DNA of 64,000 nt from a virus. Both the position numbers and the translations under genes were made by a program. Positions 1 through 64,000 of the stretch are shown here, piece by piece. Below the pieces are notes generated by a model. That model did no database searches and was not told where the DNA came from. It saw only the letters and a program-made list of their open reading frames with translations. How positions within the stretch are numbered: position 1 is the first letter of the stretch; the number at the start of each line of letters is the position of its first letter. The stretch lies in the IMG/VR virus record IMGVR_UViG_3300023276_001086, positions 1 through 64,000 of that record; one strand, 5' to 3'.

Positions 1-3000
1 GGGGATATAATCCTCCGTGTCGCCAATCTTCACCCTAAAGCCGCCAGCTGGATCCTTTTTGACACGCTTGATCTTCCCGCTCGAGGTGGCGAGGGTCGCT
101 GATCCCTTGACCTTCTTCTTGAGATAGAGGAGTTCGGTGGCTCGATTGAGACCACCAGATGTCAACGACTTTTCGCCCTTACCCTCATAGACACCGCCAG
201 AGTGGAATGCCTTCATAGCCAACTGAGTGCCGCGTTCTCCCAAGGCCTGAGCCGCCAGAACACCCACATTGGTCCCCTTGTCGGGAAGCTGCCCAGTCTC
301 ATCGAGCCCCATGCACTTCGCGCACACACCCTTCGGGTGACTGCAACGCATCGGGGAGCGGACTACGACCTTGGCCGTCGTCTTACTGTTCTTGATCTTC
401 GTGAGCATGTCGGGGGTCATCATGGTGCCAGAGGGGATCTTCTTCCCACGCCCCAAGTTGACATCAGCTGTCGTAAATCTTCCGACCACGTCTGGCTCGT
501 CCACGGAGAGATTGATACCACGCTCGGTACCGCAATCGTTCCTATCGACCACAGTGTCGATAACGCTGTTGGTCATCATCTTGGTGAGGTAGCCCGGCTC
601 ACTAACCGATTGAACTTTCTGGACAATACCCTTACGGCCGCCGCTGGTGGACGACCAATAACTCGTAGTGTCTAACCCCTCAGAGTAAGACTTACCCACA
701 GGGTTGGGGATGACGTCGCCTTTACCGTCGACGAACAGGACAGGGGCGGCGGTGAGCTGACGATAACCGTTACCCTTGACTCCCGCTGCGACCTGGAGCA
801 CATCCAAATTCGTATTCAGCTTCTTGGCCTTGTTCTTGACGCCTACTTCCATCTTGTCCATAGCGTCGCCATAGACATCCACAATCTTTTGGGCATCGGC
901 CGGCTTGTTAGCATCCAGCTTCGCAACTTTGGACGCAGCCGCCCGTAGAATAGGATCTCGCACATCCTTGTGTGTCTTGAAATCCTCGAGACCGAAGCTG
1001 AAACCCTCAGTAGATGCTGTCTCGTTGCCGAGCTCTTTCATGGCGTTGGCCATGTCGGGGTACGCCTTCGGATCAGCCCTGGCGACCTGTTGGAATAATT
1101 TGCCCTGCTCCTTCTTGGTGAGCTGGAACTTGAGATCCTTCAGGATAGGACCACCCTGCAAAGACTTCGGCAGTGTCTTGTCCACTCGAGCTCGACCGAG
1201 CGTAGTCTTGACACCCCCCACCTTCACGACGTCGGTGAGCTTCACGTCACTGGCATTGAATGCCTTCTCGAGAGCGGCCTGGTCCTTGAAATTCTTGCTC
1301 GTAGCCTTGCCCGTCTGTGCCGCCATGAACAGGCCAACCTGCTGCTCGTGGCTGGGTGTGTACATGACACCGTGGCTAGCCGGACTGAATAGGTTCTTCG
1401 AGGGGTACATCCCCTCGGCCTCCTTGATGGCGTCCTGACTTATTGGAACGAAGGCGCTCATGGTGTCGCCGTCGAAGTCAGCGTTGTACCCAGAACACAC
1501 CAACGGATGGATCTTGATGGCCTTGCCCTCAGTGAGCTTTGGCTTGAAGGCCTGAATGCCATACTTATGCAACACAGGGTCGCGCTTGAGGATGAGCGGA
1601 CGTTCGGCAACCACTCGATCAAGTGCCTTACGCGCCAACGGATCATCCTCCTCAATCATCTGCTTGGCTTGGAGCGGGGTGGCACCCGCAATACCACGAA
1701 GCTCTTTGACGATGAAGGGTTTGTACATTTCTTTGGCGGCCTTGCGCGGGATGGCCGCCTCATCGAGAGACATGCCAGGATCCGGAACGATAGTAGAACG
1801 GGCCGTCATGTCTTGCTTCCGCTTGATCAGTACGCTCTGAGCAAACCCATCCTTCGGTCCGTTCTTACCTGCGATGGTGTCGAGGATACCGGGGTGCTTC
1901 TTGTTCAGCGTTCCGCCAATGCCAGTCAGCGCCTTGAGGTGGTCATAGGTACTGGCGGCGATGGGGGCCTTCATAGAGTCGGGCGTGCCCTTGGGAAACT
2001 CACCCATCTTCTTGTTGACGATCCCGAGTCCCTTGTAGAGCTCGTTGAGGTCATCAGTCTGGAGGGAGCCATCCTCCATCACTGAGATAGGTCTCATCGA
2101 AGGGGGTAGTACGGGCACGTTCTGCGTCATGTACGCGTCACGTGGACTCATCTTGAGCTTCTTCAGGTTTCGGAGATACTTGATCTTCCGACGAGACTCA
2201 CTCTGCGCTTGACCCTTCAGCCCCTTGATTCGCTTCTCCTCCTTTGCCAAATCCTTACCGACGTCAATCTTATCCAGCATCACACCAACGGCCTTCGGAC
2301 CGTAAGTTACTCCCTTGACCCCAGAGCCGGTAACGATCTGACCATCCTTATCAACGCCGTCCTCCCCATCGATCAACCTACCGAACTGAGGCCCGCGAAT
2401 GCCGGACAGATTCATCACAGCCTTCTCAAACAACGGGTTCGGCATAGGCTCACTGAGCTTGATGTGGCTCCACTTCTTGCCATCCATCCCGCCAGTGATC
2501 TTCTCGTCGAACAGGCCGCCCTTCTCCGGCTTGAGCGTCCGCATCTTCAAAATGCGCCCAGCATCCTTGAGCTCACCCTCGCTCATGTCCTTGACCTGAG
2601 AGTCGAGAAGCGGCACCAAATTGAGACTGTTGCCATCCTTCTTCACGTCAACGCCCATGGCGTTGAGGTAACCGTTGAACTTCTGGTAGGCGAAGGTGGT
2701 CTTCGGAGGCGGCAAGACCTCACCGGCCTGGAGAGCCCCCCAAAGCTCATCCTTCTCCCCGCCTTGAGCCTTGTCTGACTTCGTGACCTGCATCTCCCGC
2801 AGGTTCGCCTTCGCACCATGGGCGAGCATGGCATAGACACCGAGAGACCCAAGAGCCTGCGCTCCGTGTTTCCCGCCCCCTCGGGGGACCAGGTTGTGGT
2901 CGTAAGCATCCCGATCTCTGGAGGCCATCTTCTTGCCGACTTGGTGCTCCATCTTGAGGATGTACTGGTGACCCGTCTGAATATTGGGGATGATCTTGCC

Positions 3001-5613
3001 AGTACTCGGATCGACCAAGTCCTCCTTGTCCTTGATACCGGCTTTCTTGAGAGCAGCCCCCACGTGCTCGAGGTTATTGTCGTGGGCAAAGTTTTCGATG
3101 ACGAAGGGTTTGCCTTCTTTTCGGGCCACCTTAGATGCTGCGGTCTCCAAGACCTGACCCACGTTCATACGACCGGGCGTGCCGATGGGATTCAGTAGAA
3201 TCTCCATGGGCTTACCCTTCTTGGTGTGCGGCATCTCGTGGTCAGGCAAGATACCAGTCACGATACCCTTGTTCCCGTGACGGCCGACGAGCTTGTCACC
3301 CACCTCCATGGGCTCGAGCGTTTTGACGTGGACCTCTACCTTCTTACCCTGTCGGTTGATCTCGACAACTTCCCCCTCGAAATCCTCCTCCCAGGTGACG
3401 GCCTTGTCCTTCTTTGGCTTGACCAAACTCTTGTGGAGCAAACGAAGCTTCTGTTGTTCCGTAGTAAGCTGCTGATCGGCTAGTGCTGCAACAAGGGTGT
3501 CGCCAGGCTTGACCTTCTGCCCCACCTGGACGATCCCACCGTCATCGAGCTTGTCGAACTGCTCCTTGTTCATCCGATCGGGGTAGTAGGCCTGGTACTT
3601 CTTCTTACCGTCGAGCGTTGCCTCCCTAGTGGAGAGCCCCTTCTTGTGCATGTGCTCACTGGTGAGCTTACCGGCGGCCGTCTCACTGATGACCACACCG
3701 TCTTCAAAGTTGAGACCCTTCCACGGGGTGTACCCAACTCGGAGGTTCTTACCGGGAGCGTAGACGCCGCCCTTGGTGAAGTTCGTATCCGCAATCAGCT
3801 GACCCTTCTTGACCACGTCACCCTTCTTGACGGTTGGCTTACTGTGGATGAACCCTTTCTTGTCGTTGAGCGGGTAGTTGTTGTAGAGAGGGACGTCGGT
3901 CTTTTTCCTGCCCTCTTGAATCGTCATCGAGTCCGCGCCAACCCGAGTCACTTTGCCTGCGACGGGGGTGTGGTGGGATGAGAACCCACCAACACGCTCA
4001 TCGAATGTCTTCTCCCCGAGTGTAGACTGCACCAGTGGGGGCTCACCATCCTTGAGCGGAATGGCTTGCTCCATGTGACGACCAGCCATGGTCGCCCGGT
4101 TCGGAGAATCGGAATTGAGGAATGGCACCATGTTGGTGGCCAAGGAGAACATCTGACTCGACTTCGGCACGACGTACTGGACATCGCTCATCTTGACCGG
4201 GCGCATCTCGTTACCCGGAGTGCTGGCCAGAACCTTACTTCCCTTTTTGGGAACATACTTCCCCGCCACGCGCTGCACCGCGTCAGGCAAGGCCACCGTC
4301 GAGTCATGAACCTTGGCGGTGTCCACCATCTCACGCTTGCCGGTCTTCACGTTGATGAGGGGTATGCGGATCTTCTTCCCCTTCTTTTGCGCCCCCAACG
4401 ACATCTGGAGAGAGATGCCGGTACCGGAACCCTCCGGAGTGTGGAGCGGGTCAAGGACTGCGAAGTGTGATGGGTCGACGAGCTTCGCCTCCTCAGTGAT
4501 GCGGTTAGCGTCTGCCACACCGCCCTCACCCGCAATGGTGGTACGCATTTGACCACTGATCATCTTCAGGGGATTGGTCTGCGTTGGTGTGTTCGCCAAC
4601 GACACCTTGCCGAAGAACTCTTTGATCGGACGGTTGAAGGTATCAGGAGAGACGATCTCCTTGATTGTGTCCCGGCGGTCGAGGTTGTTGCCGATACGCC
4701 GTTGGATGGTCTGCTGGTGACCCGTAATGCGCTCGCTGACGAAGTCTTCTACGCCGTGGAACTCCTTGAACATGAGCGAGTCCCGGACGTCCTGCTTCTC
4801 AGTACCCCGAGCTACACCGAGCAACCTACTCGAGCTCCGAAGAAGGGCGTCCTGACTGATGTGATCGATAGGCTTACCGAGCGTCCGCTCAGTAACATCC
4901 GGACTGAGCTTGGAGTCTTTGAAGTTCTGCTGAATGAGAGCGGCGGCCTGCTCATAGTCTTCGACCTCAGCCCGCGGGTCCAGGCGCTTGGCAAAGTCGA
5001 TGGCGACCTTCTCGTGCTTGACAGGACGACCGCGACTGTCTGTTTTGTTGGCCTCGAGGATGTCCTTGCCCCAGGTCCGCTCGAGTGTGTCGTCGCTGAT
5101 GCCCATCGCCTTCATGATTGGGTACATCGGAGGCTTGGATCCGCCGTGGGCGGCTTTGAACTTCCGCGTTTTGGGGTCAAACCCCACGTGCAACGGGCGC
5201 CCTTTGATGTTGAAGAACGAGTCAAGCTCCCCGTTCGCCTTGACCTTGGTGTAAACACCGGGCTTGAGGCGCCACTGGTTGTCCACCTGGAACTCTGATC
5301 CATCGACGATGTAGGAGTAGCGGTTGGTCACCTTAGGAAGGGTGGCCACCTTCTGCCGCTTCTTCTCGATGACCTTCCCAGTCTTCGTATCCTTCAAGAC
5401 CATCGTGGCGTGGATAGGCACACCCCAGGTACGCCCACCCAGCTTGGCCTTCTTCTGTGACGTGTAATCGGCCGAACTCTGCTTATCGGCAATCTCCACA
5501 TCCTCGATCTCGAGGGTGTGCTTATCGCCGACTTGGGGGAAGCTATCCTTGATCGACTCTTGTACGTTTTCTTTGAGCGCTGAGAAGCTTTCCTTGGGGT
5601 CCAGTCTCGACAC
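1..5613 (-). CDS. Fused beta-beta' DNA-directed RNA polymerase, partial (3' end beyond left edge)
   Basis: Single open frame of 1,871 visible codons that joins a complete bacterial-type beta subunit to beta'. Beta landmarks: the fork/Rif region with NPL at residues 347-349, NFEDG around 635-639 and GDKLVGRHGNKG around 772-783 with both catalytic-site lysines. The beta' part starts near residue 1000. It carries RDPVLHKYGIQAFKP, then the Mg-binding NADFDGD at 1377-1383 (bases 1465-1485), a Cys4 zinc site (C1694, C1757, C1764, C1767) and the trigger-helix motif AAQALGERGTQLAMKAFHSGG split around 1783-1802. The beta' N-terminal zinc finger is absent. The frame is closed upstream by a stop at 5659-5661. 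GTG at 5613 is chosen because GGAGGG lies just upstream. Known of the family: these motifs form the two double-psi beta-barrels that make RNA. Inferred: phage transcription, late or virion-associated. Confidence 0.96.
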   Translation of the reverse strand, partial: MSRLDPKESFSALKENVQESIKDSFPQVGDKHTLEIEDVEIADKQSSADYTSQKKAKLGGRTWGVPIHATMVLKDTKTGKVIEKKRQKVATLPKVTNRYSYIVDGSEFQVDNQWRLKPGVYTKVKANGELDSFFNIKGRPLHVGFDPKTRKFKAAHGGSKPPMYPIMKAMGISDDTLERTWGKDILEANKTDSRGRPVKHEKVAIDFAKRLDPRAEVEDYEQAAALIQQNFKDSKLSPDVTERTLGKPIDHISQDALLRSSSRLLGVARGTEKQDVRDSLMFKEFHGVEDFVSERITGHQQTIQRRIGNNLDRRDTIKEIVSPDTFNRPIKEFFGKVSLANTPTQTNPLKMISGQMRTTIAGEGGVADANRITEEAKLVDPSHFAVLDPLHTPEGSGTGISLQMSLGAQKKGKKIRIPLINVKTGKREMVDTAKVHDSTVALPDAVQRVAGKYVPKKGSKVLASTPGNEMRPVKMSDVQYVVPKSSQMFSLATNMVPFLNSDSPNRATMAGRHMEQAIPLKDGEPPLVQSTLGEKTFDERVGGFSSHHTPVAGKVTRVGADSMTIQEGRKKTDVPLYNNYPLNDKKGFIHSKPTVKKGDVVKKGQLIADTNFTKGGVYAPGKNLRVGYTPWKGLNFEDGVVISETAAGKLTSEHMHKKGLSTREATLDGKKKYQAYYPDRMNKEQFDKLDDGGIVQVGQKVKPGDTLVAALADQQLTTEQQKLRLLHKSLVKPKKDKAVTWEEDFEGEVVEINRQGKKVEVHVKTLEPMEVGDKLVGRHGNKGIVTGILPDHEMPHTKKGKPMEILLNPIGTPGRMNVGQVLETAASKVARKEGKPFVIENFAHDNNLEHVGAALKKAGIKDKEDLVDPSTGKIIPNIQTGHQYILKMEHQVGKKMASRDRDAYDHNLVPRGGGKHGAQALGSLGVYAMLAHGAKANLREMQVTKSDKAQGGEKDELWGALQAGEVLPPPKTTFAYQKFNGYLNAMGVDVKKDGNSLNLVPLLDSQVKDMSEGELKDAGRILKMRTLKPEKGGLFDEKITGGMDGKKWSHIKLSEPMPNPLFEKAVMNLSGIRGPQFGRLIDGEDGVDKDGQIVTGSGVKGVTYGPKAVGVMLDKIDVGKDLAKEEKRIKGLKGQAQSESRRKIKYLRNLKKLKMSPRDAYMTQNVPVLPPSMRPISVMEDGSLQTDDLNELYKGLGIVNKKMGEFPKGTPDSMKAPIAASTYDHLKALTGIGGTLNKKHPGILDTIAGKNGPKDGFAQSVLIKRKQDMTARSTIVPDPGMSLDEAAIPRKAAKEMYKPFIVKELRGIAGATPLQAKQMIEEDDPLARKALDRVVAERPLILKRDPVLHKYGIQAFKPKLTEGKAIKIHPLVCSGYNADFDGDTMSAFVPISQDAIKEAEGMYPSKNLFSPASHGVMYTPSHEQQVGLFMAAQTGKATSKNFKDQAALEKAFNASDVKLTDVVKVGGVKTTLGRARVDKTLPKSLQGGPILKDLKFQLTKKEQGKLFQQVARADPKAYPDMANAMKELGNETASTEGFSFGLEDFKTHKDVRDPILRAAASKVAKLDANKPADAQKIVDVYGDAMDKMEVGVKNKAKKLNTNLDVLQVAAGVKGNGYRQLTAAPVLFVDGKGDVIPNPVGKSYSEGLDTTSYWSSTSGGRKGIVQKVQSVSEPGYLTKMMTNSVIDTVVDRNDCGTERGINLSVDEPDVVGRFTTADVNLGRGKKIPSGTMMTPDMLTKIKNSKTTAKVVVRSPMRCSHPKGVCAKCMGLDETGQLPDKGTNVGVLAAQALGERGTQLAMKAFHSGGVYEGKGEKSLTSGGLNRATELLYLKKKVKGSATLATSSGKIKRVKKDPAGGFRVKIGDTEDYIP

Positions 5614-5660
5614 ATGCCCTCCATCATTGAGGAATCTAAGTTCCTCTCGGAGCCAGGATC

Positions 5661-5689
5661 ACTGTACCAGGACCGTGCAAGAGGGACAA
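5661..5689 (-). promoter_or_regulatory. Possible promoter for the RNA polymerase gene
   Basis: On the minus strand TTGTCC and TACAGT are separated by 17 bases, about 45 bases upstream of the GTG start. Match to the sigma70 consensus is modest (TTG of the -35, four of six at the -10). A weak call based on spacing and position only. Confidence 0.25.
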
Positions 5690-5695
5690 CTAGAC

Positions 5696-5705
5696 TGGGT
5701 ATAAG
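5696..5705 (+). promoter_or_regulatory. TGGGTATAAG promoter-like motif (copy 1)
   Basis: TGGGTATAAG lies 44 bases upstream of the small plus-strand gene at 5750. The same ten bases occur at 12570-12579, 47 bases upstream of the first gene of the rightward operon, and a variant occurs at 29184-29195. No convincing -35 element is shared, so this could be an extended -10 promoter or a site for a phage-specific polymerase or sigma factor. Inference from recurrence and position. Confidence 0.45.
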
Positions 5706-5749
5706 ACCCTTGAAGGTCGGACAATTTAGCCCCCGGCCACGGAGACCCG

Positions 5750-5881
5750 ATGGAGCCCAAGTTTAGAAATGTGGACCCAAGCAAGTGCACAATCCGAGCG
5801 GGAGGCGGCGACGACGACGACGATCCCTGTGATGACCTAGATACGGGGATTGACGAGGATCTTTACCGGAGTCCTCGCTGA
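5750..5881 (+). CDS. Small acidic hypothetical protein (43 aa), opposite strand to its neighbours
   Basis: ATG with GGAG eight bases upstream opens a 43-codon frame in the 457-base gap between portal and RNA polymerase, on the strand opposite to both. The product begins MEPKFRNVDPSKC, has a five-Asp run and two Cys, and ends in an acidic stretch DTGIDEDLYRSPR. Its TGA stop overlaps a CTG start of the next tiny frame (CTGA), suggesting coupling. A promoter-like TGGGTATAAG precedes it. No family recognised. The gene is short, so chance is possible, but the SD, the coupling and the terminator behind it form a consistent unit. Confidence 0.5.
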   Translation: MEPKFRNVDPSKCTIRAGGGDDDDDPCDDLDTGIDEDLYRSPR

Positions 5882-5997
5882 AGATTCTCCTGCTGGCGGC
5901 ACTGATCAGCTTTGCTGTGAACGTGACTCGCCAGCCAGGAGACTGGCTGTTTGAGGGTGAGGAACCTCGACGGCCACAAAGACCGGCGTGGTACTGA
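5878..5997 (+). CDS. Small hydrophobic/secreted-type peptide (39 aa), possible CTG start
   Basis: The frame starting CTG AAG ATT overlaps the stop of the preceding gene by three bases and encodes 39 residues. The N-terminus LKILLLAALISFAVNV looks like a signal peptide or single membrane segment. A polar, Arg/Pro-rich tail follows (GEEPRRPQRPAWY). No ATG exists in frame, so the start is unusual and would depend on coupling with the upstream gene. The stop lies within the loop of a 10-bp hairpin. Function unknown. A small membrane or lysis-timing peptide is one possibility. Confidence 0.35.
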   Translation: MKILLLAALISFAVNVTRQPGDWLFEGEEPRRPQRPAWY

Positions 5998-6008
5998 TCA
6001 CGCCGGTC
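5981..6008. terminator. Ten-bp perfect hairpin at the end of the small plus-strand unit
   Basis: GACCGGCGTG and its exact reverse complement flank an eight-base loop. On the minus strand it is followed by TTTG, so it could also stop or stabilise the 3' end of the leftward portal transcript. It is immediately followed by a second, larger hairpin. Confidence 0.4.
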
Positions 6009-6011
6009 GAC

Positions 6012-6062
6012 GGGTGAGGCGACTTGGGATTCTCCCAGGTCGTCTCGCCCACTCTTTCTTAG
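6012..6062 (+). terminator. Strong rho-independent-like terminator
   Basis: GGGTGAGGCGACTTGGGA (6012-6029), a three-base loop TTC, then TCCCAGGTCGTCTCGCCC (6033-6050) form an 18-pair stem with a few G-T pairs, followed by the pyrimidine-rich ACTCTTTCTT. It would end transcripts coming rightward from 5700 before they enter the portal gene antisense. The leftward portal transcript also reads through it. Confidence 0.6.
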
Positions 6063-6069
6063 CTGGGTA

Positions 6070-7941
6070 TCAGATGAGGGCGGCGTCGCGACGAGGAGGC
6101 TTCTGTTCGGGGAGCGGCTTGCCCGCGGACCCTTGCTGGGCTTGCGGCTGCGGGTTGAGCTGCTGCTGGATCTGCTGTGCAAGCTGGCCATTCTGTGCCG
6201 CGATACGTTGAATCACCTGCTGCTGGGCACCAGGCTCAAGAGCACGAATACGCTGGACCATCTGCTGGAACTGACCGCCCGGTTCCGGGACTGGCCCAGG
6301 AGACACGCCCTGTTCCCCGGCACCCTCACCGGGTTCGCCTGGGGCAGTGCCGTGCTTACCTTGCTGGGCCTGCTGCTGTTCACGAGCCATGACCATCTGC
6401 GCCTTAGCCTGCCACTTCGCTTGCTCGACCTGAGCCTTGCCGCCGATACGGGCCTCGGCCATCTGCTGCTCCTCGACACCCTCGAGACGGCGCTTGACCT
6501 CCTTACGGAGAAGATCATCCTCCTCTTCGGGATTGAAGTCCGAATCCTGGAGCAGCGTGGTGTCGCTGATGAGCTTGGCCTGGTTCATCTGGAACAGGTA
6601 CGCCTTGCGCTGGAGGTCATCTGCCATCTTGAAGGGCTTGAACCTGACATCGATCTCAGGCCAGTCCAAATGAGCTGCCGTGCGCCGAATGATGAAGTAC
6701 CGGATCATCCGCTGCAAACCCGAGACGTAGCGAAGGAAGGTGTTCTCCAGCATCCGAAGGCTGACGTTGGAACCGGACCAGGATAGGCCGCCGAAGATGA
6801 GCTCAGGCGGACAACCCATCCCAGCGATGATGGTATCGGCCACTTGACGCATCTCAGCATTGAGAAGCAGAGCTCGCCCGTCACCACCAATGGTCTGGTG
6901 CTGAACCGGGATGGGCATAACCGGCATGTAGAGCGGGTCTCGCCGCCACTTCATGATCTCGCCCATGGTGTGGTTACGCCAGTCCGCCAGGTTGACGAGC
7001 TCGTAGGGGTTGGCCCCAGGAGCCGACATCCCAGGTGAGAGAATGTTCATCGGGAGCATTCGCTCGAGCAGAACAGCCTCTTGGCTCTTTTTCATGAGCT
7101 GGAGGTAGAAGGTGTCCTTGAGCACCGGCATGATCATTGGAGTGCCCCAGCCGCGGTTCAGTTTCCCCGTAAGGATAGAAGGGCGGCGGAGGTGATAGAC
7201 GTTGTCCGGATCGAGGACCACGGCCTTCTGCTTCTTGACCGCATCGATGAACACCTGCGGAGAACGATCGACGACCTCCCGCTTGCCGACCATGATGGCA
7301 TTCTTGACGTGCCCAGGCAGTGAGTAGAAGTAGGTAGTCTCGGCGGTGAGCTCGTTGTAGCGGATGTCGATGTCCTCTGGGTTCCAGAGAATAAGTCGGG
7401 TGTTGTGCGGGGTCTTGAGGAACTGATCACGGACCTCGGCGTCCCCATCATGACCGCAGTGCGAGCACTTCAGGTAAAACTTGCAGCTCCGGAAGGTGTA
7501 CTTTGCCTTCGTAGCCTGGACCTCACCCTTGCACTTCTCACACTTCAGCCACTTGATGAACGGGTGGGACAACGAAATGATCGCGTTCCCGTAGCACATA
7601 TAGAAGAGCCCAATGTCGACGAGCGCCGAACGAAGATAGAGGTCGCGCTCGAAATAGTTCTCCCACTTACTCTTCAGCCCCGCGCTATCCGTATCGAGCA
7701 CGATGTCGGTGATCGGATACTCGGCCATCTTGTTGACGACCGTCGCGATCAGTGCGTTGGTGAGGTAGTAAAACCTGCACCACTGGAACATCTGCTTGAC
7801 GGTGCCGGGAAGATAGGTATGGGCCAGGTCAAAGAACGGATTGGGGTAGGAAATACCCTCCGCACTAGCTGTCCCGCCAATTCTTCCACGAAGCCTAGAG
7901 CTTCGGACATTGCTTGTTGGGGCTCCGCCATAGTTGAACAT
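6070..7941 (-). CDS. Portal protein with an inserted zinc ribbon
   Basis: 623 aa, the usual size for a large-phage portal. It has the portal-like pattern of an N-terminal wing (NPFFDLAHTYLPGTVKQMF), a central region that speaks of membrane-free dodecameric packing, and a C-terminal Gln/Ala-rich coiled tail ending KPPRRDAALI. Portals form the ring at one capsid vertex through which DNA is packaged and ejected. Residues 134-162 hold CEKC and CSHC pairs (C134, C137, C159, C162), a zinc-ribbon insertion that is not part of the ordinary portal fold. ATG at 7941 directly follows the stop of the upstream gene with GGTGGG as SD. It lies in the head block, upstream of the RNA polymerase. Assignment rests on general pattern, size and context. 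Confidence 0.75.
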   Translation of the reverse strand: MFNYGGAPTSNVRSSRLRGRIGGTASAEGISYPNPFFDLAHTYLPGTVKQMFQWCRFYYLTNALIATVVNKMAEYPITDIVLDTDSAGLKSKWENYFERDLYLRSALVDIGLFYMCYGNAIISLSHPFIKWLKCEKCKGEVQATKAKYTFRSCKFYLKCSHCGHDGDAEVRDQFLKTPHNTRLILWNPEDIDIRYNELTAETTYFYSLPGHVKNAIMVGKREVVDRSPQVFIDAVKKQKAVVLDPDNVYHLRRPSILTGKLNRGWGTPMIMPVLKDTFYLQLMKKSQEAVLLERMLPMNILSPGMSAPGANPYELVNLADWRNHTMGEIMKWRRDPLYMPVMPIPVQHQTIGGDGRALLLNAEMRQVADTIIAGMGCPPELIFGGLSWSGSNVSLRMLENTFLRYVSGLQRMIRYFIIRRTAAHLDWPEIDVRFKPFKMADDLQRKAYLFQMNQAKLISDTTLLQDSDFNPEEEDDLLRKEVKRRLEGVEEQQMAEARIGGKAQVEQAKWQAKAQMVMAREQQQAQQGKHGTAPGEPGEGAGEQGVSPGPVPEPGGQFQQMVQRIRALEPGAQQQVIQRIAAQNGQLAQQIQQQLNPQPQAQQGSAGKPLPEQKPPRRDAALI

Positions 7942-9027
7942 TTAGCCCACCACCTGCCCAACTTGCCCAGCCTGTTGAGTCGCCTGCCTAGCTAGCACAC
8001 CAACTGGCTGACCGTACTGTTGGGTCACCTGCCGGTACCTTGAAGCGGTAGACGGGGGCTGCTGAGGTTGCTGGGGCTGCTGCCCAGAACCGCCGCCAAT
8101 TACCTTGCCAGCCAAAGCCGAAATTCCAGTTCCAACGCCCATGGCCGCCGCTATGGGAAGACCACCAGCAAGTGAGTACCCAGCCGAGTCAACAACACCC
8201 CGAACCGCAGGTCGCCAATCCTTTTGCTGAACACCCTCTACCACACCGGGCGCAGCAAATGCCAACGGCAAACCCACACCCATCGCCAACCCGGGAGCAG
8301 TCAAGTTTGTCTTGGCGATATTGACTCGACCAAGCTGCTTCCCCGACGCACCTCGCCCAGTGGCGTAACCCTTGGCCACACCAGGGACCGAGGTCATGCC
8401 TTCTTCAGCAAGTAGTCTCTGTGAACGCTGGGCGGCAATTCGCCTGTTGAGCAGGGCACCGCGTAGATCAGACCTCTCCCACTTCTTACCGACACCTGTC
8501 TCAGAAAATCGCTGCGAAAGGCTGTCTCCCCCAAAGAACCCCTCTTCACCCTTCCGCTTCTTAGCGATAGTGTCCCTGATATTATCTAGCGCCTTCTTTT
8601 TGTCGGTAACGTGTGCGTCTGGAATTTTCCAACCAATTCCCTTGAGCGCCTTGACTCGCGCTTCTTGGCTAGTGCCCCCGGGAGCGGCCTTGAGATTCTG
8701 CCCGCGCCACCCCTGTCCCGGTAGGTAACCAGTAGCTCCGTGCAGCTGCCGCTGACCGAACTGCTTGATCTGGATACGGCCGGCCTTAGTCGCAGCCTGC
8801 CCACCGGCAAGACCAGCAAGACCGCCAACAATGCCACCTTTTACGGCGCCCTCAAATTTTTTATCTGGTGCTGCTCGAGAGTACCCAGTAGCCCCGCCGA
8901 CAGCGGTACCAAGACCGGCGCCGACCCATCGACCCATACTGGCCGATACAGGTGCAATAGCTATCTTTTCCATCTCGTCGAGTTGAGCGTCGATAAATGC
9001 GAGATCAGCGCTGTAGTTTCCTGCCAT
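7942..9027 (-). CDS. Glycine-zipper structural protein with a C-shifted DExxKIA tag
   Basis: 361 aa. The N-terminus ends FIDAQLDEMEKIAIAP, which matches the DExxKIA end of the tag found on six small proteins near 30-32.6 kb. Next comes a glycine-zipper region (GAGLGTAVGGATGY, then GGIVGGLAGLAGG, residues about 36-80) able to insert in or pack against membranes. A basic middle follows, then a second Gly/Ala-rich segment and a Gln/Pro-rich tail. It overlaps the preceding gene by 23 bases and abuts the portal. Its place in the head block suggests a virion component. Internal head or ejection protein is an inference; no family is recognised. Confidence 0.7.
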   Translation of the reverse strand: MAGNYSADLAFIDAQLDEMEKIAIAPVSASMGRWVGAGLGTAVGGATGYSRAAPDKKFEGAVKGGIVGGLAGLAGGQAATKAGRIQIKQFGQRQLHGATGYLPGQGWRGQNLKAAPGGTSQEARVKALKGIGWKIPDAHVTDKKKALDNIRDTIAKKRKGEEGFFGGDSLSQRFSETGVGKKWERSDLRGALLNRRIAAQRSQRLLAEEGMTSVPGVAKGYATGRGASGKQLGRVNIAKTNLTAPGLAMGVGLPLAFAAPGVVEGVQQKDWRPAVRGVVDSAGYSLAGGLPIAAAMGVGTGISALAGKVIGGGSGQQPQQPQQPPSTASRYRQVTQQYGQPVGVLARQATQQAGQVGQVVG

Positions 9028-9883
9028 TCTGTACCACCCTCAGCTGCTCGGAGAGCTGTCGCTGACGGTACAGAACGTAGTCCCGGGCCACCAGCAGTTT
9101 CGCTACCTGGACGTCGACTACTGTCTCTTGGAGCTCATCCCGGTCGTCCCCCAGCGATACACACTTGCGATACCGGGCCTCGACTGGGCGGTGGTCCCGC
9201 TCGAGCTCTTTCGTAAGCTCGGAATCAGGCGCACCACAAGAATCGCAGACATCATTGTCGTCATCCCGGTCGATCCTACCACACTTGCGGCACCGATAAC
9301 GGGGACGGGATGCCCAGTCCTGGGCAACGTTCACTGGGGGCGGGAGGTAGTAGACGCCCTCATCCAAGAAAGCGGCAGCGATAAACATCTCCACCTCCTC
9401 GGACAGCGTCTGCGTATCAATCTTCCCCATGACGTCGAGAGCCATCATGATTTGGGCGACCGTCGGCTTCTGCATCGTGTGGAAGCTGGGGATGTTGTTG
9501 TTCAGCGCCTGGAGTACCACACAGAAGACCTCCCACGCCTTCCATGGGGATGGTGTGACGTGGCAGGTCTTCACTGCCTGAATCTGCTGCCAGTTGATTG
9601 CGCTGATCGAGGGCTGCCGGAAATCATCCTTCAGCTCAGAGGCCAGTGTCTCAGCCTCCCAGTCCAACCACTCCGTGCCGTACCTGTCGAGAATGACCAG
9701 GTCCAGCAGGAGCGGATGGGTGTCGTGGTGCGACAGGAAGTTTGTAGCGGTGAAGGGGTGGGGAGTGAACTCCGTGTCTGCGGAGTCCTCCCCCTCCTCT
9801 TCCGGGACGTCTTCGACGGGAGGCTTCTCGTCTTCAGCGCCCCGAAGCTGGCGGTAGAACCGCTCTTCAGAGGTTTGACTCAC
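9005..9883 (-). CDS. Head-block protein of unknown function with a zinc ribbon
   Basis: 292 aa. The first 50 residues are acidic (PPVEDVPEEEGEDSADTEF). The middle is mostly helical and contains LLLDLVILDRYGTEWLDWE. Near residue 215 there is a clear ribbon, CRKCGR then CDSCGA, followed by a charged helical C-terminus. The gene sits between the duplicated structural protein and the glycine-zipper gene and is translated in the same operon (13-base gap upstream, overlap downstream). Function not recognised. An adaptor, connector or head-assembly role is only suggested by location. Confidence 0.75.
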   Translation of the reverse strand: MSQTSEERFYRQLRGAEDEKPPVEDVPEEEGEDSADTEFTPHPFTATNFLSHHDTHPLLLDLVILDRYGTEWLDWEAETLASELKDDFRQPSISAINWQQIQAVKTCHVTPSPWKAWEVFCVVLQALNNNIPSFHTMQKPTVAQIMMALDVMGKIDTQTLSEEVEMFIAAAFLDEGVYYLPPPVNVAQDWASRPRYRCRKCGRIDRDDDNDVCDSCGAPDSELTKELERDHRPVEARYRKCVSLGDDRDELQETVVDVQVAKLLVARDYVLYRQRQLSEQLRVVQNGRKLQR

Positions 9884-9895
9884 CAGCTACCTCGA

Positions 9896-11251
9896 CTACG
9901 CCAGCGTTAGGGTGAGGCTAGACTTCGAAACGATGCCATCACTTTCGATGGTCACGTCGACGATGTCCGTCGCAGCCTTCGCCGGGGAGTCACCGGTGAG
10001 ATCGGGCACGGCGACAGTGGCTGTACCATCATCGATGGCGGCAGCACCTGTGGTGCCTGTGGTGTTGGCCGGCAAGCACACCGTACCGCCACAACGAGCC
10101 ACAAAGCCCTCACCAACGCCACCGACCATCGGTGCAGCCGCCGCGATGGCGTTCGTGACACCGGCACCGCCAGAGGTTGCACGCAGGTAGCCGTCAGAGG
10201 CGGCAGCGCCGAGGTTGATGGCCGTAGCGATGTCGTCGGCATCCGAGACGCCAACCTGGATTTGGATGCCCCAGGCGCCGCCGGATTCCGACACGACCTC
10301 GGCACCAGCAGTCGCACCATCAGTGATCTCGATGGTGTAGCCCGTGTCACCAGGCGAGAGCGCCGTGATCACGACCTCGGAAGTGGTGAGCCACAGGGTC
10401 AGCTCATCGAAGGTCTGGTTCTGGAGGAGGTTGCGCCCCTCGAGAATGATGTCGGCGCCCGTTGCGGCAACACCGGTGCCGTCGAGCCAGTCGACCTCGG
10501 GTGGTGCACCGACCGACGGAACGACCGTGGCCGAGAACTGGTTCGACCGCACACCGTCAGAGGAGATCTCCACGAGGGTGGGGGTTCCGCTTGCGACGGT
10601 TGAGATGTCGGGAACGGTGACGGTACAGACTGCTTCTGCCAGAGCCGCAGCACCAGCAACGCCAGCCGTGTTGGCCGGAAGCGCCTCTTGGCCGTTGACG
10701 AGACAGGTGAAGCCCGCTCCGAGCCCACCAGTCAGAGCAGTGGCGGCCGCGATAGCGTTGACCGCAGCCGCACCACCGGCTGCCCGCAGGTAACCATCGG
10801 AGTCAGCACCAGCAAGGTTGATCGCCGTAGCAATCTGTTCCCCCGTGGAGACAGCGGCTTCGATACCGATCACGAACGCGTTGCCGGTCTTCACGACAGT
10901 CTCGGCACCAGCAGACGCGGTGTCAGCGATCTGAACGGTGAGATCGTTGCCGTCAGTGCCCGGCTTCAGCGCCGTGATGACTACCTGCGACGTGGCGAGC
11001 CACAATGTCAGCGCCGCGAAGGACTGACCTTGGACGAGATCCGCCCCGGCGATGACGAGGTCCCCGCCGTACTTCGGCAAGTCGCTTCCCAGCGAATTGA
11101 TTTTGGGGAACGAGGTCCGGTCCTCGAGCTCCGAGATGGCGTCTTCGACATCTTGCCGAAGGTCACCGACCTCACCAGCAATCCCACCCTTGGCTTGGTG
11201 AACGAGGTGGCTCTTCTTGGCGCGCTGAGTCCCAAAAGTCTTACTCGGCAT
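9896..11251 (-). CDS. Tandem-duplicated beta-rich structural protein (capsid-associated candidate)
   Basis: 451 aa. After a basic/helical leader of about 55 residues (MPSKTFGTQRAKKSHLVHQ) there are two related units of about 160-190 residues. Each has LTLW-L-TS-VVITAL-PG, then a segment with IATAINL-A--SDGYLRA, then PANT-G--GAAA and a closing VPD. The fold looks beta-sandwich or IPT/Ig-like, as seen in capsid decoration and tail proteins, with two Cys in each unit. Strong GGAGAG-type SD upstream of the ATG. No catalytic motif. It could be a decoration protein or another major virion protein; major capsid protein cannot be excluded. Confidence 0.75.
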   Translation of the reverse strand: MPSKTFGTQRAKKSHLVHQAKGGIAGEVGDLRQDVEDAISELEDRTSFPKINSLGSDLPKYGGDLVIAGADLVQGQSFAALTLWLATSQVVITALKPGTDGNDLTVQIADTASAGAETVVKTGNAFVIGIEAAVSTGEQIATAINLAGADSDGYLRAAGGAAAVNAIAAATALTGGLGAGFTCLVNGQEALPANTAGVAGAAALAEAVCTVTVPDISTVASGTPTLVEISSDGVRSNQFSATVVPSVGAPPEVDWLDGTGVAATGADIILEGRNLLQNQTFDELTLWLTTSEVVITALSPGDTGYTIEITDGATAGAEVVSESGGAWGIQIQVGVSDADDIATAINLGAAASDGYLRATSGGAGVTNAIAAAAPMVGGVGEGFVARCGGTVCLPANTTGTTGAAAIDDGTATVAVPDLTGDSPAKAATDIVDVTIESDGIVSKSSLTLTLA

Positions 11252-11274
11252 CCGACTCTCCTTTTCTGGCGACC

Positions 11275-12474
11275 CTACTGGGCCATGCTGGCGATGATAC
11301 GTTGTGTATCCATTGGAAGGGAATCGAAGATCACGACAGGGTTGTCCGCCAACCCACTCGCCATGTCCGCCCCAAACTTCTCTTTCAAAAGATCCTGCTT
11401 GTCGGTGGCCAGCTTCTTCAGCTGACCTTCGGTGAGGCTCTCATCGCCCTTCGCCCAAGACCACTCGGCAGACGCACGCTTCTCACCGAACGTCGTAAGC
11501 CAGGGGTCACAAACGCCCTGGTCCCAGCGATGATCGATCTGAGTAGCCGCGTCAATCTCCGCCAATGCTTCAGCGAAACGCTCCGGATGGAGGCTGGCCC
11601 TCTTCTCCATGAGAAGGTCGAGCAGCCCTGGACCTTCTTCGTTGTTCGTCTCGGCCCACACCTGGCGCCGGGTGGAGAGGGTGGCCTGCATCTCACCGGG
11701 GTTGGCGTACTCAGTCGAACCGTACTTTCGGATGACGGAGGAGACCGGAACACCTAGAGTGTCCGCGCGACTCGCTAACTTGGTACACATCTCGTGACGA
11801 ACACGGGGGTGCATCTCGCCGACCGTCTCTTGGAAGAAGGTGACTGCGTCCCCCACCTCGTCGTAGGTGTTGAGCGGGAACCGCCCATCGCCGAACGCTG
11901 CTGTCTTCGTCATGCCCCCAGAACTCTCCGGTACCCACTCGTCTACCAGGCGGACGTAGGGACTGTCCATCACAGCAGCCGACTTCTTCATGCTGCCCTG
12001 TCCGGGGCGTGCGGATCTCGGCATGATACCCGTACCAGATAGATCCGACTCTTTCTCCAGACGACCCACCGGTACGGTGATGTCGGCGCCGTCAGTCTTG
12101 ATCAACCTTTTTCGATTGGCAGCGGTCTTCACAAGCGCCAACGGGGGTTGGACGCTGAAGTGCTGGCACATCTTGGAAAGGTTGGACGCAATCTTGACCC
12201 GAGCAGTGGGCGGAATCTCGTCTTGGTGCTCAAGGAAGTAGAGCACGTTCACCGCAGTGTGCGCCTTATCCGTACAGGCGTACTTCCGCATCTGCTCATG
12301 CTCGCCCACAAAAACAACAGCAAAAGCGTGGTCTGGGAGTGCGTCGCGCTGCTCCACGTCCATGATCGCTGCCGTCTTGATGAAGTCTGGTACGGCACGT
12401 TTTCGGAAGAAGGTCCCGAGAGACGCAAAGCCATCGTCATAAGGATCGAGCACTGCGCCCGCCGAAATTTTCAT
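11275..12474 (-). CDS. Head-block protein with repeated K-T/S-A-A sites
   Basis: 399 aa when started at ATG 12474, which has GAGGA six bases upstream and a promoter 26 bases further. A longer frame exists upstream but lacks an SD and would overlap the promoter. The protein is mostly helical and charged, with no recognised family. FIKTAA (about residue 31), LVKTAA (114), MKKSAA (162) and MTKTAA (188) recur. VKIA (93) and two EKRAS sites occur as well, resembling the KIA that ends the N-terminal tags elsewhere. This could reflect processing sites for a prohead protease or a repeated helix cap. First gene of the leftward head operon; scaffold or internal head protein is possible. Confidence 0.7.
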   Translation of the reverse strand: MKISAGAVLDPYDDGFASLGTFFRKRAVPDFIKTAAIMDVEQRDALPDHAFAVVFVGEHEQMRKYACTDKAHTAVNVLYFLEHQDEIPPTARVKIASNLSKMCQHFSVQPPLALVKTAANRKRLIKTDGADITVPVGRLEKESDLSGTGIMPRSARPGQGSMKKSAAVMDSPYVRLVDEWVPESSGGMTKTAAFGDGRFPLNTYDEVGDAVTFFQETVGEMHPRVRHEMCTKLASRADTLGVPVSSVIRKYGSTEYANPGEMQATLSTRRQVWAETNNEEGPGLLDLLMEKRASLHPERFAEALAEIDAATQIDHRWDQGVCDPWLTTFGEKRASAEWSWAKGDESLTEGQLKKLATDKQDLLKEKFGADMASGLADNPVVIFDSLPMDTQRIIASMAQ

Positions 12475-12499
12475 GTGTTTCCTCGTTTGGTGCCCACGG

Positions 12500-12528
12500 A
12501 TACTACCTTCGGAGGTCGATGTCCTCAA
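12500..12528 (-). promoter_or_regulatory. sigma70-like promoter of the leftward head operon
   Basis: On the minus strand TTGAGG (12523-12528) and TAGTAT (12500-12505) are separated by exactly 17 bases. Transcription would start near 12493, giving a leader of about 20 bases that contains the SD of the gene starting at 12474. Confidence 0.5.
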
Positions 12529-12544
12529 GTCTACCACCCCGAAC

Positions 12545-12595
12545 CCCCACGGCAAAGACACTGCCTTGGTGGGTATAAGGGCTTCCCCACGGCAA
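12545..12595 (+). repeat. Pair of 11-bp direct repeats flanking the rightward promoter motif
   Basis: CCCCACGGCAA occurs at 12545-12555 and 12585-12595, 40 bases apart (about four helical turns), on either side of the TGGGTATAAG motif in the divergent intergenic region. Possible operator or activator sites. Confidence 0.5.
12570..12579 (+). promoter_or_regulatory. TGGGTATAAG promoter-like motif (copy 2), rightward operon
   Basis: Identical to the motif at 5696-5705. It lies 47 bases upstream of the first gene of the plus-strand DNA metabolism operon and has no good -35 box. The only obvious candidate promoter for that operon in the divergent region. Confidence 0.5.
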
Positions 12596-12626
12596 CCAAG
12601 TTAGGTGTACGCAAAAGGAGGGCTAG

Positions 12627-13073
12627 ATGGCCAGTTCGTACTCCATAGACTGCGATTATGGAGGACTAGGAAATTTCCAAGAAGACGACACGGCGTGCAT
12701 GCTATGTCCACACGAGCTCGACTGCTCACACGAATCCGAACTCGCCGAACTGGAGGCGGCCAGGACCCGCCGCACAGGGAACAGCTGGCGCTACCCCGGC
12801 AAATCGTCAGTCGAAAGACGCGGAACAACGGGCGGGACTGCGGCACGGTTCGGCAATGGGGCATTCCAGTCGTCTGAGCGGCGGAAGTCTCGTAGACCGA
12901 TGCCAGTACCCGGAGAAAATGCACTCGCAAGGGGCGGAAAGAACGTCTTCATGTCCGCGCTATCGGCTGGATTCCGTGAGGCCGCAGACTTCTGCGATGA
13001 CCACAATCTCGCTCCCGTAGTCGGCGGTGTCGTGGTCCCCGCGGCACTCCCAGCACCCAAGAAAAAGGAGTAA
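12627..13073 (+). CDS. Hypothetical protein, first gene of the replication operon
   Basis: 148 aa, ATG with AAAGGAGG upstream. Near the N-terminus is a Cys cluster CMLCPHELDC (with an earlier Cys at residue 9 and His nearby) that may bind zinc. The middle is basic and Ser/Gly/Arg-rich, and the end is Pro/Ala/Lys-rich. No family recognised. Being first behind the divergent promoter region it is probably an early gene; a nucleic-acid-binding role is a guess from composition. Confidence 0.75.
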   Translation: MASSYSIDCDYGGLGNFQEDDTACMLCPHELDCSHESELAELEAARTRRTGNSWRYPGKSSVERRGTTGGTAARFGNGAFQSSERRKSRRPMPVPGENALARGGKNVFMSALSAGFREAADFCDDHNLAPVVGGVVVPAALPAPKKKE

Positions 13074-13082
13074 GCTCCAGGC

Positions 13083-14444
13083 ATGATCGAGCTACCAATC
13101 CGAAAACCAGATGTCGCGTATCGGGACACCTGGCTCTGGGTACCCAAGAGCCGGGTCAACACTCGAATGTTACGGCACAGCCTCACCCTACTCATCAACG
13201 GTGGACGAGATGAGCTCACCATGTATCGAGAGTCTGAGCATCATCTCGGTATCCCAAGAGCCCGACTCGACCCAGACGAGCTCAAGTACGAGGTGGTGGA
13301 TCTCGCACCGACAAAGTTCGAGTCGGTCGACATCGTAAGCAAGGTTGTGCTCGATGCGCAGGACATGACCGACACCATACAACGAGACTCTTTCGCCGAC
13401 CTTATGGCGTCGGAGAACGGCATCCTCAACATCAGGTGCGGAGCAGGCAAGACCGTCATCATGCTCCACCTCATCGCAGAGCTTGGTGTGCCCGCCCTGA
13501 TCATCAACGACCGGGGACACATACTCGAGCAGTGGGTAGGTGAAATCGAGAAGCACCTCGAGATCAAAGGTGGGGTAGGTTGGATACAGGGCAACCCCAA
13601 GAAGTGGAAGTGGAAGAACCACCCCATCGTCTTGGCGAGTCTCAAAACACTCACGCTCTACGCTGACCAGATCCCCACTGACCTGTGCCAACGTTTCGGC
13701 ATCGTGGTCTGGGACGAGATACACCACCTGGCTGCCCCGGGGTACGCCCTGACGGCAGACATCTTCCCCGGCCGGCGCTATGGGGTGACCGCTACGGTCA
13801 ACCGACCTGACGGTCTGGAGATGCAGTATCTGTGGCACGTCGGCCCAGTCGTCTACCGCAACCTCGAGCATGACCTCGTCCCAGAGGTGGTCTTCAAGGA
13901 GTCACCGACCGTAGTGGATTGGAGCTGCGAAGAGGACAAACCCGAGTACTGCGACAAGTTCGGCGAGATCCACATCCAGAAGTTGTGCGCCTACGTAGGG
14001 CAGTGCCCCTCTGATATCGCACTGGCCAGGGAGGTCATCGACAAAGAGGTTGCCGCCGGTGGGGACATTTTGGCCCTGTCGGTATCGAAAAACCACAGTC
14101 GGGCGCTCCACGCACTCTATCCGGACTCTGGGGTCATTGACGCCAACGTCCCATTCAAGAAGCGGCTGGCCGTACTAGCGGACAATAAGCTCACGTTCGC
14201 CACGGTCCAGATCGCCAGGGAGGCCATCAACAAGAAGGCACTGGACGTACTGATTTTGCTGACCGAGTTCAGCTCTGACAACAACCTTCAGCAGGCTATT
14301 GGCCGGATACTCAGGAAGTGCGAGGGCAAGGTCCCGAAGGTGGTAGTCATCTCACACAAGAACATCGGACCTATGCAGGGCATGGGAATGAATCTGCGGA
14401 GACACTTCCGCGGATGGGGAATGGAAGTCAAAGATGAGCAGTGA
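13083..14444 (+). CDS. SF2 DNA helicase (UvsW/DEAD-like)
   Basis: 453 aa. It contains motif I RCGAGKT (about residues 118-124), motif Ia-like LIINDRG, motif II DEIHH near 215, motif III-like GVTATVNRPDG and motif VI QQAIGRILRKC. Q-motif-like sequences and a short N-terminal domain match the compact phage UvsW type, which unwinds branched DNA and R-loops and drives branch migration and fork remodelling. ATG at 13083 follows the previous stop by nine bases. It lies ahead of a uracil-DNA glycosylase in the same operon, consistent with replication-linked repair. Confidence 0.9.
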   Translation: MIELPIRKPDVAYRDTWLWVPKSRVNTRMLRHSLTLLINGGRDELTMYRESEHHLGIPRARLDPDELKYEVVDLAPTKFESVDIVSKVVLDAQDMTDTIQRDSFADLMASENGILNIRCGAGKTVIMLHLIAELGVPALIINDRGHILEQWVGEIEKHLEIKGGVGWIQGNPKKWKWKNHPIVLASLKTLTLYADQIPTDLCQRFGIVVWDEIHHLAAPGYALTADIFPGRRYGVTATVNRPDGLEMQYLWHVGPVVYRNLEHDLVPEVVFKESPTVVDWSCEEDKPEYCDKFGEIHIQKLCAYVGQCPSDIALAREVIDKEVAAGGDILALSVSKNHSRALHALYPDSGVIDANVPFKKRLAVLADNKLTFATVQIAREAINKKALDVLILLTEFSSDNNLQQAIGRILRKCEGKVPKVVVISHKNIGPMQGMGMNLRRHFRGWGMEVKDEQ

Positions 14445-14886
14445 AGAGGAACGAGAGATACAGAAACAGGCCAATGAGCTAGTCGGGGTTACCTCCGGCA
14501 AGCACAGCTTTATTGGGAAATTTACTGGTCCCTGGGACGGGGGTGCCATCATACTAAGGGACGCGATAACCCACGAACTGCTGCAAAAAATAGTAAAGAT
14601 CGGCGGCGAGCCCCAGGCGGTCCTACTCCCAACACCCGGACTACTACCCTGGTTTATCAACGCGACCGTGTCCGAACTCGAAGTCGTACCTGATCACCTC
14701 TACCGGGTGGGCAAGCAGGACAACGACACCAAGACGGCCATCACAGGAGTGTATCTCGACTTCACGGAGTTTCTACGCAACGAACGCGCAGGCGGCAACC
14801 TCGTGCAGGGGGCCAAGCCCGATGACATGGCCAAGATCAACGCAGCTGCCAAACAATCGGGGAGCATTCTCCCCTTCGGTCGTTGA
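14434..14886 (+). CDS. Hypothetical protein
   Basis: 150 aa. ATG AGC lies inside the end of the helicase gene (11-base overlap), and the last bases overlap the TTG start of the glycosylase gene, so the three are coupled. Begins MSSEEEREIQKQANELVGV, then a beta-rich central part (GAIILRDAITHELLQKIVKI), ending in a basic helix. No family recognised. Confidence 0.8.
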   Translation: MSSEEEREIQKQANELVGVTSGKHSFIGKFTGPWDGGAIILRDAITHELLQKIVKIGGEPQAVLLPTPGLLPWFINATVSELEVVPDHLYRVGKQDNDTKTAITGVYLDFTEFLRNERAGGNLVQGAKPDDMAKINAAAKQSGSILPFGR

Positions 14887-15560
14887 TTATCGAACCACAC
14901 CCGTTCGCAGCAGAAGAGTACGCGAACTGCACCCGCTGCTCTTTGTGTGAAACACGGGAGAGGCTCGTCCTCGGAGTGGGTAACCACTACGCTGACGTCA
15001 TGTTCTTCGGACCAGGTCCTGGGCCATCGGAGGACGACGAGGGGTTACCCTTTGTCGGCCCATCGGGCGCCCTCCTCAATAGAGTGCTCAAGCTCATGGA
15101 GTGGTCACGCGACGAAGTCTTCCTCGACAACGTCGTGGCCTGCTGGCCCTGTCAGGAAACCGAAGAACGTTGGATAACCCGGGCACCAACCAAAGAAGAG
15201 ATCATGCAGTGCAGGCTTAGGGTCACGGAGACCATTCGCCTGATTGACCCCTTGGTCATTGTCGCACTGGGACCCCGAGCACTCTACGGACTTACGGGGG
15301 ATCCTACCAATATCGCCAAGGCTCGGGGCAGGCTGTACTACGCCAACATCCCAGGTGTCGTCAAGAACATCTGCTACCCAGTCTTTCCGACGTTCCACCC
15401 ATCGCACATCCTGAGCATGAACAAACGGGAAAACGCTGGAGAGATTGACGGGGACGCGGCCCCAGTACGCGGTCCCGAAAGCCCCATGCGCCTGTTCAAG
15501 AAAGACCTGATCTACGTACGCAACTATCTCAGAAGCGTCACAGCACTCTACAGGAGGTAA
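14883..15560 (+). CDS. Family 4 (iron-sulfur) uracil-DNA glycosylase
   Basis: 225 aa. It removes uracil from DNA by hydrolysing the N-glycosidic bond. Visible landmarks: Cys pairs CTRCSLC near the N-terminus and ACWPC near residue 82, which would ligand a 4Fe-4S cluster; uracil-pocket motif GPGPGPSEDDEGLPFVG; NVVACWP with the substrate Asn; and the leucine-loop HPSHIL. The start is TTG 14883 overlapping the preceding TGA (TTGA); the first ATG further in would remove the N-terminal Cys pair. Encoding its own enzyme suggests the phage keeps uracil out of its DNA rather than using it. Confidence 0.9.
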   Translation: MIIEPHPFAAEEYANCTRCSLCETRERLVLGVGNHYADVMFFGPGPGPSEDDEGLPFVGPSGALLNRVLKLMEWSRDEVFLDNVVACWPCQETEERWITRAPTKEEIMQCRLRVTETIRLIDPLVIVALGPRALYGLTGDPTNIAKARGRLYYANIPGVVKNICYPVFPTFHPSHILSMNKRENAGEIDGDAAPVRGPESPMRLFKKDLIYVRNYLRSVTALYRR

Positions 15561-15562
15561 GA

Positions 15563-16012
15563 ATGGCACCTAGAGGGAGAGCCGCTGCCGGTAAGGCAGC
15601 ACAAAGGGTTCGAGATGCAGAGGCGAACTTCGCGGCAGCGCACGAGGATTTGATCGTGTGGGAGGAAAACAATGAGGAGGTAATGGACGAGTTCCGCGCA
15701 CTCGTCGACACTCGAGAAACGGCACGAGAGGTCCTCGAGCTGGCCGTCTCCGACACCGGCCTACCCGGTGGTGGCATGCAGGTCGTGCCCACCAGCAAGC
15801 GAACCTTCGACGGCGAGAGGCTCCACTACCTCATCGAGGATGACGAGCTCCGCGATGAGGTCGTCGAGATCGTGTACAAGGTCAAGACCAAGGGCTTCGA
15901 CAAGGCGCTGAAGAGCCGCCGACTGGACAAGGACATCGCCAAACAGTGCATTGTCGCCACAGAGGCCGGCATGCAGATCCGAAAGAGGCCAACCAAATTC
16001 GTGCTGGGGTAG
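15563..16012 (+). CDS. Hypothetical coiled-coil protein
   Basis: 149 aa with an excellent SD (AGGAGGTAAGA) before ATG 15563. Basic N-terminus (MAPRGRAAAGKAAQRVRD), then a long Glu/Ala helix to about residue 60, then a small alpha/beta part ending IRKRPTKFVLG. No recognised family. Located between the glycosylase and small DNA-metabolism genes. Confidence 0.8.
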   Translation: MAPRGRAAAGKAAQRVRDAEANFAAAHEDLIVWEENNEEVMDEFRALVDTRETAREVLELAVSDTGLPGGGMQVVPTSKRTFDGERLHYLIEDDELRDEVVEIVYKVKTKGFDKALKSRRLDKDIAKQCIVATEAGMQIRKRPTKFVLG

Positions 16013-16015
16013 CCC

Positions 16016-16357
16016 ATGGAGAACGAAGTACAGATCCGCCGGGTACGGATTACTCGACGGAAAGGAGAACCAGAAGTGGCAGAGCGGAAGACGGCCTACA
16101 AGAAGACTGACGTGTTGGTTGGCGACGCACTAGCCCGTGTCGAGCGTACCCGCTACGCCAAACACGGCATCGGCTACGGAGACTTCGCAATCAGCGGGTC
16201 CTGCACCGTCAGCCTTCACTGCAACCAAGATGACGTAACCATTGTCGGGGCCTGTCGGAAGGCTGGACAAATCGCTAACGCAGTGATGAAACAGGATGAC
16301 GAGGAAATGGCTAAGGTCGTCGAACTGGTAGCCAGGGAGCTAGCGGAGAATGCGTGA
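16016..16357 (+). CDS. Hypothetical protein
   Basis: 113 aa. Begins MENEVQIRRVRITRRKGEPE, with a central GIGYGDFAISGSCTVSLHC and a C-terminal helix KVVELVARELAENA. Starts four bases after the previous stop and overlaps the next gene by eight bases. Two Cys and one His are spaced too far apart for an obvious zinc site. Not recognised. Confidence 0.75.
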   Translation: MENEVQIRRVRITRRKGEPEVAERKTAYKKTDVLVGDALARVERTRYAKHGIGYGDFAISGSCTVSLHCNQDDVTIVGACRKAGQIANAVMKQDDEEMAKVVELVARELAENA

Positions 16358-16691
16358 GTCGGATGGCGCCTGCCGCATTGATGCGGTAGCTGCCACAAAG
16401 ATTGTCATCGAGGGTGGGGGTTCCTCCATCGGGGTCCAGGCAGCGCTTCTGGGCAAGATGGGCAAGGACACAATGACATTCGGAAACACTGTGGTGAGGA
16501 CCGGTTGGCCTGAGGAGGTCACCGAGCTCACTTCGCAACTGTGCGAGGCCATCGAAGAGCACATCGCACAGGTGCTGTTTGAGGAGGATTACAATGACGG
16601 AGATCACTCTTCCAATCGAGGAAACTCAATCCCTGCGGGGCTCGTCCAATCTGGACTGGTCACCTCAGACGATGGCACTGAACAGCTATGA
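16350..16691 (+). CDS. Hypothetical protein overlapping the DUF932 gene
   Basis: 113 aa starting at ATG 16350, inside the end of the previous gene. The first 80 residues look well folded (IVIEGGGSSIGVQAALLGK). The last 32 residues, which overlap the next gene in another frame for 98 bases, are low-complexity and polar. The SD of the next gene is inside this frame. The C-terminus may be dispensable, or a frameshift may end the protein earlier. Function unknown. Confidence 0.6.
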   Translation: MRESDGACRIDAVAATKIVIEGGGSSIGVQAALLGKMGKDTMTFGNTVVRTGWPEEVTELTSQLCEAIEEHIAQVLFEEDYNDGDHSSNRGNSIPAGLVQSGLVTSDDGTEQL

Positions 16692-17751
16692 GGAGCTGCT
16701 TGAGCAAATCCAGTCTGATGAGGATCTGCGTATTACGCCCAAGCGACTCGACCTGAGAAGCCGCGGTATCACGAAGGATGACGATCCCGGCTACGAGTGC
16801 TCCCACATGGGGAGCTGGCGCTGGTGGAAGAACGGATCCATCTACATCCCAGGCATAGGGAACCTACTCCCGACACGACACGCCAAGCGCCAGATCGGGA
16901 GCCAATTCGGCATCAAGTACGATCAGTTCCTCGGACCGATGGACAATGACCCAGAGCTCATCCAGCGGGCACTTCAACCCCACGTCAATGCCAGACGCGA
17001 CGATCCCAAGCTCATTACCAAAGTCGTAGCCCGCACGCTCCCCAAAGGTGAGGAGGTGCTAGGTGTCGATGGCATCCTTCGTGGAGTTGTTGGCCCGCGC
17101 TATGCGGAGATCAGAGACGTTCAAGTATTCGATACGTTGCGCAAGGTCGCCGGTTCCGCGCTCGATGAGATGCAGACATCGCTCACCAAACGTACCGATG
17201 AGGCAACCTTTGTCAGCATCGTCTACCCGGAGGCCAAAGATCTCGCCGCGGTTGGTGATGAGTGTCTCGGCGGCTTCAAGGTCTGGAACAGCGAAGTAGG
17301 CGGACGCTCCCTCGGCGCATCCGAGTTCGTCCAGCGGATGGTCTGCGCCAACGGGCTGGTCATCAACGTCCCAGGTGACCAACTGCTCTACCGCCGACAC
17401 AGCGGTATCACGCAGATCGAACTCGAGCAGCTCCTTCGTGACATGTGGGAGAGGCTCCCAGGCCGGTTCGAGCGTATCGCTGTCTCAGCGCACACACTCG
17501 GCACCATCCCCATCCATGACGCTGACGCAGAGATTGATCGCTTCGTCGGCTCACAAGGGCAACCGAAGTACATCCGTGACGCGGTCAAAGAAGCGTTCAA
17601 ACTGGAGCCAATCAACACCGCCTACGGCGTACTCCAGGCTATCACCAGGATGGCGACAGCCGCGCACATCGACCCAAGCCGCCAACTCGACCTTGAGAAT
17701 CTGGGCGGTAAGTACATGCTCCAAATGGCCCCCCCTACAACAATCGCTTGA
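16594..17751 (+). CDS. DUF932-type phage/plasmid protein
   Basis: 385 aa. ATG 16594 has GAGGAGGATTACA upstream. A frame start 15 bases earlier has no SD. The C-terminal half shows the DUF932 pattern: a GGFKVWNSEVGGRSLGASEF segment followed by a Cys-Asn-Gly-Leu-Val site, with an earlier block around GVVGPRYAEI. The family is common on phages and plasmids and has no settled biochemical function. Last gene before the hairpin and promoter at 17756-17825. Confidence 0.8.
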   Translation: MTEITLPIEETQSLRGSSNLDWSPQTMALNSYEELLEQIQSDEDLRITPKRLDLRSRGITKDDDPGYECSHMGSWRWWKNGSIYIPGIGNLLPTRHAKRQIGSQFGIKYDQFLGPMDNDPELIQRALQPHVNARRDDPKLITKVVARTLPKGEEVLGVDGILRGVVGPRYAEIRDVQVFDTLRKVAGSALDEMQTSLTKRTDEATFVSIVYPEAKDLAAVGDECLGGFKVWNSEVGGRSLGASEFVQRMVCANGLVINVPGDQLLYRRHSGITQIELEQLLRDMWERLPGRFERIAVSAHTLGTIPIHDADAEIDRFVGSQGQPKYIRDAVKEAFKLEPINTAYGVLQAITRMATAAHIDPSRQLDLENLGGKYMLQMAPPTTIA

Positions 17752-17755
17752 CCCA

Positions 17756-17792
17756 AGATGTAGGCCCAACGAGTACGTTGGGCACAACATCT
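17756..17792. terminator. Bipartite hairpin between operon segments
   Basis: AGATGT, then GCCCAACG, loop AGTA, then CGTTGGGC, then ACATCT: an eight-bp perfect stem extended by a six-bp outer stem. No U-run follows; instead a promoter begins six bases later. It could be a weak terminator, an RNA stability element or an attenuator. Confidence 0.5.
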
Positions 17793-17797
17793 GGTAG

Positions 17798-17825
17798 TTG
17801 AGATGTACTGTAAATACAGTATGAT
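17798..17825 (+). promoter_or_regulatory. sigma70-like promoter with a palindromic operator in its spacer
   Basis: TTGAGA (17798-17803) and TATGAT (17820-17825) with a 16-base spacer. The perfect palindrome TACTGTA-AA-TACAGTA (17806-17821) fills the spacer and touches the -10. A dimeric repressor there would block polymerase. It would drive the downstream genes for the 103-aa protein, DnaB-type helicase and primase from about position 17832. Confidence 0.7.
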
Positions 17826-17849
17826 GGGAGTCTTTCCTTGGAGGCATGT

Positions 17850-18161
17850 GTGTCAGACGGAAAGGGTTCCGAAGGTGGTCGTCTCACCCTCGGACAGCGT
17901 GTACATCAACTCGAACACGAGCAATCCAAGACCAGGAAGGAGGTCAAACGAGTACGAGCAGCCACCGGACTCGGCCCAGACGATGAGGACGTAATCGCCT
18001 GGGTAGGGAAGAGGGTTGTCTTGGTACCGGCAGTCGCGGGCATGGGTGAGGAGACCGGCGTCTTGAAGCGCGTACACCGGTTCACCTACCTACTCGAAAC
18101 CGCAGCGGGTCTCGAATCTTTCAACAAGGGGCAAGTCCTGAAGATGCGGCTCTCGGGGTGA
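17850..18161 (+). CDS. Small charged protein upstream of the helicase
   Basis: 103 aa from GTG 17850, with GGAGG five bases upstream. A TTG twelve bases earlier sits on the SD itself. The N-terminal half is a basic helix (LTLGQRVHQLEHEQSKTRKE). The C-terminal half is a small beta domain VLVPAVAGMGEETGVLKRVH ending KGQVLKMRLSG. Its stop overlaps the helicase GTG start. No recognised family; the position suggests a helicase accessory or loading role, unproven. Confidence 0.7.
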   Translation: MSDGKGSEGGRLTLGQRVHQLEHEQSKTRKEVKRVRAATGLGPDDEDVIAWVGKRVVLVPAVAGMGEETGVLKRVHRFTYLLETAAGLESFNKGQVLKMRLSG

Positions 18162-19654
18162 CCGATAGCAACGCCAACAGGAACGAACTCCGCCTCATTA
18201 GTAAAATAATCGGGACACAGGACGTCAACACTGCAATCCGATCTGGTATCACCCCCAATGTTCTGCTCAGTCCCATCGCACGGACAATGTTTCAGGACAT
18301 CCTGAACTACTTCCATAACCGTGAGCACTATGGGCGCGTCCCCCCGCATCACTGGATGAAGTCGCGCTTCCCCGGCAGCTATCACAAGAGAACCATCAAG
18401 GAGACTACTGGGGAGCTGTGCGCGGCCATACGTGAAGTGGCGATGGCAACCGAGATCGATGCGGTTATCGAAGATATCGGCGCGCTCAAGAAGACAAACC
18501 CAACCCTCGCTCTCGAGAAAATGCGAGCCGCCGTTCTCCAAATTGGAAGAATGGCACCGAAGTCAACAGACCGAACGCTCGCAAATGATGCTGACGATAT
18601 CATCGCTCGAGCTCGTGCCCGACGCGACACGGATACCATTCTGGGTATCCCATTCCCGTGGGATGAGCTCAACGACCTGACCCAAGGAATGCAGAGCGAG
18701 GACTTCATCGTCCTGTTCGGCAGACCAAAGAGCATGAAATCGTGGGTTGCGGGTAAGATGTGCTCCCACGCCTATCTACACGGTAATTGTCGTGTACTGG
18801 TCTATTCCTGTGAGATGAGCACGGCCCTGTTCGAGGACCGTGTTTCCTGCACCATCCACGACTTGAACTACGAGTGGTTGAAGCAGGGCACCCTGAGTAA
18901 TCTCGACTGGGACATGTACCAGGAAGCCCTTTACGCACTCAAAGAGGACGAACTCAGCGATGCTGTCAATGGACGACACCGCTCGATCAAATTCTGCTCG
19001 GCCTTCGATGACCCCACTGGTGGTGGGGTAGCGCATCTGCTGGCCAAGGCAGAAGAGTTCGACCCAGACCTCATCATTGTCGACTCCTTCTACAAAATGA
19101 AGGACGACAGATCCGGCAAACGATCCGTGAAGTGGGATGTTCAGTACAACATTGTGCAGGATCTGAAGGGGATAACTCAGCTTCTACACATTCCAGTCAT
19201 AGGGGTGACGCAACGGCATAGGCAGAATAAAGAGGAGGAGGCCAACGGAGACGACGAAGATCTAGGTGATATCGCCTACGCCGATGCTGTGGGGCAGGAA
19301 GCGGACGCAATCTACCGCATCCGAAAAGACGGCATGCTGGCAGACGGTCGGACCGTCCAACTCAGGATCAGTATGGCAGGCTCGAGAGAGACTAGAGTGG
19401 GCGGGTTCCTACTCCACGTAACTCCCTCAACAAGCTGGCGACTCGACAGTTGGTTGGACGAGAACGGCAAAGAGGTAGATGACCCACTCAAGGAGAGGGG
19501 CGTCAAGGATCCGAGCAAACGAGGAGGCTCACTCAACGCATCCAGAAGAGGGAACAAGAAGAAGGCACCGGAAGAGGGGGCGAAGGACGTAAAAGCAGGA
19601 AAAGTGCCGGCAGATAGTGCGGATAGTCTGGGCATAGAGTACGAGGGTTTATGA
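18158..19654 (+). CDS. DnaB-type replicative helicase
   Basis: 498 aa. RecA-fold C-terminal domain with ILGIPFPWDELNDLTQG, the phosphate loop GRPKSMKS (residues 188-195), an H1a-like YSCEM segment, Walker B LIIVDSFYKM, and the H3/Gln region PVIGVTQRHRQNKEEE. The last glycine of the usual GxxxxGK[ST] loop is Met, as in some phage DnaB-like and UvsX proteins. The C-terminus is a Lys-rich tail. Hexameric helicase that opens the fork and pairs with the primase encoded next. GTG start overlaps the preceding TGA, and the stop overlaps the primase ATG. Confidence 0.92.
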   Translation: MTDSNANRNELRLISKIIGTQDVNTAIRSGITPNVLLSPIARTMFQDILNYFHNREHYGRVPPHHWMKSRFPGSYHKRTIKETTGELCAAIREVAMATEIDAVIEDIGALKKTNPTLALEKMRAAVLQIGRMAPKSTDRTLANDADDIIARARARRDTDTILGIPFPWDELNDLTQGMQSEDFIVLFGRPKSMKSWVAGKMCSHAYLHGNCRVLVYSCEMSTALFEDRVSCTIHDLNYEWLKQGTLSNLDWDMYQEALYALKEDELSDAVNGRHRSIKFCSAFDDPTGGGVAHLLAKAEEFDPDLIIVDSFYKMKDDRSGKRSVKWDVQYNIVQDLKGITQLLHIPVIGVTQRHRQNKEEEANGDDEDLGDIAYADAVGQEADAIYRIRKDGMLADGRTVQLRISMAGSRETRVGGFLLHVTPSTSWRLDSWLDENGKEVDDPLKERGVKDPSKRGGSLNASRRGNKKKAPEEGAKDVKAGKVPADSADSLGIEYEGL

Positions 19655-20718
19655 ACGAGAGAGGACCCATCGTCGACATACTGGAGCCCTACTTACGCAA
19701 GACAAAGCCCAGCGGCCGAGACAACATCATGGCTCTGTGCCCCCTCCCGGGACACGACGAACAGAAGCCTAGCTTCGCCGTCAACATCGAGAACGGGCTG
19801 TGGATGTGCCATGGGTGTGGCCGAAGTGGTGGGCTCGTAACGCTGCTACAGCTACTCGGTATCTCCGGACAAGTCATCGACACGGTGGTTGCCCCGATCC
19901 GGCAGGATCTAAAGAAGCACCAGGAAAGGGAGAAGAGCAGACGAGAAACAAGGTTCCAAACAAGCAACCCACTCGAGGGGGGCAGGCTGCTCCCAGAAGA
20001 ACTACTGGGCATCTATCGCTGGAAACCACTCGACCTAGTCGAGCAGGGATTTGACCCCCAACTACTCAAGGAACTCGGCGTTGGTTACGACCGCGCCAAA
20101 GACCGGATTATCTACCCCATCAGGGACACCTACGGCAATCTGTTGGGTGTCTCTGGGCGAGCTACCACCGAAGGCGTGCAGCCCCGGTACAAGGTGTACA
20201 CCGGAGGTCGGCGAGGTGACGGGGGCGTTTGGATAACCGGAGACTTCGGTGAGGAATTCGACGAACAGTTCGGGGGGTATAGCCTCGACAGCCACAATCA
20301 CCTGTGGAACGGGCACAGTGCCTACGCCCGCATGCTGCTTGATGACGAACCCACCCCGCTGTACATCGTGGAGGGTTTCAAAGCGTGCATCTGGCTCATT
20401 CAGCACGGCTACCCAAACTCGGTAGCACTGATGGGCTCGTTCCTCACACAAGCGCAGCATGACCTGCTGCACCTGATCGTCAGTGGGCCCATCGTCCTGC
20501 TTCTCGACAACGACCCAGCAGGATGGAAGGCAACGAGAAGAATCGGGAAGTGGCTTTCCCGATCACTACAAGTGGAGATCTGTTCCTACTACCCCTCGTG
20601 GGCAGAGGAACCCGATGCTCTCAACATGGCCGGCCTCAACGAAACCATCGAGGCCAAAGAAAGGTATGTGTCATGGAAAATTCGGCAAGACGAGCAGCTC
20701 GCGCTGGACGAGCTCTGA
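19651..20718 (+). CDS. DnaG-type DNA primase
   Basis: 355 aa. The N-terminal CHC2 zinc finger has C30, H35, C53 and C56 in CPLPGHDEQKP...CHGCGRSGG and binds single-stranded template. The TOPRIM domain follows, with YIVEGFKACIWL holding the catalytic Glu and LLLDNDPAGWKA the metal-binding Asp pair. Shorter than bacterial DnaG (about 600) because there is no long C-terminal helicase-binding domain. ATG 19651 overlaps the helicase stop (ATGA). Confidence 0.92.
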   Translation: MNERGPIVDILEPYLRKTKPSGRDNIMALCPLPGHDEQKPSFAVNIENGLWMCHGCGRSGGLVTLLQLLGISGQVIDTVVAPIRQDLKKHQEREKSRRETRFQTSNPLEGGRLLPEELLGIYRWKPLDLVEQGFDPQLLKELGVGYDRAKDRIIYPIRDTYGNLLGVSGRATTEGVQPRYKVYTGGRRGDGGVWITGDFGEEFDEQFGGYSLDSHNHLWNGHSAYARMLLDDEPTPLYIVEGFKACIWLIQHGYPNSVALMGSFLTQAQHDLLHLIVSGPIVLLLDNDPAGWKATRRIGKWLSRSLQVEICSYYPSWAEEPDALNMAGLNETIEAKERYVSWKIRQDEQLALDEL

Positions 20719-21752
20719 AGAAGAGTGGCAGAAACAAGCAGCGCAAAGGTGGCGCTGGTTATGGTGCGCGGTACAAGCCCCCGAAGGCGGGTGAGCCGCT
20801 GTCCCCCATCCTCCTGTTCCGTGGGCTCTACAAGGTCAACCTGACCCTACCCGATGGGTCCACTCGAACAGACGAGCTCGACTACGACATCCGGTGCGAG
20901 CACTTCTCAAAGGCAGCCAACACCGGACTGACCTGTACCGCGGGCCTCACCGAAGACGACGAGGGTTACATCGGTGCTGGTGAGGGCCCTTGCGTACCCT
21001 GCGCCATCACAAAGGATGTGGGCAAAGGACCGGTGGGTTTCGCTCGGAAAATCCACGTGCTCAACGGCGTCCTTCTCGCTGACTTCCACATGGTCAACAG
21101 CGACCGGAAGAAACTGAAGGACGGCAAGCCGACCGGAGAGTTCTACCAGGATCCAGTCCCCTGCCTTGGCCGTCGCTGCACACACTGCAAACAGGACGTC
21201 GAGACAACCTTCGGCCGCGCGGTCTTCATGCCGCTGAGTAACAACTTCATCCAGCAGCTGGCCGACTTCGATCTCATCACTCTCGCCAGCGAGTGCCTGT
21301 GTGGGGGTTCCCTCGAGCCTGTTGGGTTCGTGTGCGCTCACTGTGACATGGAGTTCGCCGACCTCGAGAAGGACAACGTCACTGACGACGAGCTGCGACA
21401 ACTTCGCGAGAACGAGTTCCGCTGCAAGCACTGCAACGAGACCGACTATCTGCTGGAGGTCCCAATCTGTGGTGACTGTGATGACCCGAGACCCCTCACC
21501 ATGTGGAACACCGTCATGGAGCTCTACCGCTCCGGTGAGGGAGTCAACACCTCCCTCCAGGTCAAGAAGTACCGACCCGTGACAGAAGACGAGCTCGCGA
21601 GAATCAAGGAGCTCATGGTGCCGGCCGACACCGACAAGCTCTACAGGCACCTGACGCCTGCGGAGCAGGCCACCAAGTTCCAGGTTCCGCTTCCCGAGGG
21701 CATGGGCTCTGGCGAAACCAAGGGTCGGGGTTCGAGCCGCTGGGATGACTAG
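20673..21752 (+). CDS. Multi-zinc-ribbon protein; single-stranded DNA-binding candidate
   Basis: 359 aa from ATG 20673 with GAAAGG eight bases upstream, overlapping the primase end by 46 bases. An earlier frame start lies deep in the primase and lacks an SD. The N-terminus is very basic (RAARAGRALKKSGRNKQRKG). A beta-rich domain follows, then Cys pairs CLGRRCTHC, CLCGG...CAHC and CKHC...CGDC spanning about residues 165-280, enough for three zinc ribbons. The C-terminus is acidic/polar and ends in RWDD. An acidic tail and location between primase and polymerase fit a single-stranded DNA-binding protein, but this is inferred from context and not from a recognised family. A strong terminator follows. 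Confidence 0.75.
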   Translation: MENSARRAARAGRALKKSGRNKQRKGGAGYGARYKPPKAGEPLSPILLFRGLYKVNLTLPDGSTRTDELDYDIRCEHFSKAANTGLTCTAGLTEDDEGYIGAGEGPCVPCAITKDVGKGPVGFARKIHVLNGVLLADFHMVNSDRKKLKDGKPTGEFYQDPVPCLGRRCTHCKQDVETTFGRAVFMPLSNNFIQQLADFDLITLASECLCGGSLEPVGFVCAHCDMEFADLEKDNVTDDELRQLRENEFRCKHCNETDYLLEVPICGDCDDPRPLTMWNTVMELYRSGEGVNTSLQVKKYRPVTEDELARIKELMVPADTDKLYRHLTPAEQATKFQVPLPEGMGSGETKGRGSSRWDD

Positions 21753-21769
21753 CTGATCCGCTACAACCC

Positions 21770-21799
21770 GGGGCCCCGCTTCGGCGGGGCCCCATTTTT
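21770..21799 (+). terminator. Rho-independent terminator
   Basis: GGGGCCCCGC, tetraloop TTCG, GCGGGGCCCC, then ATTTTT: a textbook intrinsic terminator 18 bases after the preceding stop and just ahead of the SD of the polymerase gene. It may set the ratio between upstream genes and DNA polymerase. Confidence 0.95.
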
Positions 21800-21808
21800 G
21801 GAGGAAGA

Positions 21809-23824
21809 ATGCACGCTGGATGGAGTCTGGATAGGCCCGAACCCGTCCACATAAAAACCGACAACGACGTTCAGTGGCTCCGCGACAAGTTGAGCGAGCA
21901 CGACCTGATAGCAATCGATACGGAGACTACGGGTCTCGACATTGCTCGAGACGTTGTCGTCTTCTGGTCCCTCTCTACGGGAGACGACCGTTACTTCCTA
22001 GAGCGTGACAGGCTCGAGGACTTCCGCGACATCTTCGCTGACCCATCCAAGACCTGGATTGGTTCGCAGATCAAGTACGACGCCAACATGCTCGCCAACT
22101 CTGGCTACGAGCTCGCTGGTGGGCTGCTGTGCACGCTCACCATGGACCGCCTGGTCGACGCCGGTCGGCTGCACGGTCTGAAAGATGCCTACGAACGAGA
22201 GTTCAATGAACGGATGATGTCTTTCGGTGAGACCTTCTATCCGAGGACACCCGGCACGAACAAGCCGCGCAAGCCCCCGAAGAGGGCCATGCACGACATC
22301 CTCCTCGAGGCGTTCGAGCGTGACCCCAACAGGGTGATCGACTACGCCAGCCTTGACGCCTGGACCGTCTACCGACTCTACGAACGACTGCGGGAGCAAC
22401 TCGAGCAGATTGAGACGTGGTACGGCTACACACTGTTCGACATATTCACACGCTACGAGATGCCGTTCACCCGAGTTCTACTTGAGATGGAGCGTCGTGG
22501 AGTTCTGCTTGACGTTGGGTACCTCAAGGACATCGAGCCGATAGTCGTAGCCAAGCAGCAGGAAGTCGGTACTGAGCTCAACCAGATCGCCGGCTTCCCG
22601 GTCAATCCCAACTCACCAAAGCAGCTCCAAAAGCTGCTCTTCGATATTCTGGAGCTAGAACCTCTCGAGAAGACCAAGAGCGGTGCCCTGTCTACGGCAG
22701 CGCCTGTTCTCAAGCAATATGCGGCGGACGGTGTCAAGGCAGCCGGACTCATCCTCGAGTACCGGTCCTTGGGCAAGCTGCTGGGAACCTACATCCGGGG
22801 CTTGACGGTCAGGGCTGATGACTACGGTCGTATTCACACAACGCTGAACCAGCACGTGGCGGATACCGCGAGACTCTCCTCATCCGACCCGAACCTCCAA
22901 AATCAGACCCGCTCGGGGTCAGCACTATTCGATATCCGTAAGGCGTTCATCGCGAGCCCCGGCCACAAGATGCTGGTGGCGGACTACGATCAGCTGGAAA
23001 TGTACCTCACTGGCCACTACTCAGGAGCTCCGGGTCTCGTGCAAGCTGCATGGGACGGCAAGGATATCCACACCGCCAACGTGGAACTTGTCTACGGCGA
23101 GCCTTACGACGACGTGGTCGCGGCGAAGAAGTCGAAAGACCGCACGCCCCGTCAGACCCACCTGGCCGATCTTCGACAGGCTGTCAAGTCAGTCGGCTTC
23201 GGTCTCATCTACGGAAAAGCCGCCCGCTCTCTTGGTGTCCAGCTTGGCTACGAGGCTGAGTACCGACAAAGTCACCCGGAGTGGCCCGACCGCCAGGTAA
23301 GCAAGGTAGCGACAGAGAAGGCTCAGGGGGTCATCAATGACTTCTTTGAAGGGCTACCCGAGGTCGAAGACTTCATCTACGGCACTCACCGCGAGGTTGC
23401 AGACACGAAGTACACCGAGACCTTGCTGGGACGGCGGCGCTGGTTCTGGGACATCGTGGACTGGGACGAGCACATCGAGCACCTGGAGGCGGCCAAGAGG
23501 AAGCACCGGAAGCTCTGCTGGTGCGGCGTCTGCAAGCTGTCTCGTGACGGTGAGCGTGCTGCGGTCAATCATCGCATCCAGGGTAGTGCCGCTGACGTCA
23601 CCATGCTTGGCATGATCAAGTGTGATCAAGACGCCAGGCTCAGGGAACTCGGGGCAAAGATGCTGCTTCAGGTTCACGATGAGCTCGTCTTTGAGATACC
23701 AGACGAGAACGTTGAAGAAGCGGCTGGCATCATCCAGTACCACATGGAGCACCCTGGCCTTGATCTAAGGGTGCCTCTTCGTGCGCCACCGGGTATAGGC
23801 GACAACTGGGAAGAGGCAAAATGA
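21809..23824 (+). CDS. Family A DNA polymerase with 3'-5' exonuclease
   Basis: 671 aa. The N-terminal exonuclease has ExoI IAIDTETTGLD, ExoII-like KYDANML and ExoIII YASLDAW, so proofreading residues are intact. The polymerase has motif A VADYDQLEMYLTGHYSG, motif B RQAVKSVGFGLIYG (Arg, Lys and Phe conserved) and motif C LQVHDELVFEIP. No 5'-3' exonuclease domain. Motif A has DQLEMY where bacterial Pol I has SQIELR; the steric-gate Glu is kept. Start at ATG 21809 with GGAGG. Main replicative polymerase of the phage. Its stop overlaps the next ATG (ATGA). Confidence 0.96.
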   Translation: MHAGWSLDRPEPVHIKTDNDVQWLRDKLSEHDLIAIDTETTGLDIARDVVVFWSLSTGDDRYFLERDRLEDFRDIFADPSKTWIGSQIKYDANMLANSGYELAGGLLCTLTMDRLVDAGRLHGLKDAYEREFNERMMSFGETFYPRTPGTNKPRKPPKRAMHDILLEAFERDPNRVIDYASLDAWTVYRLYERLREQLEQIETWYGYTLFDIFTRYEMPFTRVLLEMERRGVLLDVGYLKDIEPIVVAKQQEVGTELNQIAGFPVNPNSPKQLQKLLFDILELEPLEKTKSGALSTAAPVLKQYAADGVKAAGLILEYRSLGKLLGTYIRGLTVRADDYGRIHTTLNQHVADTARLSSSDPNLQNQTRSGSALFDIRKAFIASPGHKMLVADYDQLEMYLTGHYSGAPGLVQAAWDGKDIHTANVELVYGEPYDDVVAAKKSKDRTPRQTHLADLRQAVKSVGFGLIYGKAARSLGVQLGYEAEYRQSHPEWPDRQVSKVATEKAQGVINDFFEGLPEVEDFIYGTHREVADTKYTETLLGRRRWFWDIVDWDEHIEHLEAAKRKHRKLCWCGVCKLSRDGERAAVNHRIQGSAADVTMLGMIKCDQDARLRELGAKMLLQVHDELVFEIPDENVEEAAGIIQYHMEHPGLDLRVPLRAPPGIGDNWEEAK

Positions 23825-24261
23825 GAAAGCCCGTCGTCATCTCAGCGATAAGCGACGAGCTGGGAAGACGCGACATCGAGGTCAGCGAAGACGTTGTCAA
23901 GCTGATCGTCAATCTGCTTCTGGAGATCATCATACAAGAGACATCACGGGGCGTTTCAATATCTCTCGGAGCGTTTGGGACGTTTCTCCCCAACGTAAAG
24001 CGGTACAAGGAAACCATATATTGGGGAGTGGTGCTGCGACGCGGCGCCGGCTGGAGGAAAAGATGCCTCATCACAAGAGGAGCGACGATGGATAAGTACG
24101 GAGTCGAAATCGACAAGAAGGACTCAAAGACCAAGGAGGCAGCTGCACGGGGCCTCTGCCCTCTGTGCGGGTCGAAACTAACAGGCTGGCCCCCCGTCTG
24201 CCCCGAGCACGGGAGCAAGCCATTCGAGAGGAGGCCTGATGGCGAAACGGAAGAGGGGTAG
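23821..24261 (+). CDS. HU/IHF-like domain fused to a zinc ribbon
   Basis: 146 aa. Residues 1-55 resemble the helical body of HU-family DNA-bending proteins: AISDELGRRDIEVSEDVVK, then VSISLGAFGTF matching the HU glycine-phenylalanine turn. The long DNA-binding arms seem short or altered. Residues about 110-135 hold CPLCGSKL...VCPEHG, a possible zinc site with three Cys and one His. Encoded between DNA polymerase and a RecA-like protein, overlapping both. A nucleoid-like or replication accessory protein is likely; the fusion is unusual. The start is fixed by ATGA coupling to the polymerase stop. Confidence 0.75.
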   Translation: MRKPVVISAISDELGRRDIEVSEDVVKLIVNLLLEIIIQETSRGVSISLGAFGTFLPNVKRYKETIYWGVVLRRGAGWRKRCLITRGATMDKYGVEIDKKDSKTKEAAARGLCPLCGSKLTGWPPVCPEHGSKPFERRPDGETEEG

Positions 24262-25492
24262 GGCAGACCTCTTTGAAGGCCGGCCAGCCATCTTCTCTGA
24301 AAAAGAGGTGATCCCAAAAGACCTCGTGGAACTCACGGCTGAGATCAACAAGAGAATCAACGAGGGCCGCAAGATAAAGCGCGACGTCATCCTTCCGGCC
24401 GACGAGCACGGCAACCCGTTCGTTCTCCGCCGGCCTACCGGACTCACCAGCATGGACATCGGTACCGGAGGTGGGCTCCCTGCCGGCGGCATCACGCAGA
24501 TCGATGGAGACACCGGCGTAGGAAAAGACGCCCTGTGCAACCTGACCGCTGCGATGAACCAGCACATCCACGGCAAGGACTCTCGCATCTTCTGGGGGCA
24601 GCTCGAGCTCCCATACGACAAGGGTCACGGGCGAACACAGGGTGTCGCTGTACCCTCCTCGCCTCTCGATATTCAATTCGAGAACGCCCGTCTCGAGGCC
24701 GAGGGTCTACCAACCATGACCGAAGATGAGATCACACGTGCCCAATTTTCCATTGGGTCGTTTATTTTCGCCGATGCAGGAGACACCGAAGACAGACTTC
24801 AGGCTGTGCTCGACATCGTGGAGAACAACGTCTGTCAGCTCGTAGTCGTTGATTCAATAGCCGCAGCCACGAGCCACTACCGGATCGACACCCCTCTCGA
24901 GAAGGAGACCGGGCAGGCGGTCAACGCCAAGATGCTGACTGACTGGCAGCACATCCTCTGGCACAACTTCCTCAACCCTCTTCGGGGCCGGCTCAATCTG
25001 ACGACAATGATCGTCACCAACCAGGTGAGGGCCAACATGAACCGCATCTCGAGGCGGTCTGCTGCTACGAAGGAGCAGAGTCCCCACTCCATCAAACACG
25101 CCAAGCTCCTAGACATCACCCTGAAGCCGGGCGAGTTCATCAACAAGGACGGCATACAGGTCGGCAAGGTCGTGAAGTGGCGCATCACCAAGGGCAAAGC
25201 CGGTGTACACGAAGGGGCTTTTGGGGAGGTCAAGTACTACTTTGAAACTGGATTCGACAGGATTGATGATCTGGCCAACGTCATGATGAGCATGGACATG
25301 ATCCTGCACAAGCCAAGTGCCAAAACCTGCGACATCATCGACAATCACGGCGAGATCGTTGTTGACGGCTGCAAGTGGGGTACACGAGGTGCGGGGGTGC
25401 GAGACGCACTGTACGCCGACCCCGAGCTGATGGAGCGGATGTACTACGCCTGCCTCCAAAACGCAGGAGTGTCATGTCTGCACAAGCTGTAG
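24239..25492 (+). CDS. RecA/UvsX-like recombinase ATPase with a non-canonical P-loop
   Basis: 417 aa. RecA-core order is visible: a TSMDIGTGGGLPAGGITQI lead-in, the phosphate loop GDTGVGKD (residues 90-97), Walker B CQLVVVDSIAAAT, and an L2-like MIVTNQVRANMNRIS. The Ser/Thr that normally follows the loop lysine is Asp97, so nucleotide handling may differ. In RecA proteins this fold forms filaments on single-stranded DNA and catalyses strand exchange. SD AGGAGG before ATG 24239, 23-base overlap with the preceding gene. Neighbours (Cas4-like nuclease, RusA) support a recombination role. Confidence 0.88.
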   Translation: MAKRKRGRADLFEGRPAIFSEKEVIPKDLVELTAEINKRINEGRKIKRDVILPADEHGNPFVLRRPTGLTSMDIGTGGGLPAGGITQIDGDTGVGKDALCNLTAAMNQHIHGKDSRIFWGQLELPYDKGHGRTQGVAVPSSPLDIQFENARLEAEGLPTMTEDEITRAQFSIGSFIFADAGDTEDRLQAVLDIVENNVCQLVVVDSIAAATSHYRIDTPLEKETGQAVNAKMLTDWQHILWHNFLNPLRGRLNLTTMIVTNQVRANMNRISRRSAATKEQSPHSIKHAKLLDITLKPGEFINKDGIQVGKVVKWRITKGKAGVHEGAFGEVKYYFETGFDRIDDLANVMMSMDMILHKPSAKTCDIIDNHGEIVVDGCKWGTRGAGVRDALYADPELMERMYYACLQNAGVSCLHKL

Positions 25493-26010
25493 CTCGGCTC
25501 TTCGCCAGTGACGACATCTGCCCCGAGTGCCGACAGATCTGTGACCTGATGCGCCTCGTGGTTCTGGTCAGAGATCGAGAGGGCGAGGAGCGCCACCAGA
25601 CCTGGGAGGGGTGCTGGGAGTGCTTCGTCAAGGAGGATCAGTCACTCGAGCTCACTGAGGAGATCCAGACCAAAGACGTCATCAAGCTGCACACAGCGGC
25701 GCAGAGGCGGGGCCAGAACAAGAAGGCCCGAAGAAGGGAGGAGTGCGCCGGTGAGGACATCGGCGGAAGAAGAGTGGCCGGCTCGGGCTCCCAAGAGGCT
25801 AAGGGGGACGCCAGAAATGACTGCTGGATGGTTGAGGACAAACATACGACGGGAAGGGGTCTCACACTCTCCCGGGAAACGATGTCAAAAGCTGTAGGAC
25901 AAGCCAGCAAAACAGGAAGGAACGCAGTGATAAGGGTCGGCCTCGCAGATGGAACTGAACTGGCCATCTGCTTGTGGTCTGACTTCGCGGAGGAGGTGGC
26001 CAATGAGTAA
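25474..26010 (+). CDS. Hypothetical zinc-ribbon protein
   Basis: 178 aa from ATG 25474 (GCAGGAG upstream), overlapping the RecA-like gene by 19 bases. Residues about 15-48 hold CPECRQIC and CWEC, a probable zinc site. A basic linker (RRGQNKKARRREE) follows, then a compact C-terminal part NAVIRVGLADGTELAICLW. Not recognised. It may be an accessory factor of the adjacent nuclease or recombinase. Confidence 0.7.
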   Translation: MSAQAVARLFASDDICPECRQICDLMRLVVLVRDREGEERHQTWEGCWECFVKEDQSLELTEEIQTKDVIKLHTAAQRRGQNKKARRREECAGEDIGGRRVAGSGSQEAKGDARNDCWMVEDKHTTGRGLTLSRETMSKAVGQASKTGRNAVIRVGLADGTELAICLWSDFAEEVANE

Positions 26011-26833
26011 GACAGCAGTACTACACACCCACGAAGACCTCGTGGCGCAACCTGAGCTGGCAGACAAGTTGAGAGAGGAGTGGAACGTAGTTGAGGAGAT
26101 CGATGAGTGGGTCGGCCATTTGCGCAACCACCCGGTACCGTGGAAGACCGAGATCAACTGGGGCGCACCCCGCCAGAAGGGAGTCTTTCACCCGTCGTCT
26201 ATCAGCAAGACATGCGACATGGCGCTCTACCTCGAGCTGCTGGCAGCCGACGAGTGGGAGAAAATCAACGCCACCACACTTCAGATCTTTGATACCGGGA
26301 CAGTCATTCACGAGCAACTTCAGTACTACCAGCACACTCGAGCACTAACGAATGACTACGAGTACCTCGACGAGGTCGCCGTAGCCAAGGGCAGTGCGCT
26401 GGCAGAGAAACTGAGAATGGGCGGCAACTGCGACGGCTTCATGAGACGGGTGCTCCGGTTGCGAGGACTGGACATCGATCTGCGCTGCCTGTGGGAGTAC
26501 AAGACGATCAAGTCAGAGGGTTTCGCCAAGCTGAGGAGCAGGCCTAGCAAGGACTATGTCCGCCAAGTGCACGCCTACATGGCAGCAACGGGCATCCCGT
26601 TGACGATCATCCTGTACTACAACAAGAACAACAGTCTGAAAAAGGCGTTCTTCGTCTTCTTTGATCCGGCAGTGTGGGGCCCCATTCAGAAGCGACTGGA
26701 ACAGATCGTCCAGCTCGCCGACAACTACGAGCTGCCGGACCGCAACGTCAACAGAAGCTGCGTCTACTGCAAGTTCTTCAAAGAGTGCGACCCACCCATC
26801 TCAAGGAGGAAGGGAGCGCCGAGGTTACGATGA
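26003..26833 (+). CDS. Cas4/RecB-like PD-(D/E)XK nuclease with iron-sulfur cysteines
   Basis: 276 aa. HPSSISKTCDMALYLELL gives the first Cys. DTGTVIHEQLQYYQ is the helical motif with the conserved His. GGNCDGF and EYKT supply the Asp and the Glu-x-Lys of the active site. CVYCKFFKEC near the C-terminus gives the remaining three cluster Cys. Known Cas4/AddB-type enzymes resect DNA ends to single strands. SD GGAGGAGG before ATG 26003. Sits between the RecA-like and RusA-like genes, so end processing for recombination is the likely role. Confidence 0.88.
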   Translation: MSKTAVLHTHEDLVAQPELADKLREEWNVVEEIDEWVGHLRNHPVPWKTEINWGAPRQKGVFHPSSISKTCDMALYLELLAADEWEKINATTLQIFDTGTVIHEQLQYYQHTRALTNDYEYLDEVAVAKGSALAEKLRMGGNCDGFMRRVLRLRGLDIDLRCLWEYKTIKSEGFAKLRSRPSKDYVRQVHAYMAATGIPLTIILYYNKNNSLKKAFFVFFDPAVWGPIQKRLEQIVQLADNYELPDRNVNRSCVYCKFFKECDPPISRRKGAPRLR

Positions 26834-27438
26834 GTGAACGCGACAGAAGCATGGGGAGGCAGGCTGCCCCGTCCGGTATGGGTGACGTCCTCACCGATAT
26901 CGAAGAGCAGCTGACCAAGTACGACGCGGTCCCCGGTCGGGCGAACAGGATCCTCAAAAAGCTGGGAATTCCGGCGGCCAGGAGGCCAAAAATGGCAGAG
27001 AAGCCCCAACTTACGGGGCGCGTCAGTGAGATGACAGACGCCGAGCTGGGGGACAGGCAAGGAGAGTTCGCCGTTTGGGAGGCGTACCTCGAGCCCCTTA
27101 TCGGGGACGCGGATACGCAGGCTGACATGTGCAAGGCCCGCAGGGACTACCTGCTGTCCAAGCTCAAACAGAACGCCACCGGTCCGCAAGCTGGAAGAGC
27201 GGACAAGGCTAAGACCGATCCCAGGTTCGTTGACGCGGACACCGAGTGGTTGGTCGCCAAGAAGGTAGCTCGCGAACTCCGAGCAGCCTGTGAGGGCCAA
27301 GAGACGCAGCGCAAGGTGTGCTCGAGGTACGTCGAGATTCGTCGGATGGAACACGACGCCCTCGTCAGAACCGACAATGTCCAGAAGACGAGACGGGGTA
27401 CCCCCAGGTTCCGCCGGACCCCCGGCAGGGACGACTGA
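26830..27438 (+). CDS. Hypothetical charged helical protein
   Basis: 202 aa. ATG 26830 overlaps the nuclease stop (ATGA). Mostly helical with GRANRILKKLGIPAARRP and a long helix around DADTEWLVAKKVAREL, ending basic (RRGTPRFRRTPGRDD). No catalytic signature and no recognised family. Its location between nuclease and resolvase suggests a recombination accessory protein. Confidence 0.75.
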   Translation: MSERDRSMGRQAAPSGMGDVLTDIEEQLTKYDAVPGRANRILKKLGIPAARRPKMAEKPQLTGRVSEMTDAELGDRQGEFAVWEAYLEPLIGDADTQADMCKARRDYLLSKLKQNATGPQAGRADKAKTDPRFVDADTEWLVAKKVARELRAACEGQETQRKVCSRYVEIRRMEHDALVRTDNVQKTRRGTPRFRRTPGRDD

Positions 27439-27863
27439 TGCCCCTCCGGATCTCACTACCGATGCCACCAACGGACAACAATCTCTACGTGCCCGTTCGG
27501 AAGAAGGGAAAGTCGGCAGGACTCCGTCTGTCCGACACAGCCAGGGTGTACAAGGTCAAGGTCGCCGAGGTCATGGCCGACGCCGCCCTGCTCAATCCTG
27601 ACTTCGGGATAGAGGAGAACGTAGAGTACGCCATCAGTCTCGTCGTCTACTTCAAGTCGGCCTACAGCAAGAGCTGGCCGAAGAAGGCGAAATCCAAGTT
27701 CAGGAAGATCGACACACATAACCGGCTCAAGTTGGTCATCGACTCTGTGATGGGCAGCATGGGCCTTGATGACAACTGTCTCTTCGAACAGAGCGTCATC
27801 AAGATGGAGGACCCGGAAGACCCAAGGGTCGAGGTAGAAATTAGGAGGTGGGAGTGGGCCTGA
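27438..27863 (+). CDS. RusA-like Holliday junction resolvase
   Basis: 141 aa, matching the 120-140 aa of RusA. The N-terminus MPLRISLPMPPTDNNLYVP has the family's Pro-Pro-x-x-N-x-xY strand. The core KIDTHNRLKLVIDSVMGS and GLDDNCLFEQS supply the acidic residues that bind metal in RusA dimers, which cut four-way junctions at symmetric positions. ATG 27438 shares one base with the preceding TGA. Confidence 0.88.
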   Translation: MPLRISLPMPPTDNNLYVPVRKKGKSAGLRLSDTARVYKVKVAEVMADAALLNPDFGIEENVEYAISLVVYFKSAYSKSWPKKAKSKFRKIDTHNRLKLVIDSVMGSMGLDDNCLFEQSVIKMEDPEDPRVEVEIRRWEWA

Positions 27864-28273
27864 AGAAGAAGTGGGCCTGGGAGGGAGTGGACTGGGATGA
27901 GCGCATTCGACGGGACGAGGTCGTCTTCACAGAGGACCTTGTCGAGAACATGAACTCTTCCGAGCTCATCGAGATACTCAACCTGCGGGGTGTGCGTGCT
28001 CACCGTGGGGTGGACCGAGACGATCTGCTCGATGCGTTCTATCGATCGATGGAGGGGGAGACAGTAGAGATCAAGCACCCCGTCGACTTTCTCAGAAAAC
28101 GGATTCGCTGGTTTCTCGATATCCACTACGAGAGAATCCGGGACCAGCTGACCATGCAGTGCGACCAACGCTGCTTCGACGATCACGATGCGGGGGTGCT
28201 GTTTTGCTACACGGCACCCATGACAAAGCGGAACATAGAAAAGGAAATGAAGAAGCATGGCTACAAAGACTGA
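27854..28273 (+). CDS. Small protein with a SAP-like helix-extension-helix segment
   Basis: 139 aa from GTG 27854, five bases after AGGAGG. A GTG six bases earlier lies within the SD. NMNSSELIEILNLRGVRAHR followed by VDRDDLLDAFYRS (residues about 33-66) looks like a SAP/HeH DNA-binding motif. The C-terminal half is charged, with a Cys-rich MQCDQRCFDDHD and FCYTA. Two neighbouring downstream genes have comparable segments. Confidence 0.7.
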   Translation: MGLKKKWAWEGVDWDERIRRDEVVFTEDLVENMNSSELIEILNLRGVRAHRGVDRDDLLDAFYRSMEGETVEIKHPVDFLRKRIRWFLDIHYERIRDQLTMQCDQRCFDDHDAGVLFCYTAPMTKRNIEKEMKKHGYKD

Positions 28274-28994
28274 TGAAGAGATCGCCCGAGAGGCGTTCAA
28301 GCAGGAGCTCCTCCACACCAGCGCCTGGGGACTTCGCCGGCTCGCTGTTGGCCCCAAGGGTGCCAATGTTGGGGTCCCCGAAATGAAGAAGACCAACAAC
28401 AAGGCAGTGGCCGTGGTCGAGCTCATTATGGAAAAGTACGACGAGGGCTGGCGTCCCGGTGGGCCGGCTCTCAACCCGCAGAGCAGACCGGCCAAGAGGG
28501 CGCCCGCCAAGAAAGCCGCCCCGAAGGAAGACCAGGCTACCGACGAGCAGGAGGACTCGCCCGCCGAGGAAGAGACTGGCGGCAATCCGTGGGACGGCCT
28601 CGGCACCGGCGGCGGTGATCTGGATATCGACGGAGACAACGAGCCCGAGCCGGAACCCGAGCCGGAACCTGAGCCAGAACCCGCGAAGCCGAAGCGACAA
28701 CGGCGGGCCGCCAAGAAGGCAGCTCCCACCGGAGAGACCTCAGCTCTCGAGGAGAAGGTCGACAAGATCCTCGACACCCTCATGAAGTTCGCGGCCATCG
28801 CGTCCAAGTTCGAGAAGTCTGCGGAAGAGCTCAACGAAGGACTTCTGGAAATTCGCTACCTGCTGACGATGACCAAGGAAACAACCACGGTGGCGTTGGG
28901 CGGCATCTTCAACCGTCTGTCCATCAATGGCTACTCCGATGTCGTCAAGACCGCCAAGGCCACTGCGAAGAAAGCCTGCGGTAAGAAGGGCTGA
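28257..28994 (+). CDS. SAP-like domain protein with Glu-Pro repeat linker
   Basis: 245 aa. N-terminal helical domain (LLHTSAWGLRRLAVG, then NKAVAVVELIMEKY) resembles the SAP/HeH-like fold. Basic Ala/Lys stretch, acidic linker with seven consecutive Glu-Pro pairs near residues 122-135 (bases about 28624-28665), second Lys/Ala stretch, then a long amphipathic helix and a C-terminus rich in Lys/Ala (ATAKKACGKKG). The alternating acidic and basic low-complexity segments suggest a flexible DNA- or RNA-associated protein. ATG 28257 overlaps the preceding gene by 17 bases. Confidence 0.7.
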   Translation: MATKTDEEIAREAFKQELLHTSAWGLRRLAVGPKGANVGVPEMKKTNNKAVAVVELIMEKYDEGWRPGGPALNPQSRPAKRAPAKKAAPKEDQATDEQEDSPAEEETGGNPWDGLGTGGGDLDIDGDNEPEPEPEPEPEPEPAKPKRQRRAAKKAAPTGETSALEEKVDKILDTLMKFAAIASKFEKSAEELNEGLLEIRYLLTMTKETTTVALGGIFNRLSINGYSDVVKTAKATAKKACGKKG

Positions 28995-29012
28995 ACAGAG
29001 CCTACCCGGCCG

Positions 29013-29180
29013 GTGCGGCCGATCGACTCAATCATATTATCCGAGGATGACCTCGGGAATATGTCTGAGAAGGAGATGCGCAGACTCATCACAACGGTGG
29101 GGTTGTGCGCAGATGGCCTCACGACCCCCGCCACCCTCCGACGCATGATCGAACTGTCAGCCTACCCGAAAAACCCCTGA
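29013..29180 (+). CDS. Small HeH/SAP-like protein (55 aa)
   Basis: GTG at 29013 opens a 55-codon frame. The peptide contains IDSIILSEDDLGNMSEKEMRR, split here as IDSIILSEDDLG and NMSEKEMRR, then LITTVGLCADGLTTPATLRRM. This is a clear helix-extension-helix layout like the two upstream genes. The SD is not evident, so the start is uncertain; ATG 29061 is an alternative but cuts the motif. Last gene of the rightward operon before the structured intergenic region. Confidence 0.6.
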   Translation: MRPIDSIILSEDDLGNMSEKEMRRLITTVGLCADGLTTPATLRRMIELSAYPKNP

Positions 29181-29183
29181 CCC

Positions 29184-29195
29184 TGTGGTATAAGG
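29184..29195 (+). promoter_or_regulatory. TGTGGTATAAGG promoter-like motif (copy 3, variant)
   Basis: TATAAG preceded by TGTGG, three bases after the stop of the last rightward gene. Related to TGGGTATAAG at 5696 and 12570. It would initiate into the structured stretch that follows. Confidence 0.4.
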
Positions 29196-29199
29196 ATAT

Positions 29200-29375
29200 T
29201 GCCTACAGACCCTCTTAGGGTGCGGCAACCTAGAGGAATTTACTCCTTTCGCCTCTAGGTAAACCGGCGCCTGGCCGCCAAAACCATGAGTCCACGCGTG
29301 CCGGTGACCCCTCCGAGACAGCAGCCAGGAAGGCTGTCTCGGGGGGCGATCCACCTACTTGTGGGCACTCTTTTT
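29200..29375 (+). ncRNA. Structured non-coding stretch, candidate small RNA
   Basis: No convincing gene. It holds ACCCT-CTT-AGGGT (29209-29221), CCTAGAGG with CCTCTAGG (29229-29259, 15-base loop), CCGAGACAGC with GCTGTCTCGG (29313-29342), and a small stem followed by TCTTTTT ending at 29375. Promoter-like motif at its left edge and U-run at its right make a phage-encoded regulatory RNA plausible. A 31-codon frame at 29286 lacks an SD. Alternatives are a terminator array or a packaging or replication site. Confidence 0.35.
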
Positions 29376-29392
29376 AGCTAACCAACCCGTGG

Positions 29393-29398
29393 TACACT
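29393..29398 (+). promoter_or_regulatory. -10 element directly upstream of a leaderless-type gene
   Basis: TACACT ends seven bases before the ATG at 29406, so transcription would begin at or next to the start codon. The -35 region (TTTTTA, near 29371) is weak. Confidence 0.35.
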
Positions 29399-29405
29399 GA
29401 GAGAT

Positions 29406-29660
29406 ATGGGGTGGGAATGGCGTCCCGGGAGCCGTAAACAGAAAACGCTAGTCTGCCGAACGTGCAACCAATGTAAGGACCCGAACTACCAAGGCTGCGG
29501 GACGTGCAACTACCACAGTGCAACATATGACTGCTGCCATTCTCGTGTCGAAGACAAAGACGGCTCGCGCATCAGGCTTCACTGCAAATTCTGGGTACTA
29601 GATGGCGGTGACGACGTAGGCAGCGAGGGCGACGAGAGCGGCGGCGACCAAAGTTCCTGA
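29406..29660 (+). CDS. Cysteine-rich small protein, possibly leaderless
   Basis: 84 aa. Eight Cys lie in CRTCNQC, CGTC, CC and a later HC, spread over residues 17-60, suggesting one or two zinc sites. The C-terminus is Gly/Asp/Ser-rich and acidic. No SD but a -10-like TACACT immediately upstream. It runs opposite to the lysis-type genes, and its last 63 bases overlap the 3' end of the minus-strand gene 29598-30125. A similar arrangement is seen for the gene at 45203. Regulatory zinc protein is a guess. Confidence 0.6.
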   Translation: MGWEWRPGSRKQKTLVCRTCNQCKDPNYQGCGTCNYHSATYDCCHSRVEDKDGSRIRLHCKFWVLDGGDDVGSEGDESGGDQSS

Positions 29661-30125
29661 GAGGAACCCGAACCACCACGACCTGTACCACGCTCCAGCA
29701 CGCCTGACGGCCCTCTCAGCAGCCGTAGCGCGTTCTTGGTGGTACTCGGCCTGCTCCTCGAGCAGCGTCTCTCTGATGGTGGCTGTCTCCCGCGCGTGCG
29801 CCACCTCGATACGGAACCTCTCAGCGATGTACAGACGGTCGGCCCACCGGAGTCTGCGGAGAGCTTTCAGCTTCAGCCCGTACTCCACGAGCCGGTCCCG
29901 ATGTACCAGAGCGCCGTCCCACTGGGCCTCGGCGATGTCTCCCTGCTTCATGGGGACGGATCGCGGTGGATTGAGACGCGGGATAAGCGCCCCCTCCTCG
30001 GGCCCGGGACAATCGAAGTTGGGTGCCTGCTTGGAGTCGTAGTTCTGGGGACCGCACACCGTCTGCGTCAACCCCGACGACGGATAAAGGACAATCAGCA
30101 GAACAACCGTTGCCGGCCACCTCAT
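29598..30125 (-). CDS. Secreted/anchored protein with signal peptide and C-terminal membrane segment
   Basis: 175 aa. The signal peptide MRWPATVVLLIVLYPSSG is followed by Cys-containing TVCGPQNYD. Residues 60-140 form a long charged helix (RIEVAHARETATIRETLLEE). The C-terminus WWFGFLSGTLVAAALVALAA is a membrane span. Such topology, with a periplasmic coiled coil tied to membrane, suits a spanin-like lysis protein, but no lipobox is obvious. ATG overlaps the stop of the upstream tagged gene. Last gene of the long leftward block. Confidence 0.7.
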   Translation of the reverse strand: MRWPATVVLLIVLYPSSGLTQTVCGPQNYDSKQAPNFDCPGPEEGALIPRLNPPRSVPMKQGDIAEAQWDGALVHRDRLVEYGLKLKALRRLRWADRLYIAERFRIEVAHARETATIRETLLEEQAEYHQERATAAERAVRRAGAWYRSWWFGFLSGTLVAAALVALAAYVVTAI

Positions 30126-30301
30126 CCGAACACGGCTCTCGGCCCCTGGCCGGGCTTCAGCGTGGGGCGATGCTCCTTCTTGAGAAGAATGAACCCCTCC
30201 TTGCGGCCGCGCTTCCAGAACTCTTTGGCCTTTGTAACCAAGCCCGGTTTGACGGCTGAAATCTTCTGCATCTCGTCTGAGAATGCACTGAAGTTGATCA
30301 T
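30122..30301 (-). CDS. Small tagged protein 1 (59 aa)
   Basis: Starts MINFSAFSDEMQKIS, the shared N-terminal tag, followed by a basic helical body (KAKEFWKRGRKEGFILLKKE) and PGQGPRAVFG. Stop and start overlap both neighbours by three to four bases, so translation is coupled. The tag DNA is nearly identical to that of the next gene upstream (30661-30705). No function recognised. Confidence 0.75.
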   Translation of the reverse strand: MINFSAFSDEMQKISAVKPGLVTKAKEFWKRGRKEGFILLKKEHRPTLKPGQGPRAVFG

Positions 30302-30705
30302 CGAGAGCCCCCTTGTGAAGGACGAACTAGAGAACCGCCAACGCCCCCCGCAACACCAGCACCGGCTGTGGCCAAGGCAGCGCCGCCCAAAACCCGCTTG
30401 GACAGGTCGCCCCTCGCAGCCTCAGGAAGAGCGTCCATGGCCTTGTTCAGTGGTAGCGAATTCCCGGTCCGCGCAGTGACCGCATAGGCCGAGCCGAGTC
30501 CATGCTTCTTGACGGCCCCGCGAAAAAGACGTGACCCACCTACACCAGCACCAGCGCCCAGAGCCCCACCGACCAAAGCACCACTCAGACGGTTACCCTC
30601 TCCCGCTGTCGCTGCTCCGCCAACCGCGCCAAGGCCGGCACCTACCGCAGCACCCAGACCTGCAATCTTCTGCATCTCGTCTGAGAATGCACTGAAGTCG
30701 ATCAT
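30298..30705 (-). CDS. Tagged glycine-zipper protein 2 (135 aa)
   Basis: Starts MIDFSAFSDEMQKIA. ATG 30705 is supported by ATGA overlap with the upstream gene; a further-upstream start would lengthen the overlap and bury the tag. Residues 16-65 are a glycine zipper (GLGAAVGAGLGAVGG, then GALVGGALGAGAGVGG), and a second Gly/Ala stretch (GGAALATAGAGVAGGVGG) lies near the end. Such repeats insert in membranes or form helical oligomers. Inferred: virion-internal or membrane-active protein delivered by the tag. Confidence 0.75.
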   Translation of the reverse strand: MIDFSAFSDEMQKIAGLGAAVGAGLGAVGGAATAGEGNRLSGALVGGALGAGAGVGGSRLFRGAVKKHGLGSAYAVTARTGNSLPLNKAMDALPEAARGDLSKRVLGGAALATAGAGVAGGVGGSLVRPSQGGSR

Positions 30706-31025
30706 AGATTGTCGAACCACGTCACCACCTCTTCGAGCGGCTTGTCCTGAAGCTCATCGAGCTCGGTCTGCTGCTCGTCAGACATTTCCTTGAGACGCTC
30801 GTGGTTGCGTACCTCGAGCTCAGCAATCTTCTGGTCACGGACGAGCTCGGAGTTGCGCAACTTCTTCAGCGCCTCACGGGTCTTCTCGTCAAGATCCCTT
30901 GGGGGTTCGGCGTACTGACTGACCAGGGCTACTGTCGTAGTAGCCGTGGCGATAGCGAGCAGAATACCCACCGGGAAGATGATCCACTTCCAGTACTTCT
31001 TGAACCAGGTCCAGGCCTTGAGCAT
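30702..31025 (-). CDS. Membrane-anchored coiled-coil protein, spanin-like
   Basis: 107 aa from ATG 31025. One membrane segment IIFPVGILLAIATATTTVAL near the N-terminus is preceded by aromatic/Lys residues (WTWFKKYWKW), then a charged coiled coil to the end (REALKKLRNSELVRDQKIAE). This is the topology of Rz-type inner-membrane spanins, which link inner and outer membrane during lysis. No sequence family can be confirmed. It is the only untagged gene within the tagged cluster. Confidence 0.65.
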   Translation of the reverse strand: MLKAWTWFKKYWKWIIFPVGILLAIATATTTVALVSQYAEPPRDLDEKTREALKKLRNSELVRDQKIAELEVRNHERLKEMSDEQQTELDELQDKPLEEVVTWFDNL

Positions 31026-31061
31026 CACAGTCCTCAGTTGAAGTGGAGCACGCAAAACACG

Positions 31062-31082
31062 AGCTGGTCAACGCCACCAGCT
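31062..31082 (-). terminator. Weak hairpin with short T-run in a 117-base gap
   Basis: AGCTGGT, seven-base loop, ACCAGCT. On the minus strand it is followed by CGTGTTTTG. The gap 31026-31142 otherwise contains nothing recognisable. Possible attenuator between the upstream tagged genes and the spanin-like gene. Confidence 0.3.
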
Positions 31083-31142
31083 GGCTTCACCAGATGGGAT
31101 TTACGGGGTCTCTCCCCACCAAAAAGGACACTCATGACTCAC

Positions 31143-31433
31143 CTACCGCAAAGCGTGCCTGGTGTGCGCTGCGGTCATGCGAAGGCCTCTGCCGGCCGTG
31201 GCAGCACCCTCCCCGACTTCGCGCCCACCAAGACCACCGACAACGGCACCGCCCGCAAGAGCCGCCAGCCGAGCCTTCCCCGTCAACTTCGGGGCCAATT
31301 TGGACGCACCGGCCGCACCCAACCCGGCCCCGGCGATACCACCGACCATCTTGGCCTTACGGTTAGGATCGGGGTACCCGGCGTACTGGGCAATTTTTTG
31401 GAACTCGTCGCCAAATGCTGTGAAGTCGATCAT
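31143..31433 (-). CDS. Tagged glycine-zipper protein 3 (96 aa)
   Basis: Starts MIDFTAFGDEFQKIA, then QYAGYPDPNRKAKM and a glycine zipper (GGIAGAGLGAAGASK, then AALAGGAVVGGLGG), ending basic (MTAAHTRHALR). Overlaps the upstream gene by four bases. Same architecture as the 30298-30705 protein but diverged. Tag plus glycine zipper suggests a membrane-active internal virion protein; no family known. Confidence 0.75.
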   Translation of the reverse strand: MIDFTAFGDEFQKIAQYAGYPDPNRKAKMVGGIAGAGLGAAGASKLAPKLTGKARLAALAGGAVVGGLGGREVGEGAATAGRGLRMTAAHTRHALR

Positions 31434-31933
31434 CTCGTTACTCCTGTCACAAGCGCACCGCGCTCCTTGACTCTCTTGATAATAGACGGAACGCCCTCGT
31501 AAAGACCATGCTTCACAGCCTTCGTACTAAGATAGCCCCTACCCTTACTCATCGGGGCCCTCTTGTCCTGGTGGACGAGGTATGCGGGGCCGAGCTTGTG
31601 CGCGTGCAGTCTCCCCGCCCTATAGGATGTTGTAAGAGGCCGCTCTCCGGGCAACGGAGTGGCCAGCCTAGTCGGCTCAAAGCCCATGGCCTTCATGTCC
31701 GGCATCGTGCTCTCGGGTACGACCACGTTCCGATAACCGAGGACCGTGGGCACGTCCTTGTTGTTCAACGCACTGATGAGCTGCCTCTTGGCCTTCCCAG
31801 GAGTCTTCGACAGCTCGTTGACGATGGGGAGCTGCGCCTTGATCTGCACCCCGACGTGGCCCGCGCCCAGGGGCTTGAACCCCACGGTAGCGATCTTGAC
31901 GAGCTCATCGGTGAATGCAGAAAAGTCGATCAT
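31430..31933 (-). CDS. Tagged protein 4 (167 aa)
   Basis: Starts MIDFSAFTDELVKIA at ATG 31933, which shares one base with the upstream TGA. The body contains GHVGVQIKAQLPIVNELSK and a C-terminal part KRAPMSKGRGYLSTKAVKHG. No recognised fold. Basic overall, so a nucleic-acid-associated virion protein is possible. Confidence 0.75.
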   Translation of the reverse strand: MIDFSAFTDELVKIATVGFKPLGAGHVGVQIKAQLPIVNELSKTPGKAKRQLISALNNKDVPTVLGYRNVVVPESTMPDMKAMGFEPTRLATPLPGERPLTTSYRAGRLHAHKLGPAYLVHQDKRAPMSKGRGYLSTKAVKHGLYEGVPSIIKRVKERGALVTGVTR

Positions 31934-32127
31934 CAAAATCCCGTACTCCCACGGCCAACGAGTCCCAAAATCCCACTACCTGGGTTGAGTGGGTTGGCCC
32001 CACCGGGCAACGTCCCGACTGTCCTCTTCGCCTTCCGCTTCAGCGTATCGAGTAGAAGGCGCACCTTCTTCGGGTTCTTTGTGGCAATCTTCTCGAACTC
32101 ATCGGCGAATGCAGAGAAGTCGATCAT
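31933..32127 (-). CDS. Small tagged protein 5 (64 aa)
   Basis: Starts MIDFSAFADEFEKIA, followed by a strongly basic segment (TKNPKKVRLLLDTLKRKAKR) and a Gly/Pro-rich tail. The start overlaps the upstream stop (TAATG). Basic peptide with a targeting tag: it could condense DNA like the small basic internal proteins of T4 heads. Inference only. Confidence 0.75.
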   Translation of the reverse strand: MIDFSAFADEFEKIATKNPKKVRLLLDTLKRKAKRTVGTLPGGANPLNPGSGILGLVGRGSTGF

Positions 32128-32648
32128 TAGGCTACTCGGCCCAAACGACTTTCGCCCTCTCGAGCAACACGACGCATCATGTCCCCCTGGTGCTCGCCGC
32201 TGAATGCCCCTTCCGCAACCCGCGGCTTCTGCCGCTTGATGCTCTCAGTCGGGAAGTCCTTCGCCTGCTGACGGATCTTCTTGACCTCTGCGCGATGCCC
32301 CTTCAATGCCGCCCGACGCTTGAGAGGGTGCCACTTTGAGATACCCTCGACGGCCTTCCTCTTCTCCCCCTGCATCTCAGCAATACGGCCGGGCTTCCGT
32401 GTCGCAGTGCCGCCGGGCTTCATCGCCGTGGCAACATCCTTTGAGATGTCCTTCGCCCCCGCCCTGACATCGCCCACTGTGAGACTCGCGCCCCCGGGCT
32501 TCCGAGCTCGCTCGAGCTCCTTCAGACCGGCCTGGAACTTCCGACCCTCGGGTGTAAGGCGTTTCCCCACTAGAGACTGTATAATTTTGGTCTGCCGGCG
32601 CAGGGCAATCTTCACGAGCTCATCGGAGAACGCAGCGTAGTCAATCAC
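32127..32648 (-). CDS. Tagged protein 6, basic (173 aa)
   Basis: Starts at GTG 32648 with (M)IDYAAFSDELVKIA. A longer frame reaching 32729 is rejected because the GTG overlaps the upstream TGA (GTGA) and begins exactly at the tag. The body is very rich in Lys/Arg (KKIRQQAKDFPTESIKRQK) and helical. No recognised family. Confidence 0.75.
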   Translation of the reverse strand: MIDYAAFSDELVKIALRRQTKIIQSLVGKRLTPEGRKFQAGLKELERARKPGGASLTVGDVRAGAKDISKDVATAMKPGGTATRKPGRIAEMQGEKRKAVEGISKWHPLKRRAALKGHRAEVKKIRQQAKDFPTESIKRQKPRVAEGAFSGEHQGDMMRRVAREGESRLGRVA

Positions 32649-33046
32649 GACTTCAACCTCTTCTGCTCCTTCGGGTCGAGGTCGAGCTCGATGTCGATGC
32701 CCCGAGCTTCGGCCATCTTCTTCACCCACTTGACCATGACCATGGAGAGCAGACCAGCGATGCCGTAGACCAGAGCCAGCGTGAGCGAGCTCGACTCAAC
32801 AAGCTGCGGAGGCCTGGGCACACCGGGGATCCATCCGAGTCCGAAGCCGATGAGGAACATGCTGGGGACCTTCACGGCCTCCATGAACTTGAGGAACTTG
32901 CGGACGGGCTTGTTCTTGGTGTCCCAGAGGTATGGCCCAATGCCCCGCCACTTCCCGAGCCCGTTGAAGAAGGCCACGATAATGAAGACCACGCAGCTCA
33001 TCACGATGAACTGCCAACTCGATACGATCCCCCAGAGGTCGTCCAT
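32645..33046 (-). CDS. Holin-like membrane protein
   Basis: 133 aa with three hydrophobic segments: WQFIVMSCVVFIIVAFFNGL (residues 11-30), PSMFLIGFGLGWIPG (about 62-76) and LTLALVYGIAGLLSMVMV (about 88-105). A charged C-terminal tail ends DPKEQKRLKS. Size and topology match holins, and it lies next to spanin-like genes, but no endolysin is evident in the window. Could instead be another small membrane protein. Confidence 0.6.
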   Translation of the reverse strand: MDDLWGIVSSWQFIVMSCVVFIIVAFFNGLGKWRGIGPYLWDTKNKPVRKFLKFMEAVKVPSMFLIGFGLGWIPGVPRPPQLVESSSLTLALVYGIAGLLSMVMVKWVKKMAEARGIDIELDLDPKEQKRLKS

Positions 33047-33054
33047 GATTTCTC

Positions 33055-35748
33055 CTACTTTGTCATCGTCGGTGCGTTTACGACGTCCAAATGGTTCAAT
33101 GCTGCCGTGATTCCGATAACGTTTGGAAGGATCACAGGCACGACGGGATTGTTCCCATCTGCCGAAACGACCCTATTTCCAATGGCAACGCCCGTGTTAC
33201 CGAAGCCTCCACCAGCAGACGCGGCGTTGAACCGAATGACCCCGTACTCGTTCGCACTACCGCCAGTAGTATCCAGGATGTCCCCGTTGATGCGAATAGT
33301 GCAGTTGAGGACCGATACCAACGCGGCACTGGTACCCTGCAAATCGAAGATATGATTGTCCCCGCTCTGGATGTCCCCATCCCAAATCACGGTGACGTTA
33401 TCGATGAGAACATGAACGACATAGTCGTGAAGCAAAATGGCGTTGAGGGGCCGGAAGCCTGTCGCTGGGCTGATGTAGATCCGACCGTTTCGAATAGTGT
33501 GGGACTCCGAGTCGACCGTCTCCCTGCACAAGATGGCCGTCTCCACGTCGACCCCACCAGAGTCGTTGTCCAGTACGATGTTGAAGTCCTCGAACACGAC
33601 GTCCTTGCCATCGAGAACGACAATCGCCTTGGACTGCACCCCGCCGGTCATAATCTCCGATGCGTTGCCAAAAGAGAAACCCCGAACGGTAGACTGTGTT
33701 CGCACTGCGAGCACACCACAAACCGGTCCAGGGGTGTCGTCTTCCAACAGGGCCGTCCCCGCCAAGCGGACGTCAACACCCTCCACGATGGTCCTACCCT
33801 CCGGAGCGTAGGGGTACGTGGCCTGCGTGTAGTCGCCGCCGAGCACAGAGATGATTCCGTAAGCGTAGGCAACCTTGATCGCCCTGACGCTGAAATAGAT
33901 GTTGAGCTGCGCTGAGATGTCGGTGATGCGCGACTGGCCGTCGATCTCGATGAGACCGTCCGCATACGCCCCGTAGGAGAAGGGGTCCATCCCGTTGGGT
34001 GTGTCGTAATGATGGACCGCAAAGCCGTTGATGTTGCACTTGGTCAGGCGTACCCAGGACTCATCCATGATGAGGTAGGGGCAGTCCACCCGGTCAAAGA
34101 TGACGTTACGCCCAGTGACACCTTGGAGCCGCATCACTGGGAAGGGGGTACCACCACCGGCCGCGGCCGTTGGCGGGTCGCTGGCGTCATCTGTGCCCTT
34201 GCTCCGCGCATCCTGGAAGAAGACGTTGTTGAGCATGAACCCGCTGTTGACGGCCGCAGTAGGAATGACCGCGGTCCCCTCGGGCTCACGCTGACCGTAG
34301 ATCTCAACGAAGAACACGTCGTACCAACCGGTTGCCGTGTTGATGACTCGGCAATTCTCGAGCACCACACCAAGCTGCTCGGGTGGATAGTTGGCATCGA
34401 TCAAGCTCAAGCTGCCGCGAAGCTCGCAGTTTGCAAACTTCACGTCCTCGAGCGCACCAGTAATGGTCAAACCCGTCGCGGCCCCAGTCTCGAAGTAGCA
34501 GTTGGTAAACGACAGCCTCGAGGACTTGCCGCCCAAAAAGCTCAGACAAGGGAACGCCGTCAGCCCAGAGCCGGGGGTCAACGGACGGACGTTCTCAAAC
34601 ACAACCTCAGAGCAGGCAGCGAAAGAGAACAGTGTGCCGGTCGTGATGTACTGCGCGTCGTAGCGCAAGTTGCGCACCGTGACGAGGAAGTCCGAACTCA
34701 TGGCTATGATGCTCGACGACCCGCCACTGGTCACGTCTTCGATGATGTTGCGCTGAGATGTCTGGATGCCCCACCCAACGGCAGTCACTCTCCGGAGGTA
34801 GGAGTTGGAGCTCATCACGATGGTGGCAGCCGTAGACGTGATGCCACTCTGCGGGTCGAGAGTCAGGTCCTCGAGCGAACTCCCGTTGTTGAGTTCGATG
34901 CGCCCGTTGGTGGACGAGGTGTCTACCTCAACGGTCGTGCTGGCCTGATCCTCCCCGACAACATGCACGCCGGCGAGTGTCAGAGTGTTCGTCGGTCCGT
35001 AGGCACCAGCTCGCAGATAGATCCGCTTCTCCCCCGCCGTGATGGCGTCGGAAAGGGCGGTCACACCGAAGTAGTCCGCCGGCCGGGCCGGTGACGTGGC
35101 GCCGGCGTCACAAATCGCGTAGCCGATCTTGCCGCTCTCGGCCGCACCTTCTTGAAGACCGCGGATGTCGGCTCGAATAAGCGCATCGTCTGGCAACGTA
35201 GCCAGCGTCGCGTCCCTGGCATAGGAGAACCGGTAGTTCCCCGTGGGCAGCGTCTTGTTCAGCCTCAGCGTGACCGCAGCTGCGGTGAACCCGGTACCCA
35301 CTGCGGCACCGGAGAAGACACTAGCGACCTTCACCTCGACCCCGTCGATCATCACCTCGTCATAATTCTCATCGAGGATCTGGAAGAGAGTATCGAAGTT
35401 CTCTGGGGTACCTGTGTAGTCCGTGTTGTTGCCCATGTACACGGAACCGACAGGAGAGAACGCCACTGCCAGACTGTGCGCGCCGCCAGCCGGGTCGATG
35501 ATGATATCCGTCCCTGCAAACCCGCTCAACACACCAACCTGTGTAATGGCGATGTCCGAGTCGAGCGGCAGCTTTATGTTGTCCATGTTCTCGGCGAGCG
35601 CGAGGTGTGGACGATTGGCTGCTGCGGTAGTCGCTTCTTCGGCCTGGCCGAGGAACTTGCAGCCCGCGTTCTTCCCGGGAGTGACCGTGGCGAGCGCGTC
35701 GCAGGTATCCTGGAGCGTCGCAGCGTCGATGTAGTCTCCGTAAGCCAT
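33055..35748 (-). CDS. Tail spike/fibre with right-handed beta-helix
   Basis: 897 aa. The N-terminal 200 residues are a virion-attachment part (MAYGDYIDAATLQDTCDAL). From about residue 240 on there is a pectin-lyase-like beta-helix: DAITAGEKRIYLRAGAY and GVHVVGEDQASTTVEV, followed by repeated short rungs with N-D-V and VVFEN-type turns (SLEDLTLDPQSG, LTFTNCYFETG-like). Such helices bind or cleave surface polysaccharide; catalytic residues cannot be assigned. Related in plan to the 833-aa protein at 42667-45168. Confidence 0.8.
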   Translation of the reverse strand: MAYGDYIDAATLQDTCDALATVTPGKNAGCKFLGQAEEATTAAANRPHLALAENMDNIKLPLDSDIAITQVGVLSGFAGTDIIIDPAGGAHSLAVAFSPVGSVYMGNNTDYTGTPENFDTLFQILDENYDEVMIDGVEVKVASVFSGAAVGTGFTAAAVTLRLNKTLPTGNYRFSYARDATLATLPDDALIRADIRGLQEGAAESGKIGYAICDAGATSPARPADYFGVTALSDAITAGEKRIYLRAGAYGPTNTLTLAGVHVVGEDQASTTVEVDTSSTNGRIELNNGSSLEDLTLDPQSGITSTAATIVMSSNSYLRRVTAVGWGIQTSQRNIIEDVTSGGSSSIIAMSSDFLVTVRNLRYDAQYITTGTLFSFAACSEVVFENVRPLTPGSGLTAFPCLSFLGGKSSRLSFTNCYFETGAATGLTITGALEDVKFANCELRGSLSLIDANYPPEQLGVVLENCRVINTATGWYDVFFVEIYGQREPEGTAVIPTAAVNSGFMLNNVFFQDARSKGTDDASDPPTAAAGGGTPFPVMRLQGVTGRNVIFDRVDCPYLIMDESWVRLTKCNINGFAVHHYDTPNGMDPFSYGAYADGLIEIDGQSRITDISAQLNIYFSVRAIKVAYAYGIISVLGGDYTQATYPYAPEGRTIVEGVDVRLAGTALLEDDTPGPVCGVLAVRTQSTVRGFSFGNASEIMTGGVQSKAIVVLDGKDVVFEDFNIVLDNDSGGVDVETAILCRETVDSESHTIRNGRIYISPATGFRPLNAILLHDYVVHVLIDNVTVIWDGDIQSGDNHIFDLQGTSAALVSVLNCTIRINGDILDTTGGSANEYGVIRFNAASAGGGFGNTGVAIGNRVVSADGNNPVVPVILPNVIGITAALNHLDVVNAPTMTK

Positions 35749-35756
35749 GCTGTCTC

Positions 35757-36509
35757 CTACGAGAACCTCAGCTCCCAGTCCACTTGAAGGACGAAGGCTG
35801 ACGTCTTGCTGAGGGTGTCGAACGTGTTGTAGGCCACCATGTACTTCGTGAGCGGGAGCGCTCCATAAACGATGGGCGGATCCGTCAAATTCGGCAGGCC
35901 CGATGTGAACAAACCAATCTCAGACAACGGCACGCTGGTGAAGCCGGCGAAGCTCACCTCGCCCACACCAAGTACCGACGTGAGTCGGATAACCCCGATC
36001 TCGGGGAAGGTGTTCGGCGCCGAGATGTCGTCGTAGTAATCCGTGGCGTTGACCAGAACCGGCCATTCCAGACCCAGCACCGTTGGGTTGGTATCTTCTT
36101 GCACGGGATCGGCCACCGGGGCACTGCCACCCCAATCCCCAGCGTAGCCCGGGTAGGTTGTGAAAATGGTGGCCGGGAGGATGAGCTGACTGCGCCCGCC
36201 GATGCCGAACGCCATGTAGCGAAGACGATCCTCACGGAAGGTCGCGTCAGGAGCGATAGCGGAGAGGCCCACCAAGTGGGCAATCCAGTCACGACCGTAG
36301 TTCAGGAAGATGTTGTGGCTCTCACGCTCCTCGACAACCTCATTGCTGTCGGGATCGATCATCTTCAGGAAGACGTTGGACTCCACCTGAATTGGCGGAG
36401 CCCCGCCGCCGCCACTGCGGGATTCACCCCCGCCACCACCGGGACGGATAGTCCGAAGACGGACCTGCTCCTGCACCCTGATGTCTTCCTTGAACTTCTT
36501 ATTGATCAT
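35757..36509 (-). CDS. Tail-associated structural protein
   Basis: 250 aa. Starts MINKKFKEDIRVQEQVRLR, then a Gly/Ser-rich hinge (GGGGGESRSGGGG), then a beta-rich domain with SHNIFLNYGRDWIAHLVG, typical of small tail or baseplate tip proteins in large phages. It ends in DWELRFS. Overlaps the upstream gene by four bases. Exact role unknown. Confidence 0.75.
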   Translation of the reverse strand: MINKKFKEDIRVQEQVRLRTIRPGGGGGESRSGGGGAPPIQVESNVFLKMIDPDSNEVVEERESHNIFLNYGRDWIAHLVGLSAIAPDATFREDRLRYMAFGIGGRSQLILPATIFTTYPGYAGDWGGSAPVADPVQEDTNPTVLGLEWPVLVNATDYYDDISAPNTFPEIGVIRLTSVLGVGEVSFAGFTSVPLSEIGLFTSGLPNLTDPPIVYGALPLTKYMVAYNTFDTLSKTSAFVLQVDWELRFS

Positions 36510-37078
36510 TGCTGCCCCGAGTGCTTCTTACTGGTAGTGGACCGAGTATACCAGCCTGCCGGGAGATCTACATCGAAACGCCAGCTTGTGGTGGGCGTAG
36601 CCACTGCACCGTAGCCTGCGTCTGCCACATTGGTGGCCCAGGTGAGCGCCTCTGTCGTGTTCACAGCGTCTGGGTTGTGATACTCGAGCTGCGTCGCGCT
36701 GATATACCCAGTGACAATGAACTGCCCGTTGTTGAGCGGGTTGGCTGCCGCAGAGATAGTGATGGTGCCGCCGACCATGTTGGCCACAAAGAGACCCGCC
36801 ACATCCGTGATCGTAGCCGGCGTGCCTGCCACGATGACTCCTGCTGCCGGGGAGTTCGTCGCCTTGGTTCCCGTGGAAACACCGCCGTCGTAGCCGTTGG
36901 CATCTTTCCAGGTCTCCACAGCGTTGCCCTTGTCCGGCCCGTCCCACACCTCACTGGTGGTCGGGTTGCTCCAGCTGGCAGGAGGGGCATCAACAGCAGG
37001 ACCGGCCAGCCTCTCCCTGTCTGGAGCGCTGGCGGCGTCGAAGCAGAACCCTGAGTCGTACTTAGGGAATCCCATCAT
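36506..37078 (-). CDS. Tail protein carrying the shared beta module
   Basis: 190 aa. Residues about 70-140 hold the module VGGTITISAAANPLNNGQFI followed by VTGYISATQLEYHN, which recurs in two larger tail proteins (bases about 39490-39700 and 44090-44320). The N-terminus has a distinctive MMGFPKYDSGFCFD. It overlaps both neighbours by four bases. Probably a connector or fibre-base protein. Confidence 0.75.
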   Translation of the reverse strand: MMGFPKYDSGFCFDAASAPDRERLAGPAVDAPPASWSNPTTSEVWDGPDKGNAVETWKDANGYDGGVSTGTKATNSPAAGVIVAGTPATITDVAGLFVANMVGGTITISAAANPLNNGQFIVTGYISATQLEYHNPDAVNTTEALTWATNVADAGYGAVATPTTSWRFDVDLPAGWYTRSTTSKKHSGQQ

Positions 37079-38964
37079 GGCACCGGTATGGCGAGCTGGA
37101 ATACGAGGTCCTCGTCGGGAAGCCCTCCCGGTGTGAACCCTCCAGTGCGCCCCCTGATCGCCCTATCATACCCCCACTGACTCCAGGGCATCTCCTTTTC
37201 GTAGACACCAGTCTCTTCCCAAGCATCCGACCCAGCTGCACCGAGATAGAACTCGCCGCCGCCGGGGCCAGTGAGGGCCTGAAGTGTTACGTAGTTGACG
37301 GCGAACGCGCTGACCTCCCAGGCATGCAGCCTGAGCTGGTGCCACGTGAGCTGGTTGGTGTGGTGCCGCCACTCGGCCAGCACAGTCTGCGGGTTGTCCT
37401 GGTCGAGCAGCCTGAAGTGCGCCTGGCCGCTGACGAGGTAGACCCAGATGTTCACGCCGACCTGGAACCCCTCGGTGAGCGCCGTGAGAGATGCCTGCTG
37501 AACACCCACACCGTTCATGGCATCCACGACGTACAAGCTCTGTGCGCTGCCGTGGACCGGAGACCCGACCTTGGTGGGGGTGGTGGCCCCGACCGTGACC
37601 CAAGGGAGTACGGTGACGTCCTCGAAATCGCCATCGAGCAGGAGGTTCGACGCCAAGAGATGGGCGTCCCACCGATGAATGACGTGCCCGCTCTCATCGG
37701 TGTCATCAAAACGGAAGGAGCCCTCGCTGATGGTGGCGGGACGCGTGCCGGGCGTGCCGCTTGGCCACTCGGTGTCGCTCTCGGATGGAGCCTTGCCGGG
37801 CACGTCCGCCAGCCGAAGACCGCCAAACGGAAGACCGAGATTCTCCGGTACCGGCGGATCCGTCACGTATGTTGTCGGGTCCTCTGGATCGTAGGCAGTC
37901 ACCGCCGCTCGAGGCACCTCATGCGGGGAATCGGCGTAGCCAATCGGGACGGCGTATGCCGGCCAATCATCCGGGTAGGAGTAGGCAGCGTCTGGTACAG
38001 CGGGGCCGAGCAACACGGGGTCGTCGATACCAATCGTCAGCGAGATGCTCTTGAGCACCACGAAAAATGGATCCGTGTGGATTGGTTTGTACCGGCGGAG
38101 GTACTGAGAGAGGAACAGGACGTTGACCAAGTCGAAGATGTCAGCGTCGATTACGACGCCAAAAGTGTGGAGCTTGTGGGGCTCGTAGATATCTCCCGAC
38201 CCCACGAAGGTCCCAAGCCACTCCGGCTCCTCGACGTAGTCGGTGATGACTACGCCCTCGCACAAGGGAGCGAACTGCTCCACTGAGTCCCCGAGACCGT
38301 AGGACACCCCCGTCGCCGGATTGATTTCAACGGCGAGAGACGATGGGAACAAGTACGACCTGACCTCTGACCGATTGTCCTCACCCTGAATGAGTATACG
38401 GTTCCTGGAACCGTCGAACGGGCTGTCGATGCCGATGATGTTCCCACGCTCTTCAGCAAAAGGCAGACCCAAAATGATCTGACTGCTGACGCGGGTCTTG
38501 AATACCGTGCGACCATCCCACACGTAGCTCCACAGTCCTCGCACCGCCGAAAGGTAATCGAGATTGTCTGTCCGCTCCGCGAGGTCGTCGAGCGTAAACC
38601 CGATTAGCCTACCGAAGTTCGACTCAACAGCAGGCCTGTTGTCCAGGTAGGTGATCTCCGCCCACAGCTGATCTGGCGGGTTATCTACGCTACGTATCCA
38701 CCAACGCTGCCCCAGGAGACTGAGCTCGAGAGCAGGATCGAAAAGCTCAACCTGCGTCGCAGAGATGACCTGAAACAGCCGAAAACGCCGACCATCCAAG
38801 AGCTCGAGGAAGTACCCGCGTAGGTCGGCGTCAGCACCGAACTGTGCCTCAAAGTCGGCTGAAGCATCGAAAAAATACTCGTGGTTGGTTGCGTTGGTGT
38901 AACCGGCAAAGCCCCGCATGGCCTGTGCGAACCAAGCGTTGATCATCTGAATGGTGTTGATCAC
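37075..38964 (-). CDS. Large baseplate/tail protein with C-terminal carbohydrate-binding-like domain
   Basis: 629 aa. The N-terminus is helical (MINTIQMINAWFAQAMRGF) and the middle is beta-rich. The last 170 residues (DGDFEDVTVLPWVTVGATTP, then VGVNIWVYLVSGQAHFRLLD) resemble a jelly-roll carbohydrate-binding module. Located among tail genes and coupled to both neighbours by four-base overlaps. A host-surface-binding structural role is likely; the family is not identified. Confidence 0.75.
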   Translation of the reverse strand: MINTIQMINAWFAQAMRGFAGYTNATNHEYFFDASADFEAQFGADADLRGYFLELLDGRRFRLFQVISATQVELFDPALELSLLGQRWWIRSVDNPPDQLWAEITYLDNRPAVESNFGRLIGFTLDDLAERTDNLDYLSAVRGLWSYVWDGRTVFKTRVSSQIILGLPFAEERGNIIGIDSPFDGSRNRILIQGEDNRSEVRSYLFPSSLAVEINPATGVSYGLGDSVEQFAPLCEGVVITDYVEEPEWLGTFVGSGDIYEPHKLHTFGVVIDADIFDLVNVLFLSQYLRRYKPIHTDPFFVVLKSISLTIGIDDPVLLGPAVPDAAYSYPDDWPAYAVPIGYADSPHEVPRAAVTAYDPEDPTTYVTDPPVPENLGLPFGGLRLADVPGKAPSESDTEWPSGTPGTRPATISEGSFRFDDTDESGHVIHRWDAHLLASNLLLDGDFEDVTVLPWVTVGATTPTKVGSPVHGSAQSLYVVDAMNGVGVQQASLTALTEGFQVGVNIWVYLVSGQAHFRLLDQDNPQTVLAEWRHHTNQLTWHQLRLHAWEVSAFAVNYVTLQALTGPGGGEFYLGAAGSDAWEETGVYEKEMPWSQWGYDRAIRGRTGGFTPGGLPDEDLVFQLAIPVP

Positions 38965-41621
38965 ACATCCTCCACAGTCGACACCTGCTCCACGCGGAAG
39001 TCGTTACCCTCGATGAGCGGACTGGGCACTCCTGGAACGGGAACCCCATCCTTGTCTATGAGTCGAACAGCTTCCTGCAACCTAGGGATGTTCTGTACCA
39101 CATCATCAACAGCGATGGCCGTGCGACGTAACACACCCTTGAATCGGACCGTGTAGGTGTCGCTGGCCAAGTACGCTGACATTATTGATGTCGCGTCGTC
39201 GAACACCAGTACCTTACCCCGGACCCCGAAGATGGCGGCTGGAATCTCGATGACACCCCCCTCTTCCGTGCGGACCTCAAAGACAGCTGAGTCGTGGGCA
39301 GACGCCCCGATGAGGGTGAAGTTCGTGTCTCTGGACAGCACGGTTGGTCGGAGCATCCAGTAGCCGGGCCGGTTTGTCAGCGGCAAGGCGTGCGACGTGA
39401 TGAAGGTAGCTCCCTCAATCCGTGTCACACGGTAAGCAATTCCCTCGAGGACGAGGTAGTGCCCAGGAAGCGCGTCCCCAGGCATGTCCGAAGCCGTGTA
39501 GGTAAATGCCTCGGTCACGAGCACGGCATTGACGTTCTCGTATTCAATCTGAATATCACTGTTCACCGCCGTAATGACGAAGGAACCATTGTTGTCTGGG
39601 TCCGTGGCGTCGGCGATAGTAATTTCTTGGCCCACCAAACTGGAAGCAAAGGCGCCAGCCGCGTGGTCGAGGGTAGCCGTACCCACCACAGGTGAGTCCG
39701 GAGTAATGGTGTCCCCAGTCCCCGAGAAGCTATTCAAGACGTAGGCATACTCCGGGTCCACTGCCAGGTCACCGACCACGGCCACAGGAGTGGGGGCGTC
39801 TGCGAATCCCGCTGCGTTGACCGCGTTCTCGATAGTGGCGGGGAGCTCCTCGTAGTTAGGCTCCTCGTACCACGGATCGAAGTCGAGCCAACGACGCTGA
39901 AGAGTGCGCTGAATATCCAGTAGGCTCTTCGAGTAGGACGCCTGCCACAACTTCATGAGCTCGTCGGTAGAACCCTGCGCCGCCCCCGACCAGAAGGTGT
40001 CAACCTTGTCCTTGTCATCTACGATGCCCCACACGTCGGGGAGGTAGTTCCAGATGAAGCTGAGGTCCGGAGTGAGCCCCAGCGGGACGTTGGTCTGGTA
40101 GATGTTGAGCAGAGCCACCGCAGGCAGGCTGTCCCGCACGCCATCGTTGACCACGAGCTGCACGGTGTAGAGGCCGAGAACGTCTCCGAGGTAGGACCCG
40201 ACCTGGCTTGTCCGGCCTTCCCAGAGGTCGAGCTCCCACACCTTCGGGTCCGACAGCCGCCAAATCTTGCTGCCAGCCGTCCGGTAGCCGTCGAGCTCGG
40301 CCACAACGAAGACCATGAGGCCGGCGTCCAGGGTCTCAAATGTCCAGGCCGCACCGCCCCATGTGGCAATCTGGCCCTCGTGCGTGGCGAAGTCGTTGAG
40401 CGCCGTGGGGATGACCAGGTACTTGTCCCCGACCGACGGGCCCACAATCGTGGAGCTGTTCGCGTGGCGGTCGATGACGTCAATCATAGTCGTTCCGGTC
40501 AGCCGTGTGCCGCCCCAACCGGACTGGACGACTATCTCCCACTCTGCACTCGCAGAGCCCGCCACCATGGCATCACGATTCAGCGCGATCCAGCTACCGT
40601 CGTCTGCCACGCGCATGATGATGGAGTCGAGGGGCAGGTCCCCAATGAGAAGGTCCCCCTCGAGCGCTCCTGTGAACGTGCCGGCGACTCCGGTGATGAT
40701 GTTGGTGTACCCGGTTGCGTCCGCCGGAGTAGTGCCGGTACCGGTGAGCTTCGCCCCCGAAGCATCTGGAAGGTCAGTGGTGGTCCAGACGTGAGTGAGC
40801 GGCGCTGCCGGCGTGTCCGGGTCGTAGCTGTCCCGACCATCGAAGTAACCGTACTGAGTGATCACACGAGCCTGGTCAGGCCCGATGATCGCCACCGGCC
40901 TCTGGTTGCCCAGAACGAGGCTCGAGCTCAAGCGAATGCAGTCCAGGCAGATCTGCGTCGTGTCGGCACCCGCCTGACCAACGACCTCCACCCGAACGTT
41001 GTCTACCTCAATCGCCGGCGTATCCAGCGGCTCAAAGGTGTAGCGGAGCTCCATGACGCCAGTGGCGTCGTAGACGTCCTTGCGGGTCACGTAGAGGTTG
41101 GCCCTGTTGTTGGCCTCGTCGACCGTCACCCTGACAATGTAGTAGTCCGCGCCCTCTGAGAAGATGTCTGCCGAATCGGGGAAGACCGAAGAGACCGTCA
41201 CCCCGTCAGTCGAGAGAGCGAAGCCGCCCTCCTCTGACATCAGGAGCCCGGCGCACTTGCCGAACTGGTTGAAGGCCCCGACGAAAAACCGCTTGTCGAC
41301 CGGGCTCGAGAAGTCCTCGGGCAGCGCCGTTGGGAGGAAGCTGAACTGGATGGAGAACTCCGAATGCGGAACCTCGTAGTCAAAACGAAAGCCGGAGTCC
41401 ATGCCATCGTTACTCATCATGCAGTAGTCGTTCGCCCCGCTGAACCAGGTGTAGATGCCGCCAGAGCGCGCCACCGTGACACCGGACCACGACAAGATGG
41501 TGAGCATCGTAACGTCGCTGGGCTCGCAGAAGTCGAAGATGTCCCACGGGTCCGACGTGGGGAACGACATGGCCCCGTAGAAGACCGTGCCGTACAGAAA
41601 GGTTCCGTAAACCGCCATCAT
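38961..41621 (-). CDS. Multi-domain tail fibre protein (DUF2793 segment and shared beta module)
   Basis: 886 aa. The N-terminal 250 residues are lectin-like (FSFLPTALPEDFSSPVDKRF). A PKD/Ig-like part follows (YDPDTPAAPLTHVWTTTD), then a DUF2793-like segment GDKYLVIPTALNDFATHEGQ and IATWGGAAWTFETL. Next comes a region matching tail adaptor proteins (LMKLWQASYSKSLLDIQRTL), then the beta module VGQEITIADATDPDNNGSFV. ATG 41621 is chosen, with GGGTGA before it. Receptor-binding or fibre-base role. Confidence 0.8.
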   Translation of the reverse strand: MMAVYGTFLYGTVFYGAMSFPTSDPWDIFDFCEPSDVTMLTILSWSGVTVARSGGIYTWFSGANDYCMMSNDGMDSGFRFDYEVPHSEFSIQFSFLPTALPEDFSSPVDKRFFVGAFNQFGKCAGLLMSEEGGFALSTDGVTVSSVFPDSADIFSEGADYYIVRVTVDEANNRANLYVTRKDVYDATGVMELRYTFEPLDTPAIEVDNVRVEVVGQAGADTTQICLDCIRLSSSLVLGNQRPVAIIGPDQARVITQYGYFDGRDSYDPDTPAAPLTHVWTTTDLPDASGAKLTGTGTTPADATGYTNIITGVAGTFTGALEGDLLIGDLPLDSIIMRVADDGSWIALNRDAMVAGSASAEWEIVVQSGWGGTRLTGTTMIDVIDRHANSSTIVGPSVGDKYLVIPTALNDFATHEGQIATWGGAAWTFETLDAGLMVFVVAELDGYRTAGSKIWRLSDPKVWELDLWEGRTSQVGSYLGDVLGLYTVQLVVNDGVRDSLPAVALLNIYQTNVPLGLTPDLSFIWNYLPDVWGIVDDKDKVDTFWSGAAQGSTDELMKLWQASYSKSLLDIQRTLQRRWLDFDPWYEEPNYEELPATIENAVNAAGFADAPTPVAVVGDLAVDPEYAYVLNSFSGTGDTITPDSPVVGTATLDHAAGAFASSLVGQEITIADATDPDNNGSFVITAVNSDIQIEYENVNAVLVTEAFTYTASDMPGDALPGHYLVLEGIAYRVTRIEGATFITSHALPLTNRPGYWMLRPTVLSRDTNFTLIGASAHDSAVFEVRTEEGGVIEIPAAIFGVRGKVLVFDDATSIMSAYLASDTYTVRFKGVLRRTAIAVDDVVQNIPRLQEAVRLIDKDGVPVPGVPSPLIEGNDFRVEQVSTVEDV

Positions 41622-41632
41622 TCACCCGCTAG

Positions 41633-41797
41633 CTATGCACTGTATCGTAGGGCGTATTGACCGCGTTGGATAGAGTCCCGGTCACCTACCAGCAGACGAG
41701 TTCCAACCGCGGGGCCCGCTGCCGCGTTGGGAAGCACCGCAGCACTAGCATAAGAGCCCCAAAACGGGTGCGAGCCTATTATTCCTCTGTCGCCCAT
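41633..41797 (-). CDS. Small hypothetical protein (54 aa)
   Basis: ATG 41797 with CTAGGAGGG upstream opens a 54-codon frame filling the gap between the DUF5131 gene and the 886-aa tail gene. Peptide: MGDRGIIGSHPFWGSYASA, then VLPNAAAGPAVGTRLLVGD and a basic tail RGQYALRYSA. Too short for family assignment; the strong SD and snug fit support a real gene. Confidence 0.65.
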   Translation of the reverse strand: MGDRGIIGSHPFWGSYASAAVLPNAAAGPAVGTRLLVGDRDSIQRGQYALRYSA

Positions 41798-41806
41798 CAG
41801 ACCCTC

Positions 41807-42664
41807 CTAGAAACCAGGCCAGTCATTGCGGAGGTTGCCGCCGACCATCCTGCAAGCTCGGCCCGGCATTTGCGCCGCCGAAATCTTCCGACCTACAGCG
41901 GCAACACGATGCTCCGCTGTCATCATTTCCGGGAAACCCGAGCCCCACCCGCGAAACGTCAGCGGGATAGCGTTCTCATTGCAGAAGTCAGCTACCGCCT
42001 TCACCCAGGCCACTGGGAGAACCGTCTTGTCCTGAATGGGTGCAGTCACGGAAACCCAATCCAATTCCGGCCACGCTGCGAGGTCGATAGCCCCCATCAT
42101 CGGTGAGCATCGCACCAACCGCCGATCAGCGAGCGAATCCATCAATACCGGAATCATGGCATCTGCGTGCTCTTGGTCCTCCACCGACACAGCAAAAGTC
42201 ACGTTAGGCAGGGGCCACTCTTTAGTGAATGAATCCCAACTAGGGTCGGCCCACCTATCAGCCTGGACTGCAACCGACGCTGGGGTATTTTCGTCAGCAA
42301 GCCACTCTTTCGCCGCCTGGATACGCCTCGTCGTCACCACGAAATGATGTCGAGGGAGCTTAGCCATCACGCCGAAGATCGCTGCTCTATAATCGTCGGT
42401 CACCCCAGGGTGGAACATATCGCTGATGTGCCCCACGTTGAAGAGGGCAGGAGGCTCGATGTTGAAGGGGATGTCCAGCGACTCTGACATGAACACCACC
42501 TCCCCTGTCCAGTCCCCGTCCCCATCGATCACCTCGACATGATGCTTCTTTACCCAGGGATGCTGTGTGAGCTTCACCAGCCTCTCAGCACAGTGGTCAC
42601 ACCCTGACGACACCTTGGTACACCCAAAAATCGGACTCCAGCCGACCATATTCACATATTCCAC
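41807..42664 (-). CDS. DUF5131 (Gp37/Gp68) radical-SAM-like protein
   Basis: 285 aa. The N-terminus MEYVNMVGWSPIFG is followed by CTKVSSGCDHC, the CX6CX2C cluster motif of the phage Gp37/Gp68 family, then HDIS-type DMFH and WVSVTAP strands of a TIM-barrel. GTG 42664 is preferred (GGTGG upstream, and it places Val-Glu-Tyr where the family has Ile-Glu-Trp). GTG 42673 is also possible. Members are linked to radical SAM chemistry; the substrate is unknown. It lies in the tail operon, two bases from the beta-helix gene, which is an unusual place for an enzyme. Confidence 0.85.
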   Translation of the reverse strand: MEYVNMVGWSPIFGCTKVSSGCDHCAERLVKLTQHPWVKKHHVEVIDGDGDWTGEVVFMSESLDIPFNIEPPALFNVGHISDMFHPGVTDDYRAAIFGVMAKLPRHHFVVTTRRIQAAKEWLADENTPASVAVQADRWADPSWDSFTKEWPLPNVTFAVSVEDQEHADAMIPVLMDSLADRRLVRCSPMMGAIDLAAWPELDWVSVTAPIQDKTVLPVAWVKAVADFCNENAIPLTFRGWGSGFPEMMTAEHRVAAVGRKISAAQMPGRACRMVGGNLRNDWPGF

Positions 42665-42666
42665 GC

Positions 42667-45168
42667 CTACCACCCAAAGTCCTGAAGCGCGTTATCGAAG
42701 ATGTTGTAGGCCGACTCAGCCGTCGCCGTGATGTTCGCGCTCAGCGTCGGGTCCGCATTGAATCGGCAGAAGTCCAGGGTAGCGACGGTCCCAGCCGCCG
42801 AAGTAAACGGGTTATTCGCCCCACCGCTGGCGTGGACGAATGTCGATCTAGTCGCCCGGAATTTCGTGCTCGCCACCTGAAAATTGATTGCGAAAGTCGT
42901 GCGCCCGATCAATCGGCAGTTAGCTATGGACACCGTTGGGTTGGCATGAATCAGCCGGATCGGCACTGGCTCCCCCGCACTCCCAACCCAACCCCTGACA
43001 TCATCAAAGATAAGCTCCGCACTGGTCCCACCACCAAGGAAGAACACGCCTGCCCCCAGAACAGGGTCGACATCTATGTTCCGATACGTCACTTTCCAGT
43101 TAGCCGTCGATGGTGCCCAGGCGCGGAACAGCATGGACCCAGCTACGCGGCCATTCTTGACTGTCACTTGCGGATTATCGCCAGAGACTTCAGCAGCACA
43201 GAGAGTTGAACCGCTTATCGTGAAGCCATTCAAATCCAGAATCGTGTGGTATCCATCTGGCCAGCTAGTCCCAGGCGAAGAGGAGTCATCAGACATCAGT
43301 TTGATGACAATGTCGTCCTGAGAGACGAGAGCCGCCGACTGCACCGCCTCAGCCGCAGTGTTGTACATCTGCCCGACGCCAGCCAGCTTTGGTGTGTCGG
43401 ACGGGTCGTGGATGCTGGGGGACACACCCACATCAAAAGTGCAATTCCTGAATGTCCCAGTCTTCAGAGTCCCGGAATACACCGAGAAGTCCAAAGCCAG
43501 GTAAATTCCAGTCGGCGGGGAATACCCCAACTGCCCTTCACCGAACCGACAGCTTGAACAAATCAAATCATCTGGCTGAGTGTTGATCAAGAGTGGACGT
43601 GCCATCAAAACCGAGCAGCCATCATCCCAACTGACACCTAAGAACGTGCTTCGCTCCAGCCACACCTGGCCAGTCGTGCCCAAGGTGACCACCCCGGCAA
43701 AGACCGTCGACATGGACGGTTCATCGTCAAAGAAGTCCTTGGTAGTGACCCGACTCTGGAAAACGTACAGGTTGGCAGTACCCGAGACGCCAAGTTGCTG
43801 AAGATGCGTGTCAACCAGGCGCAAACTGCCAACAGCGGAAGACACCGCACACTGCTCACCGTCTACGTCATCCAGCGTGAGAGCATGATCGCCGACTCCG
43901 GTAACCTGGACCGCCACCGCCGCAGCACCAGACAGCAAGAAAAATGCTTGGTCCAGCTTGCACCGGGCCAGCCTCACTGACGACGGGCTCGTCCCACGGA
44001 CATGAATCCCAAGCCGCGCATCAAACGAGAAATCCACATCCCGGAAGACGATGTTTAGCGCCTCGTCGATGTCGACTGCCCAAGTCGTAGGTGCAAGCGC
44101 CCACGTAAACGGCTCTGTCACACTGCCGTAGCCAAACCCAGGGTGGGTGTACACAAGCTGCGTCAGGCTATTGACCGCCGTGATAGTGAACGTCCCATTG
44201 TTAGCGGGATTCGTGCAGCCTGAGATCGTTATCGACTGACCGATCATCCCCACCAGGAAAGATGCACCGACCGCGTCAAGTGTGACACTACCAAAACCTG
44301 GGGAGTCGGCTGTGAGCGTAAACGTGCCAGTGTCAGTAAGACCCGCAGAACCCTCTCGGTCGATGGTGACGTTGTAGTACCCCGCATTGTCGTTCGTCTG
44401 CGTGACGATTTCGACATCAGCGGTCTGCGTGATGACGCACGCCTCTTTCGATTCGCCAATCACATACACGTACTCTGGAAGGTCCAGAGCCGACTCTGTG
44501 TAGTGCCCAGGCATGATCTTGATTCCGACGCGGTGCGCCACGGTGGGAGACATCGCAACCGCTGCGATAATCCCGGCAGCGATGGTGTCCTCTGGGAACT
44601 GGATCGTCCCGTCTTCGGTGTAGGAACTCGTCGTCTTGTCGACGACCACCCAGTTGTCGATGCCAGGAAGCGCGTCGTTCCCGCCCCCACCCCCACCCCC
44701 AACAATGTTCCAAGCTACCCCATCGTCAACGTAGAGGCCTTCCCCAGTACCGCTCTTATAGCCAAAACGGCCCTTTGTGTAATCGGTGGGCAGTGTAGCG
44801 ATGGGGTTGAGCTCCACGACACCTTCGGCACCTACCCCAAATTTCTGGGTGTAGGCAGGGGGCGAACTATCGTAGTCATCCCCGACCGACAGAAGCTTGC
44901 CGCCGTTCGTAACGAAACTGTCCCGGGCCACGAGCTTGAAAGCGATGGCACTCGCGCCATCAGCGACAGGACTGACCATCCCGCCGGGGCCCTGACCAGC
45001 AGCACCGACACCGATCAACGTGCCAGTCGTACCAAGGAACACCTGGATGGCTAGGATCTGCGAGTCCGGATAATTGAAATCCTCGTCGTAAACGATGTCG
45101 ACAAGATCTACTCGAGCAACTGCGGCATCGACCGAAGTCGGCCAATCAGTTGTGCCTGGATATGCCAC
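42667..45168 (-). CDS. Tail spike with beta-helix and shared beta module
   Basis: 833 aa from GTG 45168 (GGAGG upstream). The N-terminal 130 residues form an attachment domain, then a Gly7 hinge (VGGGGGGGN). A beta-helix starts near residue 150 (VGIKIMPGHYTESALDLPEY) and is interrupted by the module MIGQSITISGCTNPANNGTF. Further rungs follow (VTVKNGRVAG, LIFDDVRGWV). Probably binds or cleaves a surface glycan. Ends in DNALQDFGW. Confidence 0.8.
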   Translation of the reverse strand: MAYPGTTDWPTSVDAAVARVDLVDIVYDEDFNYPDSQILAIQVFLGTTGTLIGVGAAGQGPGGMVSPVADGASAIAFKLVARDSFVTNGGKLLSVGDDYDSSPPAYTQKFGVGAEGVVELNPIATLPTDYTKGRFGYKSGTGEGLYVDDGVAWNIVGGGGGGGNDALPGIDNWVVVDKTTSSYTEDGTIQFPEDTIAAGIIAAVAMSPTVAHRVGIKIMPGHYTESALDLPEYVYVIGESKEACVITQTADVEIVTQTNDNAGYYNVTIDREGSAGLTDTGTFTLTADSPGFGSVTLDAVGASFLVGMIGQSITISGCTNPANNGTFTITAVNSLTQLVYTHPGFGYGSVTEPFTWALAPTTWAVDIDEALNIVFRDVDFSFDARLGIHVRGTSPSSVRLARCKLDQAFFLLSGAAAVAVQVTGVGDHALTLDDVDGEQCAVSSAVGSLRLVDTHLQQLGVSGTANLYVFQSRVTTKDFFDDEPSMSTVFAGVVTLGTTGQVWLERSTFLGVSWDDGCSVLMARPLLINTQPDDLICSSCRFGEGQLGYSPPTGIYLALDFSVYSGTLKTGTFRNCTFDVGVSPSIHDPSDTPKLAGVGQMYNTAAEAVQSAALVSQDDIVIKLMSDDSSSPGTSWPDGYHTILDLNGFTISGSTLCAAEVSGDNPQVTVKNGRVAGSMLFRAWAPSTANWKVTYRNIDVDPVLGAGVFFLGGGTSAELIFDDVRGWVGSAGEPVPIRLIHANPTVSIANCRLIGRTTFAINFQVASTKFRATRSTFVHASGGANNPFTSAAGTVATLDFCRFNADPTLSANITATAESAYNIFDNALQDFGW

Positions 45169-45196
45169 TTCAACCTCCGCGTGCTGCTAGTATACT
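45169..45196 (+). promoter_or_regulatory. Promoter of the leaderless-type gene at 45203
   Basis: TTCAAC (45169-45174), a 16-base spacer, then TATACT (45191-45196). The expected start site coincides with the ATG at 45203. It lies in the 34-base gap between divergent genes. Confidence 0.45.
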
Positions 45197-45202
45197 CTCA
45201 CC

Positions 45203-45523
45203 ATGCACTTCAAAGAGATGAAGACAGAGGATCGAGTAAAACTCATCAAGGGCCACGACGACGTGCTCACCCCGATGGTAAAAGCTGATGAGCAAATCTA
45301 CGAAGGCGTGATGTGCCCACGATGCGAGGGGATGGCTACCAAGGAGTTCGACCTCCACCGAACCCTCAACTCTCCCCGCATCATCCCTCGCTACAACTGC
45401 CGATGTCTGGAGTGCAGCTGTCTCTTCGAACCAATCACCAGGCTCGTCGTCGAGATGGGGAACAAGGGCCAGCTCCGTCCCGACACCCTGGTCCCGATCA
45501 TTGACCCCGCCAACGGACATTAG
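45203..45523 (+). CDS. Zinc-ribbon protein on the strand opposite the tail operon
   Basis: 106 aa. Residues about 38-74 hold CPRC and CRCLEC, a likely zinc ribbon. Begins MHFKEMKTEDRVKLIKGHDD. No SD, and TATACT lies directly upstream, so the message may be leaderless. It is divergent from the spike gene and converges on the baseplate J gene with a four-base tail-to-tail overlap. Isolated plus-strand gene in a 34 kb minus-strand block: a small regulator is likely. Confidence 0.7.
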   Translation: MHFKEMKTEDRVKLIKGHDDVLTPMVKADEQIYEGVMCPRCEGMATKEFDLHRTLNSPRIIPRYNCRCLECSCLFEPITRLVVEMGNKGQLRPDTLVPIIDPANGH

Positions 45524-48500
45524 ATCGACCTCGACAACGAAATGTAGCTGGCGCCCTCAGAGGTAGTCCCATCGTCATCTGGGATCAGCGCAGACATCCT
45601 GCCACTCGAGATCTGGTCAACCGACCGCTCTGTGATAATCGTCCTGTCTCGCTGGTGACCAATGCCGAGCAGTACGACCGGGTGCGTGACCTTCGTCGCC
45701 CCAGTGGTGCGAATGGTGTTGGCCATGTCATCCACCTCGAGCATGTTCTCCGGGAGGATGGCGTCTATGAGCGCGACAAGATCAGCGCGTACATCGTCCT
45801 CTGTCCCGCCGCTACGGTACTCGATGGCGGCCCGAACAAAGATGGGCAGCAAAGACTTCGCCAACGGACTCGAGACCAGCACCCGGTTCTGCGGGTCGCG
45901 CATGTAGTCGTGAACCCGCTCAACGATGGGGTCACGCTCGTAGACAATCTGAATACTCCTGCCTGAGAGCTCCTGCTTCTCCCCAGGGTCGTCGTCTGAC
46001 CCAACAACGAGGATACGTGGGCTGATGCCCAGCCAGGGCTTCTCTGCCATCGAGTAGGACGTGTCGTCGTCCTCCGTGGTGATCTCCCACCCCTCCGAGC
46101 CGTAACCCACGACAGTGGCCTGAAGGTCATCAGCGATATTCCAGAGGTTGCCGTACCCCTGCGAGATACACTCGAGGTCGAAGTAGTAAAGCCCGTTCTC
46201 GTCCACCTGGTCGGCCATGGTAGTCGAGGTAATGCGCTGCCTACCAAAACGCTCGATATGCAGATAGTGGCCGAGCTCGTCAATGATGGCCCCGCCCAGA
46301 AGCGCCCCAGCCGTCCAGGACGTACCAGCAAGATCCGTAATACTGATGGGCCCCGTCGCCCCACCAAAGACAGTGCTGATGAGGTAGAACCCCTTCTCCG
46401 GGGAATCATTATTCGTCTCGGCGTTCGGCCCCGCCCCGCCTGAAAACACCCCGTCGACAAGCCAAGTGTTCCAGGTTTGCCTCGCGACTCCGAAAATAGT
46501 ATCCGTGGCGTCACTCCCCGCGCCCAAGTTACTACGGATGGTGATACTCCGGTCAGCCCGAAGCATGAGATAAAATTCACCGGGCCCGCTCGGGTTCTCG
46601 AACTTAGATGCTACAGCTACGCTGAGTTGCGCATTGATCTGCGCAATGATGGTATCGGTGTCGAGAGACGTACCCGAGAAGGTCACCGTCTCGGTACCGT
46701 TACCCACATCAATCAACACCGTAGCCCCATCCAACGTGAGGTACGGTCCGCCGGCCGCCAAGTCCACTGACCCCACGAGGGGGGCGTAGGTAATCTCGAG
46801 ACGATCCCCCTCAGCGACGCCGTAGAGGGGCACATCGAGAGCTACAGCACCACCGAGCTCGAACGGCGCCAAGAGGACGTCAAGTGCCGCCCAACCTGCC
46901 GTTGGCGTGGCGGTATCTGATGGAAGAATCTCATCCAACACTTCAGGGTCGGGACGGAAGTTGAGACTCGTGGCACCGAGCTCGACCGAGAGCAACGCCG
47001 AAGCGTAGGTCGCCTCAAACGTCACGGGGTCGAGAAAATAGAGACGGAACGATCCGTAGCTCGGCGGACCAATCTCATACTCCATATCCGCAGGACTCAC
47101 AGTGGGCCAACGGACGGTGCTGGTCAGCTGAAGTAAGTCGACAGTAGCAAGAAGACCGTGCGTGCCTACCGCCAGCACCGTGTAGTAGCCCTGATTATCC
47201 GTAGTGTTGATGTTGACGATATCCCCGGCACGAACGCCGAGAGCGTACAAATCCTCCCCCGTGGCGACGCCATCCTCGTCAACCATCTGAAGGGTATCTG
47301 TGTCAGCCGCGGCCGCGTTCAAGTAGGTATTCTGTGAAATGGAAACGTTGGTCCCAACCTTCGCTTCTCGCCCAGGGTTCTGGAAACTGCTGGACTGCAC
47401 GTCCACTGGGTGGCGATAAGGCACGTAAGCCCCAGTTGGGTCAAGGTTGCTGTCGAGCAACTCCACAGTCTTGACGCGCAACAACGGCAGCTCGACACCA
47501 TCCTGCTTACGGTAGATCTCGTAACCAAGTGGTGAGCTCGAAGTCGTCATGATTGTGTCGATGGTGAGTTGATTACCGCTCACCCCGCTGCTCACGATCC
47601 CGTACTCACCAGCGTCGTCCCCCTCCAAAATCCTCACATAATCGGTGTCGACCACCCCCACAGCGGCGAAGGTCGGTGCGGCACTAACGGTCTCTACGAT
47701 AGGGAGACCTGCGACGGTAAGAAGATCCTCACCCTCGAACCTCACCTCACGTGGATCAGTCAGATCGATATCGATATCATCGACCAGCAAATAGGATAGA
47801 TCAGTAACGGTACCCGGAGCAGTCATGGTCTCAGATAAGCGAACCAGCGCCCCGGGCCCGACCCACGATTTCTCCAGTACGCGGTAAGATCCAGCGTCCG
47901 TACCCTCCTCGATAACCAGACTGGTCCGCCCAGGCACGATGTTGTCGTACTCGACCTCTAATAGATCATTCAGGGTGACTACACCCGGAGAAGCATCATC
48001 AGTCTGGGCGTCTTCGCGCCGTGCAATGACATCCTCATCCGCCACCAAACTCAATGCCAGCGAGTTCTCCTCGATGTCCCCACCGCGCACGTAGATATCC
48101 GCACAACCCCCAACGTGAATCTCGTTACTTGGGATGGTCAGCGTCTCACCGTTCGTAACATCCGGGAAAAGAATGCCCCCGGGGATATCTGAAAGGGTGA
48201 TAGTAGACGCAGTTCGAATGGTCCAGTGACCCTCCAGCGGCGTCACAACCCCATCGGGGAGCGAGGTATCGCCATCGTACTGAGATGCGATACTTAGCTG
48301 GGCGGCCCCCATGACTTCGCCGAGAATGAACTCGTGGGGGACGATAGCGACACCATCGTTGTACCAGACCTCAAGAGAGTAGCCCGACAGGTCCGTACCA
48401 ATGGGTCCGAGAGCTACCGTGAAATCTATTGAGGGGACCGTCACGTCGAAGAGTGTGGTCCAGTTATCCAACGCAGCCGTGGGACTCGTACTACCGTCTG

Positions 48501-49383
48501 CCCCGGAATGGAGCACGGGACCGAGACTCCCACCGACAATCACGTCACGGTGCATCTCCTCGTCGTTGAACCCAATGGCTTGGATAATAGTGAGGTCGCT
48601 GAACTCTGCCTTGAGGGCGGCCACCATACCGGGGAACGTCGTGGCGGAACGCTCACCCATGGAGCTCTCACCGCGGTCGATGAACTCTGCGGTGGTCTCT
48701 TCACGAACACCCGGCGTAGCCTTGGCCAGGTTTGTGGCCCGTGTCGCAGCCGTCAGCCCAGTAACACCGATGATCTGTGACGCACCAATGTTGTAAGCCG
48801 TACCCGGTCGCTCGGCCTGGTAGTTGACATCAAAGTAGTAGAGGCCGCTCGAGTCAATGTTGAACAACATCTCCTCGGCGTTGATGCTCTGCGCCTGGGC
48901 CGGGAGATAACGCAAACCGTTGGCCGTATAACCAACGTTGGTCGTGCCGATGTTCGCCGACAACGGATTCTGGAAGTAGATACGAATCTTGACCCGGGCG
49001 TACCCGCCCAACGTCCGCGTCATGAAGAAGTTCGCCATGAGGCGATCAGCCTCAACTGACGTAAGCTGCTCGGGGTTAGCCAGCGAAAGCTGCCGCGAGA
49101 CACTACGGAACTCTCGACGAAGCGGCTCAAGGAGCGTGACCATTGGCTTGACGAACAAGTCAGCCAGTGCTCCCCCCTCCTCCACGAACAGCTGCGGGTG
49201 CTCCTGCTGAAGACGGGTCAGGATATAACTGAGCGTATCCGTCTCGAAAGGGTCCGGCTCTAGCCGCGCCACAAGCGGCTCTATCACCTGCACCGATGCC
49301 GGGGCGCCCCTATCCGTGTTGATAGTGGGGTCCATGGCCCGCAGGCGCTCCTGAATAAAGAGTCTCCAGCTGTCGATCGCCAT
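45520..49383 (-). CDS. Baseplate wedge protein (gpJ/gp47-like), enlarged
   Basis: 1,287 aa, far longer than typical gpJ (300-600). N-terminal helices (LQQEHPQLFVEEGGALADLF) and GYARVKIRIYFQNPLSANIG, then GTAYNIGASQIIGVTGL and RGESSMGERSATTFPG, are the recognised baseplate J pattern. Multiple beta insert domains follow, some with hook-like segments (VLIDVGNGTETVTFSGTSL, TDTIIAQINAQLSVAVAS). The C-terminus carries the J-type helical end (VRAAIEYRSGG). It builds the wedges of a contractile-tail baseplate. Adjacent to the W/gp25-like gene. Confidence 0.9.
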   Translation of the reverse strand: MAIDSWRLFIQERLRAMDPTINTDRGAPASVQVIEPLVARLEPDPFETDTLSYILTRLQQEHPQLFVEEGGALADLFVKPMVTLLEPLRREFRSVSRQLSLANPEQLTSVEADRLMANFFMTRTLGGYARVKIRIYFQNPLSANIGTTNVGYTANGLRYLPAQAQSINAEEMLFNIDSSGLYYFDVNYQAERPGTAYNIGASQIIGVTGLTAATRATNLAKATPGVREETTAEFIDRGESSMGERSATTFPGMVAALKAEFSDLTIIQAIGFNDEEMHRDVIVGGSLGPVLHSGADGSTSPTAALDNWTTLFDVTVPSIDFTVALGPIGTDLSGYSLEVWYNDGVAIVPHEFILGEVMGAAQLSIASQYDGDTSLPDGVVTPLEGHWTIRTASTITLSDIPGGILFPDVTNGETLTIPSNEIHVGGCADIYVRGGDIEENSLALSLVADEDVIARREDAQTDDASPGVVTLNDLLEVEYDNIVPGRTSLVIEEGTDAGSYRVLEKSWVGPGALVRLSETMTAPGTVTDLSYLLVDDIDIDLTDPREVRFEGEDLLTVAGLPIVETVSAAPTFAAVGVVDTDYVRILEGDDAGEYGIVSSGVSGNQLTIDTIMTTSSSPLGYEIYRKQDGVELPLLRVKTVELLDSNLDPTGAYVPYRHPVDVQSSSFQNPGREAKVGTNVSISQNTYLNAAAADTDTLQMVDEDGVATGEDLYALGVRAGDIVNINTTDNQGYYTVLAVGTHGLLATVDLLQLTSTVRWPTVSPADMEYEIGPPSYGSFRLYFLDPVTFEATYASALLSVELGATSLNFRPDPEVLDEILPSDTATPTAGWAALDVLLAPFELGGAVALDVPLYGVAEGDRLEITYAPLVGSVDLAAGGPYLTLDGATVLIDVGNGTETVTFSGTSLDTDTIIAQINAQLSVAVASKFENPSGPGEFYLMLRADRSITIRSNLGAGSDATDTIFGVARQTWNTWLVDGVFSGGAGPNAETNNDSPEKGFYLISTVFGGATGPISITDLAGTSWTAGALLGGAIIDELGHYLHIERFGRQRITSTTMADQVDENGLYYFDLECISQGYGNLWNIADDLQATVVGYGSEGWEITTEDDDTSYSMAEKPWLGISPRILVVGSDDDPGEKQELSGRSIQIVYERDPIVERVHDYMRDPQNRVLVSSPLAKSLLPIFVRAAIEYRSGGTEDDVRADLVALIDAILPENMLEVDDMANTIRTTGATKVTHPVVLLGIGHQRDRTIITERSVDQISSGRMSALIPDDDGTTSEGASYISLSRSI

Positions 49384-49385
49384 GA

Positions 49386-50039
49386 CTACAACCCCAACCC
49401 AACTACCGAACCGTTGCCGGCCTGATTTCCAATAGAAATTCGCCCCTCGAGGGTGAGGGTCTCCGGAAGAAATCGGGCCTCGGTCACCCTCGCATAAAGC
49501 AACCGCTCAGTCATACTCAGCCTTGGGTTATTGGCTTGGAGAGACATGATCTGTCGCCGAGATTCGTCAGCAGCCCTCTTGAAATCCGCGACCAGTGTCC
49601 CGCTGTTCGGCCGCTTGACGAGCTGCCCAACGGCCCGAAGAAGCCCACCACCGATCTTAGGAGAAAATGCGTCGGTACCAGGAGACTGAAGCATGATTTT
49701 CAAAAACGTCTGGATGAGTCTGGTGAACCCGTCAACCGTACCTGGCGTATCTGTGAGCCCGAAAGTGATGAAGCTCCTGTCGGTTCTCGTAAGCCGGTTA
49801 CTGGTCACGACAACGGAACGAATGGACTGCCCCACCTGCCCGGACGGGATCTGCGCAAGAAGCTCACGACTAGATGTGATGATAACGTCCGGGGACTTCA
49901 CTTCATTGATGAGCACATCCTGCGCAGAGTTGAAATCTACGCCCCCAACTGCCAGAGTCGGCGGGTTTGATCCCGCCACATGCGCCACCTGAGTGAGCTT
50001 GAGAATATCCCGAATCTCTATGAACTGAAGGTCAACCAT
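49386..50039 (-). CDS. gp25/W-like baseplate protein
   Basis: 217 aa. The central part ITFGLTDTPGTVDGFTRLIQ and SPGTDAFSPKIGGGLLRAVG resembles the gp25-like pattern of a Pro-Gly loop and Gly-rich turn. The C-terminus has LTMTERLLYARVTEAR-like helices followed by LEGRISIGNQAG. The N-terminal 60 residues are extra relative to the short gp25 family. Directly upstream of the J-like gene, the usual order in myovirus-type tails. Confidence 0.7.
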   Translation of the reverse strand: MVDLQFIEIRDILKLTQVAHVAGSNPPTLAVGGVDFNSAQDVLINEVKSPDVIITSSRELLAQIPSGQVGQSIRSVVVTSNRLTRTDRSFITFGLTDTPGTVDGFTRLIQTFLKIMLQSPGTDAFSPKIGGGLLRAVGQLVKRPNSGTLVADFKRAADESRRQIMSLQANNPRLSMTERLLYARVTEARFLPETLTLEGRISIGNQAGNGSVVGLGL

Positions 50040-50385
50040 CGTCCCCTACAGCTTCCACGTCCGGACCTGAACCATCTTCTCTGGTGTTGGTCGCCTGGGA
50101 GGAGTCACTACGGAGTTCAAACGCACTGGCTGGCATCCGACGAGCCTGCGCAACGGCATCGAGCACATCATGCTTCATTGATCGAATAGCACCGAGCTTG
50201 GAAGGACGAATCGCGCTCACGTCCTCCTCAATGTCCTGAATGGCCCGCGCAATCGTGTGCTCAAAGGTAGCGGCTGACACCCCTTCGGTAACCTCGCTGC
50301 CCCTCACAAAAGCGAAGCCCTGCGCCAGCACCTGTCGAATGTTGTCGGTCGACGCCTCGTTCTTACGCTCTTCTTCCGTCGTCAT
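50032..50385 (-). CDS. Hypothetical baseplate-region protein
   Basis: 117 aa. Helical (STDNIRQVLAQGFAFVRGS, TIARAIQDIEEDVSAIRPS) with a polar acidic C-terminus SGPDVEAVGDDG. Overlaps both neighbours by four to eight bases. No family recognised. Confidence 0.75.
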   Translation of the reverse strand: MTTEEERKNEASTDNIRQVLAQGFAFVRGSEVTEGVSAATFEHTIARAIQDIEEDVSAIRPSKLGAIRSMKHDVLDAVAQARRMPASAFELRSDSSQATNTREDGSGPDVEAVGDDG

Positions 50386-53372
50386 GTGCCTTCACGCTCG
50401 TTGACCCCGTGATAGTAATCTATCATCGTGTCCTCTGGGGGTTCCTCCTCAAAATCAGAGAAGTCATAATCAGGATGCTTATCCTCCTCCCAGGACTGGC
50501 GCAAACGAACAAATTCCGAGTCAAACCGGGCCTTAGCCCGACTACCGCGATTGACATCCTGCACTACGAATTCGTTCGCAGCAGCCTGAAATGCCTTGCT
50601 GAACGACGCGTTACCGGCTGTCGCGGCGAAGAACGTAGTGAACTCTCCCGTGATCAACATTTGCCGAGCTCGATCAAAGCCGTGCTCGAGCAGAGCCTGC
50701 AAAGCGGAATCCGCCGCAGCGATGGCCGACACGAAAAACGCATCGAGGATCGTCGTCAAGTCCGCCAGCTTGCTCTTCAGCATAGACACTCTGGTGTACG
50801 CCGTGTTTACCCTATCCCGACTCGGGGTCACCAGCAGGATGGGGCCCAACGCCCTATCAATCCAACTCAAGTCCTCCCCGAATGGCGGAAGCGTACCGGC
50901 CACCCAAAGATCCAAAGTGTCTATGAATGTCTGGTACATGACGAACGCCCCAGACTGAATACTGAACCCCTCCACACTAAGCGCGAACGAGGGATCGAGA
51001 CTGGGGGATACGACCAGCACACCATCGCCGAGCTGGGCAGTAGAAGTGATCGTAGCCTGCTCCGCGCTAATACCGTCCAGCACCAAGTCCCCAACACGGA
51101 TATGAAGACGTGACACATCAAGCGCCCGCCACCCGTAAACGGGATCCCGGTACTCGAGCTCGAGCTCGTTGACCATGGCAGTGTGGGTGATACCGTCGAG
51201 ACCCAAAAGGTCACGAGCCGAGTCAGTGGGATGGTCAAGCTCAACCACCCCAGTTAGCCCAGCATCCAGGGACGTAATCTCGAGGACCTCATGGTAGACC
51301 ACAACCGTGTGCATCAGATCCGCTGTGTTGTCCCTGAGCCTCCTGCTGAGGGTCAGCTCAACCGAGCTGGCGCCCGAGTTCCAGGCGTACCCGGCGAGCT
51401 GGTAGGCACCCCGGTTGTCCCCGCTGGCGACGTTGACCTTCAATTCAGCAAAGGCCGGCCAGTCCCCGGTGGGGTCCGCCGTGACTGGAATAGACAAAAC
51501 CGTATCGCTGTCACGCACCGCCCGACCGGAATTGAGAACATCCTGACGCAGCATCCGGGCAACTGCGTCGACCGAGAAAGTGCTGTCATTGTTGAGCATG
51601 TTGACGAGCGCGGCCCCGGAGACGTCAGCCTCTCGTGACTCCTGGTGTCGAGTGAGGCCGATTGTGCTCAGACATCGCGCGCTGGGGGTACCGGCAACAT
51701 CACCCAGTATTGTGATGATCGAACCTTCGCCATCGAGCTCGGAGGTTATCGACACACGATCCCCAGAAGTACTCGCCGTAAACCCAGCCCCGCCAGCGTC
51801 GTCGATTGCGTAGGCCACCGTGTCCACGGTACCTACTGGACCAGCTGGGACGAGATAGTCTGGCCAATCCCCCTCCGGAAGATCGACTGCAACAAAGGCT
51901 GGATCATCGTTAGCCTTGATCCATATTTCGCTATTTCCGTCCCAACCAGTCGACCTCGTAGCAGGTGTGCTGCCCCCGTCCCCGGAGTACCAAGGTGCGA
52001 GACCAGAAGCATAAGAGAAGCCATTGGTCACTACCATGCTCCTCTGCGCGTAACTGGTCGGAGGCGACACCACGCTGTAGGCGATACTGACCTCATTCGC
52101 GCCCGTCACGGTTACAGTAATCTCAGGTCGAATACTGTCCGTCCACATGGCGACGTTATCCAGATCCGTCTGGATCTGCGCCCCAGTCCTCGTCCCAGTA
52201 TTGAGCTCGCACTCGTAATGAGTCCCATCCACGGCAATATGGAACATCTCAGTTCCAGCGGCGATGGTGAAGTCCCCCACCTTCGATACGAGCGGCCACG
52301 GGACTACCAAGTCAGGACCAATAGCAAAGTCTCCCGCCACGCTCCCCATAACCGTAGCGGCCTTGATACCGGAATGGTACGACGGCGAACTCACAGGAAA
52401 GAGATCTGCAACAAGCGGGGATCCATTCAGGTCCGAGAAGCTCAACAGGTTCGTAGGCAACAAGGCCGCCGAATCGTAAAGCGGGTAGGGCGCACTGATG
52501 GTACCCGTAGCAACCGGAGCCGTACCCTCACCATGAGCGGTGAGCCGATACAGGGGGTCCGACGATACCAACTGGGAGAACTTGGCCGTCCCGGGGATAG
52601 GCAGGGTGGCCAGTGCCTTGACCACACTCTCATTGGCCAGCAGTGTCAGGAGGGCCTGCCGCGCCTGGAGGATGCGCTCCTCGCCCGTCAAGCCCTCAAG
52701 CACCTCGTACAAGTCGTCAAGCTGACTGAAGGCACGCAGTACTTGTCGCTGACCTACCCTAGAAGACAACTTCCCACTGGTGAACTCCGACAGCGCCGAC
52801 TGAATACTACCCACACTAGAGAGAAGTCGCGTGTGCTCATCCTTCAGGCTGGCAAAACTGGTGGACACATCGACCTTCGCCTCACCGGAGGGTCGAACGA
52901 TATCGGTCACAGGCGCTGTCGACCCACGCGGAACAAAAGTCATCTTGACTGTACGGGAGAGCTCCCTCTTAGCCCGAGTCAGCGCCTGCTGGTAACGACG
53001 GTACTCCGAACCAGCGAGACTCCCACTCCGAGACAAGGAGGAGTCCATAGCCTGCAAACTGTTGCGCGCACTAGCGATAGAGGACACATCGTTGACAGGT
53101 CGGTTCGGCATGGCCAGGTCGTCAATAGCGTCGAGGAGGTCGTCACACAACGCGTCCTCTGCATTGATGATTTGCTTGATGCCGTTACGGGCTAGGTAGA
53201 TCAGGTAGAAGACGACATCGGGGTCGTACAAGAGAACGGAGTAAACAATCTCCATGATCTCCGTGAACTCGGTCGCAGTATCGAGAGGTCCCAGAGAGTC
53301 CTGCTGGAAAGACAGGGTTCCCTGGACCAACGACCCAACAGCTGCTGATTTCTCGTCACTGCTGTAGCTCAC
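50382..53372 (-). CDS. Large baseplate/tail structural protein with helical ends and beta core
   Basis: 996 aa. Residues 1-260 are helical (ALTRAKRELSRTVKMTFVPR). Residues about 260-790 are beta-rich with hook-like units (TDLDNVAMWTDSIRPEITVT, DVAGTPSARCLSTIGL). Residues about 800-996 are helical again (RVSMLKSKLADLTTILDAFF) with an acidic tail (DFSDFEEEPPEDTM). It fits a baseplate spoke or hub-attached protein by position next to gp25- and J-like genes. Not recognised as a named family. Confidence 0.8.
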   Translation of the reverse strand: MSYSSDEKSAAVGSLVQGTLSFQQDSLGPLDTATEFTEIMEIVYSVLLYDPDVVFYLIYLARNGIKQIINAEDALCDDLLDAIDDLAMPNRPVNDVSSIASARNSLQAMDSSLSRSGSLAGSEYRRYQQALTRAKRELSRTVKMTFVPRGSTAPVTDIVRPSGEAKVDVSTSFASLKDEHTRLLSSVGSIQSALSEFTSGKLSSRVGQRQVLRAFSQLDDLYEVLEGLTGEERILQARQALLTLLANESVVKALATLPIPGTAKFSQLVSSDPLYRLTAHGEGTAPVATGTISAPYPLYDSAALLPTNLLSFSDLNGSPLVADLFPVSSPSYHSGIKAATVMGSVAGDFAIGPDLVVPWPLVSKVGDFTIAAGTEMFHIAVDGTHYECELNTGTRTGAQIQTDLDNVAMWTDSIRPEITVTVTGANEVSIAYSVVSPPTSYAQRSMVVTNGFSYASGLAPWYSGDGGSTPATRSTGWDGNSEIWIKANDDPAFVAVDLPEGDWPDYLVPAGPVGTVDTVAYAIDDAGGAGFTASTSGDRVSITSELDGEGSIITILGDVAGTPSARCLSTIGLTRHQESREADVSGAALVNMLNNDSTFSVDAVARMLRQDVLNSGRAVRDSDTVLSIPVTADPTGDWPAFAELKVNVASGDNRGAYQLAGYAWNSGASSVELTLSRRLRDNTADLMHTVVVYHEVLEITSLDAGLTGVVELDHPTDSARDLLGLDGITHTAMVNELELEYRDPVYGWRALDVSRLHIRVGDLVLDGISAEQATITSTAQLGDGVLVVSPSLDPSFALSVEGFSIQSGAFVMYQTFIDTLDLWVAGTLPPFGEDLSWIDRALGPILLVTPSRDRVNTAYTRVSMLKSKLADLTTILDAFFVSAIAAADSALQALLEHGFDRARQMLITGEFTTFFAATAGNASFSKAFQAAANEFVVQDVNRGSRAKARFDSEFVRLRQSWEEDKHPDYDFSDFEEEPPEDTMIDYYHGVNEREGT

Positions 53373-53724
53373 GTTTCTTCTTCCTCACAGCCGCCAACAC
53401 AGTCTTGAGCTCCCCGAAACCCTCACCCCTGAGTTCCCAAACTGTTCTGGCAACTTGGTCATGATCCAGGTGGAGAATATCACAGACCCAGACAAAGCTC
53501 ATGGGCTGGTCCGCATCATCCGGGGAGATCCGAAAGATCCAGCTGAAGGAAGTATCGTAGAGCTTCTTACGCTGCTGAAGGCTACAGTCTTGGTAGGTGT
53601 ACAGATCCCGTAACGTGCGGAGCAGTATGCTCCAACACATGGTCCTCAACGACTCGAGGTCCCTTTGGGCCTCCCAGCTGTGCTGGTCCCACTCATCCTC
53701 GAAGTCCCGCTTGAGCGCAATCAT
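53356..53724 (-). CDS. Hypothetical helical tail-region protein
   Basis: 122 aa. Helical with Trp/Arg pairs (MIALKRDFEDEWDQHSWEAQ) and several Cys (TMCWSILLRTLRDLYTYQDC). C-terminus basic (LAAVRKKKRELQQ). Overlaps neighbours by four and 17 bases. Possibly a chaperone or connector; no family seen. Confidence 0.75.
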   Translation of the reverse strand: MIALKRDFEDEWDQHSWEAQRDLESLRTMCWSILLRTLRDLYTYQDCSLQQRKKLYDTSFSWIFRISPDDADQPMSFVWVCDILHLDHDQVARTVWELRGEGFGELKTVLAAVRKKKRELQQ

Positions 53725-54674
53725 GTCACTGTAATGGCGAGCGCCGTATAGGTCACGGGCTGGTCGGGGAAGGTCACTATGCTGGTGTCGGACCTGGTTG
53801 CCTCGATAGTCGTAGCTCCCGAAGCTACACCCATGATTCGGAGTGTTCCGTCCTCCTGGAGCTGCACAGTGGCCACACCAACGTCACTGCTAGTGAAAAC
53901 CACATCCCGGTCCAGTGGATCCAGAGTCTGCCCATCGGAAGACATGATGGTCAACACCACATCGGAATAGGCACTCACGGCTACGGAGAGTGGGTTGGGT
54001 ACGAAGGTGATCTCGGAGACCACCGGGAAGAGCAAATCGAGCAAACTCACCGAAGACGCATCGGGTACCTTGATCACCCGACGTGAGTGGGCAAAGCCCT
54101 GCACCAACGCAGAAACCTCAGCAACGCGGTACAGATCGATCTCGACGTAGCCATCGGCATCAGTACGAGTGATGATCTTGTCCCCCATGACGCCGATACC
54201 GTCAACGACCAGGGGACTGAGGTCCGCTTGATCCTCGTTGTAGCAAACGGGAATGAAGTGGATATCCATGTTGGCTAGCGGCCGACCAGACATGTCGACA
54301 AAGTACCCCGAGCAACGACACATGCGGGGATCCGTCGCCGTCGGCAACGACCTGGTCTGCCCTTGAACCGAGAAGTAGTTAGTCCCTGTCGGTGACCCGG
54401 CCGCCGGCGAGTAGACATCAATAGACTGGGGCGTCTTGCTATCATCCCCAAGCAAGCCGTCGAAAGACACACCGGTCTTGCTCATGCGAATGGTGTACAC
54501 CTCCGGAACAACCTCACCATTGAGCATCAGCTCGCAGTAAGACTCCCCACCAGAGAGGGCAGTGGTGTTCTGCGTAACAAAAACGTCAAGAGAGTCATAG
54601 GCCTGCACGAGAACACCCTCGAGAGGGGCGTCGACCTCATCAACTGCGTAGACTCGGACTGTCTCAATAGCCAT
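53721..54674 (-). CDS. Tail structural protein with regulatory-like and Big domains
   Basis: 317 aa. The N-terminal 100 residues are beta-rich. The middle part (FVDMSGRPLANMDIHFIPV through TRTDADGYVEIDLYR) is a carboxypeptidase-regulatory-like sandwich, closely patterned on the gene at 55000-55944. The C-terminal 85 residues (VVFTSSDVGVATVQLQEDGT) are a bacterial Ig-like (Big) domain. Structural role in baseplate or tail-tip decoration. Confidence 0.8.
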   Translation of the reverse strand: MAIETVRVYAVDEVDAPLEGVLVQAYDSLDVFVTQNTTALSGGESYCELMLNGEVVPEVYTIRMSKTGVSFDGLLGDDSKTPQSIDVYSPAAGSPTGTNYFSVQGQTRSLPTATDPRMCRCSGYFVDMSGRPLANMDIHFIPVCYNEDQADLSPLVVDGIGVMGDKIITRTDADGYVEIDLYRVAEVSALVQGFAHSRRVIKVPDASSVSLLDLLFPVVSEITFVPNPLSVAVSAYSDVVLTIMSSDGQTLDPLDRDVVFTSSDVGVATVQLQEDGTLRIMGVASGATTIEATRSDTSIVTFPDQPVTYTALAITVT

Positions 54675-55000
54675 TAGCCGTGGAAGCCCTTCAGCTCCGT
54701 GCCCAGCCGACTGTTGTTTACCGCCGCCTGCTGGATATGTGCCGCCTGAATGCCGCCCCCACCGCCGCCCATCGTCAACATTGGGCTCACCCCAGACCCA
54801 GCCAGGCTCATCCGAAGCTGCGCGTTTGAATTAGCGCGCATCTGCTGAAGATTACCCTCCTGGGACATCCGCTCCCGCGTGTGCCGATTCTCACGACCAG
54901 CCAGCATAGTCGTAGTCCGGAGCTCATCCATTTTAGCTTCCCGAGTCGCCCGCCGGGCCAGCGCAAAAAGGGCACCGATAGTAAAAGCCTTACCCAGCAT
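54674..55000 (-). CDS. Hypothetical helical protein
   Basis: 108 aa. N-terminal hydrophobic helix (MLGKAFTIGALFALARR), charged coiled-coil middle (GRENRHTRERMSQEGNLQQM), then a Met/Gly-rich tail (LTMGGGGGGIQAAHIQQAA). Joined to neighbours by one-base overlaps. Might be a chaperone or minor tail protein. Confidence 0.7.
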   Translation of the reverse strand: MLGKAFTIGALFALARRATREAKMDELRTTTMLAGRENRHTRERMSQEGNLQQMRANSNAQLRMSLAGSGVSPMLTMGGGGGGIQAAHIQQAAVNNSRLGTELKGFHG

Positions 55001-55944
55001 CAGGTCCTCCTCACGGCCGCAGGAATGTCCGGGACCTGAATCTGGAACACATCATCAGCAGCGGCCACCTCACCGAGCACGTCAAACTCCGTCCCTGATG
55101 ACGGCACCGTAATCTGTCTGGTAATCCCAGTACCTGCGATGGACACGTCCACGATCGCCCCCTTGATGAGCATCACTTCGGCGTGCCCAGCAGTATCAGT
55201 GTAAACCGGTACAACCCCGCGTACTACCCCCACGGTATCCACCACGAGCGCGCCGGGTATGTACACAGGATGAAAGGTTATTCTCCTCTCAGCTATCGGC
55301 GAGCCGTCCACAGTCGCGAGATCCAACACTCCCTTGATGAGATAGCTCGCCCCGATGATCGAGCCGATATCACCCTGAATGGGGTCGCTGGTCGTCGACA
55401 CAGCCGCCGTCGAGCTGTTGTAGTACTGCGTCTGATAGTAGTAGCTGGAGTCGCCGCTCTGGTCGTCATACTCGTAGTCGTCCTGCAACGCGACGAGCAG
55501 GATGCGTTCATCCTCACCGTTGTCGATATCGTCCAGCACGAAGCCAAGCTCGGCCAGCGCCGTGCCCCCGGTGATCTCGAGCACCGAACTCGTCCCAGTG
55601 GTGTCGCTCGTGAGCCGAATCGCCCCGCCCTCTTCGGAGGCCGTAAGGCCAGTTGAGTTGTCGTTGATGAAGTCGACGGTGTCGTCGGCGTTGATCGGAT
55701 CAGCTGTAGCGAAGGTGATTGTCTGCTCAGAGCCCTCGTCCACCTTCAACAACAGCGTCAGGGCGTTGAGCGTGAACGAGGCGGTCTCGGTGCTGAGAAT
55801 GGTCGCTTCGGTATCAGCGGCCGCGGTGATCTCCGTATAGGTCCCGCCCTCGCCGTCCTCCGAGCGATAGACACGCATCTGATCGAACAGGGTCATGACG
55901 TTCGCCAGGTTGCCCACGAATATCTTCAGCTTGATGACGGCCAT
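55000..55944 (-). CDS. Tail structural protein with hook-like and regulatory-like domains
   Basis: 314 aa. Residues 45-130 have the repeated-hook style pattern EQTITFATADPINADDTVDF, then SEEGGAIRLTSDTTGTSSV with LEITGGTALAELGF, common in phage and flagellar outer proteins. The following region (IAERRITFHPVYIPG, VYTDTAGHAEVMLIKGA) mirrors the 53721-54674 protein. A Tyr/Asp-rich loop (YEYDDQSGDSSYYYQTQYY) lies between. Structural; precise position in the tail unknown. Confidence 0.75.
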   Translation of the reverse strand: MAVIKLKIFVGNLANVMTLFDQMRVYRSEDGEGGTYTEITAAADTEATILSTETASFTLNALTLLLKVDEGSEQTITFATADPINADDTVDFINDNSTGLTASEEGGAIRLTSDTTGTSSVLEITGGTALAELGFVLDDIDNGEDERILLVALQDDYEYDDQSGDSSYYYQTQYYNSSTAAVSTTSDPIQGDIGSIIGASYLIKGVLDLATVDGSPIAERRITFHPVYIPGALVVDTVGVVRGVVPVYTDTAGHAEVMLIKGAIVDVSIAGTGITRQITVPSSGTEFDVLGEVAAADDVFQIQVPDIPAAVRRT

Positions 55945-56247
55945 CTACTCCTCCTCCTCCGCCCTTCGGATCGTGGGGGCCAGGTCCTCGGCCGAGAGGA
56001 TGGTCGGTTCACTGGAGCCCGTGGTCTGGTCAGGGCTCTTCGCTCCACGCATCTCCGGCTTGAGCTCCACGCCAGACAGTGTCACAGGTGCCCCGGCCGG
56101 ACCCCCTACTATGGGCGGCACCGTGCAGCGCAAGGTGGGCCGAACCTCTACGGTGGCCACCAGCGTGGGTGCGTCACAGACCTCAACCTCTACCAGCCCT
56201 GAATGGTGCCAGCCGTCAGTAATCGCTGATAGGGCTGTGAGTGCCAT
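55945..56247 (-). CDS. Small structural-region protein
   Basis: 100 aa. Begins MALTALSAITDGWHHSGLVE. Beta-like middle with two Cys, acidic/Arg C-terminus IRRAEEEE. Abuts the next gene and overlaps the previous one by one base. No family recognised. Confidence 0.7.
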   Translation of the reverse strand: MALTALSAITDGWHHSGLVEVEVCDAPTLVATVEVRPTLRCTVPPIVGGPAGAPVTLSGVELKPEMRGAKSPDQTTGSSEPTILSAEDLAPTIRRAEEEE

Positions 56248-56786
56248 TACTCCTTCACCAACGTCATCGTCTGCAAGCGGTTCGCCCCATAGTGCAGCGA
56301 GTCCACCAGGTACTCCGCAATCGTCCCAGTCTCAGCCACGCCACCCTCTGTCGAGGCCAGGGTATTGACCTTCGTATCGAAGACGCGAAGACGCGCCGTG
56401 AGCAACATGCTATTCGCGTCGTAGGTACACTTGTCGATCCGCGTGTTCTCCTTGTTGAGCCCGAGGAGCCGGATGATCATGGCGGCCAAGTCGTCGAGGC
56501 CCTCCTGGGTCACGAAGATCTGCTCAGCCTCCCTCGAGTAACTGATGTGCTCGATGCTGTGTGCGGCATCTGCATACACGATGAAGAGGGCCGAGTAGGA
56601 TCCGACACTCGACGGAACCCACGATCCCTCGTACCTCCCCTTGGCGATGTGCGTGAGGTCGACGACAGCGAGCGGGGTGGCATTCCCCGGCTCATAAATC
56701 TCAGCCTGGGGGTACATGCCAACGCCGCCGTCAGGCAGCGCCTCGACAAGCGTCACCGTGCCCCCAACTGTCGCCGGTATCGTCAT
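56247..56786 (-). CDS. Phage structural protein with a beta domain and LGL-ENxxID helix
   Basis: 179 aa. The first half is an Ig-like sandwich (PQAEIYEPGNATPLAVVDLT, RYEGSWVPSSVGSYSALFIV). Then MIIRLLGLNKENTRIDKCTY and LTARLRVFDTKVNTLASTEG form a pattern that recurs in small structural proteins of many tailed phages. No named function. Confidence 0.75.
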   Translation of the reverse strand: MTIPATVGGTVTLVEALPDGGVGMYPQAEIYEPGNATPLAVVDLTHIAKGRYEGSWVPSSVGSYSALFIVYADAAHSIEHISYSREAEQIFVTQEGLDDLAAMIIRLLGLNKENTRIDKCTYDANSMLLTARLRVFDTKVNTLASTEGGVAETGTIAEYLVDSLHYGANRLQTMTLVKE

Positions 56787-56788
56787 CG

Positions 56789-57574
56789 CTACTCCAAGCA
56801 GCTCGGCGGGAGCCGTCTACCCTGTTTGGATAACGCCCCCCGCATGAAGACCTTCTCACCACGGCTCATGCCCAGACACAAACGATTGTACGCTCGTTCA
56901 TGCCCATTGGAGATTTCAATCTCATGCTCGAGGTCCACCAGCGCCTGCTTCATTGGACCGACGTTCGAGTTTCGACCGACAGTCTTGATCTGCGACTCAA
57001 TGCGCTTGTACTGCGCCGAGCGCTGCGTCCGCTCGTGTACGACGTTGGCTTCGAGCTTGGCCAAGAACCAAGCAGCGCTGAAGCCGCCACTGATGAGCAC
57101 GACGATGACCCCAATCAACCCGTAGAACATCCGACGTGGGGCCTTCTTGATATCCCCGACGTCGTGTATGAGCTGGTTCTGTTGGCTTGTGACTGCCTTG
57201 ATCTTCCCAGCCTGGGCGATGCCCTTCTGGACGTCCTTCTCGACCTTCTGGGCGGCGTCACGTTGGTTCTCCTTGATGTCCCCGATGACCTTCACCTGGA
57301 AGCAACGATGCCCCTCGTCGACCTTGTCCTCCACTCGAGACAGGCGCTCCGTGGTGAGCCCCATCTTAGTGTCGAGCTCGATGACCTTGTCACTGGTGTC
57401 GTCTACCTTCTTCTTGATATCTGGGATCTGCTCTGTGAAAACAGCCGTCGCGTTGACGGCGCTAGCCATCTTATCAATGACCTCCCACAGCCGGTCAATA
57501 TCCACAGAGGCCACGTCACTCACCCTCTTTGGTCGAGGTGTGATGCGCATCTTGCTGGGTTTTTGGGTAGCCAT
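56789..57574 (-). CDS. Membrane-anchored coiled-coil protein in the tail block
   Basis: 261 aa. Residues about 20-140 are a long coiled coil (ELDTKMGLTTERLSRVEDKV, QKVEKDVQKGIAQAGK). Residues about 150-170 are a membrane segment FYGLIGVIVVLISGGFSAAW. A second charged helix and basic C-terminus follow (SRGEKVFMRGALSKQGRRLP). A membrane span in a tail gene could mean a lysis or superinfection role rather than a particle part. The start is ATG 57574; an upstream out-of-frame ATG lies nearer the SD. Confidence 0.7.
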   Translation of the reverse strand: MATQKPSKMRITPRPKRVSDVASVDIDRLWEVIDKMASAVNATAVFTEQIPDIKKKVDDTSDKVIELDTKMGLTTERLSRVEDKVDEGHRCFQVKVIGDIKENQRDAAQKVEKDVQKGIAQAGKIKAVTSQQNQLIHDVGDIKKAPRRMFYGLIGVIVVLISGGFSAAWFLAKLEANVVHERTQRSAQYKRIESQIKTVGRNSNVGPMKQALVDLEHEIEISNGHERAYNRLCLGMSRGEKVFMRGALSKQGRRLPPSCLE

Positions 57575-57714
57575 AACGCGAAGTCATCCTTCTCTCCTCC
57601 TAGTCGCCCCCCACGATCTGGGCGGAGTCAACAATCAACCACCCAAAACCAATCGGAGCGGAAATTGAACCACATAACCAACGTCGGACAATACGCCGCC
57701 GCCCAAAAGTCTAC

Positions 57715-57981
57715 TCAAGGCTCCACCTCGTCGTCGAATGGGTCTAGGGGCGTCGAGTCGCCCTTGTGAAACCATGTGTCGAAGGTGTCGGCAGGGAGGC
57801 TGCGCCTCGTGAGGAAGGCGGCAAGCTCCGCGTCGAGGAACCGCCGCATCTTTTGTGGAAGCAACTTCCTCGGCGTGCGACGAAGGAGAGCCATCAAGAC
57901 GTGCAGCCTTCGATTCGTGATCCTCTGCCGCCTCTGAACGACAAGGAGTAGAGCCTCGACCTCTGCGAGAGTCATCGCCAT
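57715..57981 (-). CDS. Small basic helical protein
   Basis: 88 aa from ATG 57981, which overlaps the upstream TGA (TGATG). A longer frame to 58110 is rejected because it would run through the upstream gene. Leu/Arg-rich helices (EVEALLLVVQRRQRITNRRL) and an acidic end DPFDDEVEP. Unknown function. The 140 bases that follow to 57575 contain no convincing gene. Confidence 0.7.
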   Translation of the reverse strand: MAMTLAEVEALLLVVQRRQRITNRRLHVLMALLRRTPRKLLPQKMRRFLDAELAAFLTRRSLPADTFDTWFHKGDSTPLDPFDDEVEP

Positions 57982-58274
57982 CAGTCCACCGCCTCTTTCA
58001 TCTTCGTAACCAAGGCGTCGATGATAGCTTGCTTCACCAGAGGGAACTCGCAAAGCTGACGCACTACAAACTCTCGTTGCCCCCGCGCAGTATGCGAGCC
58101 GGGGTCGCACGAAGACGCAGCCGAGACACCCACCTGAAACGTGACGATGTGCCGATCATCGACGTAAGCACTGACAATGGGAGACTCCCCGCCCTTCTCG
58201 CAGAAGTTGATTTGAATACCCAGCGACACGCTGGATTCGAGGACTTCGCCTTCTGGATTAGTAGTAGTTGTCAT
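57981..58274 (-). CDS. Small hypothetical protein
   Basis: 97 aa from ATG 58274 (MTTTTNPEGEVLESSVSLG), overlapping the fibre gene by 17 bases. Beta-rich (SPIVSAYVDDRHIVTFQVGV), then a Cys-containing loop, then a C-terminal helix (FPLVKQAIIDALVTKMKEAV). Possibly a fibre-assembly or chaperone protein by position immediately after the fibre gene; not recognised. Confidence 0.75.
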   Translation of the reverse strand: MTTTTNPEGEVLESSVSLGIQINFCEKGGESPIVSAYVDDRHIVTFQVGVSAASSCDPGSHTARGQREFVVRQLCEFPLVKQAIIDALVTKMKEAVD

Positions 58275-61200
58275 AGTCTGCAACCCCGAAGAGGAGCGCC
58301 ACATAGTCGAGAGCCATGTGCTTGTACTCGCCAGCGTCGTCATTATCTATCGAGAAACCTGGGACCAATGCCGTGCTCGGGATAGTGGTCGTGTGTGTCG
58401 CCTTCAGAACCCCGTCGATGTAGAGCTTCGCGTCGGAAGCAGTGACCACCACGGCATATTCACGCATGGTATGGGGGTCCATTGCGATGTTGTCCGTCGT
58501 AGTCGCCGACGAACTTGCCGTGGTCACGAATTTGACCGTGTTAGCGTTCGTCCCTCTGTTGACCCAAATATGGTCAGCGAGAATTCCAGACGTGTCGTGC
58601 ATCCCGCCAAACATCGTGTACCCGTCAGCGTCACCACCCTCGCTAACGATCTGCGCTCGCCACCTGATAGTGAACGGGTCGGGAGAACCAGCGACGATCC
58701 TAGTTCGTCCGATAATCGTTGCGTAACTACCGCTCGCCGTTCCCGTCCGAATCCGCAACCAGTGCGGATCACTGTTCAGGAGAGAGCCTCCACCGACATC
58801 AGAATCCCATGTAAACGGTGGAGAATCGTAAAAGGATTCGTGCATGAAATGATCGTACAGAGAGAAGAGACCGAGCCCGCCAGAAGACCCCCCAGGGATG
58901 GTGATCAGCGCCTCGTCTGACCCAGCATCAGTGACCGTGACTCCATCACCCTCGAAATTGAGCGTACCGTGTGGCGTATTGGGGATGCTGACGCCCTCAT
59001 CTTGCACGATTACATCGGAGCCAGAACCAGTCGGCCCGGTGTCGCCATCAGCGCCATCAGCACCAGTCGCGCCGATGCCCTCGACACGACTGATCACAAG
59101 AGCCGAACCATTCGCTTGCAGTATCAGCAGATTCGTTCCGCTGTTCCGCATCGCCTGCATCTTGAGTTTGTCGCCAGAGTCCAGATCGAGAACCGCGACA
59201 CGGGTTGCAGTACCGTGCCCCTGAGTCGCTTGACGGTTGTAAATGCCACCAGCGACACCAGCGACCTCGACGTACCCACTCCCAGTGTCGATCATCAGGC
59301 GAGTCAAGCTGTCAGACCGGCTCGTGCCCGACGAGGCATCGACCGAAACAGACGCATGTACGAGGTAGGTTCCGTCTTCTCCGATTGTCACTTCAGCAGA
59401 CGACGCGACGTGGGTAAAATCCGAAGTCTTTTTTCGCTCAGTGATTAGCGGAACGTCGGTCCACCCAGCGTCGATGCTCGTGCCACCAGTCGAATCGTAA
59501 GCATCGAAATACTGCGAATCAGCAGCAGACCCACCACCAGGCAGGTTTCCGATCTGCACACGTTTCTTGCTGTTCGAGTCGGCGCTGTCTTCGATCAGTA
59601 GGAGGTCGGCGCTGACAGGAGTCGTCTTCTCTGTGACAGCAGAAATCTCAGCAGAGACATTGTCGTGAATCGCGTCTGCGTCCGCGCCACCCGGAAGGTT
59701 CGTGATCGAGACCTTCTTCTTTGCGTAGGACGCTGCACTGTCCTCGATGATGAGGACGTCGGCACCCACTGGGGATGCCTTGTCGGCGATGGCATTGATC
59801 TCGGCATCCACATTGTCATGGATGGCATCGGAGTCGGTGCCGCTACCCCCAGGCAGGTTGCCGACTTGGACCCGCTTCTTGTTATTTGAGTCAGCACTGT
59901 CCTCGATGACCAATAGGTCAGCACTGATCGGAGACGCTTTTTCGGTGATGGCTGAGATCTCCGCTGCCACGTTGTCATGAATCGCGTCGGAGTCAGTACC
60001 GCTGCCCCCAGGCAGGTTGCCCACCTGAACTCGCTTCTTGGCGTTCGACGCTGCGCTGTCCTCGATGAGTAGAAAGTCACCGCTGACGGGCGTGACCTTC
60101 TCAGTGACCGCGCTGATCTCAGCATTCACATTGTCATGAACAGCCGTAGAGTCGATACCAGCAACAGTCGTCGTCGCCAGCTTCAGCGGTGTGACTGCTC
60201 GGGCGTCATCAGTACCCGTGTCGGTCTCGCCCTGTGTCGCGATCTCGATGACGCCCTTCTGAGCCTCGGAGCTTGCCTGTACGCTCGCGGAAACATTCGT
60301 GGGGTCCAGAGCATCCTTCTGCCACTTGACGTTGACCTCACCCGCTGGTGCCGCTGGGAGAGAATCGTCGAGATCGACGTCTGTTGACGCCGTAGCAGAC
60401 CCATTGACCGTGATGGTGTCTCCACCGCCACCACCCGCTGACGGGCCGGTGCGGTCGATGTACTCGATCAGCAGACGAGAGCCATTCGGAGTCGTCTGTT
60501 CGTTTGGCTCCGATGCCACGCTATCCAGAACCGTGAAGCGAATCTTGTCACCCGCACCGAGATCGAAAAACGAGGTCATAGAAATCGCTGTGGACAGATA
60601 GCCGTTGTTCTCACGGATATAGCCACTCATGACCTGAGATTGCTGCACCCACCCGCCGCCAGTATCGAGATCGAAATGGAGCTGTGGATTGCCTCGGATA
60701 CCGGCAGCGGTGTCCACCGCAGTCACATTGAGCATCGCCGTGACTCGATACCAACCAGCCGTAGAAATCGTGACCTCGCCCGGAAGCACCGATGTCGAGT
60801 GCGTGTAGTAGTCGTCTTTGATCACCTCGGAGGTGAGCGGTACGGTCTGCGCGACGTTCGTCACTGCCATCGCCCCAGTGACGTCGATGCCTTGGAACAT
60901 CTTGACTGTGACACCAGAGGGCAGGTTCCCGATCTGGACTCGCTTCTTGTTGTTCGAGTCGGCGCTGTCTTCGATCAGGATGAAGTCAGCACTAGCTGGT
61001 GCGACCTTCTCTGTGATCGCTGAAATCTCAGCCGCCACGTCGTCGTGGATTGCGTCGGGGTCCGTCCCGCCCCCACCAGGGAGGTTGCCTACCTGAACCC
61101 TCTTCTTTGCGTTCGCCGCCGCACTGTCCTCGATGACAAGGAAGTCACCACTGACGGGCGTGACCTTCTCGGTGATGACGCTGATCTCAGCCGCCACGTT

Positions 61201-62877
61201 GTCGTGGATGGCCGTGGAGTCGATACCCGGCGTCGTGCCCACCTGAGCAGCCGTCACCGCATGAGGGTTCCCGGTGACGTCAGCTACGTGCGTGTCCAGG
61301 GTCGAGCCATCTGCCGAGACGTCGCGCCCGTCGACATTCCCGACGTTCGTGACCGCGTTGGCTCCCATGTCCAGACTGCCAGACATGGCGCGAGTCCCGT
61401 CAGCCAGGAGATACTGCTCGTGATCGTCATCAGAGAGACCAGCCAAAGAACCATGGTCATTCGAGGTGCCTGACGCCCCTCGGAGCTTAGCTGTGCGCCA
61501 ATCGACCCACTCCCCACCCGAAGACGTGAGCACCACACGACCCTGCACCACATTGTCGTACACGTTCGCAGTCTGAAAAATCACCGTGCCTACTGCCAAC
61601 AATTCTGGAAGGGGCAGCACCCCAAAAGCGAGGTTCGCAATCTCGGTCTCGGCACCGTCCCTTGCTTGGTTCGCCGTCGCGTAAGTCGCTTGACCCTGGA
61701 TAGCGATGTACTTCGGAACCGTCCCGTCGTCCGCAGTGATATTCGTGGCAAAAACGTGACACAGCACGAAGTCACCAATCGCTACTTCCGCCTGCGTGCC
61801 GCCGTCATTCCATGCGAGCCTACCTGTCCCCGTGTTCAGAACCGAAAAGCCAGCGACCGTAGTCCATCGCCAATCCGACCCAACGAGACGCCAGATCTCA
61901 AGACCGACTGTCGAGGCAACAGCGGCTAGCTCGATACCGAAATCTTCGTCGTAGAACTCGCCCTCAGCGACACTGAACTGAGCATGTGAGTCAGTGTCGC
62001 CGTCGCCGATGACGAAATTGGAAAGAGCCATCCCATCTTCAAAAGCCGCCCCAACGGTGCCATGCAAATAATGATGGGTCTCCGGGCTCATCAAAGCGCC
62101 ATGCAACTCAGGCATCAGACGCCCGTCGTTGTTCACGGCATCCCACAGGACAAAAGCGACAATCGTGTAGTTCACGATGATGTCGTCGGCCTGCGCGTGC
62201 GAGGGACTATTGAGACTCGTCATCGAGCCCTCGCTGTCAATGTAGAACACCCACAGACCCTCGGTGTCTGTGATGGTCTCAGTCAGGTTCCCTGTCTCTG
62301 TGTACGGGACACCCTCGAGGTAGTATTTGAAACTCGTCACAGCCGGGGAGACCGTGAGAGTCCTCGTGCCGTCATTCCAAGCCAGGTCTACGTCAGAATG
62401 ATCCGCAAATCCGTTCTGATACCAGTCTGCACGAGAGACCCCGTCCGCAGCGGCACTGACAAGAGCCCACACCCAAGGCGCACCAGCCGCAGTCTGCTTG
62501 TAGGGCTCGTTCTCATCCTTGACGGTGACAATGGAACCTTGCTTCGGAGTCGTGAAGACCCAAGCCGCCGAATTCCACTGAGCGATCTCACCCTCATGGG
62601 ACACAAAGGCCCCGGTCGGAGAACCCCCTACAATGACCCTATAGCCTGTGGATGGGCTGCCGGGTGGCGTGTTGATGCCCTGATCATCAACCGGCCCCTG
62701 CCAAACATTCTCACGACTCTCACCAACACCATGGACAACACCATCCTCGAGGATGACGAGGCCCTTGTTCTGGACGTACTGAGTTTGCAGCTCCGTGGCT
62801 GGGTTGGAGGACTGCTCCTCCCAGATGACCGCCTCTTCGTAAAGGGGGCCATCATGCGAGTCTGGGGTACGACTCAC
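58258..62877 (-). CDS. Long repeat-bearing tail fibre with lectin-like tip
   Basis: 1,539 aa from GTG 62877. Order: a DUF2793-like segment near residues 90-160 (SHEGEIAQWNSAAWVFTTP), a beta-rich shaft, six copies of a roughly 50-residue repeat (DAIHDNVAAEIS, then IEDSA---KKRVQVGNLPGG) in two blocks, two C1q/TNF-like jelly rolls (YTHSTSVLPGEVTISTAGWY and THVASSAEVTIGEDGTYLVH), a short collagen-like GATGADGADGDTGPTG, and a C-terminal concanavalin-like lectin (LYIDGVLKATHTTTIPSTAL). It would make the long receptor-binding fibre. Immediately downstream of the small H1-tailed gene. Confidence 0.88.
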   Translation of the reverse strand: MSRTPDSHDGPLYEEAVIWEEQSSNPATELQTQYVQNKGLVILEDGVVHGVGESRENVWQGPVDDQGINTPPGSPSTGYRVIVGGSPTGAFVSHEGEIAQWNSAAWVFTTPKQGSIVTVKDENEPYKQTAAGAPWVWALVSAAADGVSRADWYQNGFADHSDVDLAWNDGTRTLTVSPAVTSFKYYLEGVPYTETGNLTETITDTEGLWVFYIDSEGSMTSLNSPSHAQADDIIVNYTIVAFVLWDAVNNDGRLMPELHGALMSPETHHYLHGTVGAAFEDGMALSNFVIGDGDTDSHAQFSVAEGEFYDEDFGIELAAVASTVGLEIWRLVGSDWRWTTVAGFSVLNTGTGRLAWNDGGTQAEVAIGDFVLCHVFATNITADDGTVPKYIAIQGQATYATANQARDGAETEIANLAFGVLPLPELLAVGTVIFQTANVYDNVVQGRVVLTSSGGEWVDWRTAKLRGASGTSNDHGSLAGLSDDDHEQYLLADGTRAMSGSLDMGANAVTNVGNVDGRDVSADGSTLDTHVADVTGNPHAVTAAQVGTTPGIDSTAIHDNVAAEISVITEKVTPVSGDFLVIEDSAAANAKKRVQVGNLPGGGGTDPDAIHDDVAAEISAITEKVAPASADFILIEDSADSNNKKRVQIGNLPSGVTVKMFQGIDVTGAMAVTNVAQTVPLTSEVIKDDYYTHSTSVLPGEVTISTAGWYRVTAMLNVTAVDTAAGIRGNPQLHFDLDTGGGWVQQSQVMSGYIRENNGYLSTAISMTSFFDLGAGDKIRFTVLDSVASEPNEQTTPNGSRLLIEYIDRTGPSAGGGGGDTITVNGSATASTDVDLDDSLPAAPAGEVNVKWQKDALDPTNVSASVQASSEAQKGVIEIATQGETDTGTDDARAVTPLKLATTTVAGIDSTAVHDNVNAEISAVTEKVTPVSGDFLLIEDSAASNAKKRVQVGNLPGGSGTDSDAIHDNVAAEISAITEKASPISADLLVIEDSADSNNKKRVQVGNLPGGSGTDSDAIHDNVDAEINAIADKASPVGADVLIIEDSAASYAKKKVSITNLPGGADADAIHDNVSAEISAVTEKTTPVSADLLLIEDSADSNSKKRVQIGNLPGGGSAADSQYFDAYDSTGGTSIDAGWTDVPLITERKKTSDFTHVASSAEVTIGEDGTYLVHASVSVDASSGTSRSDSLTRLMIDTGSGYVEVAGVAGGIYNRQATQGHGTATRVAVLDLDSGDKLKMQAMRNSGTNLLILQANGSALVISRVEGIGATGADGADGDTGPTGSGSDVIVQDEGVSIPNTPHGTLNFEGDGVTVTDAGSDEALITIPGGSSGGLGLFSLYDHFMHESFYDSPPFTWDSDVGGGSLLNSDPHWLRIRTGTASGSYATIIGRTRIVAGSPDPFTIRWRAQIVSEGGDADGYTMFGGMHDTSGILADHIWVNRGTNANTVKFVTTASSSATTTDNIAMDPHTMREYAVVVTASDAKLYIDGVLKATHTTTIPSTALVPGFSIDNDDAGEYKHMALDYVALLFGVADYDNYY
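59515..61235 (-). repeat. Six imperfect 50-residue coding repeats in the tail fibre
   Basis: Two upstream copies (about 60900-61235) and four downstream copies (about 59515-60165) of the unit with IHDNV-AEIS, E(K)--P, IEDSA and KKRVQ(V/I)GNLP. The DNA copies are closely similar, separated by one C1q-like domain, so unequal exchange could change fibre length. Confidence 0.85.
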
Positions 62878-62878
62878 T

Positions 62879-63430
62879 CTACTTCCCCTTGGCCTTCTTG
62901 GGGCGCTTCGCAGTTGCCTTCTTGACTGGGGGCTTCGCAGCTGCCTTCTTGACTGGGGGCTTTTCTTGCCGCTGGGCCTTCAACGATGGGCCCGGGTGTG
63001 CATCCGGTACACGCCCGTCCTCCTCTATCGAGGCCTTGAGCGCCTCAAGCTTTGACATCTCAGCCTTGAACACACCGTTGACGTATCCGGTTGCGTCATC
63101 GAGTCCCTTGGCGCGGCCCTCTGACACGTGAGTTGCTATCTCAGCAGCTGTAGCGAGGTTGTCAATCGCACCAACAGCCCGCTTGAGATACCTCTTCGCA
63201 TAGGCAGCGACCTTGAGTGGCTCACCGACATACTCGTCAATGACACCCTCCTCGAGGTCCTTGTCTATGTGAGCCGCAAGCTGACCCACCCGCTGAGCTG
63301 CCAGGATGAAGGCGTCCTTGCCACCCCTGTGGCCGTGGACTTGCGCCCGAGCCTTGTCGCCCATCTCTTCGATGTGGCGACCAAACTCCTCGGCCATAAT
63401 GGTTTTGATCTGCGCCTTAGCCGGGTTCAT
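62879..63430 (-). CDS. Helical protein with histone-H1-like basic tail
   Basis: 183 aa. Residues 1-140 are helical (MNPAKAQIKTIMAEEFGRHI, KVAAYAKRYLKRAVGAIDNL). The last 30 residues are Pro/Ala/Lys repeats (PPVKKAAAKPPVKKATAK) typical of H1-like tails that bind nucleic acid. Upstream of the long fibre gene, one base from its start. DNA-condensing virion protein or tail protein; unresolved. Confidence 0.75.
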   Translation of the reverse strand: MNPAKAQIKTIMAEEFGRHIEEMGDKARAQVHGHRGGKDAFILAAQRVGQLAAHIDKDLEEGVIDEYVGEPLKVAAYAKRYLKRAVGAIDNLATAAEIATHVSEGRAKGLDDATGYVNGVFKAEMSKLEALKASIEEDGRVPDAHPGPSLKAQRQEKPPVKKAAAKPPVKKATAKRPKKAKGK

Positions 63431-63472
63431 TGCCCTCTCCTATGTCAGCGGGTGGGCGGGAGCACGGGCTGC

Positions 63473-64000
63473 TTAGCCCCAAACGATCATCGAGATGACA
63501 TCCGGGTTGCTGCCCCCACGATACTTCAGGGCGTACTCGAACTTGAGATCGCCCTCAGCGGCGGTGTCGCCAGGGTAGACATCATTGTTCGCCGCAGCGT
63601 CGACCCCATTCCATTGGAGCTGCCCGTTGACGAAGACGTCCACGTCGGTGAGGAAGGTCACACCGGAATAGTCACCGAGCTGCGCCGAGATGTTGGGCCC
63701 AGTCGCGCCAGTGACATTGGTATTGGCTGCGATGTCGCCAGTGACCGTTGCTACGGTCTTGTCCCGCGTCACAGCACCAACGGCTTGAACGATGGCGTTG
63801 AGAAGGGAAACCTCGCCAAACTGCGCCTCGAAGGCGATCCACTCAGCCGCTGTGTCCGACAGCAACATGCCGTCGCGTGCCCACGTAGCGTCCTCGTTGC
63901 CGTCTGTGAGGATCAGCTCACCGGCACCAACCACACGGAGATCGTCGGAACCAGTTGTCTCGACTGTGCCGCCCGTGACGCCGATGTCGATCTCAGTGGC
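63473..64000 (-). CDS. Tail fibre/structural protein, partial at right edge
   Basis: The frame continues beyond 64000 (readable upstream residues include TGGTVETTGSDDLRVVGAGE). Visible 176 codons are beta-rich with Ala/Asp/Gly turns (TVTGDIAANTNVTGATG, DYSGVTFLTDVDVFVNGQLQ) and end in NPDVISMIVWG. Resembles collar or fibre segments. No start is within the window. Confidence 0.75.
   Translation of the reverse strand, partial: ATEIDIGVTGGTVETTGSDDLRVVGAGELILTDGNEDATWARDGMLLSDTAAEWIAFEAQFGEVSLLNAIVQAVGAVTRDKTVATVTGDIAANTNVTGATGPNISAQLGDYSGVTFLTDVDVFVNGQLQWNGVDAAANNDVYPGDTAAEGDLKFEYALKYRGGSNPDVISMIVWG

Follow-up and report, generated by a model that had tools for sequence, protein, structure and literature searches.

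A shared 15-residue N-terminal peptide on unrelated basic proteins of an uncultivated phage, most likely an address label for head loading

Six neighbouring genes of an uncultivated phage begin with variants of one short peptide and have nothing else in common, which raises the question of what such a beginning is for. They lie in the window analysed here, a stretch of 64,000 nucleotides corresponding to positions 1 to 64,000 of the 167,832-bp record IMGVR_UViG_3300023276_001086. The most likely role of the 15-residue start peptide, MIDFSAFxDExxKIA, is that of an address label, by which strongly basic proteins of unrelated kinds are loaded into the head for delivery to the host; the peptide is probably clipped off as the head matures. 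Directly seen are the tag itself, its restriction to N-termini, its spread over unrelated bodies, the basic character of the cargo and the concentration of K-x-A in head proteins.

The tagged genes and their surroundings

The features of the window to which the text refers are the following:

6070..7941, minus strand: portal protein candidate (phrog_16240, E 4.5e-5)
7942..9027, minus strand: 361-aa basic protein adjoining the portal gene, with the looser N-terminal motif LDEMEKIA
11275..12474, minus strand: scaffold-like protein with internal phi-x-K-x-A-[AS] repeats (6 motifs vs 0.29 expected)
30122..30301, minus strand: tagged gene, 59 aa, basic body; tag MINFSAFSDEMQKIS at 30257-30301; tagged homologue in L141
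30298..30705, minus strand: tagged gene, 135 aa, glycine-zipper body; tag MIDFSAFSDEMQKIA at 30661-30705
31143..31433, minus strand: tagged gene, 96 aa, glycine-rich basic body; tag MIDFTAFGDEFQKIA at 31389-31433; tagged homologue in L018/L142
31430..31933, minus strand: tagged gene, 167 aa, basic body; tag MIDFSAFTDELVKIA at 31889-31933; tagged homologue in L140
31933..32127, minus strand: tagged gene, 64 aa, basic body; tag MIDFSAFADEFEKIA at 32083-32127
32127..32648, minus strand: tagged gene, 173 aa, GTG start, basic body; tag VIDYAAFSDELVKIA at 32604-32648

A preliminary description had placed six tagged reading frames at 30122-32648, and this is confirmed, all six being on the minus strand: a DNA pattern encoding F-x-[DE]-E-x-x-K-[IV]-[AS] gives exactly six matches in the window, which are these six genes, and none in 100 dinucleotide-preserving shuffles of it. 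BLAST among the bodies behind the tags found no similarity between any of them, bearing out the claim that they diverge completely, and the DEMEKIA reported for the portal-adjacent protein was found at its residues 17-23. Tag copies differ from one another chiefly in the third codon position (204 differences, with 137 in the first and 58 in the second), and the tag is thus kept as protein rather than as DNA. The cluster adjoins tail-fibre-like and possibly lysis genes.

Scanning the rest of the genome, a check that had been proposed together with these claims, yielded three further tags (starting at record positions 135744, 140686 and 141255), so that the record holds nine, all N-terminal and all on one strand, the structural one. 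Two of the three genes outside the window lie just downstream of the major capsid gene. The tag is composed of two parts, an aromatic-xx-Phe stretch and a K-x-A, with Phe at position 7 in 9/9 and F or Y at position 4 in 8/9 of the copies of this genome.

Tags and cargo among relatives

Searching IMG/VR with one whole tagged protein returned no relatives, the bodies being too divergent, and the capsid, helicase and sigma factor were therefore used as queries. A very strict tag pattern gave two matches and a relaxed one 26 stretches, most of them with homologues of this virus's genes; among the 26, the transketolase-like L132 looks like a chance match. Relatives of the capsid in three MAG contigs were not used as host evidence.

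Strict tags in relatives (42 distinct) are confined to protein beginnings, 41 lying within 12 residues of the start codon, one at residues 13-25 and none internally. The tagged proteins of relatives, 71 in number, fall into 37 body clusters and include four SNF2 helicases; sigma factors of this virus and its relatives bear a looser tag, e.g. DPVLDFLEFATELDKEA, and the other tagged families are mostly of no known function. The sigma factor and helicase genes sit in the tail module. Register varies among relatives, but in 48/53 cases the residue three places ahead of the Phe is F, Y, L, M or I. Strict tags number just one to six in most of the large relatives and are absent from several, which indicates that the address part varies. 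The residue after KIA is also variable, A or S being found in only 23/71 tags, and for this reason the tags match the scaffold-site form phi-x-K-x-A-[AS] less well.

The cargo is uniformly basic. All nine bodies of this genome have pI values of 10.2-12.0 (9/9 basic), and values above 9 were calculated for 68/71 across all tagged proteins. Basic bodies amount to 8/8 of the tagged against 16/46 of the other small virion-module genes (p 7e-4).

The K-x-A motif in head proteins and the virion of Arash

Judged from motif counts in sequences, the K-x-A part of the tag is a head-wide signature, rare in tail and replication genes. For phi-x-K-x-A-[ASGE] against a reversed-motif control, head and tag genes gave 32 vs 3, in a head gene set chosen partly by motif, while tail genes gave 4 vs 1 and replication genes 5 vs 6; K-x-A-[ASG] counted over the whole virion region, with genes not chosen by motif, gave 47 vs 10. 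Scaffold-like proteins carry phi-x-K-x-A-[AS] in up to nine copies, and at scaffold sites A or S is favoured after K-x-A, as at protease sites. Besides the one at 11275-12474, genes for scaffold-like proteins lie at record positions 148488-149594, 149946-150911 and 154182-155090. An EGKEKIA-like N-terminal sequence is present in the capsid protein of nearly all of 80 relatives (the AlphaFold model of the capsid, with a pLDDT of 43, was left unused).

The candidate prohead protease (record 150985-153162) matches a PHROG head maturation protease (E 0.0018) and phage G gp19 in BFVD (E 1.4e-7), has invariant H124/H125 and S181, and finds T4 gp21 as its top, though weak, PDB fold match (E 0.67, probability 0.54). 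In its homologues, phi-x-K-x-A sites directly precede the protease domain, which covers about residues 36-310 in this virus, and E309/K310/A312, after the domain, are invariant; in the protease model, the motif sites fall in low-confidence linkers flanking a well-predicted domain. A similar disposition is displayed by the fusion protein L101, with K-x-A at 353 directly before the helicase and at 987/1007 between the NUDIX and a LigD_N-like region, the SNF2 helicase and NUDIX being above Pfam cut-offs and the LigD_N match sub-threshold.

Virion proteins of the distant cultured phage Arash have been determined by mass spectrometry (PMC10585845). These data were scored here by unique-peptide counts, since the 'coverage' figures of the Arash table look too high for peptide counts, and an N-terminal motif was present in 8/9 of the robust virion proteins, against 61/185 of the other proteins (p 0.0012). 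Among the Arash proteins with phi-x-K-x-A sites are gp220, gp222, gp223, gp225, gp226 and gp242. The Arash sigma factor and helicase start where the tag of their tagged homologues stops, and although they lack the tag they are reported in virions, so that either the tag is not the sole route or the dataset includes non-virion background. In Arash gp100 (MEKQAS...) and gp206 (MPKSAS...) the motif opens the protein, and a cut there would take off next to nothing; a docking motif fits them too.

Proposed head loading, its alternatives and known systems

Taken together, a strictly N-terminal tag, its clade-wide reuse on unrelated bodies, the tagged helicases and the loosely tagged sigma factor support a head-targeting role, as do the uniformly basic cargo, the K-x-A concentrated in head proteins and the virion proteomics of the distant relative. 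The earlier proposal that diverse cargo is loaded in the head has thereby gained independent, indirect support, partly sequence-based and partly from proteomics, with packaging itself being what we infer. We consider it likely that the tag is a head-targeting propeptide ending in a prohead-protease site. During prohead assembly, the internal core would bind the amphipathic aromatic-xx-Phe-x-[DE]-E stretch and so pull otherwise unrelated basic proteins into the head. These would be small proteins of DNA-binding-like and glycine-zipper type and, among relatives, also tagged SNF2 helicases; a sigma factor bears a looser form of the tag. The terminal K-x-A would be recognised by the phage's own prohead protease, and the same enzyme may also act at phi-x-K-x-A-[AS] sites of the scaffold, of its own propeptides and probably of the capsid protein; with the tag removed, the cargo would remain with the DNA and be ejected into the host at infection. 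Chances appear about even for the wider proposal of a two-part loading code, an aromatic-xx-Phe-x-[DE]-E address followed by a prohead-protease cut at K-x-A with P1 alanine, which a large clade of uncultivated phages would have conserved and would use for single proteins as well as virion polyproteins.

Loading into the head might also proceed without cutting, if phi-x-K-x-A is a short motif, multivalent in scaffold proteins, through which docking to the core or the protease takes place, and the tags stay on the cargo. The variable residue after KIA and the motif at residues 1-6 of Arash gp100 and gp206 favour such an arrangement, which nonetheless seems rather unlikely considering that K-x-A sites adjoin folded domains in protease and fusion proteins, that scaffold sites share with protease sites the preference for A or S, and that the Arash sigma factor and helicase begin at the end of their homologues' tag. 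A destination other than the head (tail lumen, baseplate, assembly site or membrane) is suggested by the neighbours of the window cluster and by the sigma factor and helicase within the tail module; it is nevertheless improbable, as K-x-A, rare in tail genes, is concentrated in those for the capsid, the protease and the scaffold-like proteins, two tagged genes come after the capsid gene, and a DNA-filled head better suits helicase-size cargo and uniformly basic bodies.

Genes in tandem with a 45-base start in common might, finally, be ordinary paralogues with fast-diverged bodies, or carry an expression or recombination element at the nucleotide level. Both were rejected, and are hardly credible, on the mainly synonymous differences between tag copies and the unrelated bodies, since dozens of unrelated bodies, besides SNF2 helicases, bear the tag, which in relatives is always in frame at protein N-termini.

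If head loading by the tag is true, a 15-residue label would make it possible, with neither culture nor proteomics, to recognise the proteins that a large uncultivated phage group injects, and dozens of orphan gene families would become testable early-infection effectors, membrane-conduit parts or DNA-binding proteins; with the two-part code, if true, the injected repertoire of these viruses could be read off their genomes. The prohead protease would then have a K-x-A specificity, in contrast to T4, SPN3US and P1, for which motifs with glutamate at P1 are reported, and a minimal tag could act as a loading handle for cargo delivery.

The closest parallel is the capsid-targeting sequence of T4 (IPI/IPII/IPIII, Alt), in which an aromatic at position 4 and Phe at position 7 are needed for targeting (PMC9026906). 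Both are short N-terminal peptides common to unrelated small basic internal proteins, with cargo genes that differ between relatives, and the present tag has the same two aromatic positions; it differs in the rest of its sequence, in its predicted cut at K-x-A instead of [LI]-x-E, and in being found also on SNF2 helicases. Thus, of the likeness to T4 put forward in the preliminary description, the design and the aromatic spacing hold, whereas [LI]-x-E, the gp21 cleavage signal, was not found in the tag, whose end is K-I-A, and membership in the T4 system is therefore not supported. Capsid tblastn matched Arash, Vibrio D69-like phages, three mycobacteriophage records and phage G, with T4 not among the matches, and the virus was not recovered as a T4 relative. 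If it does load the head, the tag would be a further case of the T4 targeting design, with another sequence and the same aromatic spacing.

In phage P1, an N-terminal signal of at most 30 residues of DarB suffices to place a reporter in the head (PMC9024508). The present tag is likewise N-terminal, but the P1 signal is described for DarB, and cleavage of the P1 capsid protein takes place at E|S instead of K-x-A. Giant phages of the SPN3US/phiKZ type possess many head proteins, some with 20-24-residue N-terminal propeptides, a self-cutting prohead protease and ejection proteins packed in the head (PMC10052503); their cleavage motif is A-X-E, unlike K-x-A, and no description was found for them of a single address peptide common to many cargoes. 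A literature search found no paper on a metagenomic capsid-targeting tag. Polyvalent proteins, in which an SNF2 helicase is fused to other enzymes, are predicted to be packaged in virions and injected (PMC5512222); L101 and L100 resemble such fusions, L101 combining several disparate enzyme domains in one polypeptide, and the present system differs from them in the recurrent K-x-A beside domains and in the short tag on small single proteins.

Tagged genes and the proteins that carry the tag

The 15-residue N-terminal tag MIDFSAFxDExxKIA is real and clade-wide. All six tagged open reading frames that the preliminary description had placed at 30122-32648 of the window were recovered there on the minus strand (6/6), with ends overlapping between several of them, and a DNA-level search for F-x-[DE]-E-x-x-K-[IV]-[AS] gave six sites in the window versus none in 100 shuffles. 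Searching the rest of the genome, as had also been proposed, added three tagged genes, and genome-wide no internal or opposite-strand matches to the pattern appeared. Differences among tag copies are in bulk synonymous codons.

Further tagged genes from the tag-pattern search of the whole record
Start 135744: tagged gene, tag LIDLAAFSDELQKIA
Start 140686: tagged gene, same direction as the capsid gene, about 5 kb downstream
Start 141255: tagged gene, same direction as the capsid gene, about 5 kb downstream

The record ends share a 180-base repeat with two mismatches (window 1-180 versus 167653-167832 of the record), which indicates that the 167,832-bp genome is probably complete.

Capsid protein relatives in IMG/VR numbered 226, and 80 loci were read. 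Among 42 distinct strict tags in relatives, 41 lie at most 12 residues from the start codon, one lies at 13-25 and none is internal. A set of 71 tagged proteins, four SNF2 helicases included, forms 37 clusters (largest 11, 10, 6, 5 and 4), between which comparison of all 71 found no similarity behind the tag. The pattern matched 44 times in 19 large records, spread over 12 of them, versus 0 matches for a backward control. An ATG-anchored pattern retrieved 26 stretches from all IMG/VR, most of them holding homologues of this virus, so that the tag is close to clade-specific. Two tagged proteins (L108:7847 and L020:20590, in related phages) weakly match Pfam family PF04298 of neutral zinc metallopeptidases (E about 0.004).

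The bodies behind the tag are strongly basic, with pI 10.2 to 12.0 for the nine of this genome versus 4.1-4.4 for the tag itself; pI exceeds 9 in 68/71 bodies, the median across the genome being 5.6. Basic proteins account for 8/8 tagged versus 16/46 other small virion-module genes (p 7e-4), and glycine zippers make up several bodies. This cargo profile would fit DNA-associated and membrane-active internal proteins; those of T4 are also described as basic (PMC9026906).

A wider K-x-A signal in virion proteins

Reading of the 186 predicted genes of the record shows that the K-x-A end of the tag is part of a wider signal, phi-x-K-x-A.

Proteins with phi-x-K-x-A near the N-terminus
146488-147606: capsid protein, phrog_2522
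150985-153162: putative prohead protease

Several scaffold-like proteins share this arrangement, A or S usually coming next in all these proteins, and the capsid N-terminus LF-x-QKL-x-S-x-EGKEKIA is kept among relatives with few exceptions. Some motif-bearing head proteins hold many copies, and counts of 5 or 6 stand against 0.17 to 0.61 expected from within-protein shuffles. K-[ILVMTSEQ]-A-[ASG] outnumbers its reversed form in the virion region (47 versus 10), and outside it the counts are 9 versus 11. By module, the longer motif and its reverse give 32 versus 3 in head/tag genes, 4 versus 1 in tail and 5 versus 6 in replication, the head list having been chosen in part by the motif itself, so that the unselected virion-region count is the fair test.

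Salmonella phage Arash, a distant relative whose capsid is 28% identical to that of this virus, lends experimental support through published virion proteomics in which motif-rich gp220-gp226 and gp242 are all reported (PMC10585845). With the shortest annotated genes left out, at least 5 unique peptides were assigned to 8/9 Arash proteins with the N-terminal motif versus 61/185 others (p 0.0012); the dataset contains probable background (e.g., DNA ligase with two unique peptides), and single entries therefore carry little weight.

Sigma factor, helicase and fusion proteins

Genes with K-x-A-type N-terminal extensions or K-x-A beside domains
66384-67151 and 67151-68728 of the record: adjacent sigma-70-family factor and SNF2 helicase, tail module, N-terminal K-x-A-type extensions
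L101:4905-9584 (related phage, IMGVR_UViG_3300009037_000005): 1560-aa fusion protein, SNF2 helicase, NUDIX and weak LigD_N-like match
L100:4995-9377 (related phage): 1461-aa fusion protein, SNF2 helicase and other regions, K-x-A beside domains

The sigma factor of this genome (Pfam Sigma70_r3 5e-8) carries a looser tag, NPVEEFLGSEDALEKEA, found elsewhere among relatives as DPVLDFLEFATELDKEA. In most helicase relatives the domain is directly preceded by a variable N-terminal piece ending in or near K-x-A (e.g., TAFEDELEKEADVITPLKAHQQ and LFKAFCDEFTKIADVATSLKPHQQ), the corresponding stretch in this virus being DEFKKEGAELKSTLLPHQQ. The homologues in Arash, gp10 (sigma) and gp217 (helicase), are reported from its virions along with a multisubunit RNA polymerase (PMC10585845), and both Arash proteins start where the tag of their homologues ends.

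Among fusion proteins, K-x-A directly precedes the helicase at 259 in L108 and at 353 in L101 (Pfam matches from 365), which also has K-x-A at 987 and 1007, with NUDIX on one side and the LigD_N-like region on the other. The L101 and L100 fusions are candidate polyvalent-like virion proteins.

Proposed cleavage and likeness to the T4 system

We infer that tagged proteins are packaged and cleaved, the tag most probably being a head-loading propeptide. Cutting at K-x-A is favoured by the sites beside domains in fusion proteins and by the starts of Arash gp10 and gp217, and also by the protease: its homologues have a K-x-A site directly ahead of the protease domain, and E309, K310 and A312, C-terminal of it, are invariant among them. 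The AlphaFold model shows a confident domain (pLDDT mostly 80-95 over about 81-260), with sites 32, 272 and 310 in low-confidence stretches. Its top PDB match is the T4 prohead protease gp21, with a weak E-value, and the phage G gp19 match in BFVD is firmer. Herpesvirus maturation proteases, distantly related to prohead proteases, cleave Ala-Ser bonds. The residue after KIA is variable in the tags, and K-x-A-S stands at the extreme N-terminus of Arash gp100 (L121:46396-47172, MEKQAS), gp206 (record 130093-134670, MPKSAS) and a Vibrio phage D69 protein (L098:6289-10872, MPKKAS), a position hard to account for by cleavage alone. Considering the variable residue and the gp100 and gp206 termini, cleavage is rated as no more than rather probable, given targeting.

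The nearest known design is the T4 capsid-targeting sequence, of 10-19 residues, in which residues 4 and 7 mainly target and 8 and 10 process (PMC9026906). The likeness drawn in the preliminary description holds for the design and for residue spacing, aromatic-4 being present in 8/9 tags of this genome and Phe-7 in 9/9 (T4 IPII and IPIII start MKTYQEFIAEA, IPI starts MKTFKEFTSTT), although this spacing may reflect coincidence or convergence. The tag has no [LI]-x-E cut signal, nor can the virus be recognised as a T4 relative; thus, the tag is better regarded as T4-like in its working than as a member of the T4 system. P1 DarB and SPN3US offer other parallels, with different sequences.

Among or flanking the tagged cluster stand three untagged genes (window 29598-30125, 30702-31025 and 32645-33046), the products of which have signal-like or hydrophobic segments; they are possibly holin or spanin genes.
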